Positions 1-64,000 of a stretch of DNA of 64,000 nucleotides are shown here, one piece after another. A program made the position numbers and the translations under genes. Numbering within the stretch: position 1 is the stretch's first letter; the number at the start of each line of letters is the position of its first letter. The notes beneath the pieces are model-generated. The model worked only from the letters and a program-made list of their open reading frames with translations, ran no database searches and was not told where the DNA came from. The stretch comes from Candidatus Planktophila sp. (GTDB taxonomy: Bacteria; Actinomycetota; Actinomycetes; Nanopelagicales; Nanopelagicaceae), in NCBI GenBank assembly GCA_017858325.1, contig JAFMBT010000007.1, forward strand, positions 1 to 64,000, in the 5' to 3' direction.

Positions 1-53
1 CCACGACACAGCGATTATGAGCCGCTTGCTCTACCAAGCTGAGCTACCCCGCC
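1..53 (-). tRNA. tRNA-Met (CAT anticodon), 3' part cut by window edge
   Basis: Reverse complement GGCGGGGTAGCTCAGCTTGGTAGAGCAAGCGGCTCATAATCGC... gives D-arm and anticodon loop CTCATAA (CAT). Confidence 0.85.
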
Positions 54-82
54 AAATCTAGATATGAAGTTGTTTTCTTGCG

Positions 83-155
83 AGCCCCCCACCGGAATCG
101 AACCGGTGACCTTTTCCTTACCATGGAAACGCTCTACCGACTGAGCTAGGGGGGC
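83..155 (-). tRNA. tRNA-Thr (GGT anticodon)
   Basis: Reverse complement GCCCCCCTAGCTCAGTCGGTAGAGCGTTTCCATGGTAAGGAAAAGGTCACCGGTTCGATTCCGGTGGGGGGCT; 7-bp acceptor stem, loop ATGGTAA. Confidence 0.93.
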
Positions 156-211
156 AGAAGGTAGAGACGTGAGTGTACGCGAGGAGATCGAAAGAAAAAA
201 ATCGCGTGAGG

Positions 212-1162
212 TCAGCGACTGGGATCGAGCGTGATTTTCCCGGTCGAGCCGCGCGATCTCATATGCTGATGAGCCTCTGTTGCCTGGCTCAATCCATATC
301 GGGATCCAACTACTGTCTTAAGAGATCCAGCCTTAATTAATGTGAAGAGTTCATCGATTACATCATGGAATAACTCTTTGCTTCCAAAGCAATGTCCCAA
401 CCAAAATCCACTCAAAGTCTTTGTGCCGGTCTTTAAAGTTACTGGCACAACTGGAGTCGGTGATACCCGTGAAGCCATTCCAAATGTAACAAGTCGGCCG
501 AATGGGGCGAGTGCGGCAAGGCTCTGATCAAAAGTAGTTCCGCCAACCATTTCTAGAACTAGGTCAACTTTCTTGCCACCATTTGCTTCAATAATCGCAC
601 CCTTAAGGTCTGCAACATTGGAATCAATTGCAACGTCAGCGCCGAGTGAGAGCGCAAGCTCACGCTTTTCTGGCGTTGATGCGACAGCAATAACTTTAGC
701 TCCCCACAACTTTGCTAATTGAATCGACATCACACCAACACCACCTGCTGCGGCGTGAACAACAACACTCTCTCCTGGCTTTAGGTGCCCCATAGTTTTT
801 AAAATATGCCATGCGGTAGATCCTTGGATCAACATGCAGAGTGCATCTTCATCGCTAACACCCTCTGGAACCTTAATCATTCCCGCCTTATTTGCAGTTA
901 CCTTCTGTGCATATCCACCTGAAGAGACCAGAGCCACTACTCGTGTGCCATCTGGTGTGCGTCCCACTACTTCAATACCAGGAATAAGAGGCAGGTTCTG
1001 AGGAACAAGATAACTATTCTCCACTTGGTGAGTATCGGCGTAATTAATTCCAATACTTAAGACATCCAATAGAACCTCATCGCCACCTGGAGTCGGAATA
1101 TCAAGATCAACAAGGGCCATCTTCTCTGGGCCACCGAATTCGGTAATTTGAATTGCTTTCAT
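212..1162 (-). CDS. Zinc-type alcohol dehydrogenase / NADPH:quinone oxidoreductase family protein
   Basis: MDR family: MKAIQITEFGGPEKM..., AAAGGVGVMSIQLAKLWGAKVIAVAS; ORF track start (1234) moved to internal ATG at 1162. Confidence 0.88.
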   Translation of the reverse strand: MKAIQITEFGGPEKMALVDLDIPTPGGDEVLLDVLSIGINYADTHQVENSYLVPQNLPLIPGIEVVGRTPDGTRVVALVSSGGYAQKVTANKAGMIKVPEGVSDEDALCMLIQGSTAWHILKTMGHLKPGESVVVHAAAGGVGVMSIQLAKLWGAKVIAVASTPEKRELALSLGADVAIDSNVADLKGAIIEANGGKKVDLVLEMVGGTTFDQSLAALAPFGRLVTFGMASRVSPTPVVPVTLKTGTKTLSGFWLGHCFGSKELFHDVIDELFTLIKAGSLKTVVGSRYGLSQATEAHQHMRSRGSTGKITLDPSR

Positions 1163-1217
1163 CATAGTGATGCGCTCCCGACGGATGATTATTAGGTTCA
1201 CCGAGTACGATGGTGAT

Positions 1218-1655
1218 ATGCGTAAAGTTATCACTAGCGATAATGAAATAGCAAAGTTACTGTCGAGAACAAAGCGTGTGGCTGTTGTCGGTATATCTGA
1301 TAAGCAAGATCGCCCAAGTAACGGCGTAAGTAGATGGCTTCTTTCTCACTCACATCTTGACCTCTACTTTGTTAACCCTGCATTAACTACAGTTCTAGGT
1401 AAACCTTGTTATCCATCACTAAAGGATCTTCCAGTGGATATCGATATGGTCGATATATTTCGTAAAGTTAGTGATATCCCCGCTGTCGTTGATGAGGCTA
1501 TTGAGATTGGCGCACAATCGATCTGGATTCAATTAGGGCTTGTCGATGAGATTTCAGCAGAGCGCGCAGTAGCCGCTGGCCTGGATATTGTGATGGATCT
1601 TTGTATCAAGGTTGAATACGAAAGGCTGAAAGGCCTTATTTCTCCTCAAGAATGA
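1218..1655 (+). CDS. CoA-binding domain protein (YccU-like)
   Basis: [22 protein letters not shown]...[23 protein letters not shown] typical of CoA_binding_2; start moved to ATG 1218. Confidence 0.85.
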
Positions 1656-2031
1656 GTGAGACTGAATTAATACACCAGCGCTGATCGGTTGGTACGTCAT
1701 AGCCTTCACCTTCAAATACATGGCCCAGATGTGAATCACAATTGGCGCAACGCACTTCAGTGCGAATTCGTGGAGTAAGAGATCGATCTTCAATCAGCGT
1801 TACTGCATCGTCAGCAGTTGGTGCATAGAACGATGGCCATCCGCAACCAGAATGAAACTTCGTTTCGCTCTTAAAGAGCTCGGCGTTACATGCTTTACAA
1901 CGATAACTTCCGACCTTGTCGGTATCGGTATATTCACCAGTAAAGGGCCGCTCTGTCGCTCCATTACGCAAGACTTCATACGATAGAGGATCTAGTCGAG
2001 CCTTGAGTTCATCTTCATTTATTAAGGTCAT
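1636..2031 (-). CDS. msrB: Peptide-methionine (R)-S-oxide reductase
   Basis: [26 protein letters not shown]...GHVFEGEG...RWCINSVSL MsrB motifs; two CxxC zinc motifs. Confidence 0.95.
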
Positions 2032-2058
2032 GGCCCGAATATTACTGTGACGCTGACT

Positions 2059-2808
2059 TTAAAGTCGTCCGGCTTCGTGCACACGCTTGAGAAATTCCTT
2101 AGTCTTTGGATGAGAAGGAGAACGTAGAACTTCTTCAGGGGTACCTCGCTCAAGAATGAGTCCAGACTCAAGGAAGCAGACTTGATCGGCGACCTGCGTA
2201 GCAAAGCCCATTTCATGTGTTGCTAGAACCATTGTCATTCCATCAGATTTAAGGTCTCGCACAATACTTAATACCTCGTTAACTAAGACAGGGTCGAGCG
2301 CTGATGTGACCTCATCTAATAAGAGAAGACGTGGATTAACTGCAATCGAGCGAATAATAGCGGCGCGCTGTTGCTGTCCCCCGCTGAGGCGATCTGGGTA
2401 TTCATCCGCCTTCTCGAGCAGATCAAATCTCTTGAGCAATCCATCAGCTAACTCGTTGGCCTCATCACGACTTTTTCGCTGGACCTTAATTGGAGCCAAG
2501 GTGATGTTTTCTCTAATCGTCATATGAGGAAAGAGGTTAAATGATTGAAAGACAATGCCGAGCTTTCGGCGGATAAGATCAACATCGATTGCTGGATCAC
2601 TTATCTCTTGGCCATCCAAGAGGATAAGTCCATCATCGATAGGTTCAAGAAGATTGATACAGCGCAAGAGGGTGGACTTACCTGAGCCTGATGCGCCAAT
2701 AAGAACAGTCGCAGTGTGCTCAGAGACGATCAAATTAACATCATGAAGAACAAGGTTTTCCTCGAATGATTTACGGAGATCAACAATTTCAAGAACTGGA
2801 GCACTCAT
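2059..2808 (-). CDS. Polar amino-acid ABC transporter ATP-binding protein (GlnQ-like)
   Basis: Walker A GASGSGKST, signature LSGGQQQRAAI, Walker B LLLLDEVTSALD. Confidence 0.92.
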   Translation of the reverse strand: MSAPVLEIVDLRKSFEENLVLHDVNLIVSEHTATVLIGASGSGKSTLLRCINLLEPIDDGLILLDGQEISDPAIDVDLIRRKLGIVFQSFNLFPHMTIRENITLAPIKVQRKSRDEANELADGLLKRFDLLEKADEYPDRLSGGQQQRAAIIRSIAVNPRLLLLDEVTSALDPVLVNEVLSIVRDLKSDGMTMVLATHEMGFATQVADQVCFLESGLILERGTPEEVLRSPSHPKTKEFLKRVHEAGRL

Positions 2809-3674
2809 GCCAACCCCTCAGAATTCTGCTTCTCTGAGCGCAAGCGAATTTGGCGGTCAATAAAACGGGTAAGTGGAATTGTTATAAGTAGGAAAAGGAT
2901 TGCTGCCACAACATATGGCGTGTAATTAAATGTGCGGCTGGCGTTAATCTGCGCGGCACGGACCGCATCCGTAACACCTAAAATGGAGACAAGACCGGTG
3001 TCTTTAAGTAGTGAAACAAAGTCGTTGAGAAGCGGTGGTATTACCCGACGAATGGCCTGTGGCAAGACCACATATCGCATCGTCTGACGCGAAGTCAGAC
3101 CTAATGATCGAGCTGCTGCTCGCTGTGATTGATGTACAGACAAAATTCCGCTGCGGATCACTTCTGCAACATAGGCAGAGTAAGTCAGAACTACAGCGAT
3201 TGTTCCAAGAACAATAACGTTATTTGTAAGTCCCTGAATACGAAGGGCAGGAACTCCAAATCCAACGAGCAAAATAATCAAGATAAGTGGTGCGCCACGA
3301 AAAATATCAATGTAGGCAGTTGCGATAAATCTAAAGGGAGTTAATGCTGGTGACTTTGTCGTTTTAAGCAGCGCAAGGGCAAGAGCAATAATTCCAATTG
3401 CAGCACCGCCAATGAGCGTCAATTGAATATTGACGACAAGACCACGAATAACTGTTGGAAATACTTCCTTGCCATAGTCCAGATCAAAGAAGGTAGTCTT
3501 TACAGAATCCCACCCAGGTGATGTGAGAAGAATTGCTGAAAATGTTCCAAGTACAAGAACTGTTGAAATCAGTGCAATAACTCTTTTTCGAGCCTGTAAG
3601 TTTTTTCGGTAAATCTCTCTTTCGCGTTCACGCGCGCTTGGTGACCATGGCGTTGTATTACTCACCATGGCCAC
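2805..3674 (-). CDS. Amino-acid ABC transporter permease
   Basis: HisM/GlnP-type permease: FIATAYIDIFRGAPLILIILLV...AARSLGLTSRQTMRYVVLPQAIRRVIPPLLNDFVSLLKDTGL; overlaps ATPase start. Confidence 0.92.
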   Translation of the reverse strand: MAMVSNTTPWSPSAREREREIYRKNLQARKRVIALISTVLVLGTFSAILLTSPGWDSVKTTFFDLDYGKEVFPTVIRGLVVNIQLTLIGGAAIGIIALALALLKTTKSPALTPFRFIATAYIDIFRGAPLILIILLVGFGVPALRIQGLTNNVIVLGTIAVVLTYSAYVAEVIRSGILSVHQSQRAAARSLGLTSRQTMRYVVLPQAIRRVIPPLLNDFVSLLKDTGLVSILGVTDAVRAAQINASRTFNYTPYVVAAILFLLITIPLTRFIDRQIRLRSEKQNSEGLA

Positions 3675-3710
3675 CGAGTGCGAATGAATTCACTACTTGA
3701 TGCGTATCGC

Positions 3711-4556
3711 TTATGGCTTCAATACTGGTGAACCGGTATTGGTTGCAAGCCATGTATCTGTAATGCTGGCCAGAGTTCCATCTGCTGTGATGGCATCTAC
3801 CGCAGCTGATACACATGATGTCAACGCACTTCCCTTTGTAAGGAGAAGTCCAAATTGATCACCTGTTCCACTTGCAGATAGCTGTCCGACAATGATTCCG
3901 TTTTCAACCTCAACACCGGCAAGGTAGAAAGCTGTTGGTAGATCTACAACGAGACCATCAATCTGCTGATTCTTGAGTGCTGATACACCTGCTGCATTGT
4001 CATTGAACACGCTAGCCTTGAGGCCAAGCTGTGACTCAATTGCATCAAGTGAGGTCGTACCGACAGCTGCGCCAAGTTTTGCATCCTTAAGATCAGCAAT
4101 TGATGATTTTCCATCAATCTTGCTTCCCTTAAATGAAACGATTGCTTGTGGAGCTGTGTAGTAAGGAGATGAGAAATCAACTGCTGCCTTGCGCTCTTCC
4201 GTGATTGAGAATTGTTGCAAGTTGAAGTCGAAGTTCTTCTCACCTGGGGTTACTGCGCTATCGAATGTTGTGCGGACCCACTTGACCTCATCATTTGAGA
4301 ATCCAAGTTGAGTTGCAACAGCGTATGCAACAGCGGCTTCGAAACCTTCTCCAGATTCTGGAGCATCATCAATCACCCATGGGTAATAGGCAGGCTCTCC
4401 AGTTGCGATGGTAAGAACGCCATCGGCGACAGTTACAAGATCTGCTTTTTCACATGAGCCCGATGCACTCTCAGTAGAGTCGCTACTTGAACACGCTGAA
4501 ATTCCGAATGCAAAAGCAACGGTCAACGCAATTACTAATCCGTTACGAACTTTCAT
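3711..4556 (-). CDS. Amino-acid ABC transporter substrate-binding lipoprotein
   Basis: Lipobox-like signal peptide FGISACSSS; SBP family 3 sequence; same operon as permease and ATPase. Confidence 0.9.
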   Translation of the reverse strand: MKVRNGLVIALTVAFAFGISACSSSDSTESASGSCEKADLVTVADGVLTIATGEPAYYPWVIDDAPESGEGFEAAVAYAVATQLGFSNDEVKWVRTTFDSAVTPGEKNFDFNLQQFSITEERKAAVDFSSPYYTAPQAIVSFKGSKIDGKSSIADLKDAKLGAAVGTTSLDAIESQLGLKASVFNDNAAGVSALKNQQIDGLVVDLPTAFYLAGVEVENGIIVGQLSASGTGDQFGLLLTKGSALTSCVSAAVDAITADGTLASITDTWLATNTGSPVLKP

Positions 4557-4743
4557 ACTATGCCTTTCCTAGGGGGTAATACCCCGCAAAGGCTAATAAC
4601 CGCATTGGCCCCTGTCTAGTTGCGACCCGGTCGCATTACCCACGATCGCATTACATAGTGAGATGTAAACCCGAGTTTTCTGAGAAGTACACTTACGCAT
4701 CAACACTCGAGCACAATTTCACCCATAGGAGAGCAAGGCTTTT

Positions 4744-5541
4744 ATGCCAATCAGAGCCCATCTTCATACTCAAGATATTGCCAAACCTGCATTGGTCCTA
4801 GTCCACGGCTTAGGTTCTGCCGGCACAATCTGGAAGAGTCTTATTCCACAACTCATTGAGCACTTCAGTGTCTATGCAATAGATCTGCCTGGTCATGGAG
4901 TTGCAGAGTTACATCCCGAAGAAAAGTACGATCCGAAATCGTTAGCAGAAGCAATCGTTGATGAAATGGGTCGAACCCATGGCGTGACAGAGATGCACGT
5001 TGCCGGAAACTCTCTTGGTGGTTGGATCGCACTCGAGATGGGAGCTGTCGCTCCAGATAAAGTCAAAAGTATTACCGCACTCGCACCTGCTGGCCTCTGG
5101 CATGATGCACCTAAGCGAAAGTTTCCACCGAGTCTTGATGCACGAATTCTTGCCAAAATCTCGCAGCACTTTATGAAACTGGCATATCGACTTCCACCAC
5201 TAAAGGCACTTGGTTATAAAAAAATCACACATTTATGGCGCGAGCTTAGTTTTGAATCATGTCGTGATTCAGTTTTAGCAATGGCACATTCACGTGGATA
5301 CATGCCGCTATGGCATGCGGTGCGCGGTCGCAAGTTTGAGTCAGAGGTTCCGCCGCACATAAATACTTCGATCGTCTTTGGAGATTATGACTTGACACTT
5401 CCAGAAGAGATTGCACAAGAGAAGGCGATAGCACCCGCTCACTCCAATTGGATTGTCGTTGATAATTGCGCCCATGTCATTATGTGGAACTATCCAGATC
5501 TCACCGTTGACTTCATTAAACGAACTGCAAGGGCGATTTAA
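4744..5541 (+). CDS. Alpha/beta hydrolase
   Basis: LVHGLGSAGTIWKSLIP, nucleophile elbow GNSLGGW, C-terminal His in NCAHVIMWNYPD. Confidence 0.88.
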   Translation: MPIRAHLHTQDIAKPALVLVHGLGSAGTIWKSLIPQLIEHFSVYAIDLPGHGVAELHPEEKYDPKSLAEAIVDEMGRTHGVTEMHVAGNSLGGWIALEMGAVAPDKVKSITALAPAGLWHDAPKRKFPPSLDARILAKISQHFMKLAYRLPPLKALGYKKITHLWRELSFESCRDSVLAMAHSRGYMPLWHAVRGRKFESEVPPHINTSIVFGDYDLTLPEEIAQEKAIAPAHSNWIVVDNCAHVIMWNYPDLTVDFIKRTARAI

Positions 5542-5641
5542 TTACAAAACAATCGCGGCATATAGGGTGAGAAGGCTCTTGATTTGTTTACATTTATCGA
5601 GATAGAGGCTATTTTTACCACAACCAAGAGGGGAGAACTAA

Positions 5642-6418
5642 GTGACCTACGTAAAATCAGCGAACCGCGCTATGGAGATTTTACTATTAGCCAACGTTAA
5701 TCCTCAAGGTTTGAGCCTTTCAGAAATCTGCCAAAGACTTGATATGCCGAAGAGCAGTACACATGAGTTGTTACATGCCATGGAGCAGCAGAAATTTCTC
5801 CAACTTGATGGAAAGAGATACAAAATTGGTATTCGGATATTTGAACTAGGACAGACTGCATCAAGGAATCTAGATATTTTACGTGCCGTCAGACCACACT
5901 TAAAGTGGTTAAGTTCTCAGTCATCTATGACGACTCAATTTGCAATTTTAGAGAAGACTGAAGTGATCTATCTTTCAAAGATTACAAGTCACGAAGGAAT
6001 TGCTGTTGAATCACAAGTCGGGGCTAGAATGCCGGCCCACGCTACAGCTCTTGGCAAGGCGATGTTGAGTTTACTTCCTGAGGAAACACTCAATACAAAT
6101 TACGAAACCTTGGTTTTTGAGAAATTCACATCAAGCACAATTGAATCTGCCTCTGAGCTTCGAGAGAGATTAAAAGAAGTGAAAGCTAAGAAATTTGCGG
6201 AAGATCACGAAGAATTCACAAAAGGTGTTTACTGTTTATCTGTACCAGTCCCTTCACTCCGCGAAGACACGATCGGAGCAATTAGTATTTCAATGCCGAA
6301 AGATACGTGGAAGCAAGTCGAGCGAGAAAAGTTGATTGAAAAATTACATTTGGCAGGAACTCGAATTCGGGAAGGAATGAAGGAGAACAACAGACAGAGA
6401 TCTACTTCAAAAAAGTAA
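5642..6418 (+). CDS. IclR family transcriptional regulator
   Basis: N-terminal winged HTH (LSLSEICQRLDMPKSSTHELLHAM) plus IclR effector domain (MPAHATALGKAMLSLLP, VPVPSLREDTIGAISIS); GTG start. Confidence 0.92.
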   Translation: MTYVKSANRAMEILLLANVNPQGLSLSEICQRLDMPKSSTHELLHAMEQQKFLQLDGKRYKIGIRIFELGQTASRNLDILRAVRPHLKWLSSQSSMTTQFAILEKTEVIYLSKITSHEGIAVESQVGARMPAHATALGKAMLSLLPEETLNTNYETLVFEKFTSSTIESASELRERLKEVKAKKFAEDHEEFTKGVYCLSVPVPSLREDTIGAISISMPKDTWKQVEREKLIEKLHLAGTRIREGMKENNRQRSTSKK

Positions 6419-6593
6419 CTTTGTCTACTTCTGAGTAGAAGAATTGTTTCTTCTGCATCCCGACATCAGTGCTTTCATACTTATGAACTTCTCAGAAATG
6501 GCCACTTTGCATCATTGAAAAACTTGGAGATACTTAGCGTAGTAATTTTCGGTTGGCTGAGTGGCTGATTGAAAGAAGGTAGGAGGAATTGGG

Positions 6594-7355
6594 ATGAGAT
6601 CTTTGCGGCCATTAGAAGGTCAGGTAGCAATAGTTGCAGGTGGCGGCAGTGGAATCGGTGCTGCTACGACCACCCTTCTTGCATCCCTTGGCGCTGAAGT
6701 TGTCGTCTTTGATCTCAACGCAGAAGCTACCCAAAAAATCATTAACCAAGCCCAAGGCGAAGGCAACAAGTGCTCGTTTAAGCAAGTTGATATTCGTGAT
6801 GAAGATGCCGTAGTGAGAAATACTGATGAGGTTTTCAAGCAGCTCGGTAGGATCGATATTTGTGTCAATGCTGTCGGCGTCACCGGACCAACCGGTGTAC
6901 CCGTACATGAAATGGGTTTGAAAGCTTTTCGTGACACATTTGATATCAATTTCTTTGGAGCTATTGCTCTGCAAGCCGCAGTTTCAAAATATATGATCCA
7001 AGCCAAATATGGACGCATCGTTCAACTTTCTTCAATCGCAGGAAAAGAAGGCAACCCCAATATGGGCCCTTACTCTTCTTCTAAGGCAGCTCTCATTGGA
7101 TTGGTTAAAGCCAGTGGTAAGGAATTAGCTACAAGTGGAGTTACGGTTAACGCGATTGCTCCAGCTGTTGTAAGAACCCCAATTAATGACAATACGGATC
7201 CAAAAGTTGTTGCATACATGCTCTCGAAGATTCCTATGGGAAGAATGGGCGAGACTCAAGAGGTCGCAGATTTAATCTCATTTATCGTCTCACCTGAGTG
7301 CTCTTACATCACAGGATTTGTATTTGATCTATCTGGCGGCAGAGCGACTTACTAA
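6594..7355 (+). CDS. SDR family NAD(P)-dependent oxidoreductase
   Basis: GGGSGIG cofactor motif, YSSSKAALIGL catalytic YxxxK. Confidence 0.92.
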   Translation: MRSLRPLEGQVAIVAGGGSGIGAATTTLLASLGAEVVVFDLNAEATQKIINQAQGEGNKCSFKQVDIRDEDAVVRNTDEVFKQLGRIDICVNAVGVTGPTGVPVHEMGLKAFRDTFDINFFGAIALQAAVSKYMIQAKYGRIVQLSSIAGKEGNPNMGPYSSSKAALIGLVKASGKELATSGVTVNAIAPAVVRTPINDNTDPKVVAYMLSKIPMGRMGETQEVADLISFIVSPECSYITGFVFDLSGGRATY

Positions 7356-7385
7356 TTTTCTTCAGTTCAAGAGATTGAGATCTCA

Positions 7386-8510
7386 ATGAAATATGACATA
7401 GCTGCCTATGTTTGGCCCTCCTACACAGGAGATGAGCCACGTACACGAATGTTCTGGCCAGATGGAATTGGCGAGTGGCAGACAGTCAAGTCAGCAACGG
7501 CAAAGTTTGAGGGACACCAATGGCCGCGCAAACCCCTATGGGGATATCTCAATGAAGCAGATTCCACGGTTATGGAGATGCACATTGAAGAAGCCGTTAA
7601 GCATGGAGTGAATGTCTTTATCTACGATTGGTATTGGTATGACGGACGCCCCTTCCTAGAGAATTGCCTTAATGATGGTTTCTTAAAAGCAAAAAATCGA
7701 GACAAAATGAAGTTTTACCTTATGTGGGCAAATCACAATGTGACCCACCTTTGGGATAAGAGAATTTCAGATATTGAAGATAACCTCATCTGGGAAGCAC
7801 ATGTTCCGCTGGAAGAATTTAAGACCATTGCCAAGAGAATGATTGAAAAGTACTTCTTATTGGATAACTACTACAGAATTGATAACGAACCAATTCTCAT
7901 GATTTATGACCTCGAAGTCTTTCTTAAGGGATTCGCCACATTAGAGGATGCCATTTCTGGGGTGCAATGGTTCCAAGCGGAAGCCAAAAAGAGCGGTCTA
8001 CAGGGGATTCACTTTCAAATGTGTCGCTGGGATTCGCGTTTGTTTAAAGTTAATTACGAAGGTCGCGAAGTCGAAATCACTATGGATCAATTGTGCAAAC
8101 TTCTTGGCTTTAAGAGCTATACGCACTACCAGTTTGTTCACTTCCAGGATATGAACCGAGACTATAGAGAGATTGTCGCGGATGTTGTTAAGGATTGGGA
8201 TACCTACAAGAACGAATCAACGCTACCTTACTTCCCACATGTTTCCGTTGGCTGGGATAACACTCCTCGTTATCTCTCTCACCATCTTGGTGACCCCGTA
8301 AAGGGCGCGGTAGTAAAGAACAACACTCCAGAGAATGTAGAGCTTGCCTTCAGGGCTGCGAAAAAGTACGTTGATGAGCACCCAACACAACCACCGTTGA
8401 TTACAGTCAACAGTTGGAACGAATGGACAGAGACAAGTTATTTACAGCCAGATGATCTCTACGGATACGGCTACCTGGAGAAAATCCAAGATGTATTTGT
8501 GAAGGATTAG
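7386..8510 (+). CDS. Glycoside hydrolase family 99-like / WbsX domain protein
   Basis: AAYVWPSYTGDE...HGVNVFIYDWYWYDGRPFLENCL...MWANHN...VNSWNEWTETSYLQPDD typical of WbsX/GH99-like proteins. Confidence 0.82.
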   Translation: MKYDIAAYVWPSYTGDEPRTRMFWPDGIGEWQTVKSATAKFEGHQWPRKPLWGYLNEADSTVMEMHIEEAVKHGVNVFIYDWYWYDGRPFLENCLNDGFLKAKNRDKMKFYLMWANHNVTHLWDKRISDIEDNLIWEAHVPLEEFKTIAKRMIEKYFLLDNYYRIDNEPILMIYDLEVFLKGFATLEDAISGVQWFQAEAKKSGLQGIHFQMCRWDSRLFKVNYEGREVEITMDQLCKLLGFKSYTHYQFVHFQDMNRDYREIVADVVKDWDTYKNESTLPYFPHVSVGWDNTPRYLSHHLGDPVKGAVVKNNTPENVELAFRAAKKYVDEHPTQPPLITVNSWNEWTETSYLQPDDLYGYGYLEKIQDVFVKD

Positions 8511-8532
8511 AGCATCTGTTGAGACGAACTGG

Positions 8533-8614
8533 TGGCGGGTGAAGGATTTGAACCTTCGAAGGCAGAGCCGGGGGATTTACAGTCCCCTCCCATTGGCCGC
8601 TCGGGCAACCCGCC
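8533..8614 (-). tRNA. tRNA-Tyr (GTA anticodon), long variable arm
   Basis: Reverse complement GGCGGGTTGCCCGAGCGGCCAATGGGAGGGGACTGTAAATCCCCCGGCTCTGCCTTCGAAGGTTCAAATCCTTCACCCGCCA. Confidence 0.93.
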
Positions 8615-8727
8615 ATGTGTAATACATGAGGAAAATTACTTTTCCTAGCCGTGTAGTGCTGGCGTATCGTAACAAAGAGGCGGGGCTGAGACCAATTCCC
8701 AATCTGGGCTCTCACCCGTAGAATCAC

Positions 8728-9123
8728 GTGATGAGCGCAGATATCGACTGGGATTCAATCCATAACCTTGCAAAAGATGCGATGAAGAAAGCCTACGCCC
8801 CATATTCAAAATTTCCAGTGGGAGTAGCAGCCCTCGTCAACGATGGCCGACTAATCAGTGGTGCAAATGTTGAGAATGCTAGCTACGGAATTGGATTATG
8901 TGCAGAGTGTTCACTTGTAAGCGCACTGACCATGTCTGGCGGCGGACGTCTTGTTGCAATTGTCTGTGTTGATGCCAATGGAAATTACTTGGCACCATGC
9001 GGTCGCTGTCGTCAATTGATCTTTGAACACGGTGGAAATGAAGCACTTCTGATGACACCAGATGGTCCACAAAAGATGAGTGCAATGTTGCCTTGGGCAT
9101 TTGGACCAGAAGATCTCAAGTAA
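8728..9123 (+). CDS. cdd: Cytidine deaminase
   Basis: AYAPYSKFPVGVAAL, GANVENASYGIGLCAEC, PCGRCRQLIFE zinc motifs; GTG 8728 or ATG 8731 start. Confidence 0.95.
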   Translation: MMSADIDWDSIHNLAKDAMKKAYAPYSKFPVGVAALVNDGRLISGANVENASYGIGLCAECSLVSALTMSGGGRLVAIVCVDANGNYLAPCGRCRQLIFEHGGNEALLMTPDGPQKMSAMLPWAFGPEDLK

Positions 9124-10212
9124 ATGACCCTCCTTCTTAGTACCGATGTCATTGCCCGCGCCCCAAAGGTTTTACTACACGATCATTTAGATGGTGGCTT
9201 ACGGCCACAAACCATGATTGATCATGCGCTGGCAAGTGGATACACCAAACTTCCTAGCTATAACCCAGATGAGCTCGCAACGTGGTTTGTCAACGCATGT
9301 AGTTCAGGAACGCTGGAGCTTTACCTAGAAACTTTTGAACATACGATCTCTGTGATGCAGACCCGGGAAGAGATCATTCGCGTCGCCCGTGAATGTGTCC
9401 TCGATCTTGCAGCTGATGGAGTGGTCTACGCAGAAGTACGTGGCGCACCAGAACTCTTTACCCGTAAAGGTTTGACGATCGATGACGTGATCGAAGCAAC
9501 TGTTGAGGGCCATAACCAAGGAATGGCAGAGGCGAAGGCGGCCGGACGAGTTATTCGTGTTGAGGCTCTGCTCTGTGCGCTACGTCAAAATAGCTTCAGC
9601 GATGAGGTCGCAACAAAGGTCGTGAAGTACAAAGGTCGCGGGGTAGTTGGCTTTGATATTGCAGGCCCTGAGGCAGGTTTCCCGCCAACAGATCACATCA
9701 AGGCCTTTGATTATCTTCGTGCAAATGGGGCTCACTTCACGATCCATGCCGGTGAGGCATTTGGCGTGGAATCGATTGAACTTGCTCTGCGTGACTGCCG
9801 TGCAGAGCGAATTGGTCACGGTATTCGGTTGATCGACGATATTGATTTCTCTTCCAGTGTTCCTGTCCTGGGCTCACTTGCACAGGAGATTCTTGATCGC
9901 CAAATCTGTCTTGAGATGGCACCTACATCGAATCTACAGACAGGCGGTGCGGCATCGTATGAAACCCATCAAATTGGTGTGATGAAAAAGCTTGGATTTA
10001 ACGTCACCATCAATACTGATAATCGATTGATGAGTGCAACATCCATGATCCGTGAAATTACTGAGATTTCTCGTGGGTACAGCTGGACGATCGATGATCT
10101 CCATGATGTTGCCCGTAACGGCATTATGAGTGCCTTTATCTCTGATGAAGATAAGCATAGTATTTACAATAATCAGATCAGACCAGTGTTCACCGAGTTA
10201 GGTTCCAAGTGA
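9124..10212 (+). CDS. add: Adenosine deaminase
   Basis: LHDHLDGGLRP, FTIHAGEAFG, RIGHGIRL, NTDNRLMS metal/active-site motifs. Confidence 0.94.
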   Translation: MTLLLSTDVIARAPKVLLHDHLDGGLRPQTMIDHALASGYTKLPSYNPDELATWFVNACSSGTLELYLETFEHTISVMQTREEIIRVARECVLDLAADGVVYAEVRGAPELFTRKGLTIDDVIEATVEGHNQGMAEAKAAGRVIRVEALLCALRQNSFSDEVATKVVKYKGRGVVGFDIAGPEAGFPPTDHIKAFDYLRANGAHFTIHAGEAFGVESIELALRDCRAERIGHGIRLIDDIDFSSSVPVLGSLAQEILDRQICLEMAPTSNLQTGGAASYETHQIGVMKKLGFNVTINTDNRLMSATSMIREITEISRGYSWTIDDLHDVARNGIMSAFISDEDKHSIYNNQIRPVFTELGSK

Positions 10213-11387
10213 TTGATTTTAAGAACGCTGACTTTATTGAGAACCCTTATCCAGCGTTAAAGGAATTGCGTGCCTTTGGCAAACCAATCTGGCACGAGGA
10301 TCTCAATATGTTCTTGGCTGCAAAACATAGTGATGCTAATGATGTACTGCGCAATAAATCTCTCGGTCGTATCTTTGTACCAAAGACGCCAGAGACCGAA
10401 TGGTTTGAATTCAACTATCTCCATGCAGATTCAATATTAGATAGCGAGCCACCCAAGCACACTCGCTTACGATCTCTAGTAGCTAAAGCTTTTAATCGCC
10501 ACCGTATCGAAGCGTTGCGGCCAGATATCCAGCGCCTAACCCATCAACTGCTTGATTCGATCGAAGCCAAAGGTGGTGAATTCGACATCATCGCAGATTA
10601 TGCCGAACCCTTGCCAGTCAAAGTTATTGCAGCGCTACTTGGCTTTCCTGATAGTGATGAGCACCTACTTCGCCCATGGTCACAGTCAATTGTGAAGATG
10701 TATGAAGTTAATCCTTCCCAGGCGTATAAGGATGAGGCGAAGAAGGCCGCGAAAGAGTTTGCAGATTATGTACACGGCCTGATGTTGGAAAGATTGAAAA
10801 ATCCGACTGCAGATTTGATCACAGAACTTGCTCAGGTAAGTGAATCGGGTGAAAAGCTTTCGACCCAAGAACTCATCGCGACATGCATCCTCTTACTCAA
10901 CGCGGGCCATGAAGCCAGTGTGAACGGCTTCGGTAACGGAATCGTTGCAGCCTTTAACCACCCTGATCAGTGGAAGTTGCTGCAAGCTCAGCCTGATGCG
11001 ATTGCAGATACTGCTATCGAAGAGTTCTTGCGATTCGACGCACCTCTGCACTTCTTTGATCGTACTGCAACTGCCGATACCGAAATTGGTGGCGTTGAGA
11101 TTAGGCAAGGCCAGAAGATTGTCTCTTTGTTGGGTTCTGCCAATCGTGATGAAGATGTCTTTATAGATAGTGATCGCATGGATCTGACGCGCGATCCTAA
11201 TCCTCATATTGGATTTGGCGCAGGTATTCATTTCTGTCTCGGAGCACCTCTTGCCCGACTTGAAATGTCGATCTCACTCCCAGAACTCTTTAAGCGATTC
11301 CCGACACTTGAATTAACAACAACGCCAGTTCGTCGTCCGACGTTCTCTCTCCGAGGCTATGAATCTGTCATGGCGAAAGCGAAGTGA
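10209..11387 (+). CDS. Cytochrome P450
   Basis: Heme-binding FGAGIHFCLGAPLARLEM, ExxR EEFLR, I-helix AGHEAS; GTG start overlapping add stop (GTGA). Confidence 0.94.
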   Translation: MIDFKNADFIENPYPALKELRAFGKPIWHEDLNMFLAAKHSDANDVLRNKSLGRIFVPKTPETEWFEFNYLHADSILDSEPPKHTRLRSLVAKAFNRHRIEALRPDIQRLTHQLLDSIEAKGGEFDIIADYAEPLPVKVIAALLGFPDSDEHLLRPWSQSIVKMYEVNPSQAYKDEAKKAAKEFADYVHGLMLERLKNPTADLITELAQVSESGEKLSTQELIATCILLLNAGHEASVNGFGNGIVAAFNHPDQWKLLQAQPDAIADTAIEEFLRFDAPLHFFDRTATADTEIGGVEIRQGQKIVSLLGSANRDEDVFIDSDRMDLTRDPNPHIGFGAGIHFCLGAPLARLEMSISLPELFKRFPTLELTTTPVRRPTFSLRGYESVMAKAK

Positions 11388-12334
11388 AAGAGATGAAGAA
11401 AAATCTGATTCTTGATGTTGACACCGGAATTGATGATGCATTTGCGCTCTTATTTGCAGCGCGCCATCCTGAAATCAATCTCTTAGGTGTTACCTGTGTT
11501 GATGGAAACACCAATCTCAAGCAGGTAATCATCAATACGCTCAAAGTCCTTGATGCCGCAGGGGCTGCAGATATTCCAGTTGCAAAGGGTGCTACTCGCC
11601 CACTTATTGAAGAGCCACGTTATGCCGAATATATCCATGGCAGTGATGGTCTAGGTGATCTAGGAACACCACTATCAACGCGCGCGCTAGATCCGCGGCC
11701 AGCAGTTGAACTTATTCGTGATCTTATTGAAGGAACAGATGGCCCGGTAACTTTGGTTCCACTAGGTCCGCTGACAAATATTGCACTCTTCTTGCGTTCA
11801 TATCCAGAGACAGCTGCAAAGCTTGAGCGCATTGTATTGATGGGCGGATCAGCATCTTCTGGCAATGCCACACCTGCTGCAGAATTTAACGTCTGGCATG
11901 ATCCAGAGGCGGCAGCTATTGTCTTTAGTAGCGGAGTTCCAATCACAATGTATGGCCTTGATGTCTTTATGGAGCCACGCGTTTCGGCAGCACAAGCTGC
12001 AGCACTGATTGCAGAAGGTGCTGCCTGTTCAACATTTGCAGGGCGATTGATTGAGCACTTTATTAAGCAGGTTGGCCACGATGTGACGCTCGGTGATTAT
12101 GGCGCTGTCGCAACTGCGATCAAGCCAGAACTATCAACCTATGAACATTTTAAAATTGTTGTCGACACCAGCTTTGGCCCAAGTCGCGGACAAACTTTAT
12201 GTGATCGGCGCGAGTGGAAAGATGAAGAGCCAGAGTCAACTCATGCAAAGGCACCATTGGTACAGGTTGCCATGAAGGTGGATGTTCCAGCGATGATCTC
12301 GCTCTGGCTGAAGACAATTTCTACAAAGAGTTAA
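11384..12334 (+). CDS. Nucleoside hydrolase (IunH-type), paralogue 1
   Basis: N-terminal DVDTGIDDAFALLFAARHPEI; LVPLGPLTNIALFLR; MGGSASSGNATPAAEFNVWHDPEAA; overlaps P450 stop (GTGA). Confidence 0.93.
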   Translation: MKEMKKNLILDVDTGIDDAFALLFAARHPEINLLGVTCVDGNTNLKQVIINTLKVLDAAGAADIPVAKGATRPLIEEPRYAEYIHGSDGLGDLGTPLSTRALDPRPAVELIRDLIEGTDGPVTLVPLGPLTNIALFLRSYPETAAKLERIVLMGGSASSGNATPAAEFNVWHDPEAAAIVFSSGVPITMYGLDVFMEPRVSAAQAAALIAEGAACSTFAGRLIEHFIKQVGHDVTLGDYGAVATAIKPELSTYEHFKIVVDTSFGPSRGQTLCDRREWKDEEPESTHAKAPLVQVAMKVDVPAMISLWLKTISTKS

Positions 12335-13179
12335 ACCCCGATTGGGTGCCAGACAGTTTTATTCTCCATAAAGGAGAGAACTCGCTGTGGGCTCTTCGCC
12401 TCTTTGAATCTAAAGATTCGCTTGAGGTTATCTGCTCCTGCAATTCGAAGATCTTTCTCTTGCGCAGTTGATAAACCGCTAGCATCAATTCCATCGATAT
12501 CCATATGAGAGCTGGCCCAGGGAGCAAGTTCGGCCGGAGATCCGGTAAGAATGTTGACGACTCCCCCAGGTAGATCACTTGTTCCAAGTGCTTCGCTCAG
12601 TGTTATTGCACCAAGTGGATACTTTTCGCTAGCAATCACTATCGCGGTATTTCCACCAGCGAGAACCGGAGCAAGTGATTGCACTAGTCCAAGAAGTGAT
12701 GGCTTTGCTGGTGCAAAGACTGTAACCACGCCAAGGGCTTCAGGAATAGTGAAGTTATAGAACGACCCTGAGACAGCATTGGTTGAGCCGTAAATTGAGC
12801 CAATCTTGTCACACCACCCTGAGTACCAGACCCAGAGATCGATCGCTTCTTCCACCTGTTTTTTGGCAACAGATGGTGTTACTCCTTCGAGAGCAACGAT
12901 CTCATCGACAAATTGCGCAGTACGGCCTTCCATCATCTCTGCGATGCGGTACAAAATCTGTCCGCGGTTAAATGCAGTTGCACCAGACCATCCACCGTGC
13001 GCACCACGTGCTGCAACGACTGCATCTCGTAGATCTTTGCGTGAGGCAAGAGATGGGTTGGCGATAAAGTTGCCTTTGGAATCTTTAACTTCGTATGTGC
13101 GACCTGACTCGCTACGTGGGAAGGCTCCCCCGATAAAGAGTTTGTAGGTCTTCTTCACATCAATGCGAGAATCCGACAT
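12331..13179 (-). CDS. Half-length aldehyde dehydrogenase-family protein lacking the catalytic Cys domain (possible split ALDH16 C-terminal part)
   Basis: KLFIGGAFPRSESGRTYEV...GVVTVFAPAKPSLLGLVQSLAPVLAGGNTAIVI; 282 aa, no GQxC motif; directly downstream of the full-length ALDH. Confidence 0.85.
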   Translation of the reverse strand: MSDSRIDVKKTYKLFIGGAFPRSESGRTYEVKDSKGNFIANPSLASRKDLRDAVVAARGAHGGWSGATAFNRGQILYRIAEMMEGRTAQFVDEIVALEGVTPSVAKKQVEEAIDLWVWYSGWCDKIGSIYGSTNAVSGSFYNFTIPEALGVVTVFAPAKPSLLGLVQSLAPVLAGGNTAIVIASEKYPLGAITLSEALGTSDLPGGVVNILTGSPAELAPWASSHMDIDGIDASGLSTAQEKDLRIAGADNLKRIFRFKEAKSPQRVLSFMENKTVWHPIGV

Positions 13180-14615
13180 TACTTTGCTCCCTTCAAATAT
13201 GCAGCAAGTCCATGACGTCCACCTTCACGGCCCCAGCCAGATTCTTTATAACCACCAAATGGGCTGGCTGGATCAAATTTATTAAAGGTATTAGCCCAGA
13301 TGACTCCAGCCTTTAAATGCTTAGCTGTCCAAAGAATGCGTGATCCCTTATCGGTCCACACGCCGGCTGATAATCCATATGGGGTGTTGTTGGCTTTTTC
13401 AATCGCTTCTTGTGGAGTTCTAAATGAGATAACAGAAAGTACCGGACCAAAGATCTCTTCTCGTGCAATGCGGTGTGCTTGAGTAACGCCTGTGAAAAAT
13501 GTGGGTGGATACCAGAATCCTTTAGCAGGAATTGTGCAGGCGGCGGAGAAACGCTCAGCACCTTCAGTATCGCCAGAGATTGCGAGTTCGGTAATTTTCT
13601 CAAGCTGTTCACGCGAGTTAATTGCACCGATATCCGTGTTCTTATCCAGTGGATCGCCGAGGCGAATCTGGGACATGCGGCGCTTGAGTTTTTCGAGAAG
13701 TTCTTCTTGAATATTCTCTTGCACAAGAAGTCGTGAACCAGCGCAGCAGACGTGGCCTTGGTTAAAGAAGATTCCATTGATAATTCCTTCGACAGTTTCA
13801 TCGATGGGGGCATCTTCGAAGACGATATTTGCGCCCTTGCCGCCAAGTTCAAGGGTAAGTCCTTTGCCTGTGCCTGCAACTGAGCGGGCAATCAGCTTGC
13901 CGACATCGGTAGAGCCGGTAAATGCGATCTTATTAATTCCTGGGTGGTTAACCAGTGCAGCACCCGTTGCACCGTCACCGGTAACAATGTTGACAACTCC
14001 TGCTGGAAGTTCTGCCTGTTGGCAAACTTGAGCAAAGAGAAGTGCGGTCAACGGTGTTGTCTCTGCTGGCTTTAAGACAACGGTATTTCCTGTTGCAAGT
14101 GCCGGTGCAACTTTCCAGGCGAGCATTAAGAGCGGGAAGTTCCAAGGAATAATTTGTCCAACTACACCGTAAGGCTTTGGATTTTCACCAACACCGGCAT
14201 GCTCTAACTTATCTGCCCATCCTGCATGATAGAAAAAGTGTGCGGCAGAAAGTGGAATATCGATATCTCGCGTTTCACGGATGGGCTTTCCATTATCCAT
14301 AGTTTCAAGGACTGCAAATTCACGTGCACGCTCTTGCATTATCCGCGCAATACGATAGAGATATTTCCCGCGCTCTGCTGGCGCCATCTTCGACCAGACT
14401 TTAAGGCCATCCTGTGCCGCCTTAACTGCCTTATCGATATCGCTCTTCTCTGCGTAGGCGATCTTCGCTAAAACTTCTTCTGTCGCTGGATTTATAGTTG
14501 TAAAGGTCTTACCAGACTTTGGTGCTACAAACTTGCCGCCGATAAAGAGTTTATAGAGAGGATCAATTGTGACTATTGCCTTTGATTCTGGCGCACCGGA
14601 GTACTCAAATGTCAT
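13179..14615 (-). CDS. Aldehyde dehydrogenase (full length)
   Basis: LELGGKGANIVFEDAP, catalytic FFNQGHVCCAGSR, EEIFGPVLSVISF. Confidence 0.94.
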   Translation of the reverse strand: MTFEYSGAPESKAIVTIDPLYKLFIGGKFVAPKSGKTFTTINPATEEVLAKIAYAEKSDIDKAVKAAQDGLKVWSKMAPAERGKYLYRIARIMQERAREFAVLETMDNGKPIRETRDIDIPLSAAHFFYHAGWADKLEHAGVGENPKPYGVVGQIIPWNFPLLMLAWKVAPALATGNTVVLKPAETTPLTALLFAQVCQQAELPAGVVNIVTGDGATGAALVNHPGINKIAFTGSTDVGKLIARSVAGTGKGLTLELGGKGANIVFEDAPIDETVEGIINGIFFNQGHVCCAGSRLLVQENIQEELLEKLKRRMSQIRLGDPLDKNTDIGAINSREQLEKITELAISGDTEGAERFSAACTIPAKGFWYPPTFFTGVTQAHRIAREEIFGPVLSVISFRTPQEAIEKANNTPYGLSAGVWTDKGSRILWTAKHLKAGVIWANTFNKFDPASPFGGYKESGWGREGGRHGLAAYLKGAK

Positions 14616-14630
14616 CGTCTATTCCTTTAC

Positions 14631-15584
14631 CTAATCTAACGTCACATAATTTGCTCCGCCGTAATGGCCGGAGGTCAGCTTCTGTCTTTGCATCAGTAGA
14701 TCATTGAGCAGCGCGCTAGCACCGATTCGAAATAGCCCTGGGTTGAGCCATTCCTCTCCTGCCGTCTCTTTCACAAGAACTAATTGTTTGATGGCATCTT
14801 TTGTTGTTCTAATTCCACCCGCCGGTTTCACACCGATCCGCACACCTGTCATTTCGTAAAAATCACGGACCGCTTCTAGCATCACGAGTACGACTGGGGC
14901 CGTTGCAGCAGGTGCAACCTTGCCGGTACTTGTTTTGATGAAGTCAGCTCCGGCAGCCATGGCCAAGAAGCTCGCCTTTCGAACATTGTCATAGGTGACG
15001 AGTTCGCCGGTCTCAAGAATGACCTTCAAATGAGCCTTATCCCCGCATAGCGATTTGATGTAAACGATTTCACTATAAACCTTTTCAAGGTCCCCCGAGA
15101 GAAATGCTCCACGATCAATGACCATATCGATCTCGGTCGCTCCATCTGCGATGGCATCTTTTGTATCGCGCTCTTTTACTTCAAGGGATGCTCGACCTGA
15201 TGGAAATGCAGTCGACACTGCAGCAACTGGAATGTCGCCGCCGCCACTCTCGTCTAAATGTTTGCGTGCAGTGGCGACCATGTCGTTGTAAACACAGATT
15301 GCGCCGACATGAGGAACTGTTGGGTCAGTTGGATCCGGACGAATCGCTTTATTACAGATCGCTTTTACTTTTCCGTCAGTATCAGCACCTTCAAGAGTTG
15401 TTAAATCGATCATGCTAATTGCCATATCGATTGCCCATTTTTTACTTGCAGTCTTAATGCTACGTGTTGCGAGCATCGCAGCTCGTGCATCTGCACCAAC
15501 TTGGTCAACTGGCGATAAGGTCTTTAAGAAACCTTTAATCGATGCCAGCGAGCCATCAGTGAGTGCAGCAGCCGTAGTTACCAT
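14631..15584 (-). CDS. deoC: Deoxyribose-phosphate aldolase
   Basis: EIDMVIDRGAFLSGD, KVILETGELVTYDNV, DFIKTSTGK Schiff-base lysine motif, GVKPAGGIRTTKDA. Confidence 0.94.
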   Translation of the reverse strand: MVTTAAALTDGSLASIKGFLKTLSPVDQVGADARAAMLATRSIKTASKKWAIDMAISMIDLTTLEGADTDGKVKAICNKAIRPDPTDPTVPHVGAICVYNDMVATARKHLDESGGGDIPVAAVSTAFPSGRASLEVKERDTKDAIADGATEIDMVIDRGAFLSGDLEKVYSEIVYIKSLCGDKAHLKVILETGELVTYDNVRKASFLAMAAGADFIKTSTGKVAPAATAPVVLVMLEAVRDFYEMTGVRIGVKPAGGIRTTKDAIKQLVLVKETAGEEWLNPGLFRIGASALLNDLLMQRQKLTSGHYGGANYVTLD

Positions 15585-15645
15585 AGCCCCATCTTAACCG
15601 TGAGTGGCTCTTACTGAGAAGACCATTTATGATTAAAGTAGCCCC

Positions 15646-16584
15646 ATGAAGCCAACTCCGATAGTTCTTGACTGCGATCCGGGCCATGATGATGCACTAG
15701 CCATGATTTTAGCCGCCCATAATCCAGTAATTAATCTCTTGGCAATAACAACAGTCTCTGGCAATGGAATTATCGCTAAGGTCACACAGAACGCACTGTC
15801 AATCTGCGCTCTTGCAAAGATAAATGTTCCTGTCGCTGAAGGTGCTGGAAATGCAATTCTTGGATATATTGAAGCGGCGACAGATATTCACGGTGAGACC
15901 GCACTTGATGGTGCGCCACTTCCGACACCAGCTTTTGAACTTGAAAAGATTTCTGGTGTTGATCTCATTGCAAAAGTTGTTCGCGAGCATCCTGAAAAAG
16001 TCACTCTCGTTGCAACGGGTCCTCTAACAAATATTGCTCTCTTTCTTAAGCTCTACCCAGAACTTCGTAGCAACATTGCAGAGATCGTATTTATGGGTGG
16101 CAGCGCCTCACGCGGTAACCGCACACCATATGCCGAATTCAATATTTGGATGGATCCTGAGGCGGCCGATGTTGTCATGAAATCAGGTCTTCCACTGACA
16201 ATGTGTGGCCTTGATGTGACCCACCAGGCTCTTGTCACTCAGCCTATCTTTGCCAAACTAGAAGCGATGGGTACCAATCTTTCAAAGACCGTCATTGGCT
16301 TACTCAAATTCTTCGCCTCAACTTACAACGACGTCTTTGAGATGCCAGATCCACCATTGCACGATCCTGTTGCAATTGCGCTCTTAATTGATCGTTCAGT
16401 TGTAAAGACTCGTCGTTCAAATGTAGAGATCGAACTTAACGGCAAATTTACTCGCGGTGCCACGGTGGTAGATATCTACAACCGCAGCGGATCTGCGGCG
16501 AATGTGGATGTTGCGCTAGAGCTCGACTTCGATAAGTTCTGGTCGATGATGCTTGATGCTGTTGAAAAAGCTGGGAAGGCTTAA
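15646..16584 (+). CDS. Nucleoside hydrolase, paralogue 2
   Basis: LDCDPGHDDALAMILAAHNP; ATGPLTNIALFLK; MGGSASRGNRTPYAEFNIWMDPEAA. Confidence 0.94.
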   Translation: MKPTPIVLDCDPGHDDALAMILAAHNPVINLLAITTVSGNGIIAKVTQNALSICALAKINVPVAEGAGNAILGYIEAATDIHGETALDGAPLPTPAFELEKISGVDLIAKVVREHPEKVTLVATGPLTNIALFLKLYPELRSNIAEIVFMGGSASRGNRTPYAEFNIWMDPEAADVVMKSGLPLTMCGLDVTHQALVTQPIFAKLEAMGTNLSKTVIGLLKFFASTYNDVFEMPDPPLHDPVAIALLIDRSVVKTRRSNVEIELNGKFTRGATVVDIYNRSGSAANVDVALELDFDKFWSMMLDAVEKAGKA

Positions 16585-17333
16585 TCTATAGCGCGACCAT
16601 TTGCCTTATCGAAGGCGATGATTTCACGGAGTGCATCAATTGATGTATTAAGCAGAATATCTAGCGGTGGCATTGGCTCTTTTGCATGAACCATCATGAC
16701 TCCACCTGCACGAACCCTAAGCATTGAAGCGATAACAAAGAGCGCTGATGCCTCCATCTCAGAACAAATTGCACCACCAATCTCCCACGCTTTCCATCGG
16801 TTAAGCAGTTCTGAGGAAACACCCATTCGCTCAGGCTCATGTTGGCCATAGAAAGAGTCTTTTGATTGCGTGATTCCAATACGGTAATGAGCCTTGTTCT
16901 TTTCGGCAGCGCGCTTGATCGCCATGACAAGATCGATATCAGCAACGGCAGGAAACTCGATCGGCATGTAATGCTTTGACGTTCCTTCATCTCTAATTGC
17001 AGCAGAGATGATTGCTAGTTCACCAGAGACGCTATCTGGCTGAATATGGCCAGATGTACCGACTCGAATAAATGTATCGGCACCTACTCGTACCAACTCT
17101 TCGAGTGCGATAGCAGCTGATGGACAGCCAATTCCGGTTGAAGTTACAGAGACTTTAACTCCGTCGAGATATCCGGTGTAGGTGTTGTACTCGCGATTAG
17201 TTGCAACGTGTACTGGGTTATCAAAGAGGGCAGCGATCGGTTCACAGCGTCCAGGGTCACCGGGCAAGAGGACATACTTTCCGACATCACCTTTCTTTAA
17301 TTGAATGTGATATTGCTTCTCATCGTTAAGCAT
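16581..17333 (-). CDS. Nucleoside phosphorylase (uridine phosphorylase-like), tandem paralogue B
   Basis: YVLLPGDPGRCEPIA, STGIGCPSAAIALEEL, RVGTSGHI, EMEASALFVIASM. Confidence 0.92.
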   Translation of the reverse strand: MLNDEKQYHIQLKKGDVGKYVLLPGDPGRCEPIAALFDNPVHVATNREYNTYTGYLDGVKVSVTSTGIGCPSAAIALEELVRVGADTFIRVGTSGHIQPDSVSGELAIISAAIRDEGTSKHYMPIEFPAVADIDLVMAIKRAAEKNKAHYRIGITQSKDSFYGQHEPERMGVSSELLNRWKAWEIGGAICSEMEASALFVIASMLRVRAGGVMMVHAKEPMPPLDILLNTSIDALREIIAFDKANGRAID

Positions 17334-18057
17334 TCTGATCTCCCTTTATTAACTCGCGCAACGCTAACACTGCTGTTTCAATCAATGGTTCGAGTGAACC
17401 AAGTTCGCCTTCTCCATGCATCACCATGATGCCACCTGCACGTACTCGCAACATAGAGGCTACGACAAAGAGAGTAGAGGCCTCCATCTCAGAACAGATT
17501 GCCCCACCGACCTCCCACGCCTTCCAACGATCAAGCAGACGTTGGGTCACACCTGAATGCTCGGGTTCAACTTCGCCATAGAAAGAATCCTTGGATTGAG
17601 AAATTCCAACGCGATGAGCTAAGCCTTTATCGGTTGCAGCCTTGCGCAGTGCTTGCACAACCTCGTAATGTGCAACGGCTGGAAAATCTGCTGGCATGTA
17701 GTGCAGTGATGTTCCTTCATCGCGGATGGCAGCGCTGACAATTGCTAACTCGCCAGATTTAGTCCCTGGCTGGATCGAACCTGATGTACCCACGCGAATA
17801 AAAGTCTTTGCACCTACGCGCACGAGCTCTTCCATGGCAATAGCAGACGATGGACATCCAATACCCGTTGAAGTGACTGAGACTTTTACTCCATCTAAGT
17901 AACCCGTATACGTTACATATTCACGATTAGTTGCAATGTGCTTGGCATCATCAAAATGTCGTGCGATCACTTCTGCTCGACCAGGATCTCCGGGCATGAG
18001 GACATATTCACCGACATCACCTTCTTTAAGGTGAATATGGTGCTGCAGTTGGCTCAT
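17326..18057 (-). CDS. Nucleoside phosphorylase (uridine phosphorylase-like), tandem paralogue A
   Basis: YVLMPGDPGRAEVIA, STGIGCPSSAIAMEEL, RVGTSGSIQPG, EMEASTLFVVASM. Confidence 0.92.
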   Translation of the reverse strand: MSQLQHHIHLKEGDVGEYVLMPGDPGRAEVIARHFDDAKHIATNREYVTYTGYLDGVKVSVTSTGIGCPSSAIAMEELVRVGAKTFIRVGTSGSIQPGTKSGELAIVSAAIRDEGTSLHYMPADFPAVAHYEVVQALRKAATDKGLAHRVGISQSKDSFYGEVEPEHSGVTQRLLDRWKAWEVGGAICSEMEASTLFVVASMLRVRAGGIMVMHGEGELGSLEPLIETAVLALRELIKGDQNA

Positions 18058-18980
18058 AACAACTTAACCCTTTCGATAAAGAAATCCATAAAGGCTTCGA
18101 CATCAACTTCCATTGCAACCTTGGCATTAGGTGGATTACCAGTGGCGTTGAAGTGATCAGCCGATATCTTCGCTGTTGTAAAGTCGCCATGTAACTCAAC
18201 ATCAAGGTAATAATCTCGGAGCGTAACTAGCTCTGGTTTTACCAAGATCGCTGCTGCGAGTGGATCATTAATTGCACACCCCTGTATCCCCTGGTACTCC
18301 GCGTGAAACTCCATATAGAACGCGGTGGATCGATCGATGAACTCAGCTATATCTGCCCGTACACCTTTAAGTCTGGCCACATGATCTTTTGTAAAAAGAC
18401 ATTGGTAGGTCACATCTAGCGGCACAATTGTTAAATCAATGCCTGAGTGCAAAAGAATGTCAAAGCTTTCAGGATCACAGAAAACGTTATATTCAGATGA
18501 TGGGGTTGCATTTCCAGGATAATGAATCGTTCCTGCCATTGATACAACGCTCTTAATTTTCTTGCGAAGGCTGGGCTCTTTTAGTAGCGCTAGAGCGAGA
18601 TTAGTGACTGGACCAATACATAAGATTGTCACTTCCCCAGGATTAGCGTTCACAATCTCGATAATGAGATTAGCCGCATTCTCTTTTACCACAGTGATTG
18701 TTGGTGGCGGAAGAACAGCATGACCTAGACCGGTATCACCGTGGGTCTCTTCGGCCACGCTCAACGCTTTTACAAGTGGCTGATTGGCTCCGATGGCCAC
18801 CGGGATATCTTGCATTCCAAGAAGTTCCACCAACTTAAGAGCGTTTGTTGTGCTCTTTTCAACAGTGGTGTTGCCATGAGTTACAGTGATCGCTTGGAGT
18901 TTAATTTCGGGCATTGCCTTGAGTAAAACGAAGGCGAGAGCATCATCTATTCCAGGATCAGTATCAAGAATTACTTTCAT
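18054..18980 (-). CDS. Nucleoside hydrolase, paralogue 3
   Basis: MKVILDTDPGIDDALAFVLLKA; CIGPVTNLALALL; MAGTIHYPGNATPSSEYNVFCDPESFDILL; start moved from 19037 to ATG 18980. Confidence 0.93.
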   Translation of the reverse strand: MKVILDTDPGIDDALAFVLLKAMPEIKLQAITVTHGNTTVEKSTTNALKLVELLGMQDIPVAIGANQPLVKALSVAEETHGDTGLGHAVLPPPTITVVKENAANLIIEIVNANPGEVTILCIGPVTNLALALLKEPSLRKKIKSVVSMAGTIHYPGNATPSSEYNVFCDPESFDILLHSGIDLTIVPLDVTYQCLFTKDHVARLKGVRADIAEFIDRSTAFYMEFHAEYQGIQGCAINDPLAAAILVKPELVTLRDYYLDVELHGDFTTAKISADHFNATGNPPNAKVAMEVDVEAFMDFFIERVKLL

Positions 18981-20163
18981 CCGTAGCCACCTCCTCCTTG
19001 TGAAAGCCCCAGCCAAAGCATGAAATAACAGTAGCAAGGGCCGTTGCCGCCGTCATGAAATAAAAGCCCTTCCAGCCATCAAACTCTTCAACAATCACAC
19101 CACTGAGTGTGCTGCCGATTGTGATTCCGATCGATATCGCTGCACCTAGAAAAGCAAAAGATTCATTGAGGCGGCTAAGCGGGACAAGCTCTTTCATGAA
19201 AGCATTAGCTGAGATGAGCGCGGGGCCGATTGCAATTCCTGAAACGATGATCCAGAACGCAATCGTATCCAGATCTTGAAAGAAGAGAATTCCTGATGTA
19301 CAGACCGTCATTACAGCGAGAGAGACGGTGTACCTGATTGTGCTTGAAATTTTCCAATGAATAAATCCATAAATTAGCCCAGAAACGGCGCTACCAAGGG
19401 GATATAACCCAACCCATAGTCCACCATCTGATGCTCGGCCGCCTTCGGTGGCGACTGCGATGATCACGACGAAGTTCGAACCAAAGAGCAGCCCCATAGC
19501 AACAAGGGATAGCAACAATGATTTCACATAAGGAATAGATAAAATCCCACGAGAGTGATCATCTTCGACTCGAGCGAAACCACCATGGTCTGTACTTGTT
19601 ATTGCGAGGCCGATACCGCCGATGATGACAAAGACTATTCCAGCTAGCAACGGTGAGCGCGAACCATAGAGCGCAAAGAGAAAGCCTGCCAGCGCAGGAC
19701 CGACAACAAATGCAGTCTCGTCAAAAACTGATTCTAGCGACAAGGCTGAACTGAGTTCTTTCTCATCAGTTATTGAACGGCTCCAGCGCGTGCGGGTATA
19801 ACTTCCAAAGTTAGGAAATGTTGCACCAAAAATTGCAGCGAGTGCAAAGAGGCCAATAGTGGAACGATCAATAAAAAAGAGGAGCCCTAGCATCGCTAGA
19901 GCATTGATGAGGGTGACAGGTATAAGTACTGAACGAGTACCAAATCGATCGGCTAACTTGCCGATCCTCGGACTCACAATCGCACCAGCTAAGGTGTAGA
20001 AAGCCGATGTAATTCCAGCGAGTGCAAAAGAATCACGGACATCAGAGACGAGAAATACAATCGCCACTGTATTCATCGCCATCGGAACTCGGCCAATAAT
20101 GCCAAATCCGAAGGTTGATGGAGCGTGAGGTTTGCGCATTATTGATGCGTAAGACCCAGCCAA
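18964..20163 (-). CDS. MFS transporter
   Basis: ~12 hydrophobic segments; MFS motif-like GKLADRFGTRSVLIP; TTG start at 20163 or ATG at 20139. Confidence 0.85.
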   Translation of the reverse strand: MAGSYASIMRKPHAPSTFGFGIIGRVPMAMNTVAIVFLVSDVRDSFALAGITSAFYTLAGAIVSPRIGKLADRFGTRSVLIPVTLINALAMLGLLFFIDRSTIGLFALAAIFGATFPNFGSYTRTRWSRSITDEKELSSALSLESVFDETAFVVGPALAGFLFALYGSRSPLLAGIVFVIIGGIGLAITSTDHGGFARVEDDHSRGILSIPYVKSLLLSLVAMGLLFGSNFVVIIAVATEGGRASDGGLWVGLYPLGSAVSGLIYGFIHWKISSTIRYTVSLAVMTVCTSGILFFQDLDTIAFWIIVSGIAIGPALISANAFMKELVPLSRLNESFAFLGAAISIGITIGSTLSGVIVEEFDGWKGFYFMTAATALATVISCFGWGFHKEEVATDESNS

Positions 20164-20213
20164 GACTGCCTCAGTTTCTCTCTTTTTCTATGATTTAAAA
20201 ATAGATTAGAAAA

Positions 20214-20669
20214 TTAGGAATCTATTTCTTGCTGCCACTTGAGCAGAATGTCAAACGCCTTATCGAAACTATCTACAACATATCCTACATCTTCAACACA
20301 TCCACGCACAAAAAGATTTATTCCTTTACCGTCGATCATGTTGCGATCCCGGATGACGCGAGTATCAGTAACAAGGCCAATAATCCCCTTCTTACTCTTG
20401 TCGTGACGCATCTCAGACCAGAAAATTCCAATCTCAGTGGCAGTTCCGTCATCGACCATCGGACCATCGAGCAGGGCTAAAACAACATTTGCTCCGAGTA
20501 CTTCTTTGGCATCGGTATCGAAGATGAACTTTGTTGTAATGGGATCTGGGAGGGGTATCTCATGGGGGACAAAGACCTCCATCCCGGCATCGCGCATTCG
20601 CTTTGCGCACTGATCAATATAAGAGCGCTCATATGGAGTAAAAAGTGGTCCTGCAAAATAAATCTTCAT
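20214..20669 (-). CDS. Nucleoside 2-deoxyribosyltransferase family protein
   Basis: KIYFAGPLFTPYERSYID...LLDGPMVDDGTATEIGIFW...INLFVRGCVED matches NDT family. Confidence 0.88.
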   Translation of the reverse strand: MKIYFAGPLFTPYERSYIDQCAKRMRDAGMEVFVPHEIPLPDPITTKFIFDTDAKEVLGANVVLALLDGPMVDDGTATEIGIFWSEMRHDKSKKGIIGLVTDTRVIRDRNMIDGKGINLFVRGCVEDVGYVVDSFDKAFDILLKWQQEIDS

Positions 20670-20671
20670 TT

Positions 20672-21664
20672 TTAATACATCACAGTCTTAGTCAGGTGGT
20701 GGGGCCAATGTGTTGCGTGGTAAGTCTTCCAGAAACGGAAATCAACCTGCGGTTGAAGTAAAGGTTCCATTCCTGGACGTCGTTTATTAATCTCTTCGGT
20801 GAGCTTAGCAATGACAAAGATCGAACTGGCTCGCAATTCAATCTCGGCATCGCTATCGCGCTTAACCTCTGTCAGTGAATTGATCTGCTTCTCTAGTTCA
20901 GGTGCGTACTCAAAGATTCCCATTACTCGCAAACCCACAGGAACAATGTAGTCAGCAAAGGCGCTGAGCTTTTCGGCATCTTCTAACTTCCATGCACCTC
21001 GTGGTGAAAGCGCTAAGTGCATTCCCCAAATTCCTAGCTGAGCCAGCTTATAGATATGTATATCGGTACCGTGGTAATTGCTTACATCGCGGAAACGCGG
21101 AAACTCAGTGGTCAGGCGTTCCAGCAAGCCATCACCGCTGGCGTAGAGTTTTGGTGCACATGAACGGACAAAGCGTGAATAGCGGCCCTCGTACTTTTCC
21201 TCGAGCACTCGTCCGACCTCATTAAAGAGAGTGACGCGCTCATCAAGCATCGGCATCTCGATAGTCCCTGAGAAGACTGACTCAAGATCTTTTCGCGTGA
21301 GCTTTGCTAAATACTCTCCACTAAAGAATGGAATGCCGCTATGTATTGCGCGATGTAGGCAGGCCAACATCGCCTCTGAGTCACACCATCGCTTACCCAT
21401 GTAATCAGTTTCAAACTTGACCCCAGTGGAAAAATCTGTGAAGGCGAAGTTCATGGTGTTTACAACTAAAGTGAAATCCATAAGTACGTCAGGGTCATTT
21501 CCAAAATCAAAGAGCATAGAGCCATCTGGCTTTGCAAACTCTTCGTAGGCCATCCAATCAGCCACATATGAAATCTTCTCTGCATTAATTTTTACAAGAG
21601 ATGCCTCGCGTACTACCTGGCTTACAGTTGTGAGGACAGGTGTATCCCAATGAACAGTTGTCAT
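20672..21664 (-). CDS. Queuosine salvage family protein (DUF2419/Qng1-like N-glycosylase)
   Basis: Blocks VVNTMNFAF, GIPFFSGEYLAKLTRKDLESVF, MPMLDERVTLFNEVGRVLEEKYEGRY, FPRFRDVSNYHGTDIHIYKLAQL, AFADYIVPVGLRVMG, EIELRASSIF correspond to the human C9orf64/QNG1 family as I recall it. Confidence 0.85.
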   Translation of the reverse strand: MTTVHWDTPVLTTVSQVVREASLVKINAEKISYVADWMAYEEFAKPDGSMLFDFGNDPDVLMDFTLVVNTMNFAFTDFSTGVKFETDYMGKRWCDSEAMLACLHRAIHSGIPFFSGEYLAKLTRKDLESVFSGTIEMPMLDERVTLFNEVGRVLEEKYEGRYSRFVRSCAPKLYASGDGLLERLTTEFPRFRDVSNYHGTDIHIYKLAQLGIWGMHLALSPRGAWKLEDAEKLSAFADYIVPVGLRVMGIFEYAPELEKQINSLTEVKRDSDAEIELRASSIFVIAKLTEEINKRRPGMEPLLQPQVDFRFWKTYHATHWPHHLTKTVMY

Positions 21665-21673
21665 GATCTCCCC

Positions 21674-22921
21674 TTACTCAGAACCGCGACGATAAGGCAT
21701 ACCGGCCATTGCTGGTGGCGTGAGCCTTTGTGCCAAGAAGGTAAGAACAATCAGTGTTGTAAAGTTTGGGAAGACGGTGACAAACTCTTGCGGAATAATA
21801 TCTACGCGTTGATTTATCCAAAGTCCAAAGAACGCAACACCTATAGAAATCGCGGCAAACTTCCACCGACGCGCAATGGAGTAATAGATACCCAATATCG
21901 CTGCAACGATTCCTGCAACCATCACTAGAGACATGACCGATTCGCTTTGGCGCACTCGCAGCGCATCGGTAAAACCAAAGAGCATCGAGCCAGCAAATAC
22001 TCCACCTGGTCTCCAATTGCCGAAGATCACAGTTGCAAGTCCAATAAAGCCTCGGCCTGCTGTCTGTCCTTCACGATAAACAGATGATGCAACAAGGGCA
22101 AGGTAGGCGCCACCAAGGGAGGCCATCATTCCCGATATCGAAATCGCGATATACCGAATTCGATAGACGTTGATTCCGAGTGACTCTGCCGCCATTGGAT
22201 TCTCACCCGAAAATCTCATCCGTAGTCCAAACTTGCTACGCCAAAGGATCCATGAAGTAAGAGGGACAAGGAGAAGGAGTGCCACAGTTACCAGTGAAAG
22301 ATCCTTAGTAAGGCCATGTAGTACCCCAGCAAGGTTTGAAATAAAGAAGATATTTTGAGAATCTATCTTTTCAAGAAGTGGGGCGATGATTGGAATTGTA
22401 AATGTCGGAAATGAATCAACTGGTGGAGAAACGGTCCGGTCTCCACCGACCGGTGGGAAGAAAATACCAGAGAGATAGCGGGCTCCACCGGCAGCAATCA
22501 AATTAATTGCTAGTCCAGATACCGCTTGATCAATGCCTATTTTGACAGTCAATACTGCATGGAAGAAGCCAGATGCAAGTCCGAAGATTGCAGCAGCGGC
22601 AAATCCAACAAGTGGTCCATGTAGATATCCAAACCATGCCGCCGTCCATGTTCCAACGATCATCATTCCTTCAAGACCAATATTAATAACACCTACTCGC
22701 TCAGCCCACAATCCACCGAGTCCAGCCATAAGGAGTGGAATTGCAAAACGCAAAGTTGCTCCAGATGTTCCTGGTGACGTGATATCTGTTGCACCAGTAA
22801 TTAACTCAACAAGTGAAATGATAAAGAAGAGGCCAGCGATCGCTAAAGTGATACGTGCTGGTGATGTGAAGAACTTTTTGGCCTTGCTTCTCTTCTTTTC
22901 AGGGGTTTTAGCAGTCATCAC
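21674..22921 (-). CDS. Nucleoside ABC transporter permease (BPD_transp_2, NupQ-like)
   Basis: FAIPLLMAGLGGLWAERVGVINIGLEGMMIVG...LGINVYRIRYIAISISGMMASLGGAYLAL. Confidence 0.93.
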   Translation of the reverse strand: MMTAKTPEKKRSKAKKFFTSPARITLAIAGLFFIISLVELITGATDITSPGTSGATLRFAIPLLMAGLGGLWAERVGVINIGLEGMMIVGTWTAAWFGYLHGPLVGFAAAAIFGLASGFFHAVLTVKIGIDQAVSGLAINLIAAGGARYLSGIFFPPVGGDRTVSPPVDSFPTFTIPIIAPLLEKIDSQNIFFISNLAGVLHGLTKDLSLVTVALLLLVPLTSWILWRSKFGLRMRFSGENPMAAESLGINVYRIRYIAISISGMMASLGGAYLALVASSVYREGQTAGRGFIGLATVIFGNWRPGGVFAGSMLFGFTDALRVRQSESVMSLVMVAGIVAAILGIYYSIARRWKFAAISIGVAFFGLWINQRVDIIPQEFVTVFPNFTTLIVLTFLAQRLTPPAMAGMPYRRGSE

Positions 22922-24009
22922 TGTGATTCCTTTAGACTAGAGGCTTCCGCATTGACTTTCCCTACCGCTCGTTGCTGTTGACGCAGATTGACTCGAGCAA
23001 CTAGCTCGTAGGCGACAACTATGGAGAGAACAATAGTTCCCTGCATCACGATGGTAATTTCTGGCGGAACTCCCTCGAATTCAAGGACAGGGGCGGTGCG
23101 CTCCAAGAAGGACCAGAGAAAGGCGGCAAAGAATATTCCGACTGGGTGATTTCTTCCAAGCAGCGCTAGAGCTAAACCAGTAAATGCATATCCAGCTGGA
23201 AATGCCATGCTGTATGAATGTGTATCAGAGAGAAGTGTTCCGATGCCGACGAGGCCAGCGATTGCACCAGATAAAATGGTGGTGATAAAGATCATTCCAG
23301 GTGCGTTGACGCCACTTGAACGAGCCGCTCTAAAAGATAATCCAGTGGCGCGAAGATTAAAACCAAAGACTGTCTTATTCAGCATCACCCAATAAGCGAT
23401 ACCTACAGCGATTGCCACAAAGAGAAAGGAGTAGATTTCCCCGTTAAAGGCCTTGATTGTTGGCATTTGACCACTCAGAGGAATCTTCCTCGTTTGAAGA
23501 TTCTGGGAACCTTCGGGCAGCGTGCCGAGTAGATCTTCGCTGAGCAAGAATGCGATGATCGCTGCTGCAATAAAATTGAGCATAATGTTACTAATAACTT
23601 CAGAGATTCCTCGGCGAACTTTGAGGTATCCCGCAATCGCTGCCCATAGACCACCGGCAAGCATCGCAGTGATAATGATGAGGGTAACATGCAGAATTGG
23701 CGGAAGATTTACTGCAGCACCCACTACAGCACCAAAGAATGCACCCATTCGATATTGACCATCGATACCAATATTAAAGAGCAGCATTTTAAATCCAATG
23801 GCTGCTGCGACGCCAGCCATGTAATAAGCGATTGTCTGATTCAGTTCGGAGACAAGATTACGTGGTTGAAAACCATACGAAACCATCTCAGCGAATATAT
23901 CAATTGGATTAACACCGCGAATCGTCAGAATAATATAGACAAAAATGAGTGAGCTTAAGATAGCCGCTACCGGAGCAAGGGTGCCCCAAAAAATTCTGCT
24001 CTTTGTCAT
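22918..24009 (-). CDS. Nucleoside ABC transporter permease (BPD_transp_2, NupP-like)
   Basis: GFKMLLFNIGIDGQYRMGAFFGA...RRGISEVISNIMLNFIA...GLSFRAARSSGVN; overlaps neighbours. Confidence 0.93.
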   Translation of the reverse strand: MTKSRIFWGTLAPVAAILSSLIFVYIILTIRGVNPIDIFAEMVSYGFQPRNLVSELNQTIAYYMAGVAAAIGFKMLLFNIGIDGQYRMGAFFGAVVGAAVNLPPILHVTLIIITAMLAGGLWAAIAGYLKVRRGISEVISNIMLNFIAAAIIAFLLSEDLLGTLPEGSQNLQTRKIPLSGQMPTIKAFNGEIYSFLFVAIAVGIAYWVMLNKTVFGFNLRATGLSFRAARSSGVNAPGMIFITTILSGAIAGLVGIGTLLSDTHSYSMAFPAGYAFTGLALALLGRNHPVGIFFAAFLWSFLERTAPVLEFEGVPPEITIVMQGTIVLSIVVAYELVARVNLRQQQRAVGKVNAEASSLKESQ

Positions 24010-25520
24010 GCGCTGATTGCCCCAGTCATTGCCAGGCCAAGATCTTCTGCTGTTGTTGTTGAAGGGTTGAGTATCGAAACAATACTTCCGCCGTAGATCA
24101 CTGCGATCCGATCAGAGAGAGAGAAGAGCTCTTCAAGATCTGCCGAGATCAACAGAATTCCAGCACCCCGCGTACGCGCCTTCATGAGTTGTTCCCAGAT
24201 AATTGCTTGAGCACCAACATCAACGCCACGAGTAGGTTGGGCTGCGATGATCAAATGAGGATCACCGCTAAGTTCGCGGCCCACAATAAATTTCTGTTGA
24301 TTTCCACCAGAGAGCGCACTCGCTAAAACATTTACTCCTGGAGTGCGAACATCGAATTCTGCAACAACTCGTTTCGAGTCTTCTGCCGCAGATCCTTTAT
24401 TCACCCAGATACCTTTAGCCATGGGCTGCGAAAATTGATGGCCTAGGATGCGGTTCTCCCACAGTGGTGCGGACATAAGAAGTCCATCGCGTTGGCGATC
24501 TTGTGGAATATATCCAACGCCAGCATTTCTAATATCTCGTGTTGGTGTAGTCACAGTATTAAGACCAAGCACTTCAACGGTTCCAGAGGATGGTCTCATC
24601 AGACCCATAATGAGTTCAATGAGTTCACTCTGACCATTTCCTTCAACTCCGGCTAGGCCAAGAATTTCACCTCCGTGAAGATCTAGGTTAACTCCACGAA
24701 GGATCTCGCGTCCATCTGCACGTGAATAAGAAGCGCCTTTAATAGTCAAAATACTCTTGCTACTAATATTTTGAGCACCCGCCTTTGGCCTAGGCAGTTC
24801 GCCTCCCACCATTAATTCTGCGAGCTCTTTCTTATTTGTATCATGAGGCTTACGCGAAGCAACAGTCGTGCCCTGACGCATGATCGTTATTTCATCAGCG
24901 ATTGCGAGTACCTCATCTAATTTGTGAGAAATAAAGAGGACCGTGAGTCCCTTATTTACAAGTTCACGCAAGTTTGTAAAAAGTTCTGAAACTTCTTGAG
25001 GAACCAATACTGCTGTTGGCTCATCAAGAATCAAAATCTTTGCACCGCGGAATAGCACCTTTGCGATTTCAACTCTTTGACGTTCACCAACGCCCAAGTT
25101 AGAGATGGATTCATCAGGATCGATATCTAGCTGATATGTATGGGCGATTTCAACCAACTTCTTTCTTGCCTCTTCAAATTTAATAGCAAAACCAAAGCGA
25201 GAAGGTTCACTTCCTAAAATAACATTTTCAAGAACAGTTGCATTATCTGCTAACTTAAAGTGTTGATGGACCATTCCAATACCAAGTGCGATCGCATCTT
25301 GTGGGGATTTGAGGGAGACTTCCCTGTCAAAAACTTTTATTACACCTGCATCGGGGCGGACTAAGCCGTAGAGAATCTTCATCAGCGTGGATTTTCCAGC
25401 TCCGTTTTCACCAATAATTGCGTGAATCGAGCCTTCACGAACATGGAGAGAGACCCCCTGATTAGCGATAACGCCAGGGTACTTCTTCTCTACTCCATCA
25501 ACTTCGAGAATATTTACCAC
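24006..25520 (-). CDS. Nucleoside ABC transporter ATP-binding protein (duplicated ABC domains, NupO-like)
   Basis: GENGAGKSTLMKILYGL, LGVGERQRVEIAKVLFRGAKILILDEPTAVL, second domain LSGGNQQKFIVGREL. Confidence 0.94.
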   Translation of the reverse strand: MVNILEVDGVEKKYPGVIANQGVSLHVREGSIHAIIGENGAGKSTLMKILYGLVRPDAGVIKVFDREVSLKSPQDAIALGIGMVHQHFKLADNATVLENVILGSEPSRFGFAIKFEEARKKLVEIAHTYQLDIDPDESISNLGVGERQRVEIAKVLFRGAKILILDEPTAVLVPQEVSELFTNLRELVNKGLTVLFISHKLDEVLAIADEITIMRQGTTVASRKPHDTNKKELAELMVGGELPRPKAGAQNISSKSILTIKGASYSRADGREILRGVNLDLHGGEILGLAGVEGNGQSELIELIMGLMRPSSGTVEVLGLNTVTTPTRDIRNAGVGYIPQDRQRDGLLMSAPLWENRILGHQFSQPMAKGIWVNKGSAAEDSKRVVAEFDVRTPGVNVLASALSGGNQQKFIVGRELSGDPHLIIAAQPTRGVDVGAQAIIWEQLMKARTRGAGILLISADLEELFSLSDRIAVIYGGSIVSILNPSTTTAEDLGLAMTGAISA

Positions 25521-25553
25521 GTATGACTTCTTTCTATTGTTTAAGTTTTAAGT

Positions 25554-25588
25554 GTGAAGTACGCCGCCATGTCAGCGGCGCACTTCAC
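25554..25588 (-). promoter_or_regulatory. Intercistronic stem-loop between the BMP binding-protein and ATPase genes
   Basis: + strand gtgaagtacgccgc-catgtca-gcggcgcacttcac: 14-bp arms, 7-nt loop, one non-complement that becomes G.U in the minus-strand RNA. Confidence 0.8.
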
Positions 25589-25602
25589 ATTACTTAATTG
25601 AT

Positions 25603-26652
25603 TTATGCCTTTGGATCAGTTGGAACTACAACATCACCTGAAGCGATCTTTGCTGCGTACTCTTCGATCTGTGAAGTGAGGTCATCGATGTATCCACCTG
25701 TTGTGGTGTATCCAACTCCGCCTTCAGCAAATCCCCAAGTCTTTACTCCTGCAGTATCTACGCCTGCAAGTGCATCAGCAACGAATGCTGCAACACCAAC
25801 ATCAACACGCTTAAGCATTGATGTAAGAATTGTTGTTACGTAATCAGCATGTGCTGGATAAGTTGCTTCGTCAGCATCTACGCCGACTGACCACTTTCCA
25901 AGCTCGGATGCTGCCTTATGTAGACCAGTTCCGGTTCCACCAGCTGCTGCATAAACAACATCTGCGCCGTTCTCGTACATACCCTTAGCAGCTTCGTATC
26001 CCTTTGCAGGATCGTTAAATCCTGAGAAGTCTGGGAAGTTGCTGATGTAGGTTGACTGAACCTTGATTCCTGCGTTTACAGCCTTTGCACCTGCGATGAA
26101 GCCAGCCTCAAACTTAGCGATCAAAGGTGTATTAACTCCACCAATAAATCCAACGTTATTTGACTTGCTCTTCAAAGCTGCTGCAACACCAACGAGGTAA
26201 GAGCCTTCTTCTTCTTTAAAGACGATGCTGTGAACGTTTGGTGCTGTCACAGATGAATCATCAACGATTCCCCATGTTGTATCAGGAAATTCTGGTGCAA
26301 CTTTTGCAAGTGCTGCAGCATAAGTGAAGCCAACAACCACGATTGGGTTTGCGCCCTTTTGTGCCATCAGCCGGAGACGCTCAGCACGCTGATCATCTGT
26401 TGCTGTTGGGTTATCTTGTGACTCGATGAGCTCAAGAGAATCATTAGCTGCGAGTAGTGGTTCTACTCCGATATACGCAAGCTGGTTAAACCCTGGAACA
26501 TCGCGTCCACCTAGGCTATAGGCAATTCCAATTGTTCCGGAAAGGTTCTCTGCTGCATCTTCACTATCGCTACCGCAACCGGTAACAACTGTGGCGGTTA
26601 GGGTTGCAGCAAGTGCAATGACTCCCCAGCGGCCTAGAAGTTTCTTCTGCAT
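25603..26652 (-). CDS. BMP family nucleoside-binding lipoprotein
   Basis: Lipobox VTGCGSD; GTIGIAYSLGGRDVPGFNQLAYIGV...GVDADEATYPAHADYVTTILTSMLKRVDVGV; start moved to ATG 26652 with upstream AAGGAGAAA. Confidence 0.94.
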   Translation of the reverse strand: MQKKLLGRWGVIALAATLTATVVTGCGSDSEDAAENLSGTIGIAYSLGGRDVPGFNQLAYIGVEPLLAANDSLELIESQDNPTATDDQRAERLRLMAQKGANPIVVVGFTYAAALAKVAPEFPDTTWGIVDDSSVTAPNVHSIVFKEEEGSYLVGVAAALKSKSNNVGFIGGVNTPLIAKFEAGFIAGAKAVNAGIKVQSTYISNFPDFSGFNDPAKGYEAAKGMYENGADVVYAAAGGTGTGLHKAASELGKWSVGVDADEATYPAHADYVTTILTSMLKRVDVGVAAFVADALAGVDTAGVKTWGFAEGGVGYTTTGGYIDDLTSQIEEYAAKIASGDVVVPTDPKA

Positions 26653-26676
26653 TCGGTATTTCTCCTTTTGTTTATT

Positions 26677-26690
26677 TGAGTGATCACTCA
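26677..26690. promoter_or_regulatory. Perfect 14-bp palindrome, candidate LacI-family operator
   Basis: TGAGTGATCACTCA just upstream of the RBS of the BMP gene and downstream of the LacI-type regulator gene. Confidence 0.55.
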
Positions 26691-26725
26691 TTTACCCAAT
26701 GGTCTGCCTTGTTGAAAGCGATCGT

Positions 26726-27724
26726 CTACATCTCCCGGGGAGGTGCACACGATCCTCTCTCAACTAGTTGTACATCGACCATTGAATGCTCAGGTGGGGT
26801 GCTAACCCCGGTGGCGAGATGCTTAATCATCATCTGCATCGCTAGCGATCCTTGCAGACGCGCATCTCGGGCGATCACAGTAAGAGGAGGGCTAATCAGT
26901 TCTGCAAAATCAAGATCATCAAATCCAATAATCGAGATCTGATGTGGAACGTGTACTCCGCGATCGCGCAGGGCATGTAGTGCGCCGATTGTCATAAGAT
27001 TATTGGCGATAAAGACGGCGGTCGGTGCCTCATCTCGCTCAAAAAGAGCGCACATCGATGCATACCCACCCGCTTCGCTGAAATCAGATTCGATGAAATA
27101 TTGGGGGGTGAGAGAAGCCTTCTTGAGCGAGGCGCGAAAGCCATCAGCTCGTCTCTTTCCGGGAGTGGTTGTCAGCGGACCGCTAATCATCGCGATCTTC
27201 TTATGGCCTAGCCCGATCAAATAATCAGTAGCAATTGATGCACCTCTGGAATTATCAGTCAGGACTGAGCTAAATCTTTCTCCATTTCGCGTAACACGAT
27301 CAACAAAGACTATGGGAAGACCAAACTGGCTAAAAAATGAGGGGCCTTCTTCATCTTCAGTCAATGGAGCCATAATGACGCCGTCCACACGTCCAAATAA
27401 TTGAGTCAGCGCCTTCTCCTCACGTTCACGCGAGTCTCCCGTGTTAACAAGCAAGATCATACGGTCGTCACCAACAGCGCTCTCTGCACCTTCAACAATT
27501 GAAGCAAAGAAAGGATTGGTGATATCTGGGACAACGATTGCAATGATGCCTGTTCGACCGGATTTGAGGTTTCTTGCCGCAGCACTTGGGCGATAGTTCA
27601 AATCAATAATTGCCTGTCGAATTTTTTCTTCGTTACGGACAGTGAAACCACTGAGATGGCGTGAGATCGTTGCAACTGAAACACCGACATGTTTAGCCAC
27701 GTCGGTGATTGTTACAGTGGACAA
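26726..27724 (-). CDS. LacI family transcriptional regulator
   Basis: VTITDVAKHVGVSVATISRHLSG HTH; LNYRPSAAARNLKSGRTGIIAIVVPDITNPFFASIVEGAE; TTG start. Confidence 0.94.
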   Translation of the reverse strand: MSTVTITDVAKHVGVSVATISRHLSGFTVRNEEKIRQAIIDLNYRPSAAARNLKSGRTGIIAIVVPDITNPFFASIVEGAESAVGDDRMILLVNTGDSREREEKALTQLFGRVDGVIMAPLTEDEEGPSFFSQFGLPIVFVDRVTRNGERFSSVLTDNSRGASIATDYLIGLGHKKIAMISGPLTTTPGKRRADGFRASLKKASLTPQYFIESDFSEAGGYASMCALFERDEAPTAVFIANNLMTIGALHALRDRGVHVPHQISIIGFDDLDFAELISPPLTVIARDARLQGSLAMQMMIKHLATGVSTPPEHSMVDVQLVERGSCAPPREM

Positions 27725-27845
27725 CGTTGGCCTCCTCGTCGGTAGAAAATCGATACTGGTAACGATTGCAGATAACCTATCTCGTGGAGTACATTGCCGT
27801 CTAGAGCGTCCAGCTTTTATTTCTACGTGTCGCGGGGAGTACTAA

Positions 27846-28769
27846 ATGTCAAAGCAGCCATTTGTTGTAGTCGTTGGCAGCACAATGATTGACATGGTTG
27901 CATACGTAAAAAAAGTTCCACATGCTGGTGAAACAGTAACTGGTGATTCATTTGCATTGGGCTTTGGTGGCAAGGGTGCAAACCAAGCAGTGATGGCAAG
28001 ACGTCTGGGTGCAACAGTCTCGATGGTCAACACGTTAGGTGATGATGTATTTGGAGACACTACTCTCTCTAATTTCCAAGAGCAAGGTATCGATGTGACG
28101 TTTGTGTCACGGACTGCCGGAGCTAGTGGAGTGGCTCCGATTTGGGTAGAGCCCGATGGAAGTAATCGAATTATCTGCGTTCCTGGAGCAAATAGCGCAA
28201 TGACTCCGGCAGAGGCTAAATCTGCACTTGAGAGTTTGAAGGGCTATGACATTGTTATTGGCCAACTAGAAATTCCACAAGAAGTCACAATTCAAGCCTT
28301 CGCAACGGCTCGCTCATGTGGCGCACGCACTGTTTTAAACCCCGCTCCCTTTGCTGCGATATCGCCAGAATTAATTGCGCTAAGCGATTGGATTATTCCT
28401 AATGAGAGCGAATTCGCGGGAATGCATCCGCAAGGTTTAGAACCAACAAGTGATGAGATCATTCTTGAACTTGCAAGAAATCTCAAAACTCGTTTTGCAG
28501 TAACTCTTGGTGATCAAGGTGCAGCCTTTACAACCCTCGATGGACGAGTAGAGCGTGGGCGTGCCCCACAGGTCACCGCTATCGACACCACAGGTGCGGG
28601 TGATGCATTTGTAGGGGCATTTTCAGTCGGATTAGCCCTTGGACTACCTGATCAGCAGGCGATCGCTCTAGGCTGCGCGTGTGCATCGGATAGTGTCACT
28701 AGACTTGGCACTCAATCTTCATATCCAACACCGACGATGGCCGAGGCGATTCTTCACTCGATTGGCTAG
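27846..28769 (+). CDS. rbsK: Ribokinase / PfkB family sugar kinase
   Basis: [63 protein letters not shown]. Confidence 0.9.
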
Positions 28770-28798
28770 CTTTACCTAAGAAAGCAGAGGGTCCACCT

Positions 28799-29287
28799 GT
28801 GGCAGATTCCAGTTTCGATGTAGTTTCAAAGATTGATCGCATGGAGCTTGATAACGCGATCAACCAAGCGATCCGTGAGATCGATACTCGCTTTGATTTC
28901 AAGAATACCGGCGCAAAGATTGAGATGGCTGGAGAGAAAATTAGTATCGAGGCGGATACAGAAGAGCGTGCAAAGGCAACTCTTGATGTTGTTAAAGATA
29001 AAATGATTAAGCGTGGAGTATCACTCAAGCATATTGATCCAAGTGAGCCACAACTTTCGGGAAAGATCTACAAGATTTCCTGCCCTCTTAAAGAGGGTAT
29101 CTCTACCGAAAACGCAAAGAAGATTGCGAAGTTTCTTCGCGACGAGGGGCCAAAGTCAGTAAAGAGCCAGATTCAGGGCGATGAGTTGCGAGTCACAAGT
29201 AAGAGTCGCGATGACCTGCAGGATGCCATCGCGATGATCAAAGATGGTAAATGGGATTTTGCGGTTCAATTTGTGAATTTTAGATAG
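28799..29287 (+). CDS. yajQ: YajQ family nucleotide-binding protein
   Basis: [39 protein letters not shown]...; GTG start. Confidence 0.94.
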
Positions 29288-29289
29288 CG

Positions 29290-30195
29290 ATGAGCGAAGA
29301 AAAGGCAAAGGTCAGAAGCCTCGGCCTCCTCTTTGGAGTTAGCGCTTACACTCTCTGGGGACTCTTCCCGATCTATTGGCCACTACTTAAACCGGCAAGT
29401 GCAATCGAGATTGTCTCCCATCGCGCGGTATGGACGCTGGTCTTCTGCTTTATTATCCTGTGGCTTACCAAGACTCTGCAATCGACTCTTGCGCTATTGA
29501 AACGGCCAAAGATAGTTGCGGGTCTTTTCTTAAGTTCAATTCTGATCTCGACTAATTGGATAATCTATATCTACGCCGCTACCTCAAACCATGTTGTTGA
29601 AGCATCGCTTGGGTATTACATCAATCCCATAGTTGTTATTGCAACGGGTGTCATTGTTCTGAAAGAGAAGATGAGGCCACTTCAATGGGTCTCACTCGGT
29701 GTTGCAACGTTAGGTGTTGCAGTTCTGACAATTGATTATGGTCGTCTGCCGTGGATAGCGCTGGGGTTGGGTTTCTCTTGGGCTAGTTATGGTTTAGTGA
29801 AAAAGAAGCTAGGACTGGGTGCCCTGGAAGGACTATCGATTGAAACTTTGATTTCAAGTGGCCCCTACCTGGCTTACCTCATCTGGCTTGGCAACCAAGG
29901 TCAGGGACAATTTGGGCTCTCATGGGGTATCACGCTGCTCTGTATTAGCGCTGGCGCCATCACGGCTATTCCACTCTTACTTTTTAACGGAGCAACAAAT
30001 AGATTGCCACTTACTCTCATCGGTTTGCTGCAATACATCACACCAACAATTCAATTTTCGATTGGCGTATGGTTTTTCAAAGAAGATATGCCTGCAGCAC
30101 GTTGGACTGGATTCTTTATTATTTGGATTGCCTTGCTTGCCCTGACCTTTGATCTGATTAAATCAGGCAGAGCGATCGATCACAGCATCACATAG
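29290..30195 (+). CDS. EamA family transporter, RarD type
   Basis: GVSAYTLWGLFPIYWPLLKPASAIEIVSHRAVWTLVF typical RarD N-terminus; 10 TM-like segments. Confidence 0.92.
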   Translation: MSEEKAKVRSLGLLFGVSAYTLWGLFPIYWPLLKPASAIEIVSHRAVWTLVFCFIILWLTKTLQSTLALLKRPKIVAGLFLSSILISTNWIIYIYAATSNHVVEASLGYYINPIVVIATGVIVLKEKMRPLQWVSLGVATLGVAVLTIDYGRLPWIALGLGFSWASYGLVKKKLGLGALEGLSIETLISSGPYLAYLIWLGNQGQGQFGLSWGITLLCISAGAITAIPLLLFNGATNRLPLTLIGLLQYITPTIQFSIGVWFFKEDMPAARWTGFFIIWIALLALTFDLIKSGRAIDHSIT

Positions 30196-31152
30196 CGAGA
30201 AGAGCGCACTGGTTGCATCATTTACCGGCAGTGGCCCTAATAGCTGACGTGCCTGATTAGCAATACCCAGTACTTGTTCGCGCGATTGATCAAGGGCTGG
30301 GTGTTGGCGCAGCTGATCCAACACCTGATTAACAACAACCTGATCACTAATTGGACCTTTGAGGAGCTCTTGCAGATCACGATCTTGCCCGCGGTTAGAT
30401 TTCATAACATTGAGAGTCACTAAGGTTGGAACGCCCTCTTTGAGATCGGTACCAGGCGTCTTACCTGACTCATCAGATTGACTAGCAATATCGATCACAT
30501 CATCGACTAGCTGAAAGGTGATTCCAATCTTTTCGCCGAAGGCTGCCAGTGCGGTGATCTGTTCGCCTGGCGCGCCTGCAAGCATCGCGCCGAATTGAGC
30601 ACTTGCTGCAATGAGTGAGCCTGTTTTATCTGCAACAACACTTAAGTAGTGCTGTAAAGGATCGACACCTTCAGCTGGACCTTGAGTCTCCATAATCTGT
30701 CCAATAACAAGGCGTTCGAACGTTTGTGCCTGAAGGTGAACCGCTGCCGGACCTAAGTCGGCCAACATATCTGAGGCGCGTGCAAAGAGATAATCACCGG
30801 TCAAAATCGCAACGGTATTTCCCCATCGGCTATTTGCACTCTGTATACCGCGCCTGAGTGGGGCTTCATCCATCACATCATCGTGATAGAGAGTTGCTAC
30901 ATGTGTTAATTCACAGACAACGGCTGCTTCAATGATTCCATATGCAGTTGGATCTCCATAATGTGATGTGATCAATGTCACCAGCGGGCGAAGTCGTTTG
31001 CCTCCCGCTTCAACTAGATGGCGAGAGGTTTCTATAACAAGTGGATATTTGCCCTCAATCTGTAAGCGCAACAGCGCTTCAACTTCGAGCATCCGTTTTG
31101 CAAGATCTGCCTCAAGTGCTGGCGAAAGATCGGCAATACCGAAGGATGACAT
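30163..31152 (-). CDS. Polyprenyl diphosphate synthase
   Basis: LYHDDVMDEAPLRRG (DDxxD FARM) and LVDDVIDIASQ (SARM). Confidence 0.94.
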   Translation of the reverse strand: MSSFGIADLSPALEADLAKRMLEVEALLRLQIEGKYPLVIETSRHLVEAGGKRLRPLVTLITSHYGDPTAYGIIEAAVVCELTHVATLYHDDVMDEAPLRRGIQSANSRWGNTVAILTGDYLFARASDMLADLGPAAVHLQAQTFERLVIGQIMETQGPAEGVDPLQHYLSVVADKTGSLIAASAQFGAMLAGAPGEQITALAAFGEKIGITFQLVDDVIDIASQSDESGKTPGTDLKEGVPTLVTLNVMKSNRGQDRDLQELLKGPISDQVVVNQVLDQLRQHPALDQSREQVLGIANQARQLLGPLPVNDATSALFSLCDAVIDRSA

Positions 31153-32672
31153 CAGCGGAGGAAGAAGGCAGTTTGAGAGATGTAGTCAAGAACAGGGGCT
31201 GGAAATACACCGAGTATAAGCGTGATTGCAAGTGATACTAGGATCGTAATGCGTGTATAAATAGATGGAATCACAACACTTGTTCCATCCTCAACTGGAT
31301 CTTTGAAGAACATCAAAACGACTACACGAATGTAGAAAAAGGCTGCAATTGCAGATGAAAGAACTCCGGTGATCAGAATCGCTGTATTTCCGCTTTCATA
31401 GGCTGCTGAGAAGATGGAGAATTTTCCAACAAATCCACTGGTGAGTGGAATACCTGCAAATGCGAGGAGGAGGAAGGAGAATGCAATTGCAATCCATGGA
31501 GATCTCTTTCCAAGACCTGCCCAGCGATTAAGATCGGTAACTTCACCTGATGCATCGTTAACAAGGGAAACAATGGCGAATGCGCCCACCGTTGCAATAC
31601 CGTATGCAAAGAGATAAAAGATTGTTGCATCAAGTCCAGATTTATTAAGTGCAATAACTCCAGATAGCAAGAAACCGGCATGAGCAATCGATGAATAGGC
31701 AAGCATGCGCTTGACATCACGTTGCGAGATCGCAACAAGTGAACCGAAGACCATAGTGATTAGCGCGATTGCAGTCAGTATCGGGCGCCACTGCCACACA
31801 TCGCCAGCAAAAGCGACATAGAAAATGCGGAGCATCGCACCAAAAGCTGCAACTTTTGTAGCAGCCGCCATAAATGCAGTAACCGCAGTAGGAGATCCCT
31901 GATAGACATCGGGGGCCCATGAATGAAATGGGACTGCGCTGACTTTAAAGAGCAAGCCGACGCTAACGAAGGAGATGCCGATTAATAGGAAGACATCATT
32001 GGCTGTCCCACCTGTAATTGCAGCGGCAATACCCGCAAAGGTAATCGAGCCTGAATATCCATAGAGATAAGCGATTCCGAAGAGGAAGAATGCAGATGAA
32101 AATGCGCCCAGAAGAAAGTACTTAAGCGCAGCTTCCTGTGAGGCTAGGCGACGTCGACGTGCCAGCCCGGCCATGAGATAGAGGGGAAGCGATAGAACTT
32201 CCAAGGCGACAAAAAGCATAATGAGATCGGTTGCAACTGTGAATATCAGCATTCCTGCGATGGCAAAGAGTGTAAGCGGGTAGATTTCAGTAACACGAAT
32301 GTTGGCAACCTGGGCTTGACGCTCTTCATCTGAACCCGGAGCAGCAGTGGGAGCCGCTGCGAATTTATCGCTATCTGCTAAAAGAAGAATTGCAATAATT
32401 GCAATAATCAAAATACTCATCTGCAAGAGATAACCAGCACCATCAAAGGTAATTGAGTTCATCGCAGCTTTATTTGAATATGTCCCACGAGCACGAATGA
32501 GTGCCACAAGAGCTATTACAAGAGTGAAGACTGAAAGCACTAACTGCGATGAACTACGTGATTTGCGTGGAGCAAATGCTTCGATCAGGACTCCCGCGAC
32601 AGCGCCAGCAAGAACCACCAAAATCGGTGCCAACATTCCGTAATTAAGGATTGGAGATGTGAATATACCCAC
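31152..32672 (-). CDS. nuoN: NADH-quinone oxidoreductase subunit N
   Basis: Antiporter-like subunit, KVSAVPFHSWAPDVYQGSPTAVTAFMA; last gene of nuo order. Confidence 0.94.
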   Translation of the reverse strand: MGIFTSPILNYGMLAPILVVLAGAVAGVLIEAFAPRKSRSSSQLVLSVFTLVIALVALIRARGTYSNKAAMNSITFDGAGYLLQMSILIIAIIAILLLADSDKFAAAPTAAPGSDEERQAQVANIRVTEIYPLTLFAIAGMLIFTVATDLIMLFVALEVLSLPLYLMAGLARRRRLASQEAALKYFLLGAFSSAFFLFGIAYLYGYSGSITFAGIAAAITGGTANDVFLLIGISFVSVGLLFKVSAVPFHSWAPDVYQGSPTAVTAFMAAATKVAAFGAMLRIFYVAFAGDVWQWRPILTAIALITMVFGSLVAISQRDVKRMLAYSSIAHAGFLLSGVIALNKSGLDATIFYLFAYGIATVGAFAIVSLVNDASGEVTDLNRWAGLGKRSPWIAIAFSFLLLAFAGIPLTSGFVGKFSIFSAAYESGNTAILITGVLSSAIAAFFYIRVVVLMFFKDPVEDGTSVVIPSIYTRITILVSLAITLILGVFPAPVLDYISQTAFFLR

Positions 32673-34187
32673 TTACTTTCCTCCATTCATTGTTGGTACT
32701 GGATCGCTATATCCCTGCTGTTGCACAATATATGCAGCGGCAGGATTTATGATCTTAAGGAGCGGCGAAGGATAAAAACCTAGGAAGATGATAATTGCGA
32801 TGACAGGTGCAATCGTAATCTTTTCGCGAAGGTTGAGATCTTTTAGATTTTCATTTCCGGGTGTTGTTTCACCGTGCAGAGCGCGTTGCACAGGAATCAA
32901 GATATAGAGTGCAGCGAGAACTATTCCAAAGGTTGCGATAATGGCCGCTGCCGGGTATCTCGTATAGGTGCCAACAAGAACGAGAAATTCACTGACAAAG
33001 CTAGAAAGACCTGGGAGCGCCAATCCTGAGAGCCCAGCGATAAAAAAGGACCAAGCCATGATCGGTGTAATTCTCTGCAGTCCTCCAAAGTCTGAAATTG
33101 TTGAAGAGCCTCGGCGAATAATCATCCAGCCTACAACTAGGAAGAGCGCTGCAGTTGAGAAGCCATGATTAAACATATACAACGTTGCACCACTTTGTGA
33201 TTGCGTTGTCATCGCAAAGATTCCAAGTGTAATGAATCCGAAGTGTGAAATCGATGTGTATGCAATCAAGCGCTTGATATCCTTTGCCCCAATAGCTAAG
33301 AATGCGCCATAGAGAATAGAAATGAGAGCGAGCACGATAATTACGGGAGTAAATGTCTTACTTGCATCCGGAAAGATTGAGAGACAGAAACGAATCATTC
33401 CGTAGGTTCCAACCTTGTCGAGAATTCCAAGGAGAAGAATCGATGTGCCTGCCGTTCCACTCTTTGCGGCATCAGGCAGCCATGTATGGAAGGGCCACAA
33501 TGGTGCTTTAATTGCAAAGGCGATAAAGAATCCTAGGAAGAGGATGTTCTGTGTTGTAGAGCTCATCACAGTGTGTAGCTCTGAGAGTTTGGTGATATCA
33601 AAGGTAACCTCACCATTTTGACCAGAGATCACAAATAGTCCGATAATTGATGCGAGCATAAGTAGGCCACCGAAGAGGCTATAGAGAAGGAACTTAACCG
33701 CTGCCGCTGCACGTTCTCCACTGCCGTATCCACCGATAAGGAAGTAGATCGGGACCAACATCGCTTCGAAGAAAACATAGAAGAGGAAGAGGTCTGTCGC
33801 TGCAAAGACTCCGATAACCATAGTTTCGAGAACAAGAATTAATATGTAGAAAGTCTTAACCCCGAATCGACCGCCTTCTGATTCATTCCACCCGCCGAGA
33901 ATGACCAGTGGGGCGAGAATGACAGACATGAGAATGAGAACAAGTGCGATTCCATCAACGCCTAAGGCCCAGTTAATTCCAAAAGATGGAATCCATGAGT
34001 AGCTCTGGCGAAATTGAAGTTCAGTATTTTCCACGTTGAAATTCAAAGCTTTAATTAGTGTTGCAACCGCGACAACGATTGTTGTGGCTAGAGCCACTTG
34101 CTTGACCAATCGCTCCTGGGCTGAGGGAACTAGGGCTAAGAGAGCAGCGCCGACGAGGGGCAGAAACATGATGATGGTTAAAGTCAT
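32673..34187 (-). CDS. nuoM: NADH-quinone oxidoreductase subunit M
   Basis: KAPLWPFHTWLPDAAKSGTAGTSILLLGILDKVGTYGMIR; start moved to ATG 34187. Confidence 0.94.
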   Translation of the reverse strand: MTLTIIMFLPLVGAALLALVPSAQERLVKQVALATTIVVAVATLIKALNFNVENTELQFRQSYSWIPSFGINWALGVDGIALVLILMSVILAPLVILGGWNESEGGRFGVKTFYILILVLETMVIGVFAATDLFLFYVFFEAMLVPIYFLIGGYGSGERAAAAVKFLLYSLFGGLLMLASIIGLFVISGQNGEVTFDITKLSELHTVMSSTTQNILFLGFFIAFAIKAPLWPFHTWLPDAAKSGTAGTSILLLGILDKVGTYGMIRFCLSIFPDASKTFTPVIIVLALISILYGAFLAIGAKDIKRLIAYTSISHFGFITLGIFAMTTQSQSGATLYMFNHGFSTAALFLVVGWMIIRRGSSTISDFGGLQRITPIMAWSFFIAGLSGLALPGLSSFVSEFLVLVGTYTRYPAAAIIATFGIVLAALYILIPVQRALHGETTPGNENLKDLNLREKITIAPVIAIIIFLGFYPSPLLKIINPAAAYIVQQQGYSDPVPTMNGGK

Positions 34188-36076
34188 TACTGAGTCACCA
34201 CCCAAATTGCTGCGAGAAGAACAAGTGCACCGACAAGAATAAGTGCGGCATAGGAACGGACATAACCTGATTGAGTGCGACGAAGAGTTGCGCCAGAACC
34301 AACTGCCATAGAACCGATTCCATGAACTGCTCCATCGATCACTTTTTCATCCACAATAACAAGTCCTTGTGTGAGCGCTTGCCCAGGACGCATAAAGATT
34401 GCTTCGTTGAAGAGATCCTGTCCGAGATCATTCCGAGCAAGGCGTGTTGCAAGCGATACATCTGAAGGCGCGATTGCATCAACGCTCTTAAATTGATACT
34501 TCATCAGCGCTGCCGTGACACCAATAATTACCGCTGTAATTGCCAGAACTGTGACGACGCTATGTGGCATGAGCTCGTCATACTCTTCTTTCTTAGCAAA
34601 TAATGGAGCGAGCCAACTCACGAGCGCATCACCTTGAGTGAATAAGTAACCCGCAGTGACAGAACCAATCGCCAGGATCGCCATCGGAAGCCACATCAGC
34701 ACTGGAGATTCGTGAGGATGAACCCCCTCATCCCAACGGGCCTTACTTGTAAATGTGAGAACCATGACGCGAGTCATGTAGAAAGCCGTGATCACCGCGC
34801 CCAGGAGAGTGACGCTTCCAAGAATAATTCCCTGAGCGCCACCAGAGTTAAATGCTGTCGCAATAATTTCATCCTTCGAGTAGAAACCAGCAAATGGTGG
34901 AACACCGATAATTGCCAAATACCCCAGTCCGAAGGTGACGAAGGTAATCGGCATTACTTTTCGCAAGCCACCATATTTGCGCATATTCACTTCATCGTTC
35001 ATGCCATGCATTACAGATCCGGCGCCGAGAAACATTCCAGCTTTGAAGAATCCGTGAGTAAGCAGGTGCATAATTGCAAAGGCATATCCGGCAGGCCCAA
35101 GTCCCGCTCCGACAATCATGTAGCCGATCTGTGACATCGTTGATGCAGCAAGTGCTTTCTTAATGTCATCTTTTGCCATACCGATAATTGCACCAAAGAT
35201 CAGTGTGATTGCGCCGACAATAACAACCAGTAGTTGTGCTGTTGGCGCAGCATCGAAGATGAAGTTTGAACGAACAATAAGATAGACACCAGCTGTCACC
35301 ATTGTTGCAGCGTGAATAAGAGCCGATACAGGAGTCGGTCCTGCCATTGCATCCCCCAGCCACGCCTGCAACGGGAACTGCGCAGACTTTCCAGTGGCTG
35401 CGATGAGCAACATAATGCCTATCGCTGTCAGTGTCGGAGTTCCAACACGATCAACAGATTCTTTTACACCTTCAAATAAGACTGTACCCATGGTTGCAAA
35501 GGCGATCATGATTGCAAAAGACAGGCCCATGTCACCAATTCGGTTCATAACAAATGCCTTCTTTGATGCAGTTGCATATGCAGGCTTCTTATTCCAGAAA
35601 CCTATAAGAAGGTATGACGCTAGACCCACGCCCTCCCAACCTACATAGAGGTTGAGGTAAGAGTTGCCAAGGACAAGAAGCAACATTGCGGCAATAAAGA
35701 GGTTGAGATATGCAAAAAAACGGCGACGATTTTCATCATGGGCCATATAAGAGATGGAGTAGATGTGAATCAAAGTACCCACACCACTAATAAGTAAGAC
35801 AAAGCAGATCGAAAGCTGATCTAGTAATAAGGCGGCGTCGACTTTGAATGAGCCGACTTCAATCCAGGTAAAGAGAGTCTGGGTTATGGCACGATCTTCT
35901 GTGGCACGACTGCTCATCTCAAAGAAATGAAGAAGGCCAAGGATAAATGATCCAGCCGACATCGCTGTTGCAAAAATATGTCCCCACTTATCTGCCTTTC
36001 GGCCGATTAACAGTAGGAATGCGGCACCAAATAGAGGTAGTCCAATCAAATAAACAAGAGAGCTTGCAGTAACCAT
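34187..36076 (-). CDS. nuoL: NADH-quinone oxidoreductase subunit L
   Basis: [54 protein letters not shown]. Confidence 0.95.
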
Positions 36077-36078
36077 AA

Positions 36079-36378
36079 CTATCGCTTCAACAAACTAGCA
36101 TCATCGATAGATGCTGATCGGCGTGAACGATATATCGCAACAATAATTGCAAGGCCAACAACTACCTCGCATGCGGCTACAACCATGGTGAAGAATGCAA
36201 CAACTTGACCGTTTAGATCGCCATTAATGCGCGAGAAAGTGACGAGAGTAAGATTGCCAGCATTAAGCATCAGCTCTATACACATGAAGACAACTATTGC
36301 GTTGCGACGAACAACAACTCCGACTGCACCGATTGTGAAAAGGAGAGCAGCTAGGTAGAGATAGTTATATGGATCCAC
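36079..36378 (-). CDS. nuoK: NADH-quinone oxidoreductase subunit K
   Basis: 99 aa; [36 protein letters not shown]. Confidence 0.95.
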
Positions 36379-37149
36379 CTACTTCTCCTCCTTTACTGTT
36401 GGATCAACAACATCGAGTTGGAATTGGGCTGATTCGATTACATCTCCACGTGCCTTAAGCGTTGCAGAAATTGATGTTGGTGCAGGAGTTCCATCTGGAA
36501 GAAGTGCTGGAACATCCACTGCGTTATGAAGAGCGTAAACACCAGGACCTGGAAGGCCGGCGGCATCGCTGAGTGAGCCGGTGCGAAAACGTGCGATCGC
36601 TTGTTCGCGCTGACTTGGTCGGCGATTGGTTCGCTGGTGATGAGCAAGAACCATTGCGCCAAGGGCTGCAGTAATAAGTAGTGCTGAGATTACTTCAAAT
36701 GGCAATACGTAATCGGAGAAGAGAAGCATCGCAATTCCCTCGACGTTGCCTCCGGAATTTGCAAATTCTAGGCCGACGGGAGTGCGACCCAGCGTTGCCC
36801 GTGCAATCAGTGTGATTATGAGGCCACCAAATCCGAGTGCGGCGGTAATAGCAATCCATCGCAATCCCTTGATAGTTTCAATGAGAGAGTCCGATGCATC
36901 AACACCGACTAGCATCAAAATAAATAGGAAGAGCATCATGACTGCCCCTGTATAGACAACAATCTGAACTACTCCTAGAAAAATGGCACCTTGTGCAATA
37001 TAGAAAATTGCCAAAGTAACCATCACGAAGGCGAGCAAGATTGCAGAGTGCACTGCCTTTTTAACTACCAGCATCCCAAGTGCTGCAAGAACTGAAAGCG
37101 GAGCCAGCGCCCAGAACATGACAGTCTCTGGTGTTGCTATCTCTAACAT
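36379..37149 (-). CDS. nuoJ: NADH-quinone oxidoreductase subunit J
   Basis: Position in operon; LGVVQIVVYTGAVMMLFLFILMLVGVD. Confidence 0.94.
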   Translation of the reverse strand: MLEIATPETVMFWALAPLSVLAALGMLVVKKAVHSAILLAFVMVTLAIFYIAQGAIFLGVVQIVVYTGAVMMLFLFILMLVGVDASDSLIETIKGLRWIAITAALGFGGLIITLIARATLGRTPVGLEFANSGGNVEGIAMLLFSDYVLPFEVISALLITAALGAMVLAHHQRTNRRPSQREQAIARFRTGSLSDAAGLPGPGVYALHNAVDVPALLPDGTPAPTSISATLKARGDVIESAQFQLDVVDPTVKEEK

Positions 37150-37151
37150 TG

Positions 37152-37769
37152 TTATTGCTTCCCTTCTTGGGAAGGATGAGCTGAAGTCACATCGCCATTG
37201 TAATAATTTGTGTCATTCATCCCTGGATACATTGGATGAGGTGGTTGCAACATTCCTGCGCGCAACGGTGCGAGGAGATCTTCTTTCTCAAAAATTAATT
37301 TTTCGCGGGAAGAGTCTGCGAGTTCATACTCATTTGTCATAGTCAAAGCACGAGTTGGGCATGCTTCAATGCAAAGCCCACAGAAAACACAGCGAAGGTA
37401 ATTGATTTGATAGACCTTGCCATACCGCTCACCGGGTGACATCTGGTTATCAGGAGTGTTATCGGCGCCTTCGACAAAGATTGCATCGGCAGGACAAGCC
37501 CACGCACATAATTCGCAACCGATACATTTTTCTAAACCATCAGGGTGGCGATTAAGTTGATGACGGCCGTGGAAGCGTTCTTCGGTTGGCGCTTTTACAT
37601 CTGGATATGCAACGGTGAGATTCTTCTTAAACATTGAACGGAATGTGACCCAAAATCCCCTAGCTTGTTGGGTAAGTGGTGCCGGTCCGGGCTGGTTTAC
37701 TTCAACGAAAGAGACATCGTCAACGCTCTGAGGGATGCCACTCTTCTTGGGCTCGATTGAATTACTCAT
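37152..37769 (-). CDS. nuoI: NADH-quinone oxidoreductase subunit I (2x[4Fe-4S])
   Basis: [12 protein letters not shown] and [12 protein letters not shown]; start moved from 37889 to ATG 37769. Confidence 0.95.
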
Positions 37770-39003
37770 GTGCGCCTCCTGACTTTCCTGAAACGTTGAA
37801 TGAAGAAACACCGGGAAGAGAAGGTACTGGAAAATCTGGAGCGCTACTTTCAACGAGCGCCTCTTCGGATCTCTTCTTACTTCTCTCAAAGAGCGAGGAA
37901 ATAGCTAAACCGAGGAGAATTAATCCAAAAGTAAATGCAATGATCGTGGTCCGAGATGCACCTTCCTGTTGAAGGATGCGAAGCGTCGCGACAACTAAAA
38001 TCCAAATAAGTGAGGCAGGAATTAATACCTTCCAACCAAATTTCATAAATTGGTCATAACGAAGTCGTGGAAGAGATGCGCGGAGCCACATGAAGATAAA
38101 GAAGAAGAGGTTTACCTTGAGGAAGAACCAGACGATAGTGAACCATCCGCCGAGCCATCCTTCTGTAAAGCCTAGACCTGGAGGTGCATGGTAGCCGCCA
38201 AGAAAGAGAGTTGCGGCTAGAGCTGAGACGGCAACAATATTTACATATTCGGCTAAAAAGAAGAGTGCAAATTTAAGAGATGAATACTCTGTATGGAAGC
38301 CTCCCACGAGTTCACCTTCGGCTTCAGCTAGATCAAAAGGTGCACGGTTTGTCTCGCCCACCATAGATATCACGAAGATTACAAAGGATGGAAAGAGAAC
38401 TACTGCGTTCCAGTAATTTACATGTTGCGAAGCAACAATTTCTGATGTGGACATCGAACCGGCATAGATAAAGACTGCAACCAGTGAAAGTCCCATGGCA
38501 ATTTCATAGGAGACTACTTGTGCACTCGCTCGTAGTCCACCTAGTAGTGGGTAGGTTGAACCTGACGACCAACCTGCAAGCACTATGCCGTAGACGCCAA
38601 TTGAGGTCACAGCAAGAATGTAGAGAACTCCAACTGAGAGATCTGTCAGTTGCATCGCAGTTTCTTGACCAAAGAGAGAGACCTTGCCAGTCATTGGAAT
38701 AACGGCAAAAGCCATAAAGCACATTGATGTGGCGATGATTGGTGCTGCGATAAATACGACCTTGTCGGCTGCGGCGGGAATGATGTCTTCTTTGAGTGCC
38801 AGCTTTACGCCATCAGCTAAAGATTGAATTAGGCCGAATGGACCGACGCGGTTTGGACCCGTGCGGAGCTGCATCTTTGCTAATACTCGACGTTCGGTCC
38901 AGACCGCAAGCAAGGTAGAGACAACGCAAATAATAAAGACCAGGAGCGCCTTTACTACGATGAGCCAACCTAGGTCTTGGCTAATGAGTTCTGCATTAGT
39001 CAT
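37762..39003 (-). CDS. nuoH: NADH-quinone oxidoreductase subunit H
   Basis: [53 protein letters not shown]. Confidence 0.95.
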
Positions 39004-41360
39004 GCTTTCACCACCGTTACTAGTTCGCCATGGACTGCATCAAGAGTCTGCAATGGATTCGAGCCGATTGAATTACGTGGCAACCAGACTGCATCATCAT
39101 GAATTTCTTCAACGAGAGCTGGCAAAGTAATACTTCCCTGTGCATTTGAGATACGTAGGTGATCTCCTGTTGCAACGCCAAGTTTCTGCGCACGCGATGG
39201 TGAGATCACGGCAAGTGTTGGTCTACGTGTTCCAGCTAAATTATCTTCGCCCATTTGGAGTGATCCTTCATCGAGCAAGCGACGCCACGAAGTAATAATC
39301 GCTTGATCTCCTGAAACGCTGACTGGGGTTCCTGGTTGTACAGAAACGTGTGATGCGCGTGCACCTTCCCACGTTCCAAGTTGGGCAAATTCTCTCGCTG
39401 CCGCCGTGACGGTTCCCAGCATAATTGACTGACCCATCGCATCTGCTAAAACTGAAAGTATGCGCACATCGCTTCGGTTTAACGAATCAGCAACTGCTGC
39501 TGCAAATGCACGTGGGCGGCCCTCCCAATTGATATAGCTGCCGTACTTTTCAGTCACTGCTGCAACGGGTAGCACCACATCTGCTACTTCAGTTACTGAT
39601 GAGTGTGCGATTTCAAGGGAGACAACAAATGCTTTCTTGAAAGCTTCTTTTGCATGTGCACTCTGCGGCATATCTGCAATATCCACGCCGCCAACAACAA
39701 GTGCATCAAGATCATTACTGTGAACAGCATCAATCATCGCGCGAACGCTACGGCCAGGAAGTGAAGGGATTGTGCTCACACCCCATGCAGCGGCGATATC
39801 TACTCGCGCCGCAGAATCTGAAACTGGGCGACCACCTGGAAGAAGTTGGCTAAATGCACCGGCTTCAAGTGCGCCTCGCTCGCCAGCGCGACGTGGGATC
39901 CACGCAATCTTTGCCCCTGTCTTTTCAGCGAGCGTGCGTGCGGCAGAGAGTAATCCAACGCTCTCTGATGCGCGCTCGCCTACTAAAATTACAGACTTAG
40001 CGGTGAGTGAAATTGTTGCTACCGCCTGTGCCTCATTGCCTGGAGTCACCTTAATAAACTTTGCCTTGAGCTTATCCATTGCAATTGATCCCTTAGTTGC
40101 AACAGATGTCACTGCTAGCGCACGTTTTTTAAAGTTTTTATTTAAGCGCAAGAAGACGATTGGTGACTCTTCCTCAGGTTCAAATGCAACAAGGAGTACA
40201 TGATCAGCAACATCGATATCGCGGTATTGAACTGCAGATCCGACAACAGTTGAAGCAAGGAAATTGGCCTCTTCATCGGATGTCACACGAGTGCGGAAAT
40301 CAATGTCATTTGTATTGAGTGCAATACGCGCAAACTTTGCATATCCATATGCATCTTCAACGGTTGGGCGTCCTCCGACGATCACGCCTGCTCGCTTGCC
40401 AACAAGTCCAGCTGCAGCTGCAGCTAGAGCTTCAGGCCACGATGCTCCTACAAGTTCACCTTCGCCGTTACGTACAAGTGGCTGAGTTAAGCGATTTTGT
40501 GAAGTGATGTACTTAAATGCCCAACGTCCCTTATCGCAGTTCCACTCTTCGTTTACCGCAGGATCATCTCCAGCGAGGCGACGTAGAGTTTTTCCACGCC
40601 GAACATCGGTACGCATGTCACATCCTGATGCGCAATGCTCGCAAGCTGATGGAGTTGAAACCAGATCGAATGGGCGAGCACGGAATCGATATGAAGCTCC
40701 GGTGAGTGCACCTACTGGACAGATTTGAATCGTATTTCCTGAGAAATAGGATTTAAATGGATCGTTCTCGTAGATGCCTACTTGTTGTAAGGCTCCACGC
40801 TCATTAAGAGTAATAAATGGATCGGATGCAATCTGTTCGGAGAAGCGCGTGCAACGTGCACATAAGACGCAACGTTCGCGATCAAGGAGAACTTGCGATG
40901 AAATATTAATCGGCTTTTCGAAGATACGTTTTACTCCACCAAGTCGAGCTGTTGGATTTCCATTAGACATCGCTTGATTTTGAAGTGGGCACTCGCCGCC
41001 TTTATCGCAGACTGGGCAATCCAGTGGGTGGTTTCCTAGAAGAAGTTCCATCACACCTTTCTGTGCCTTATCGGCAACAGGAGATGTGAGCTGAGTCTTT
41101 ACAATCATGTTGGGTTCAACTGGGATTGTGCATGACGCCTGTGGCTTTGGAAATGCACGGCCGTTAATCTCAATATCCACCAGGCATTGACGACATGCGC
41201 CAACTGGATCAAGAAGTGGGTGATCGCAGAATCGTGGAATTTGAATTCCAAGTTTTTCCGCAGCACGTATCACCAAGGTGCCCTTAGGAACACTTACTTC
41301 AAATCCGTCGATGACGACAGTAATCAACTCCACTGCAACGGCGCTCTCTTGTGTAGTCAT
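39000..41360 (-). CDS. nuoG: NADH-quinone oxidoreductase subunit G
   Basis: 2Fe-2S N-terminus IPRFCDHPLLDPVGACRQCLVDIE; HPLDCPVCDKGGECPLQ; molybdopterin-oxidoreductase-like C-terminus. Confidence 0.95.
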   Translation of the reverse strand: MTTQESAVAVELITVVIDGFEVSVPKGTLVIRAAEKLGIQIPRFCDHPLLDPVGACRQCLVDIEINGRAFPKPQASCTIPVEPNMIVKTQLTSPVADKAQKGVMELLLGNHPLDCPVCDKGGECPLQNQAMSNGNPTARLGGVKRIFEKPINISSQVLLDRERCVLCARCTRFSEQIASDPFITLNERGALQQVGIYENDPFKSYFSGNTIQICPVGALTGASYRFRARPFDLVSTPSACEHCASGCDMRTDVRRGKTLRRLAGDDPAVNEEWNCDKGRWAFKYITSQNRLTQPLVRNGEGELVGASWPEALAAAAAGLVGKRAGVIVGGRPTVEDAYGYAKFARIALNTNDIDFRTRVTSDEEANFLASTVVGSAVQYRDIDVADHVLLVAFEPEEESPIVFLRLNKNFKKRALAVTSVATKGSIAMDKLKAKFIKVTPGNEAQAVATISLTAKSVILVGERASESVGLLSAARTLAEKTGAKIAWIPRRAGERGALEAGAFSQLLPGGRPVSDSAARVDIAAAWGVSTIPSLPGRSVRAMIDAVHSNDLDALVVGGVDIADMPQSAHAKEAFKKAFVVSLEIAHSSVTEVADVVLPVAAVTEKYGSYINWEGRPRAFAAAVADSLNRSDVRILSVLADAMGQSIMLGTVTAAAREFAQLGTWEGARASHVSVQPGTPVSVSGDQAIITSWRRLLDEGSLQMGEDNLAGTRRPTLAVISPSRAQKLGVATGDHLRISNAQGSITLPALVEEIHDDAVWLPRNSIGSNPLQTLDAVHGELVTVVKA

Positions 41361-42640
41361 TATTTACTGGCTCCTACAAAAAGGGTTGATTGGACTGGAT
41401 CAAACGGGCATCCGCCTTGAGTTAAGTGGGCGATGTACTCGTCACGGAAATACTTGATAGATGAGGTGATTGGGCTCGTTGCACCATCACCGAGTGCGCA
41501 GAATGAACGTCCCATGATGTTGTCACAGAGATCGAGAAGTTTTTCAAGATCTGCCTCAGTTCCGACTCCTGCTTCGAGATCGCGCAAGATTTGCACTAGC
41601 CACCATGTGCCTTCACGACATGGTGTGCACTTGCCGCATGATTCATGCTTATAAAACTCAGTCCAGCGAAGTACTGCGCGAACTACGCAAGTAGTCTCAT
41701 CAAAGATCTGAAGTGCCTTTGTACCAAGCATCGAACCTGCTGCAGATACACCTTCGTAATCAAGTGGGATATCTAGGTGAGCATCGGTAAATAGTGGCGT
41801 TGAAGATCCACCTGGTGTCCAGAACTTGAGCTTGTGGCCAGTGCGCACTCCCCCGGCAAGTTCAAGAATTTCACGCAGAGTAATTCCAAGAGGTGCTTCA
41901 AATTGTCCTGGGTTATTTACATGGCCCGAGAGTGAGTAAAGAGTTGCTCCCTTTGACTTTTCCGTACCCATTGCTTGGTACCACTCTGCACCATTTGCAA
42001 TGATTGCAGGAACTGATGCAATTGATTCAACATTATTTACAACAGTTGGCTTTGCATATAAACCTGCAATGGCAGGAAATGGTGGACGAAGACGAGGTTG
42101 ACCGCGGAAACCTTCAAGTGAATCTAAGAGCGCTGTCTCTTCACCACAGATATATGCACCTGCACCAATATGAAGCACGATATCAACACCTTTGCCAAGA
42201 AGTCCGGCCGCATATGCATCTGTAATTGCTTGGTTGACGCGACGAACAACATGTGTGACCTCACCGCGAATATAGATAAATGCTTGCTTTGCTCGGATTG
42301 CATGGCAGGCAATAATGCATCCTTCGATCAGAACATGTGGATTAGCCATCAATAACGGGGTATCTTTGCAAGTACCTGGCTCTGATTCGTCTGCATTGAC
42401 AACAAGATAGTGATCTTTATTATCACCCTGTGGAATAAATCCCCACTTCATTCCAGTAGGAAAACCAGCACCGCCACGTCCGCGCAGACCTGAATCTTTA
42501 ATTATCTGGATTACTGCATCTGGATCCATAGCTAAGGCTTTTTCTGCAGCTTTATATCCACCGTGACGCTTATATCCCTCTAAGGTAAATGAATCTTTCT
42601 CATCCCAGTGAGCTGAAAGAATCGGTGTAAGTGTTGCCAT
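41360..42640 (-). CDS. nuoF: NADH-quinone oxidoreductase subunit F
   Basis: GLRGRGGAGFPTGMKWGFIP, GAGAYICGEETALLDSLEG, ESCGKCTPCREG. Confidence 0.96.
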   Translation of the reverse strand: MATLTPILSAHWDEKDSFTLEGYKRHGGYKAAEKALAMDPDAVIQIIKDSGLRGRGGAGFPTGMKWGFIPQGDNKDHYLVVNADESEPGTCKDTPLLMANPHVLIEGCIIACHAIRAKQAFIYIRGEVTHVVRRVNQAITDAYAAGLLGKGVDIVLHIGAGAYICGEETALLDSLEGFRGQPRLRPPFPAIAGLYAKPTVVNNVESIASVPAIIANGAEWYQAMGTEKSKGATLYSLSGHVNNPGQFEAPLGITLREILELAGGVRTGHKLKFWTPGGSSTPLFTDAHLDIPLDYEGVSAAGSMLGTKALQIFDETTCVVRAVLRWTEFYKHESCGKCTPCREGTWWLVQILRDLEAGVGTEADLEKLLDLCDNIMGRSFCALGDGATSPITSSIKYFRDEYIAHLTQGGCPFDPVQSTLFVGASK

Positions 42641-43278
42641 TACTTGCCCTCCATCTTTCGAGCCAGATTAAGACCAAGGAGCGTTGCAGAACCAGCCTGC
42701 ACGCCTTCGCCAGCAAGACCATCGTTGAGTCCTGCCAAAACTGCTGATGCTTCTTTATATGTAACAAGGTGATTAGGTCCGCGTGTAGGTGCAGGTGGAT
42801 TTCCAGCGCGTGCACCATCGACCAATGTTTTTGCAGATTCAACAGTTTGGTTATCGTAGAACTCCCAGTTGGCCATAACAACAGGTGCGTAATCACAGGC
42901 TGCATTGCACTCGATATGCTCTAGTGAAACTTTTCCATCTGCAGTTACGCCTTCGTTTTCAATTCCTAGATGCTCTTTAAGCGCACTAAAGATCGCATCC
43001 CCGCCCATGACGGCGCAGAGAGTATTGGTGCACACACCCACGTGATACTCACCGATTGGGTTGAACTTGTATTGAGTATAGAAAGTGGCAACGGCTGAGA
43101 CTTCTGCATTTGCAATTTCAAGTATTTCTGCAATATTTTCGATACCAGAGTTGGTGACATAACCAGCAACTGATTGCACATAGTGCAGTAGTGGCATGAT
43201 CGCAGAACGCTTACGTGGGTAACGCGCAACAATCGAGCTCATAACCTCTTGGCTAAGTGTTGGGTCTACAGATGACAT
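42640..43278 (-). CDS. nuoE: NADH-quinone oxidoreductase subunit E
   Basis: AVATFYTQYKFNPIGEYHVGVCTNTLCAVMGG...LEHIECNAACDYAPVVM. Confidence 0.95.
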   Translation of the reverse strand: MSSVDPTLSQEVMSSIVARYPRKRSAIMPLLHYVQSVAGYVTNSGIENIAEILEIANAEVSAVATFYTQYKFNPIGEYHVGVCTNTLCAVMGGDAIFSALKEHLGIENEGVTADGKVSLEHIECNAACDYAPVVMANWEFYDNQTVESAKTLVDGARAGNPPAPTRGPNHLVTYKEASAVLAGLNDGLAGEGVQAGSATLLGLNLARKMEGK

Positions 43279-44618
43279 TAGCGGTCAACTCCTCCCATCA
43301 CAGGATCGATTGATGCAACTGCACCGATGATGTCGGCGATCATTCCGCCTTCACTCATGGCCGATGTTGCTTGCAAATTGTTAAAGGATGGTTCGCGGAA
43401 GTGAACTCGATAAGGACGGGTTCCTCCATCGGAGACAACATGTGCTGCCAGCTCGCCACGTGGGGATTCAACAGCGGCGTAAACCTGACCTGGCGGAACT
43501 CGGAAACCTTCTGTCACAAGTTTGAAGTGATGGATAAGTGATTCCATTGAACTACCCATGATTTCACGGATGTGATCAAGTGAGTTGCCGAGGCCATCTG
43601 CGCCAAGTGCTAACTGAGCCGGCCAAGCAATCTTCTTATCTGCAACCATTACAGGTGCACCGTTAAGAGCATCTAGTTTATCTAGCGCCTGTTCGATGAT
43701 TCGTAGTGATTGTTCGAGCTCTGCCATGCGAATTAAGAAACGGCCATAGACATCGCAGGTATCTGCAGTGATTACATCGAATTGATAATTTTCATATCCA
43801 CAATATGGCGACATCTTACGAAGGTCCCAAGGAAGTCCGGTCGAACGTAGAACTGGACCAGTAATTCCAAGAGTGGTGCAGCCTGCCAGATCGAGGTATC
43901 CGATACCTACAGTGCGCTTCATCCAAATGGTATTGCCGACTAAAAGCTTTTCGTTATCTTTAAAGTTTTTGCGGAGCGTCTTAACAAGTTCGCGCAGACG
44001 TGTTGTCATGCCGGCGGGAAGATCTTGCTGTACTCCACCTGGACGCACATAAGCCATATTCATCCGAAGGCCTGTAATCGCCTCGAAGGCATCGAGAACC
44101 ATTTCGCGTTCGCGGAATGCAAAGAACATTGGCCCCATTGCACCAAGTTCGAGAGCACCAGTACCTAGTGCAACCATGTGGGATGAGATTCGGTTGAGCT
44201 CCATCATCAGAACACGGATTACTGATGCACGCTCTGGTACATCCTCTGTAATTCCTAATAGTTTTTCAATTGCAAGACAGTATGCAGTTTCGTTAAAAAC
44301 TGGGCTGAGGTAATCCATACGTGTAGCAAAAGTTGTTCCTTGAGTCCATGAGCGGTACTCCATATTTTTTTCAATGCCGGTGTGCAGGTATCCGATACCT
44401 GGGCGAACTTCTGTAATGGTCTCGCCTTCAAGTTCCAGAACAAGGCGCAGAACACCGTGCGTAGATGGGTGCTGTGGACCCATATTTACAATGATGCGCT
44501 CTTCCTTCGCCTCACCGATTTCAGAGACGAGTGAATCCCAATCTCCGCCAGTTACTGAATAGACAGTGCCTTCAGTTGTTTCGCGAGAGGACGCGTATGG
44601 ATCAAAAGTAGTTGTCAC
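43278..44618 (-). CDS. nuoD: NADH-quinone oxidoreductase subunit D
   Basis: [24 protein letters not shown]...[20 protein letters not shown]. Confidence 0.96.
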
Positions 44619-45250
44619 TGGTATGACCTCCGCTCTGATGGAGCAGGTGTTGTTGCACCTTTGTACTCAACAGCAATACCGCCGAGTGGATAATCTTTAC
44701 GTTGTGGGTGGCCATCCCAATCATCTGGCATCAGAATACGAGTAAGCCCTGGATGGCCATCAAAGATAATTCCAAACATGTCAAAAGTTTCGCGTTCGTG
44801 CCAATTGTTGCCACCCCACACATCAACAAGTGATGGGATGTGTGGATCAGAATCAGATGTAGAAACTTCAAGGCGGATGCGCTGGTTCTTGGTCATTGAG
44901 AGCAATGGATAGACAGCAACGAGTTCGCTACCTGTGCGCTCTGGGTAGTGAATTCCGGAAACACCCATACACATTTCAAAGAGCAACTTATCGCGCAAGA
45001 TGCGAGCAACTTCAACTAGGCGCTCTTTTTTGATGTGAAGTGTGAGTTCGCCACACTCAACAACAACTCGGGTAATTGCATCTGCAAAGTCTGGGTATGC
45101 GCGTTCGAGGTCATCGGCTACCTGATCAAAATACCCACCAAATGGGCGCTCTGTTGAACCGGTACCTGCTGCGGTCGCAACGAGGCCGCCGTAACCTGAT
45201 GTGTCACCAGTGCCACGTGCGCCAAACATCCCTTGCTGAGCATCACTCAT
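44615..45250 (-). CDS. nuoC: NADH-quinone oxidoreductase subunit C
   Basis: [42 protein letters not shown]. Confidence 0.95.
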
Positions 45251-45822
45251 TATGCATGAGTCCCCTCGAGTGGAAAGGAGCCTAGTTGGATCGTTGGGCG
45301 AGCATTTATCGCTGCTTTTTCGACCTCTTTGATTATGGCTTCACGGTTTGGTCCAAGGGATGTATTACTAATTTGTTCGTGTAATTTAATAATTGCATCT
45401 AATAACTGTTCTGGACGTGGTGGGCATCCTGGAAGATAGATATCAACTGGAACAACGTGGTCAACGCCTTGCACAATTGCGTAATTGTTAAACATTCCAC
45501 CTGAAGACGAACATGCACCCATCGCGATGACCCATTTTGGAGCTGTCATTTGATCATAAATTTGGCGAAGAACAGGTGCCATCTTCTGTGAGACACGACC
45601 AGCGACAATCATTAAATCTGCTTGGCGTGGAGAAGCGCTAAAGCGTTCCATTCCAAAGCGTGAAATGTCATGTCTTGGAGACGAACCAGTTGCCATCATT
45701 TCGATCGCACAGCATGCAAGGCCAAAAGTTGCTGGCCAGAGTGAGCTCTTGCGCATGTAACCGGCTAAACCTTCGACAGTTGAGAGAAGGATTCCACTTG
45801 GTAACTTATCTTCAAGACCCAT
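45250..45822 (-). CDS. nuoB: NADH-quinone oxidoreductase subunit B
   Basis: [19 protein letters not shown]...[16 protein letters not shown]. Confidence 0.96.
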
Positions 45823-45825
45823 GAC

Positions 45826-46191
45826 TTAATCCCATTCCAATCCACCTCGGCGCCACACATATGCGAAGGCGACAAAAATTGTGCTGATAAAAATTGCCAT
45901 CTCAACTAATCCAAAAAGTCCGAGCTGATCAAAGGTTACGGCCCATGGATAGAGAAAGACCATTTCAATATCGAAGACAATAAAGAGCATTGCTGTTAAA
46001 AAGTATTTGACTGGAAAGCGTCCACCTTCGAGCGCTTGCGGTGATGGCTCAATTCCGCACTCGTATGCCTCTTGCTTAGCGCGGTTATAACGCGCTGGCC
46101 CTGTGACAGAGGCGATTCCTACCGAAAAGACGGCGAAGCCAAAGCCGATTGCAAAGAGAATCAGGATCGGGACGTATGGATTAGCGCTCAC
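45826..46191 (-). CDS. nuoA: NADH-quinone oxidoreductase subunit A
   Basis: YECGIEPSPQALEGGRFPVKYFLTAMLFIVFDIEMVFLYPWAV. Confidence 0.95.
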   Translation of the reverse strand: MSANPYVPILILFAIGFGFAVFSVGIASVTGPARYNRAKQEAYECGIEPSPQALEGGRFPVKYFLTAMLFIVFDIEMVFLYPWAVTFDQLGLFGLVEMAIFISTIFVAFAYVWRRGGLEWD

Positions 46192-46233
46192 GGGGCGTAA
46201 GTCTAGGCGGTGGCAGCGGGTGCAGCAGAACGG

Positions 46234-46926
46234 CTAAGGGGCCACAGCCATGTGAATTGCCACAACTCCACCGGTCAGATTTTTCCAGCCAACCTGAGCC
46301 CAGCCAGCGGCGACGATCTGGGCTGCGAGCGCTTTCTGATCGGGCCAGGCTCTGATCGAATCCGCCAGATAGATATAGGCATCAGGGTTGGATGAGGTCT
46401 TGCCGGCGATAAAGGGCAGGGCGCGCATCAAATAATTCATATAGACCGCTCGGAATGGAGCAAAGGTGGGGCTGGAGAACTCGACGACGACAAGGCGGCC
46501 ACCGGGTTTTACGACGCGGCGAGCTTCAGTGAGCGCTTTGGCGGCGTTCTCTGTATTTCGAAGGCCGAAAGAGATCGTAAAAAGGTCAAAGGCGTTATCT
46601 TCAAAGGGCAGGTTCAAAGCATCGGCCTTGATAAAGGCCAGATCGGGGCGGGCTTTTTTGCCGGCGGCGATCATCCCTTCAGAAAAATCGGCAGCTATCA
46701 CATTGGCACCGCCGGCAGCCAGTGGGGCCGAACTGGACCCGGTGCCAGCGGCCATATCCAGGATCTTCATCCCAGGGGCTGGCGCGATGATTTTGGTAGC
46801 GGCCCGGCGCCATGCTTTGGCGCGCCCGAGACTCAGAATGTCATTCACGATGTCATAGCGCTGAGCGACACCATCAAACATCGCAGCGACGTCCTGCGGG
46901 TTCTTATCCATGCTTGCACTCGACAT
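46234..46926 (-). CDS. menG: Demethylmenaquinone methyltransferase (UbiE/MenG)
   Basis: MFDGVAQRYDIVNDILSLGRAKAWRR, LDMAAGTGSSSAPLA; start moved from 47025 to ATG 46926 (or 46911). Confidence 0.92.
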   Translation of the reverse strand: MSSASMDKNPQDVAAMFDGVAQRYDIVNDILSLGRAKAWRRAATKIIAPAPGMKILDMAAGTGSSSAPLAAGGANVIAADFSEGMIAAGKKARPDLAFIKADALNLPFEDNAFDLFTISFGLRNTENAAKALTEARRVVKPGGRLVVVEFSSPTFAPFRAVYMNYLMRALPFIAGKTSSNPDAYIYLADSIRAWPDQKALAAQIVAAGWAQVGWKNLTGGVVAIHMAVAP

Positions 46927-46975
46927 GCATCCATTCTCGCTGAAGGTAGGCTTAACCACAACTTCGATTGTAGTG

Positions 46976-47596
46976 ATGGGAAAAGAGATGACTTCTAGTC
47001 GAGCACAATCACAGACTCTTCGCACCGCTCTCTTTCCGGCATCTACTGCCCTGACTCAGGCTACTTTCCTTATGGGTGGGGTCGCATTTCTAGCGGTGCT
47101 TGCGCAGATCGCAATTCCAGTTCCCGGTTCACCGGTTCCAGTCACAGGTCAGACTCTCGGCGTATTTCTCATCGCAACAACCTACGGCGCTCGCCTTGCT
47201 GGATTGACATTTGCGACTTATCTTCTTGCCGCGATTGCAGGTGCGCCAATCTTTGCCGCATCAGCAACACTTCCCAGTCATGGTCTGGCACGAATCACCA
47301 GCGCAACAGGTGGATATTTAATTGGAATGTTAGTTGCAACTATTGTTATCGGATATCTGGCCGAAAAGAAGGCCGATCGGAAATTCCGCACATCATTTCC
47401 AATGTTGATCCTTGGAAGTGTAGTTATCTTTACATTTGGACTTACGTGGTTGAAATTAAGTTTAACTCTTTCATGGACCGACACGATTTCTATCGGGCTT
47501 ATACCGTTTATCTTTGGTGAAGCTCTGAAAATTACCATTACTGCAACTTCACTTCCCATTATCTGGAAGAAGATCTCTCGAAAACTTAGCGAGTAA
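46976..47596 (+). CDS. bioY: Biotin transporter BioY (ECF S component)
   Basis: AQIAIPVPGSPVPVTGQTLGVFLIATTYGARLAGLTFATYLLAAIAGAPIFA; start could also be ATG 46988. Confidence 0.92.
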   Translation: MGKEMTSSRAQSQTLRTALFPASTALTQATFLMGGVAFLAVLAQIAIPVPGSPVPVTGQTLGVFLIATTYGARLAGLTFATYLLAAIAGAPIFAASATLPSHGLARITSATGGYLIGMLVATIVIGYLAEKKADRKFRTSFPMLILGSVVIFTFGLTWLKLSLTLSWTDTISIGLIPFIFGEALKITITATSLPIIWKKISRKLSE

Positions 47597-47601
47597 GATT
47601 C

Positions 47602-48822
47602 ATGTCTTCCCTCATCCCTGTAACAACGGTAAAACTGGTAACACACCTACCACTTTTAGATTTACTACCCGAGCGAGATCATTTGTCGTGGGTGCGTGGT
47701 GGTGAAGGATTAGTTGGATGGGGCGTCTATGCAAAGACAACCGTGCGTGGACCTCGTCGATTTAGAGATGCGCGTGAATGGTGGCAGAGCCAACTAGCAA
47801 CACTGAGTGTGACAAATACCTTAAGCATCAGCGGTACTGGACCACTTCTCTTTAGCTCTTTTAGCTTTGATGAACATGAAGAGTCAGTGCTCGTTATCCC
47901 TGAAATTGTGGTGGGTACCCGTGCTGGCATTTCATGGATGACGTGGGTTGGAGATAAAGCACAGCCTTACTTGCCAAAGAAGGTTCCTGACTTAGTGCAA
48001 CCTGAATTTACCTGGAGAGATGGCTCTCTTACTCCAAATGAATGGATGTCTCGAGTAGCAACTGCTATCGGAGAGATTGAGATTGGCGAGCTTGAAAAAG
48101 TAGTTCTTGCGCGAGATTTAATTGCTGTAACAGAGATAGAGATTGACACTCGACCATTACTAAATAATCTCAGCGAAAACTATCCCTCTACCTGGATTTT
48201 TTCAGTTGATAATCTCATCGGAGCGACGCCTGAATTATTGCTTCGTCTTTCACGCGGAATGGTCACATCTCGTGTTCTAGCGGGCACAATCAGTAAGACT
48301 GGCGATGACGAGAAAGATTTGGCACTAGCCGCCTCCCTCGCGCGATCGTCAAAGGATCTAGAAGAACACGAGTACGCAGTTCGATCTGTCGCCGATGCTC
48401 TTGAGCCATTCTGCACCTCGACAAATGTTCCTGAATCACCATTTGTATTACACCTTGCAAACGTCATGCATCTTGCTACCGATGTCACAGGAGCTTTGAT
48501 TGAATCAAAGGCAGATGTTGATGCATTTTCTCTTCTCTCACGGCTGCACCCATCTGCTGCTGTGTGTGGAACACCTACACATATGGCAATGCAGATTATT
48601 AGTAATTTTGAAGGTATGAATCGTGGGCGATATGCCGGCCCTGTTGGCTGGATTGATGCTCAAGGTGATGGCGAGTTAGGGCTCGCGCTTCGCTGCGGAG
48701 AAGTGAGTGGCTCGTCCATTCGAATCTTTGCCGGTTGTGGGATTGTCTTGGGCTCGAACCCTGAAAAGGAACTCAATGAAAGTAATGCAAAATTTGCGCC
48801 GATGCGTAGCGCTTTACAGTGA
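47602..48822 (+). CDS. menF: Isochorismate synthase
   Basis: Chorismate-binding enzyme: GEIEIGELEKVVLARDLIAV, LHPSAAVCGTPTHMAMQII, GPVGWIDAQGDGELGLALRCG. Confidence 0.92.
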   Translation: MSSLIPVTTVKLVTHLPLLDLLPERDHLSWVRGGEGLVGWGVYAKTTVRGPRRFRDAREWWQSQLATLSVTNTLSISGTGPLLFSSFSFDEHEESVLVIPEIVVGTRAGISWMTWVGDKAQPYLPKKVPDLVQPEFTWRDGSLTPNEWMSRVATAIGEIEIGELEKVVLARDLIAVTEIEIDTRPLLNNLSENYPSTWIFSVDNLIGATPELLLRLSRGMVTSRVLAGTISKTGDDEKDLALAASLARSSKDLEEHEYAVRSVADALEPFCTSTNVPESPFVLHLANVMHLATDVTGALIESKADVDAFSLLSRLHPSAAVCGTPTHMAMQIISNFEGMNRGRYAGPVGWIDAQGDGELGLALRCGEVSGSSIRIFAGCGIVLGSNPEKELNESNAKFAPMRSALQ

Positions 48823-50388
48823 TTCCATTTTTGAATAAATAGTTTTCAATAATTCAGCATTTTCTTCTCGTGTAGGCACTTTCACCACCACAATTTCAAA
48901 GCCTGTCACTGGCGTGGCGAAGTTATCAGAGAGTTCTTTCAACGACGATATAGTCGAAGTTTTTACGCCGAAACTAGCCGCGATCGCTGCAATATCTCGA
49001 TCATGCGGAGTACCAAAAATTCTTTCAAATCCTTTAACCCCTGCTGGGGGAAGAGTCGAGAAGATTCCACCACCATTATTGTCTATCACAAATAAACGTA
49101 ACTCTGTCTGAGCGCTATCTGTAAGTGCGTTCACATCATGTAGAAATGCCAGATCGCCGATAACGGCATATGTTTGGCTTGAACCAGATGCAATTCCAAG
49201 TGCGGTCGAGATATTTCCATCGATCCCTGCTAATCCTCGGTTTGCATACACACTGACTCCATCACGCGGAATTGCAAAACCTTCAAGATCTCTTATCGGT
49301 CGAGAGGATGCAACAAAGAGGGTTGACCCAGAAGGGATCTGCTTTGCAAATTCTCTGGCAAATAGCTCCTCCGACCATCGGTCAAGATCCGCAATTTCCT
49401 TTGCACTCCGCTCTGCCAGTTTGCTCCAGGTAGCAATCCAATCGCTATCAGCCGCGGGTACTTGCAGGGTGGGAAGAGCGAGAAATTTCTGGTCTGCTAC
49501 GCGATCAGAATCGACAGTTGCCATTCGCGGATCAATAACAATGGTTTTTCGAGCGGTATAGATAAGAGTATTAATACTACGAGAAAGAGTTGTCCGGCCG
49601 ATTACGATGACGGTATCTGGCTTTACTTCACTTCTAATTTTTGTTGAGGTGAGAAAGATGCTTGCATGAGAAATTGCATTCTTAAAAGAGAGCGGGTCTT
49701 CTGCGATTATCGGCCAACCTAGATTTTCCGCAAACACTCTTACGCTCTCCTGGGTCAAGCCAGCGCGATCGTGGCCAATTACTAACAACCCTCTCGTCGA
49801 TTTTGTATGAAAAGTTCCAGGGCTTTTTCGATCAAATACTGTTGGTGGCTTAATTGTTAAATCATCTAGCCATGTTTCATCTGCATCCCCGATGAGTGGT
49901 TCATCGAATTGAATGTTGAGATGGACCGGTCCTGATTGGAGTGAGTTAAATGGAAGCTCCATCGGATATACCGACCCTGAAATATCTGCAAAGTATCGAA
50001 CCGCTTTACCAAAAATTCTTGCTTGTTCAGTTGTTTGGTTGGCCCCAGTCTTTCGTAGAGATGCTGGTCGATCTGCGGTCAGAACCAATAACGGCAAATT
50101 GGTATGTGATGCTTCCAGAACTGCTGGGTGATAATTAGCAACTGCTGTTCCGCTAGTGCAGATAATCGGCACTGCTCGCCCTGTCGACTTTGTGAGTCCA
50201 AGTGCGAAGAAGGCAGCGCCACGTTCATCGATTTTTACATGGAGATTGATTAATCCACGCTGCTGCGCTTCATAGAATGCAATTGAAAGAGGTGCATTTC
50301 GTGAGCCTGGGGAGAGTACTGCGTCAGTAATTCCAGATTCAAGAATCTGTCGGACTATGACGCGAGCGAGTGTTGTGGATTCACTCAT
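48814..50388 (-). CDS. menD: SEPHCHC synthase (MenD)
   Basis: SGITDAVLSPGSRNAPLSIAFYEA..., LHVKIDERGAAFFALGLTKSTGR, FVIDNNGGGIFSTLP; start moved to ATG 50388. Confidence 0.95.
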   Translation of the reverse strand: MSESTTLARVIVRQILESGITDAVLSPGSRNAPLSIAFYEAQQRGLINLHVKIDERGAAFFALGLTKSTGRAVPIICTSGTAVANYHPAVLEASHTNLPLLVLTADRPASLRKTGANQTTEQARIFGKAVRYFADISGSVYPMELPFNSLQSGPVHLNIQFDEPLIGDADETWLDDLTIKPPTVFDRKSPGTFHTKSTRGLLVIGHDRAGLTQESVRVFAENLGWPIIAEDPLSFKNAISHASIFLTSTKIRSEVKPDTVIVIGRTTLSRSINTLIYTARKTIVIDPRMATVDSDRVADQKFLALPTLQVPAADSDWIATWSKLAERSAKEIADLDRWSEELFAREFAKQIPSGSTLFVASSRPIRDLEGFAIPRDGVSVYANRGLAGIDGNISTALGIASGSSQTYAVIGDLAFLHDVNALTDSAQTELRLFVIDNNGGGIFSTLPPAGVKGFERIFGTPHDRDIAAIAASFGVKTSTISSLKELSDNFATPVTGFEIVVVKVPTREENAELLKTIYSKMESL

Positions 50389-51332
50389 GCGATTAACTTC
50401 CCGACTCTCATGATGCGATTCTTCCACCATTCAAAGCGATCTGGTGACACGTCCCACCCATCTAAATTGGGAGAGATCTGCCCTAGCGCGATCTTTCCAT
50501 CAAGAATCTTATGCTCTGCAACATCATCTGCCATAAGTGAGCCGGTAGCTAAACCGCAATCAAAGGTGAGGTCTTTAATACTTGCAGCCAGATCAAGTCC
50601 GTATTCAATTCCAATAGCACTTTCTAGCGCACTGGAAACTACGACTGGCAAGCCGTGATGGGCTGCAATATCCAGAGATCGTTGGATACCACCTAGTGGT
50701 TGCACTTTAAGCATCACAATATCTGCTGCAGCGGTGAGGTCTACATTAAATGGATCGGGTGCTTTACGAATGATTTCATCTGCTGCAATGCGAAGTGGAA
50801 TCTTTATCTTGCTTTTGAGTTCACGTAACTCTTCAATAGTTGCACATGGTTGCTCGACATATTCAAGGGGGCCGATCTCTTCATAATATGCATAGAGACT
50901 AGTCAGGGCTTCATCTACAGACCAGAGTCCGTTAACATCAACGCGGATTGCAGCCTTTGGTGCAAGTGTTCGCACTCTTGCAATTCTGGCGATGTCTTCG
51001 GAAAGATTACTTCCTACCTTTACTTTGAAAGTCGTTGCTCCTGGATAAGCTTGCATCAGAGCTTCGATCTCTTTTTTATCGTTGAGCTCTGGGATTGTGC
51101 CGTTGATTGCAATGGCATCTCTAAAGCGTGCTCGGCGAGCTACGGTTGCTGCCTCGATTGCGCTAGCAAGCCAAGGTGCACACTCGTTATCGTCGTATTC
51201 CAGAAATGGTGAGAACTCCCCCCATCCTTGTGGGCCTTGCATCAGTGCAACTTCGCGATAGCTCACACCACGAAAATTGGTGCGCATGGGTAGAGAGATT
51301 ACGCGAAGTGTTGCAAGGAGGTCATCGAGCAT
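50385..51332 (-). CDS. menC: o-Succinylbenzoate synthase
   Basis: Enolase superfamily FKVKVGS...IRVDVNGLWS...YVEQPCATIEELREL...IAADEII; between menD and menB. Confidence 0.92.
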   Translation of the reverse strand: MLDDLLATLRVISLPMRTNFRGVSYREVALMQGPQGWGEFSPFLEYDDNECAPWLASAIEAATVARRARFRDAIAINGTIPELNDKKEIEALMQAYPGATTFKVKVGSNLSEDIARIARVRTLAPKAAIRVDVNGLWSVDEALTSLYAYYEEIGPLEYVEQPCATIEELRELKSKIKIPLRIAADEIIRKAPDPFNVDLTAAADIVMLKVQPLGGIQRSLDIAAHHGLPVVVSSALESAIGIEYGLDLAASIKDLTFDCGLATGSLMADDVAEHKILDGKIALGQISPNLDGWDVSPDRFEWWKNRIMRVGKLIA

Positions 51333-51337
51333 AAGTT

Positions 51338-52216
51338 TTATGGACGTTTAGGGAATTTACCGAAGTCAGGTGCGCGCTTTTCTTGATAAGCATCGCGACC
51401 TTCTTGTCCTTCTTCACTTAAGTAGAAGAGTAATGTGGCATCGCCAGCTAATTGTTGAATCCCAGCTAATCCATCATCTGCTGCATTCATGGAAGATTTA
51501 AGTAGACGTAGCGCAAGAGGTGAGTTGCGCAGCATCTCGCGACACCATGAAACTGTTTCAGCCTCAAGCTGATCAAGTGCTACGACTGTATTTACAAGTC
51601 CCATTGAGAGCGCTTCTTGCGCATCATATTGACGCGTCATAAACCAAATCTCGCGCGCTTTCTTCTGGCCCACACTTGCTGCAAGAAGCCCTGAACCATA
51701 GCCACCATCGAAAGAACCAACCATTGGTCCTGTCTGGCCAAACTTGGCATTCTCTGCTGCAATCGTTAAATCGCATACAACGTGGAGAACATGTCCGCCT
51801 CCGATAGCCCAACCTGCAACCATTGCAACAACTGGTTTAGGCGTTCTGCGAATTTGAATTTGCAGATCCAAAACATTGAGGCGTCCAACACCACTCTTTG
51901 CTAATTCATCATCACCGAGATATCCATCATCACCTCGAACACTGATATCTCCGCCTGAGCAGAATGCTTCACTGCCTTCACCGGTCAAGATGATGACGCC
52001 AACTTCAGAGTTATCGCGAGCGAGCGAGAAAGCCTGTTGCAGTTCAATAATTGTTTGTGGGCGGAATGCATTGCGCACCTCTGGGCGATTGATGGTGATC
52101 TTGGCGATGCCATCTGCGACTTGGTATCTCACATCGACAAAATCCGAGCCACCCTTGCCGGTCGCCCACGCTGGGATAGTGCGATCCCCAAATTCACGCT
52201 TGATTGGCTTACTCAC
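51338..52216 (-). CDS. menB: 1,4-dihydroxy-2-naphthoyl-CoA synthase
   Basis: Crotonase family: [48 protein letters not shown]. Confidence 0.95.
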
Positions 52217-52258
52217 GATTCCTCCACTCTTACTTGCAGGCGATAGCCTACGCGGGCT

Positions 52259-53371
52259 ATGGATATCTCGGCCAACTCAAGTAACCGATCACGCTCTGTG
52301 ATCTCGGTCGATCCCGCGCTGGCTATCGGTGATGTGATGAATCTCGTGGCTAAAGCGCTAGCCCACCAGGGTCCCGCCCTTAATTTCACCGATGAATCTA
52401 TTGAGAGCGTCGATAGCGATATATGCCTAGTTGTTGCGACAACAGGATCAAGTGGAACGAGAAAATCTGTAGCGCTGAGCTCTGCTGCGCTCTTGGCATC
52501 TGCGCGTGCTTCACTTGAATTTCTACAAGCGCGTCCTGGGCAAACCTGGGCGCTTCTTCTGCCAATTCACCATATTGCTGGAATCAATGTCTTGATTCGT
52601 TCACTTGAACTTGGAACAACTCCTGTTGATCTGCGAAACGCCGATAGCTATCCAACAACTGATTTCTCTGCAGTAGTTCCAACTCAAATTTATCGCGCAC
52701 TAAATGGTGATGAAAAGTTATTGGCACATTTAAAGGCTGCACAATTTGTACTCGTCGGTGGTGCCAAACTTCACGATAATCTTCTCTTCCAGGCACTCAA
52801 TGCTGGAATATCAATCCTCACCACATATGGAATGAGTGAAACTTCAGGTGGATGTATCTATGAAGGAACTCCACTCAATGGTGTTCAGGCAAGAATTTCA
52901 GATACAGGTCTAATTGAAATCTCTGGACCTATCTTGGCCTCTGGCTATCTCAACGACGATGAGCTCTGGAATCAGCACTATCGTGATGGTTGGTTCACAA
53001 CTTCCGACCTGGGAGAAAGCAATAGCGATGGAACAGTAGATGTCTTGGGTCGCGCAGATGATGTCTTAATCTCTGGCGGAGAGAAAGTCTCACTCTCGTC
53101 AGTAAGTAAGAAACTGGAAGAGAGATATTCGCAGAACGATTGGTGCGCACTTGCTGTTACTGATCTCAAATGGGGTCAGCGACTTGTTATAGCCGTTGCG
53201 GGTAAGAATCCGCCTACGCAAGAAGAGATTGCATCTTTGCTGGGAGATGCATTTGGCAGTGCGGCAAAGCCAAAGCAGTATCTGATTTTTGAAACTTTTC
53301 CACTTATTGGAATCGGTAAGATAGATCGCATTGCGCTAAGTAAACGAGCAGAGGATGAATTTCATGGCTAG
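52259..53371 (+). CDS. menE: o-Succinylbenzoate-CoA ligase, short form
   Basis: AMP-binding motif [53 protein letters not shown]. Confidence 0.92.
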
Positions 53372-54236
53372 GCCATCGAATAGCGTTTGGGTAACCGGAG
53401 CACGTATCCGAACACTGCCCGCAGCAATTGCTCCAGTACTTGTTGCTACCGCTCTTGCTGGTTCAGATTTTCACCTTCTTCCAGCATTATTGGCACTTAT
53501 TGTCAGCCTCAGCCTGCAAGTGGGTGTGAACTATGCAAACGACTACTCAGATGGTGTGCGCGGCAGCGATGATAATCGTGTCGGTCCAGTTCGAATAACT
53601 GCAGGTGGCTTAGCTTCACCAGCCGCAGTTAGGCGCGCTGCCTTTATCTCTTTCTTTATCGCATCCGTTGCAGGCTTAATCCTTTCAGCGATGAGTGCAT
53701 GGTGGTTAATCGCAGTCGGAGTCCTCTCAATTGCTGCAGCTTGGGGATATACAGGAGGTAAGAACCCCTACGGTTATTTGGGGCTCGGTGAAGTATTTGT
53801 CTTTATCTTCTTCGGTCTTGTTGCAACAGTTGGTACATACTATGTTCAGGCTGAAAAAATCACAGGGCAGGCAATTCTGGCTGGAACGATTGTCGGTTTT
53901 CTTGCGTGTGCAATATTGGTTATTAATAACATTCGCGATCGTGCTCTTGATTCTGAGGCAGGAAAGAAAACATTGGCAGTACGTATTGGAGATCACAACT
54001 CCCGCCTCCTCTACAGCACGCTTATAGTCAGCCCCTTTATTCTCACAATCGGTTTCGCCACCCCCTGGACGCTGCTGACCTTGCTCGCTCTTCCACGCAC
54101 GATTTCAATCCTGCGCACCCTATGGACAGGGGCCCTCGGGCGCACACTCATCCCGATCCTTGCAAAAACTGGCGAACTGCAGATTCTCTTCTGTTTAGCC
54201 CTATCTCTCGCACTGATTCTGCAGCGGCTAGTATAA
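53355..54236 (+). CDS. menA: 1,4-dihydroxy-2-naphthoate polyprenyltransferase
   Basis: UbiA family VNYANDYSDGVRGSDDNRVGPVRITAGGLASP; NNIRDRALDSEAGKKTLAVRIG. Confidence 0.95.
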   Translation: MNFMARPSNSVWVTGARIRTLPAAIAPVLVATALAGSDFHLLPALLALIVSLSLQVGVNYANDYSDGVRGSDDNRVGPVRITAGGLASPAAVRRAAFISFFIASVAGLILSAMSAWWLIAVGVLSIAAAWGYTGGKNPYGYLGLGEVFVFIFFGLVATVGTYYVQAEKITGQAILAGTIVGFLACAILVINNIRDRALDSEAGKKTLAVRIGDHNSRLLYSTLIVSPFILTIGFATPWTLLTLLALPRTISILRTLWTGALGRTLIPILAKTGELQILFCLALSLALILQRLV

Positions 54237-54240
54237 GTTC

Positions 54241-54504
54241 ATGATCAAGTTCTTAATTGTCCTTACGATCGCATTGGCTGCCCTTCAACTATATGCATTT
54301 GTCGATTGTGCAATGCGTGATGATTCCCAAATTAAGCGGCTACCAAAGTGGGGATGGCTACTTATTATCTTCTTTCTCCAAGCAATTGGAGCGATTGCGT
54401 ACTTCGTCGCTGGGAGAAAACCTAATGAAGGTGGAGGAAAGAGAGGACCAAAGAGGCGAATTCTGCCTCCAGATGATGACCCAGATTTCTTGCGCAAGCT
54501 TTAA
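54241..54504 (+). CDS. Small membrane protein, PLDc_N domain
   Basis: 87 aa; DCAMRDDSQIKRLPKWGWLLIIFFLQAIGAIAYFVAGRKP. Confidence 0.85.
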   Translation: MIKFLIVLTIALAALQLYAFVDCAMRDDSQIKRLPKWGWLLIIFFLQAIGAIAYFVAGRKPNEGGGKRGPKRRILPPDDDPDFLRKL

Positions 54505-54506
54505 TT

Positions 54507-55406
54507 TTATAGACCTGAGTAGGTGTGCTTTCCGGTTCCCCATACATTTACATAGATATAGTTAAATAAAAATGTAGAACCTGCAAAGAGACAGAGCCAT
54601 GCTGCGCGTCGTCCCTTCCATCCAATCGTCACCCGGGCATGCAGATAGGCCGCATAAGCCACCCAGGTAATAAATGCCCATGTTTCTTTAGGATCCCATC
54701 CCCAGTAACGCCCCCAAGCACTTTCAGCCCAAATCGCACCGGCAATGACAGAAAAGGTCCAGAGTGGAAAGACAAATGCGACGAGACGATATGAAAGTTG
54801 ATCAAGAAAATCAAGTGATGGAAGCCTATCTGCCCATGCAGGACGGCCTAAACCTCTTTCTCGTGAATCTAGATAAAGAAAGGCGCCTGCAATGATATTT
54901 GAAAAGAGAAATACTCCACCTGAAATAACTGCTGTGATGACATGAATAATTAACCATGCAGAGTTAAGGGCAGGAACTAAAGGCGCGCTGTCACGATAGA
55001 GCAAAGTAACTGCAGTGCCGAGCGTTAGTAGCGCTGCAAGAGATATAAAAAGCCCCAGCCATCTCAGATCATATTTGCGAAGCGCAATAAGATATGCACC
55101 AACAAAGGCTAAAGCACCAGTAATTGAAAACTCATACATATTGCCCCAAGGAACATGGCCATTTGCAAACCCGCGCGCAATGATTCCAACAAAAAGTAAA
55201 ATAAAGGCTAAGCTCATTAGTGATGTCCCTATTCGGGCAGCTTTCTCAGCCTTGCTGTAATCCATTTTTTGAAGATCGGTACCACCAGCTGGAACTCGTA
55301 CCGCCCATGCAGTTTCAAAGGCATGCACAACCAATGTGAGAGCAAATACACCCATGGCGCTATAGATAAAGTTATTTGAAAGGTAGGCCCATGCTGTCTG
55401 CGTCAT
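54507..55406 (-). CDS. ccsB: Cytochrome c biogenesis protein CcsB/ResC
   Basis: WGNMYEFSITGALAFVG, tryptophan-rich WAESAWGRYWGWDPKETWAFITWVAYAAYLHAR. Confidence 0.95.
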   Translation of the reverse strand: MTQTAWAYLSNNFIYSAMGVFALTLVVHAFETAWAVRVPAGGTDLQKMDYSKAEKAARIGTSLMSLAFILLFVGIIARGFANGHVPWGNMYEFSITGALAFVGAYLIALRKYDLRWLGLFISLAALLTLGTAVTLLYRDSAPLVPALNSAWLIIHVITAVISGGVFLFSNIIAGAFLYLDSRERGLGRPAWADRLPSLDFLDQLSYRLVAFVFPLWTFSVIAGAIWAESAWGRYWGWDPKETWAFITWVAYAAYLHARVTIGWKGRRAAWLCLFAGSTFLFNYIYVNVWGTGKHTYSGL

Positions 55407-56881
55407 TTATCTCCCCTGACAAATCTCTCAAAATCACCTAACTGAATATCGAGTGCAGCTGAATTGTTCTTAGCTAAACCTGCGATCTCGACCTGTCCAT
55501 CTGACAGAACTCGAAGCCAGATACGGCGGCGGAAACCAAAGAGAGAAGCAAGTAATCCTGCTAGCGCAAGAATACCTCCGATGAGCGAATAGGTCTTGCC
55601 GGGATCACGTACGACGGCGAGATTGATCCATGGTTCAACTTTTTCAAAGGTAATACTTCCTCCCGTGAAATCAAACCGTTCACCTGGCGAGAGTGAATCC
55701 AATGCAATCCGCGTCATAGCAGTTGTATCTATTTTATAAATTGATTGGGGCACACCAGTATCGAGACCCAGATCACCTTCCCAGATTGAGAAGAGCAATC
55801 GAGGTCTTAGCAGCTCTGGATAGACCGAAACTGCGCCCGCTTGTGGGTCTCGCTGATAGGTGGGTACGAAAGATGAAACAAACCCCAACTGTGGAGATGC
55901 TTCTGGAACCTTTATCGAACCTATAGAACGCAAATTTGAATCTTGCGGCAAGAATGTAACTGGCCCTTGAAAGTTCACATTACCGATTTCATCTCGGACT
56001 GTAACAACTGGGGCGTAACCATTTGCTTGTAAATACACGCGGGACGAACCAAAAGTGAGTGGACTATTTACTTTGATAACCCGCTCAAGCAGATTTCCTT
56101 CCTCATCTTCAGTGGTGACAAAGGCAGAATAATCTAAAGGGCTATTTGTTATGGGATCGTACTGGGCAACGAACTTATCAAGTCGAACCGAGAAAGTATT
56201 GAGGGACTTTTCATCGGTAAGTTTGCCGTAGGTTAGAGCGTCATAACTTGTTGCAAGATTGATAAATCTCTCTCCTGTGACAATAATCGCATCACCCCTC
56301 ATCCCAAATAGAGAGCCAATACTTACTCCAATCAAAACAAGGATGAGTGAAAGATGAAAGAGGAGGTTCCCAGATTCGCGTACGTAACCTTTCTCTGCTG
56401 AGATTGAACCCTCTTGTTCACGGATACGGAAATGATTCTTCCTAAAGAATTCGTGTGCTCGTGCGAGCTCTTCTCCATTACCGTTGAAAAGAGTGTATCC
56501 CTGCAATTTCTGTAAGTTTTTTGGTGTTGTTGGTGGCTTTGCTCGAACGAGTTTGAGGTGTTCAAATGTCCGGGGTAGTACACATCCGATAAGTGATATG
56601 AATAGCAGAATATAAATTGCACTAAACCATGGAGCAGAAAAAACATCAAAGCCGCTTAATCGATCGATCCACTTTGCCAGCGTTGGATCATTTGCAAAAT
56701 ACTCTCTTACCGCCATCGGATTCTGATTACGCTGTGGCATGAGTGATCCGGGTATTGAGGCGATTGCTAACAGCATGAGCAAGATCAGCGCTGTGCGCAT
56801 ACTTGTCAGCTGGCGCCAAGCAAAACGGGCTAAGCCTCGTGCTCCGATTTCTGGCAGATCGATCTCTTTATTATTCTTCAT
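55403..56881 (-). CDS. resB: Cytochrome c biogenesis protein ResB
   Basis: W..LTSMRTALILLMLLAIASIPGSLMPQR; LFHLSLILVLIGVSIGSLFGMRG; adjacent ccsB. Confidence 0.94.
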   Translation of the reverse strand: MKNNKEIDLPEIGARGLARFAWRQLTSMRTALILLMLLAIASIPGSLMPQRNQNPMAVREYFANDPTLAKWIDRLSGFDVFSAPWFSAIYILLFISLIGCVLPRTFEHLKLVRAKPPTTPKNLQKLQGYTLFNGNGEELARAHEFFRKNHFRIREQEGSISAEKGYVRESGNLLFHLSLILVLIGVSIGSLFGMRGDAIIVTGERFINLATSYDALTYGKLTDEKSLNTFSVRLDKFVAQYDPITNSPLDYSAFVTTEDEEGNLLERVIKVNSPLTFGSSRVYLQANGYAPVVTVRDEIGNVNFQGPVTFLPQDSNLRSIGSIKVPEASPQLGFVSSFVPTYQRDPQAGAVSVYPELLRPRLLFSIWEGDLGLDTGVPQSIYKIDTTAMTRIALDSLSPGERFDFTGGSITFEKVEPWINLAVVRDPGKTYSLIGGILALAGLLASLFGFRRRIWLRVLSDGQVEIAGLAKNNSAALDIQLGDFERFVRGDK

Positions 56882-57606
56882 CAGATCACCGGAGTAAATT
56901 CGCTAATAGTTGAGCGAAGATCAATCATCAAGGAATTCCAAATTCCAGTTACCTGTAATAGTCCAATAAGGATTAAAAGGACTCCACCAAAGATTGAAAC
57001 ACTCCGACCATGGCGTGTCAAAAACTTACGAAGTTTCTCTGATTTATCAAAGAAAAGCCCCGTTGCAATAAATGGAAGTCCTAAACCAATACAGTAGCCA
57101 AAGGATAAAAGCGCACCACGAAAGGCGCTCGATTCAGAGAAAGCTAAAGTTTGAACAGTGGCAAGAGCCGGTCCGATACAGGGTGTCCAACCAATTCCAA
57201 AGAGAAAACCCAATACAGGTGCACCAACGAGTCCACCTGTCGTTGAAATTCGCGGACGCACGGTTGGCATCATTGGAAATGCGCCTGCAAAAATTAAGCC
57301 AAGAATGATCGTAAATACCCCAAGAACCCGAGTGATAATCTCTTCATGTACTGAAATCTGCGTACCGATACTTCCAAAGAGAAGACCATAAGAGATAAAC
57401 AGTGCCGAGAACCCAAGTACAAAGAGAAGTGAGCCAAGAAAAATTCTTCCTCGCGCCTGCGAATAGCCAGCAGCAAATGAGAGATAGCCGGGTACAAGAG
57501 GCAACACGCAGGGCGAAGCAAACGAGACTAGGCCTGCAAGTATTGCAAGTGGTATCGCAACTAGAAGGAAGCCGTCAAAGAGATTATTTACAAAGAACTC
57601 AACCAT
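56881..57606 (-). CDS. ccdA: Cytochrome c biogenesis protein CcdA
   Basis: LAGLVSFASPCVLPLVPGYLSF; GIGWTPCIGPALATV; FSYG-type TM segments. Confidence 0.94.
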   Translation of the reverse strand: MVEFFVNNLFDGFLLVAIPLAILAGLVSFASPCVLPLVPGYLSFAAGYSQARGRIFLGSLLFVLGFSALFISYGLLFGSIGTQISVHEEIITRVLGVFTIILGLIFAGAFPMMPTVRPRISTTGGLVGAPVLGFLFGIGWTPCIGPALATVQTLAFSESSAFRGALLSFGYCIGLGLPFIATGLFFDKSEKLRKFLTRHGRSVSIFGGVLLILIGLLQVTGIWNSLMIDLRSTISEFTPVI

Positions 57607-58148
57607 CAGCCTTTGACCTTTTCAATCAACGCGCTTAAAGAACCGATGGTAACGATGCCCGATACTCGGGCGGCCACAAATCCTTTGCTATCAATAACAA
57701 TTGTTGAGGGTATGGCATTAGCAGGAAGTGAACCTTTGAAACCTACGAGTAAGGCATCATCAATTAACGTTGGGTAACTAATATTTTTACTTCGCACAAA
57801 GGCTTCAGCGTTGACTAAGTTATCTCTGGTAAGAATTCCTACAAAAGCTACATCAGGATAATTCTCAGAAACGGCAACGAGCGCGGGAGCTTCTGCTCTA
57901 CACGGTGAACACCAGGAAGCCCAGACATTGACAACCGCAATTGTATTTGCAGGAAGAGTGTAATTGACCCCAGTTAAAGTCATCCCACTTAAGGCTGGTG
58001 CTTTCTGGCGGGAACCTTCCTTAATAAAAGTTTGCACGCCGCTACCAACAACAAAGCTTTCTTCAGCAATTGAACTACCACCACCAGAGCAACCAGATAA
58101 CAAGAAGATACTGCTAACTAGTAAAAGTGCTGATGTTTTTCTATACAT
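57606..58148 (-). CDS. resA: TlpA/ResA-like thioredoxin-fold lipoprotein
   Basis: Lipobox LLSGCSGG; VVNVWASWCSPCRAEAPAL (CxxC). Confidence 0.9.
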   Translation of the reverse strand: MYRKTSALLLVSSIFLLSGCSGGGSSIAEESFVVGSGVQTFIKEGSRQKAPALSGMTLTGVNYTLPANTIAVVNVWASWCSPCRAEAPALVAVSENYPDVAFVGILTRDNLVNAEAFVRSKNISYPTLIDDALLVGFKGSLPANAIPSTIVIDSKGFVAARVSGIVTIGSLSALIEKVKG

Positions 58149-58771
58149 TATTTCTTCTCAAGTAAGAGGTGTGCAGCTGGTTCGCTATAGGAAGTACCTT
58201 CTATCTCACCGTTGTCATTAAAGTGAATACTTGTAACTGATGCCAAGGTGCATTCGCGTTTACGTGGATCATGAAGTAAGCGTCGACCTTCAACGGCACT
58301 TCGCAGAATCCAAATTGGTAACTGATGCGAAACACATATTGCATCTTTCTTACCTGCCGCTTTCTGTGCCGCGAAAACTGCAGCTAACATGCGATTGATC
58401 TGTTCAACATAAGGCTCACCCCATGATGGTTTCCATGGATTCCACAAATGCCTCCACGCAGATGGGTGGCGCAAGACGCCATCTCCGATTCCAAATGGTT
58501 TTCCCTCGAAAATGTTTGCTGCCTCAATTAAACGCTCATCTGTTGTAATGGAGAGTTTGGTTGCAGCAGCAATGGGTACAGCAGTTTCTTGTGCTCGCTG
58601 AAGAGGTGATACGTGGAGAGCGCCGACATCAATTGTTCTTGACCATTTACCTAATACTGCCGCCATCTCTTGTCCGCGATCTGAAAGCCTCCAACCAGGT
58701 TGGCGACCATAAAGAATCTTCTCCGGGTTGTGGACTTCACCGTGGCGGATCACGTGGACGCTATTACTCAT
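58148..58771 (-). CDS. Histidine phosphatase (phosphoglycerate mutase-like)
   Basis: VHVIRHGEVHNPEKILYGRQPGWRLSDRG (RHG motif). Confidence 0.92.
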   Translation of the reverse strand: MSNSVHVIRHGEVHNPEKILYGRQPGWRLSDRGQEMAAVLGKWSRTIDVGALHVSPLQRAQETAVPIAAATKLSITTDERLIEAANIFEGKPFGIGDGVLRHPSAWRHLWNPWKPSWGEPYVEQINRMLAAVFAAQKAAGKKDAICVSHQLPIWILRSAVEGRRLLHDPRKRECTLASVTSIHFNDNGEIEGTSYSEPAAHLLLEKK

Positions 58772-58835
58772 GACCCCAACTATAAAGGTCTCTGGCTATA
58801 AAGGCGTTTGTGATCTACTTCGCTATGGTTAGGCC

Positions 58836-59603
58836 ATGGCAGTCGAAGCGAAGAGGGCTGCGTTCTTTGATGTAGATAACACTCTGATCCGTGGTTCTAC
58901 TATCTACTTCCTGGGCCGTGGGATGTACCAACGTGGGTATTTCACAAAGTCTGATATCTCACGCTTTGTTTTAGCCAATTTACGGTTCCGACTGACTGGC
59001 ACTGAAAAGCGAGAAGAGATTGAAAAGTTTCAAAATGCTGCAACAAGTTTCATCGGTGGACATAATGTCCAAGACATCCAAAATCTTGCTCAAGAAATTT
59101 ATGACGAATACGTATCTCCTGCACTCTGGTTAGGCACAATTGAGATTGCACAGAAACACTTATCTGATGGTGTTGAAGTGTGGCTCGTCACAGCTGCACC
59201 TGAAGATATGGCGACTCTCATTGCAAAGCGTCTAGGTTTTACTGGAGCACTGGGTAGCAAGGCTGCAATCGCAGATGGCATTTATACCGGCGAGATGAAT
59301 GGACCACTTCTCCATGGTCGTGAGAAAGCAATCGCAGTAAAAAAGATTGCAGGTGAGCGTGGTTTCGATCTCTCCCAGTGCTTTGCTTATTCAGATAGCT
59401 ATAACGACCTTCCGCTTCTTGAAACTGTGGGTCAACCTTCAACAATTAACCCTGATACAAAGTTACGCATTTGGGCAACTCGAGAGCGTTGGCCAATTCA
59501 CGACTTTCGCCGGGCTCGTAAAATGAACCGCTTTCTTGGGCCAGCTATTTCCCGCCTTGCATCAATTGGAGCCTTGATTAAGCCCAGAGGTCATCGCCGC
59601 TAA
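58836..59603 (+). CDS. HAD-IB family hydrolase
   Basis: FFDVDNTLIRGST motif I; YSDSYNDLPLLETVG motif IV. Confidence 0.93.
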   Translation: MAVEAKRAAFFDVDNTLIRGSTIYFLGRGMYQRGYFTKSDISRFVLANLRFRLTGTEKREEIEKFQNAATSFIGGHNVQDIQNLAQEIYDEYVSPALWLGTIEIAQKHLSDGVEVWLVTAAPEDMATLIAKRLGFTGALGSKAAIADGIYTGEMNGPLLHGREKAIAVKKIAGERGFDLSQCFAYSDSYNDLPLLETVGQPSTINPDTKLRIWATRERWPIHDFRRARKMNRFLGPAISRLASIGALIKPRGHRR

Positions 59604-59650
59604 TTCTTGATGTAACAGTTTTACCCTTTCTGCATTAATGTAGGCAGGTT

Positions 59651-61858
59651 ATGGAAATTCGTTCATTCGCCGATTATCTGCGTGGGTTAGATGATGCTGC
59701 CCTTTTACGCCTCTTTACACATCGTGCGGATTTGATTTCCCCAGTACCGCCAGATATGGCCAGCCTCGCTGTACGCGCATCATCTGCGCCATCACTTGCT
59801 CGTGCCATTGATGCGCTGAACGCGTGGCAGTTTCAAGTTCTTGAAGCGTGCACTATCGCCAGTGAACCCTTTACGGAAAAGATCGTGGCAACTCTTACCG
59901 ATAAGCCTGCAATCTTTGTTATCCCGGGATTAATTGAACGCGGGCTGATTTATCCGGCAGATGATGGATTAAGAATGCCAACAACTCTCCGCGAATTACT
60001 CGGAAATGAGGTTGCCCAGCTTGGCCCTCATTCAATGGCAAAACTCAACCTTAAGAAATTAAGTGATGCCCCACCAAGTGCGAAGAAAATTCTTGAAGCG
60101 ATGGCGTGGGGTCCTCCTCGGGGCACCGTTACAGATATCAAAAAACCTGGGGCGGGAGTTCAATGGTGCCTGGAAGAGGGTTTTCTTATTCCCTATAGCC
60201 AAACAATAGTTGTCATGCCTCGTGAAGTTGCAATTGCACTACGCGGTGGAAAAGTTCATAAGGAACAACGGGTCAACGCTCCGGAGGCGTCATACACATT
60301 TACCGCCAAAGATAGAAAAAATATTAATAGTGCAGCAATTGCTAACATCACAACCTTCCTACGTTGGGTTGAAGAAGTTCTTAATTTTTGGGCCCAAGAT
60401 CCTCCGACAGCTCTGCGATCAGGGGGTCTGGGTGTCCGTGATCTCAAAGCGCTAGCGCTACACATTGGTGTTGATGAAAGTTGTGCCGCTTTCGTTGCAG
60501 AACTTTGCTATATCAGCGCTTTGCTCACAATCGATCCAGATGATCGAATCTTGCCAACAACAAATTTTGATATCTGGCTTACGCAACGGCCCTCTGATAA
60601 ATGGCTAACACTTGTATCTGCTTGGCTATCGACTTCTCGCGTAAGCGGGCTGGCAGGCAACGAAGATTCAAAGAACGTTGCGCCCTTGGGCCCTGAACTT
60701 GATCGCGTTAACGCAGCATCTGTGCGATCTCTTGTCCTCTCACTCCTACAAGATCATCGCGATGGCGCAATTACCCCGGATTCGATGGTTGCAATTGCAT
60801 CTTGGCATCGCCCATCAAAACGTATTGGAGGAATTCATCCATCTCACATTCTCTTTACCCTGCGAGAAAGTGAATGGTTAGGAGTTACTGGGCAAGGTGT
60901 GATCTCTGACTACGGTCTTGCACTCGTTAAGCAGAGCTCACTTGAGCAGATAGATAGCGATCTACCTGAAGATGTTGATCATATTCTCATCCAAAGCGAT
61001 AACACCGCAATTGCTCCGGGACCACTGGCCCAAGAGATTGCACAAGAGATGGCTCTGCTGGCAGATGTTGAATCCAGAGGCGGCGCGACTGTCTTTAGAT
61101 TTACTGATTCCACAATTCGTAGGGCGCTCGACCATGGAAAGACGGGCGATGAGATTGCGAGATTTTTGAAGGCAACGTCGAAAACTCCCATGCCACAGCC
61201 ACTTGAGTATCTGATTACCGATGTCGCTAAAAAGCATGGAAAGTTGCGCGTTGGTTCGACCACTTCATTTATTCGCTGTGAAGATCAATCAGTAATCGTA
61301 GCGATCCTCAGTGATAAGAAACTCGACGGCATGGGATTTAGAAGAATTGCAACTGAAGTATTAATTAGTGAATTAGAAGTTGATGATGCGGTAAATGTCC
61401 TACGAAATGCCGGCTATCTTCCCGCTGTTGAAGATTCAAAAGGGATCTTGTTAAGTGGTACTCGAATTATGCGTTCCCAAAGTAAAGCTAGGCCGCCACG
61501 GATAGTTGGTGAGATTGACACACCGACAGACATCGTCCTTGAGGGCGCTGTGCGCGTGTTACGTACTGGTGAAAAATCAAGCCACCGCCAAAGTACTCTT
61601 CGCAATATTTCATCGTCCGCACTCGGTGAGCTACCACGTTCGACGGCAAATGAAACACTTGAGCTTCTCTCTCACCACCTGACACATTCGGCTGATAAAT
61701 CTCTATCAATTGGATATGCCGATAATAATGGCCTTATTTCACACCGCATCGTCGATCCACTCAAACTCTCGGCCGGCACACTTGTTGCCCGAGATCATGC
61801 AACTGGTGAGATCACAACCTTTAGAATTGCACGAATTACGGGGGTGGCATCGCTATGA
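59651..61858 (+). CDS. Helicase-associated domain protein (actinobacterial XPB-neighbour family)
   Basis: SFADYLRGLDDAALLRLFTHRADLISPVPPDMASLAVRASSAPSLARAIDALNAWQ; located upstream of an XPB helicase. Confidence 0.83.
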   Translation: MEIRSFADYLRGLDDAALLRLFTHRADLISPVPPDMASLAVRASSAPSLARAIDALNAWQFQVLEACTIASEPFTEKIVATLTDKPAIFVIPGLIERGLIYPADDGLRMPTTLRELLGNEVAQLGPHSMAKLNLKKLSDAPPSAKKILEAMAWGPPRGTVTDIKKPGAGVQWCLEEGFLIPYSQTIVVMPREVAIALRGGKVHKEQRVNAPEASYTFTAKDRKNINSAAIANITTFLRWVEEVLNFWAQDPPTALRSGGLGVRDLKALALHIGVDESCAAFVAELCYISALLTIDPDDRILPTTNFDIWLTQRPSDKWLTLVSAWLSTSRVSGLAGNEDSKNVAPLGPELDRVNAASVRSLVLSLLQDHRDGAITPDSMVAIASWHRPSKRIGGIHPSHILFTLRESEWLGVTGQGVISDYGLALVKQSSLEQIDSDLPEDVDHILIQSDNTAIAPGPLAQEIAQEMALLADVESRGGATVFRFTDSTIRRALDHGKTGDEIARFLKATSKTPMPQPLEYLITDVAKKHGKLRVGSTTSFIRCEDQSVIVAILSDKKLDGMGFRRIATEVLISELEVDDAVNVLRNAGYLPAVEDSKGILLSGTRIMRSQSKARPPRIVGEIDTPTDIVLEGAVRVLRTGEKSSHRQSTLRNISSSALGELPRSTANETLELLSHHLTHSADKSLSIGYADNNGLISHRIVDPLKLSAGTLVARDHATGEITTFRIARITGVASL

Positions 61859-62955
61859 CAAGCCAGAACTCAGCCGAATACGGCAGACTTACACCTATGT
61901 TGGCAGCCCTCGAAGCACTGGTTCGTTGTGAATCTCCCACCGAAGATCTCGATGCATGCCGCAACGTTGTCCGACTGGCTAGCGATATTGCAACTCGTGT
62001 GCTTGGAACACCTGCTGAGATAAGAGAAATTGAAGGTCGCCCTGTTTTCTGGTGGGGATCACCTGAACCAGAGATAATTCTATTGGGCCACTTAGATACT
62101 GTTTGGCCACATGGTTCATTCCAACCATTGTGGGAAGTAGATGGAGATGTTGTACGAGGACCTGGCGTCTTTGATATGAAGGCAGGATTCTTACAAGGGC
62201 TCTATGCTCTTAAAGGTATCGAAGGTTCGGTCGCCCTCATCGCAACTACTGATGAAGAAACCGGAAGTCACACATCTCGCAAACTTATTCAAGATTTATC
62301 TGCGCGCGCAAAGGCGATCCTCGTTTTAGAAGCATCCCTTGATGGGAAAGTAAAAACGGGACGCAAAGGAACCTCGATGTATCAGGTTCATGTCCATGGC
62401 CTTGCTTCACATGCCGGCTTAGAACCTGAAAAGGGAGTGAACGCAACAACTGAAATTGCTCATGTAGTTCTTAAGGTTTCTCAACTTGAAAATAGAGAAC
62501 ATGGGACAACGGTTGTGCCCACTGTGCTTCGCTCAGGAACCACAACAAATACAGTTCCACATCATGCGATTCTTGATATTGATATTCGCTCTTTCGCCAT
62601 GTCAGAGCTAGAGCGAGTCGATGCCACAATTAAGGCGCTCAAGGCAGAAAATCCAAAGATCAGAATTGAGGTAACAGGTGGGATTAATCGACCACCGCTA
62701 CAAGAGCAATCTACGTCAGCTTTATATGAGCGTGCTGAAAAAGTCGCTTCATCGATAGGAATGTCACCACTTGGTAGCGCAAAAGTTGGAGGTGCAAGTG
62801 ATGGAAACTTTGCTGCTGCTGCAGGTGCGCCTGTCCTCGATGGCCTTGGCGCTGTCGGTGGTGGTGCGCATGCACCTTCAGAATGGTTGAGTGCTAAATC
62901 TCTTGAACCACGTACAGAGTTTCTTCACGCATTTATTGTGGATCTTCTTAAATGA
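61855..62955 (+). CDS. M20 family metallopeptidase (glutamate carboxypeptidase-like)
   Basis: LLGHLDTVWPHGSFQPL, GPGVFDMKAGFLQGLYAL, TTDEETGSHTSR, GGVGGGAHAPSEWLS-type C-terminus. Confidence 0.92.
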   Translation: MTSQNSAEYGRLTPMLAALEALVRCESPTEDLDACRNVVRLASDIATRVLGTPAEIREIEGRPVFWWGSPEPEIILLGHLDTVWPHGSFQPLWEVDGDVVRGPGVFDMKAGFLQGLYALKGIEGSVALIATTDEETGSHTSRKLIQDLSARAKAILVLEASLDGKVKTGRKGTSMYQVHVHGLASHAGLEPEKGVNATTEIAHVVLKVSQLENREHGTTVVPTVLRSGTTTNTVPHHAILDIDIRSFAMSELERVDATIKALKAENPKIRIEVTGGINRPPLQEQSTSALYERAEKVASSIGMSPLGSAKVGGASDGNFAAAAGAPVLDGLGAVGGGAHAPSEWLSAKSLEPRTEFLHAFIVDLLK

Positions 62956-64000
62956 ATAACGGGCCACTCATTGTTCAAAGCGATAAGACCCTTCTCTTAG
63001 ATATTGATCACCCAGATTCGGTTGAATGCCGTAGAGCAATTGCACCTTTTGCAGAGCTTGAACGATCACCAGAACATATCCATACCTATCGACTTACCAA
63101 TCTTGGGTTATGGAATGCCCGAGCCGCTGGCCATGATGCTGAATTAGTTATCGATACCCTAATTAAATATTCTCGCTACGCGGTTCCGCACTCAATTCTT
63201 ATCGATGTTGCAGAGACTATGTCCCGATACGGTCGTCTGCGTCTTGAAGCAGATCCAATTCATGGACTTATTCTCGTTACGACAGATTCAGCAGTTCTGG
63301 AAGAGGTAATTCGGGCAAAGAAAATTGCACCGTTACTCGGCCCACGCATCGATAAAGAGACCATTGCCGTACACCCAAGCCAACGTGGTGCTATTAAGCA
63401 ATCATTGCTACGTCTTGGGTGGCCGGCTGAAGATTTCGCAGGATATGTAGATGGTCAGGCGCATGAGATTGCACTTAAAGAAGATGGATGGAAGATTCGC
63501 CCATATCAAGAACTTGCCGCGGAAGGATTTTGGCATGGTGGCTCTGGCGTTGTCGTTCTTCCTTGTGGAGCAGGAAAAACCATCGTGGGCGCAGCCGCTA
63601 TGGCGCATGCAAAGGCAACAACCTTGATTTTGGTAACAAATACAGTTGCCGCACGTCAGTGGCGTGATGAATTGCTTCGCCGAACAACTCTCAATGAAGA
63701 TGAGATCGGTGAGTATTCAGGTGCGAAGAAAGAAATTCGTCCCGTCACTATCGCCACCTATCAAGTGATGACAAAGAAAAAGAATGGCGTATACGCACAC
63801 CTTGATCTCTTTGATACCCACGACTGGGGATTAATCATCTATGACGAGGTGCACCTATTACCCGCGCCAATTTTTAGGTTTACCGCCGATATCCAATCGC
63901 GCCGAAGACTTGGATTGACTGCCACCTTGGTGCGCGAAGATGGAATGGAAGGTGAGGTTTTCTCACTTATCGGCCCTAAGCGATTTGATGTACCTTGGAA
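62952..64000 (+). CDS. XPB-type DNA helicase, C-terminus beyond window
   Basis: Own translation from ATG 62952: MNNGPLIVQSDKTLLLDIDHPDS...GGSGVVVLPCGAGKTIVGAAAMAHAK...DWGLIIYDEVHLLPAPIFRFTADIQSRRRLGLTATLVREDGMEGEVFSLIGPKRFDVPW; not in ORF track because it has no stop in the window. Confidence 0.94.
   Translation, partial: MNNGPLIVQSDKTLLLDIDHPDSVECRRAIAPFAELERSPEHIHTYRLTNLGLWNARAAGHDAELVIDTLIKYSRYAVPHSILIDVAETMSRYGRLRLEADPIHGLILVTTDSAVLEEVIRAKKIAPLLGPRIDKETIAVHPSQRGAIKQSLLRLGWPAEDFAGYVDGQAHEIALKEDGWKIRPYQELAAEGFWHGGSGVVVLPCGAGKTIVGAAAMAHAKATTLILVTNTVAARQWRDELLRRTTLNEDEIGEYSGAKKEIRPVTIATYQVMTKKKNGVYAHLDLFDTHDWGLIIYDEVHLLPAPIFRFTADIQSRRRLGLTATLVREDGMEGEVFSLIGPKRFDVPW

Follow-up and report, generated by a model that had tools for sequence, protein, structure and literature searches.

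A variant Qng1-like N-glycosidase coupled to a BMP-type nucleoside importer in a freshwater actinobacterium, with queuosine or a close relative as a possible substrate

In Candidatus Planktophila sp. (Nanopelagicaceae), a gene related to the queuosine-salvage glycosylases lies within what looks like a nucleoside-import operon, which raises the question of which nucleoside its product cleaves, and whether it acts at the nucleoside or the 5'-monophosphate level. We analyzed the locus in a window of 64,000 nucleotides (contig JAFMBT010000007.1, positions 1 to 64,000), and compared it with related loci in the family and in other phyla. The gene cluster comprises the following features:

12331..13179, minus strand: aldehyde dehydrogenase 2 (short), assigned from position and sequence; its order is conserved in family loci
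13179..14615, minus strand: aldehyde dehydrogenase 1 (ALDH models at ≤ 465 bits, none above its own cut-off)
14631..15584, minus strand: deoxyribose-phosphate aldolase DeoC (TIGR00126 above cut-off)
15646..16584, plus strand: nucleoside hydrolase NH2 (UriH/RihA models at 330–335 bits, under their cut-offs)
16581..17333, minus strand: uridine phosphorylase-like protein UP2 (PF01048; TIGR01718 271 bits, cut-off 280)
17326..18057, minus strand: uridine phosphorylase-like protein UP1 (PF01048; TIGR01718 266 bits, cut-off 280)
18054..19037, minus strand: IU nucleoside hydrolase NH1 (PF01156, 5e-95)
18964..20163, minus strand: MFS transporter, a second transporter candidate (PF07690)
20214..20669, minus strand: nucleoside 2-deoxyribosyltransferase-like protein, NDT (PF05014, 1e-16)
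20672..21664, minus strand: Qng1/DUF2419-like N-glycosidase of a variant (“FTDF”) clade (PF10343, 5e-58; PDB Qng1, 8e-46; model TM ∼0.9 to 7u91/7ulc)
21674..22921, minus strand: ABC permease 2 of a BMP-type nucleoside importer (PF02653)
22918..24009, minus strand: ABC permease 1 (PF02653)
24006..25520, minus strand: ABC ATPase with two ATPase domains (PF00005, two stretches)
25603..26691, minus strand: BMP/PnrA-type substrate-binding protein (PF02608, 2e-51)
26726..27724, minus strand: LacI-type regulator (from sequence: N-terminal HTH, TITDVAKHVGVSVATISRHL)
27846..28769, plus strand: divergent ribokinase (TIGR02152 281 bits, cut-off 299.65; PDB ribokinases to 1e-54; motifs)

The window gene is real and belongs to the Qng1 superfamily (PF10343). 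Its ORF encodes 330 aa from an ATG start, with a Shine-Dalgarno sequence rated good (AAGGGGAG) 5' of the ATG. The preliminary description of this DNA had placed the protein in the Qng1/DUF2419 family and proposed a profile search, and the assignment held at every level: the PF10343 Q_salvage profile matches with 197 bits against a cut-off of 25, DUF2419 chains are recovered from the PDB, and the top 11 Foldseek matches of an AlphaFold2 model (pLDDT 92.2, pTM 0.90, used instead of a poor one of pLDDT 73 from a shallow alignment) are all DUF2419/Qng1 entries (TM 0.84–0.92, identity 22–31%). Queuosine-bound Sphaerobacter Qng1 (7u91/7ulc) matches at 30–31% identity. Fold and full-length alignment are thus shared with the Qng1 enzymes of Sphaerobacter thermophilus (St; 7u07, 7u1o, and 7u91) and human (7ugk and 8dl3). 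Among the matches ranked after the DUF2419 entries, helix-hairpin-helix DNA glycosylases come closest in fold, but their E-values are not significant.

The genomic setting likewise agrees with the preliminary description, which had put qng1 in a nucleoside-import operon, separated by 9 nt from the last permease gene (stop at 21674) and by 2 nt from the NDT-like gene (20669). Bmp (PF02608), ABC_tran, and two BPD_transp_2 (PF02653) genes lie upstream in one operon, and PF05014 lies downstream. This is the same set of a PF02608 binding protein, a double ATPase, and two BPD_transp_2 permeases as in BMP/PnrA-type nucleoside ABC transporters, from which the window importer differs in sharing its operon with a Qng1-like enzyme. 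For the importer, the NCBIfam models that score best are putative vitamin B6 transporters, far under their cut-offs.

All four active-site positions considered are retained in the alignment with structurally characterized Qng1, K206, D238, D308, and W312 of the window protein corresponding to K199, D231, D298, and W302 in St numbering, and their equivalents are kept throughout the clade. D298 and W302 are active-site residues of St Qng1 (PMC11592518), and PDB titles name K199C (7u5a) and D231N (7ulc) as the mutants behind substrate complexes. Qng1-like chemistry, i.e. hydrolysis of a nucleoside N-glycoside, is likely.

Around these residues the protein departs from the known enzymes. An altered VVNTMNF block, pointed out in the preliminary description, is real and extends further than described, reading VVNTMNFAFT in the window, VLDAVNFCFW in Sphaerobacter, and VTDTLNFSFW in human. 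Several positions common to St and human Qng1 are replaced jointly in the clade: D69 by N, A, S, G, or T (D being retained only in two Acidobacteriota members), W76 by T or S, GYW92-94 by DSE or close variants, S206 of St/human Qng1 by W, and the C-terminal P[FY]HRxRxI by PHHLTxTxM (HRxR to HLTx). By the sequence features examined, the protein would not be classed as a canonical Qng1. With D69, W76, Y93/W94, and HRxR replaced through the clade, queuosine may no longer fit, and the C-terminal HRxR is possibly the phosphate site. The earlier suggestion of a shifted specificity thus gains support, the block change being clade-wide and accompanied by further substitutions at conserved positions.

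Phylogeny places these proteins in a clade of their own. The “FTDF” clade separates from St and human Qng1 with 100/100 support on a long stem, in a tree that took in only two canonical sequences, includes some long branches, and does not settle the root. Solved bacterial Qng1 clusters with human QNG1 and the window clade stands apart from both (∼30% identity of the window protein to St Qng1), so that the label “eukaryotic-type” given in the preliminary description is misleading. Clade members occur in Actinomycetota, Chloroflexota, Acidobacteriota, Pseudomonadota, and Armatimonadota, and a genome scan found relatives with ∼50% identity or above in Nanopelagicaceae, Acidimicrobiia, Chloroflexota, Acidobacteriota, Gammaproteobacteria, and Armatimonadota. 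Elsewhere in the phylum there is a third PF10343 type, in which NFGSGW replaces NFxFW (loci L092, L095, and L097–L101), and three genomes have two separate loci with a Qng1 of the window clade (second copies L216, L217, and L218).

Within Nanopelagicaceae, 22 of the 251 genomes scanned carry qng1. The variants show high identity and invariant active-site residues, and none of the matches has internal stops. The order ABC-Qng1-(NDT)-MFS-NH-UP is kept in the 20 family loci read, as far as contigs reach, apart from a few loci that lack single genes: after importer permease 2 comes qng1, followed by NDT and/or MFS and then by the hydrolase and phosphorylase genes. Such conservation is not chance. 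An orthologue of permease 2 (≥ 56% identity) is present in 22 family genomes, 21 of which also carry qng1; in the remaining one the contig ends inside the permease, and the single genome with qng1 and no permease (G140) has qng1 only on a 1260-base contig. The NDT-like gene adjoins qng1 in most family loci, and a LacI homologue sits between importer and kinase in many of the clusters. Roughly half of the family loci have the NDT-like gene on the opposite strand, still adjacent to qng1 (L056–L062, L064, and L067).

Other family genomes carry a paralogous importer with 45–50% identity, whose cluster lacks qng1 and has DeoC and ALDHs in common with the window cluster (ten loci read); a Pfam scan of one locus found thymidine phosphorylase and adenosine deaminase genes. 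The family thus has two alternative clusters for nucleoside use, and qng1 is part of one of them. One scanned locus of the alternative cluster (L205–L214) also contains a cytochrome P450 gene, and a like-sized gene occupies the same place in others.

The association with nucleoside catabolism extends beyond the family. IU hydrolases, uridine phosphorylase-like genes, DeoC, ALDH, and ribokinase are co-located with the clade gene across phyla, and in Acidimicrobiia and Chloroflexota, too, an MFS gene adjoins qng1. Of 49 loci outside Nanopelagicales, 33 have a ribokinase-like gene no more than 5.5 kb from qng1; in 21 distant loci it adjoins qng1 directly, often without the rest of the cluster. 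Ribokinase is the best model for the neighboring kinases (273–289 bits in the seven scanned, against a cut-off of 299.65), and ribokinase motifs (N/M-x-D, GGKGAN, and DTTGAGD) are present in the window kinase and in all 53 neighboring kinases checked. The window kinase itself (27846–28769) falls below the TIGR02152 equivalog cut-off, yet its best model and best PDB matches are ribokinases. With these matches and motifs, a role of the PfkB neighbor as a queuosine kinase is less likely. The repeated link of a ribokinase to the clade suggests, as the simplest explanation, that the clade enzyme frees ribose from nucleosides and does not act on 5'-monophosphates. Together with the type of the import operon, this link makes the 5'-phosphate substrate, an option left open in the preliminary description, less likely.

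Some Acidimicrobiia have a PF02578 (PgeF/YfiH-type) gene shortly ahead of the Qng1-like gene (position −1 in L169 and L184, −2 in L176). A CD3073-type ECF S component and ABC ATPases adjoin it in freshwater Chloroflexota (L152, L154, L156, and L180). We did not accept the ECF S component of Aquidulcis-type genomes as QrtT, since both the CD3073 family and PF12822 score below their cut-offs.

Does the genome have a use for a freed queuine? The window genome (99.9% complete) encodes one TGT (L001, 1474–2748), found by the genome-wide tgt search that the preliminary description had proposed. Searches of this genome, which covered QueA, QueC, and, of the known Q-precursor transporters, the QPTR/PF02592 family, found none of the three. 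The presence of tgt without QueA and the de novo gene QueC is the gene content of direct queuine salvage, and with QPTR also absent it marks the genome as that of a salvager. In a survey of Q transporters (PMC11130926), genomes of this gene content are predicted to be q salvagers with unknown transporters; the survey also expects most Actinomycetota to salvage queuine and underlines that Q-precursor transporters are missing for many of them, and its main text does not name BMP, PF02608, or PF02653. The earlier expectation that queuosine salvage is not general in Actinobacteria is not borne out, TGT being present in 231 of 251 family genomes. We rejected tgt presence alone as evidence of function: it is nearly universal in the family, where only 22 of 251 genomes have qng1, and occurs in 46 of 50 clade genomes, so that it counts as weak evidence. 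No tgt lies near any distant qng1 locus.

The pocket loop of this genome's TGT reads GGAL---DKK, with a three-residue deletion; it lacks the Val of the preQ1-type motif GGLAVG (GGLAVGE in Zymomonas TGT) and matches neither that motif nor the q-type GG[LS][AS]G (PMC11570991). TGTs of the whole family share this 7-substituent pocket loop, with and without qng1 (L001, L026–L055). Those QueA-negative Chloroflexota of the clade that were examined have a q-type pocket (GGLAGDE). QueA is present in 29 of 50 clade genomes, and the TGTs of QueA-positive carriers are preQ1-type in nine of nine examined (GGL[AS]VGE), so that in these genomes freed queuine could not go straight into tRNA. As to transport, qng1 of Limnocylindrus-type Chloroflexota, where TGT has the queuine-type pocket, has a QPTR-family gene at 15 nt; in six loci such a gene comes directly after qng1 or close by, scoring above the Pfam cut-off and slightly under that of TIGR00697. 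Acidobacteriota loci of the clade have a ureide permease in their neighborhood, and, according to PMC11130926, a UPS beside an Acidobacteriota qng1 (possibly of another clade) transports preQ0/preQ1, not Q, in E. coli.

The reading we favor, at what we judge to be an even chance, is a nucleoside-level Qng1 variant that acts on queuosine or a close relative brought in by the BMP transporter; for queuosine or a close relative as the substrate, taken by itself, we see about even odds. The BMP-type ABC importer, perhaps along with the MFS protein, would take up queuosine in its free form or a close relative of the 7-deazaguanosine kind. The variant Qng1 would hydrolyze the N-glycosidic bond through the family Lys/Asp pair K206/D238, setting free both the base and ribose. 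TGT of the cell, which has a pocket loop other than the preQ1 type, would then place the base (queuine) in tRNA, and the divergent ribokinase would phosphorylate the ribose. Neighboring hydrolases, phosphorylases, DeoC, and ALDHs would consume ordinary nucleosides entering through the same importer. A simple queuine route has against it the presence of QueA in over half of the sampled carriers and the preQ1-type pockets of the nine such TGTs examined; the queuosine reading as a whole has against it the replaced D69, W76, Y93/W94, and HRxR, a family TGT that mostly occurs without qng1, a cluster context that is mainly nucleoside catabolism, and the lack of tgt near distant loci.

The main rival reading is that the clade has changed its substrate, making the protein a catabolic N-ribosylhydrolase for a different nucleoside, such as another modified purine or a nucleoside that the neighboring hydrolases and phosphorylases leave, with queuosine salvage incidental or absent. 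We regard this as possible but short of probable. The joint replacement of St/human-conserved positions on a long, fully supported branch points this way, as do the catabolic and ribokinase genes nearby across phyla, QueA in 29 of 50 carriers, and the fact that the family has two nucleoside clusters, one with qng1 and one with thymidine phosphorylase and adenosine deaminase genes in its stead. Set against it are the retained fold and catalytic residues, the QPTR-family neighbor in six loci, the q-type TGT of QueA-negative Chloroflexota carriers, and the ureide permease near the Acidobacteriota loci, considering the preQ0/preQ1 transport by a qng1-linked UPS of that phylum described in PMC11130926. 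Were it so, PF10343 would have a second enzymatic function, the clade with its ribokinase and importers hydrolyzing a non-queuosine nucleoside to base and free ribose, a tentative proposal of the same weight.

It is unlikely that the enzyme is functionally a canonical Qng1, supplied with queuosine-5'-monophosphate by a nucleoside kinase encoded elsewhere and producing queuine and ribose-5-phosphate. Q-5'-MP is stated to be the primary substrate of Sphaerobacter Qng1 (PMC11592518), and fold and catalytic residues are the same; however, the HRxR of human and St, possibly the phosphate site, is HLTx here, the linked kinase is by motif and best match a ribokinase and not a nucleoside kinase, and ribose-5-phosphate would not need a ribokinase. 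Decay to a non-enzymatic relative is very improbable: beyond sequence divergence and patchy distribution nothing speaks for it, and the high identity, invariant active-site residues, and uninterrupted reading frames across the family speak against it.

Compared with known Qng1/QNG1, the favored nucleoside-level variant differs in forming a separate clade and in its place in a nucleoside-catabolic cluster with a ribokinase. Indirect queuine salvage by QueK and QueL in Clostridioides difficile likewise hydrolyzes imported queuosine to free queuine (PMC11130926 and PMC11570991), and QueK is, according to the former, a protein family unrelated to Qng1. What is new here is the clade and its partnership with ribokinase and importer. 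The strict pairing of a Qng1-type gene with a single BMP ABC importer offers, in a freshwater lineage, a candidate for one of the Q-precursor transporters missing in many Actinomycetota. The ribokinase partner, in turn, suggests that Qng1 chemistry operates here at the level of the nucleoside. Should the substrate be a different one, the label “queuosine salvage protein” would be a misannotation in a large number of bacteria, and nucleoside catabolism would be making use of a DNA-glycosylase-like fold. The variant probably lets this freshwater actinobacterium reuse scavenged queuosine, and its altered pocket leaves room for another nucleoside.
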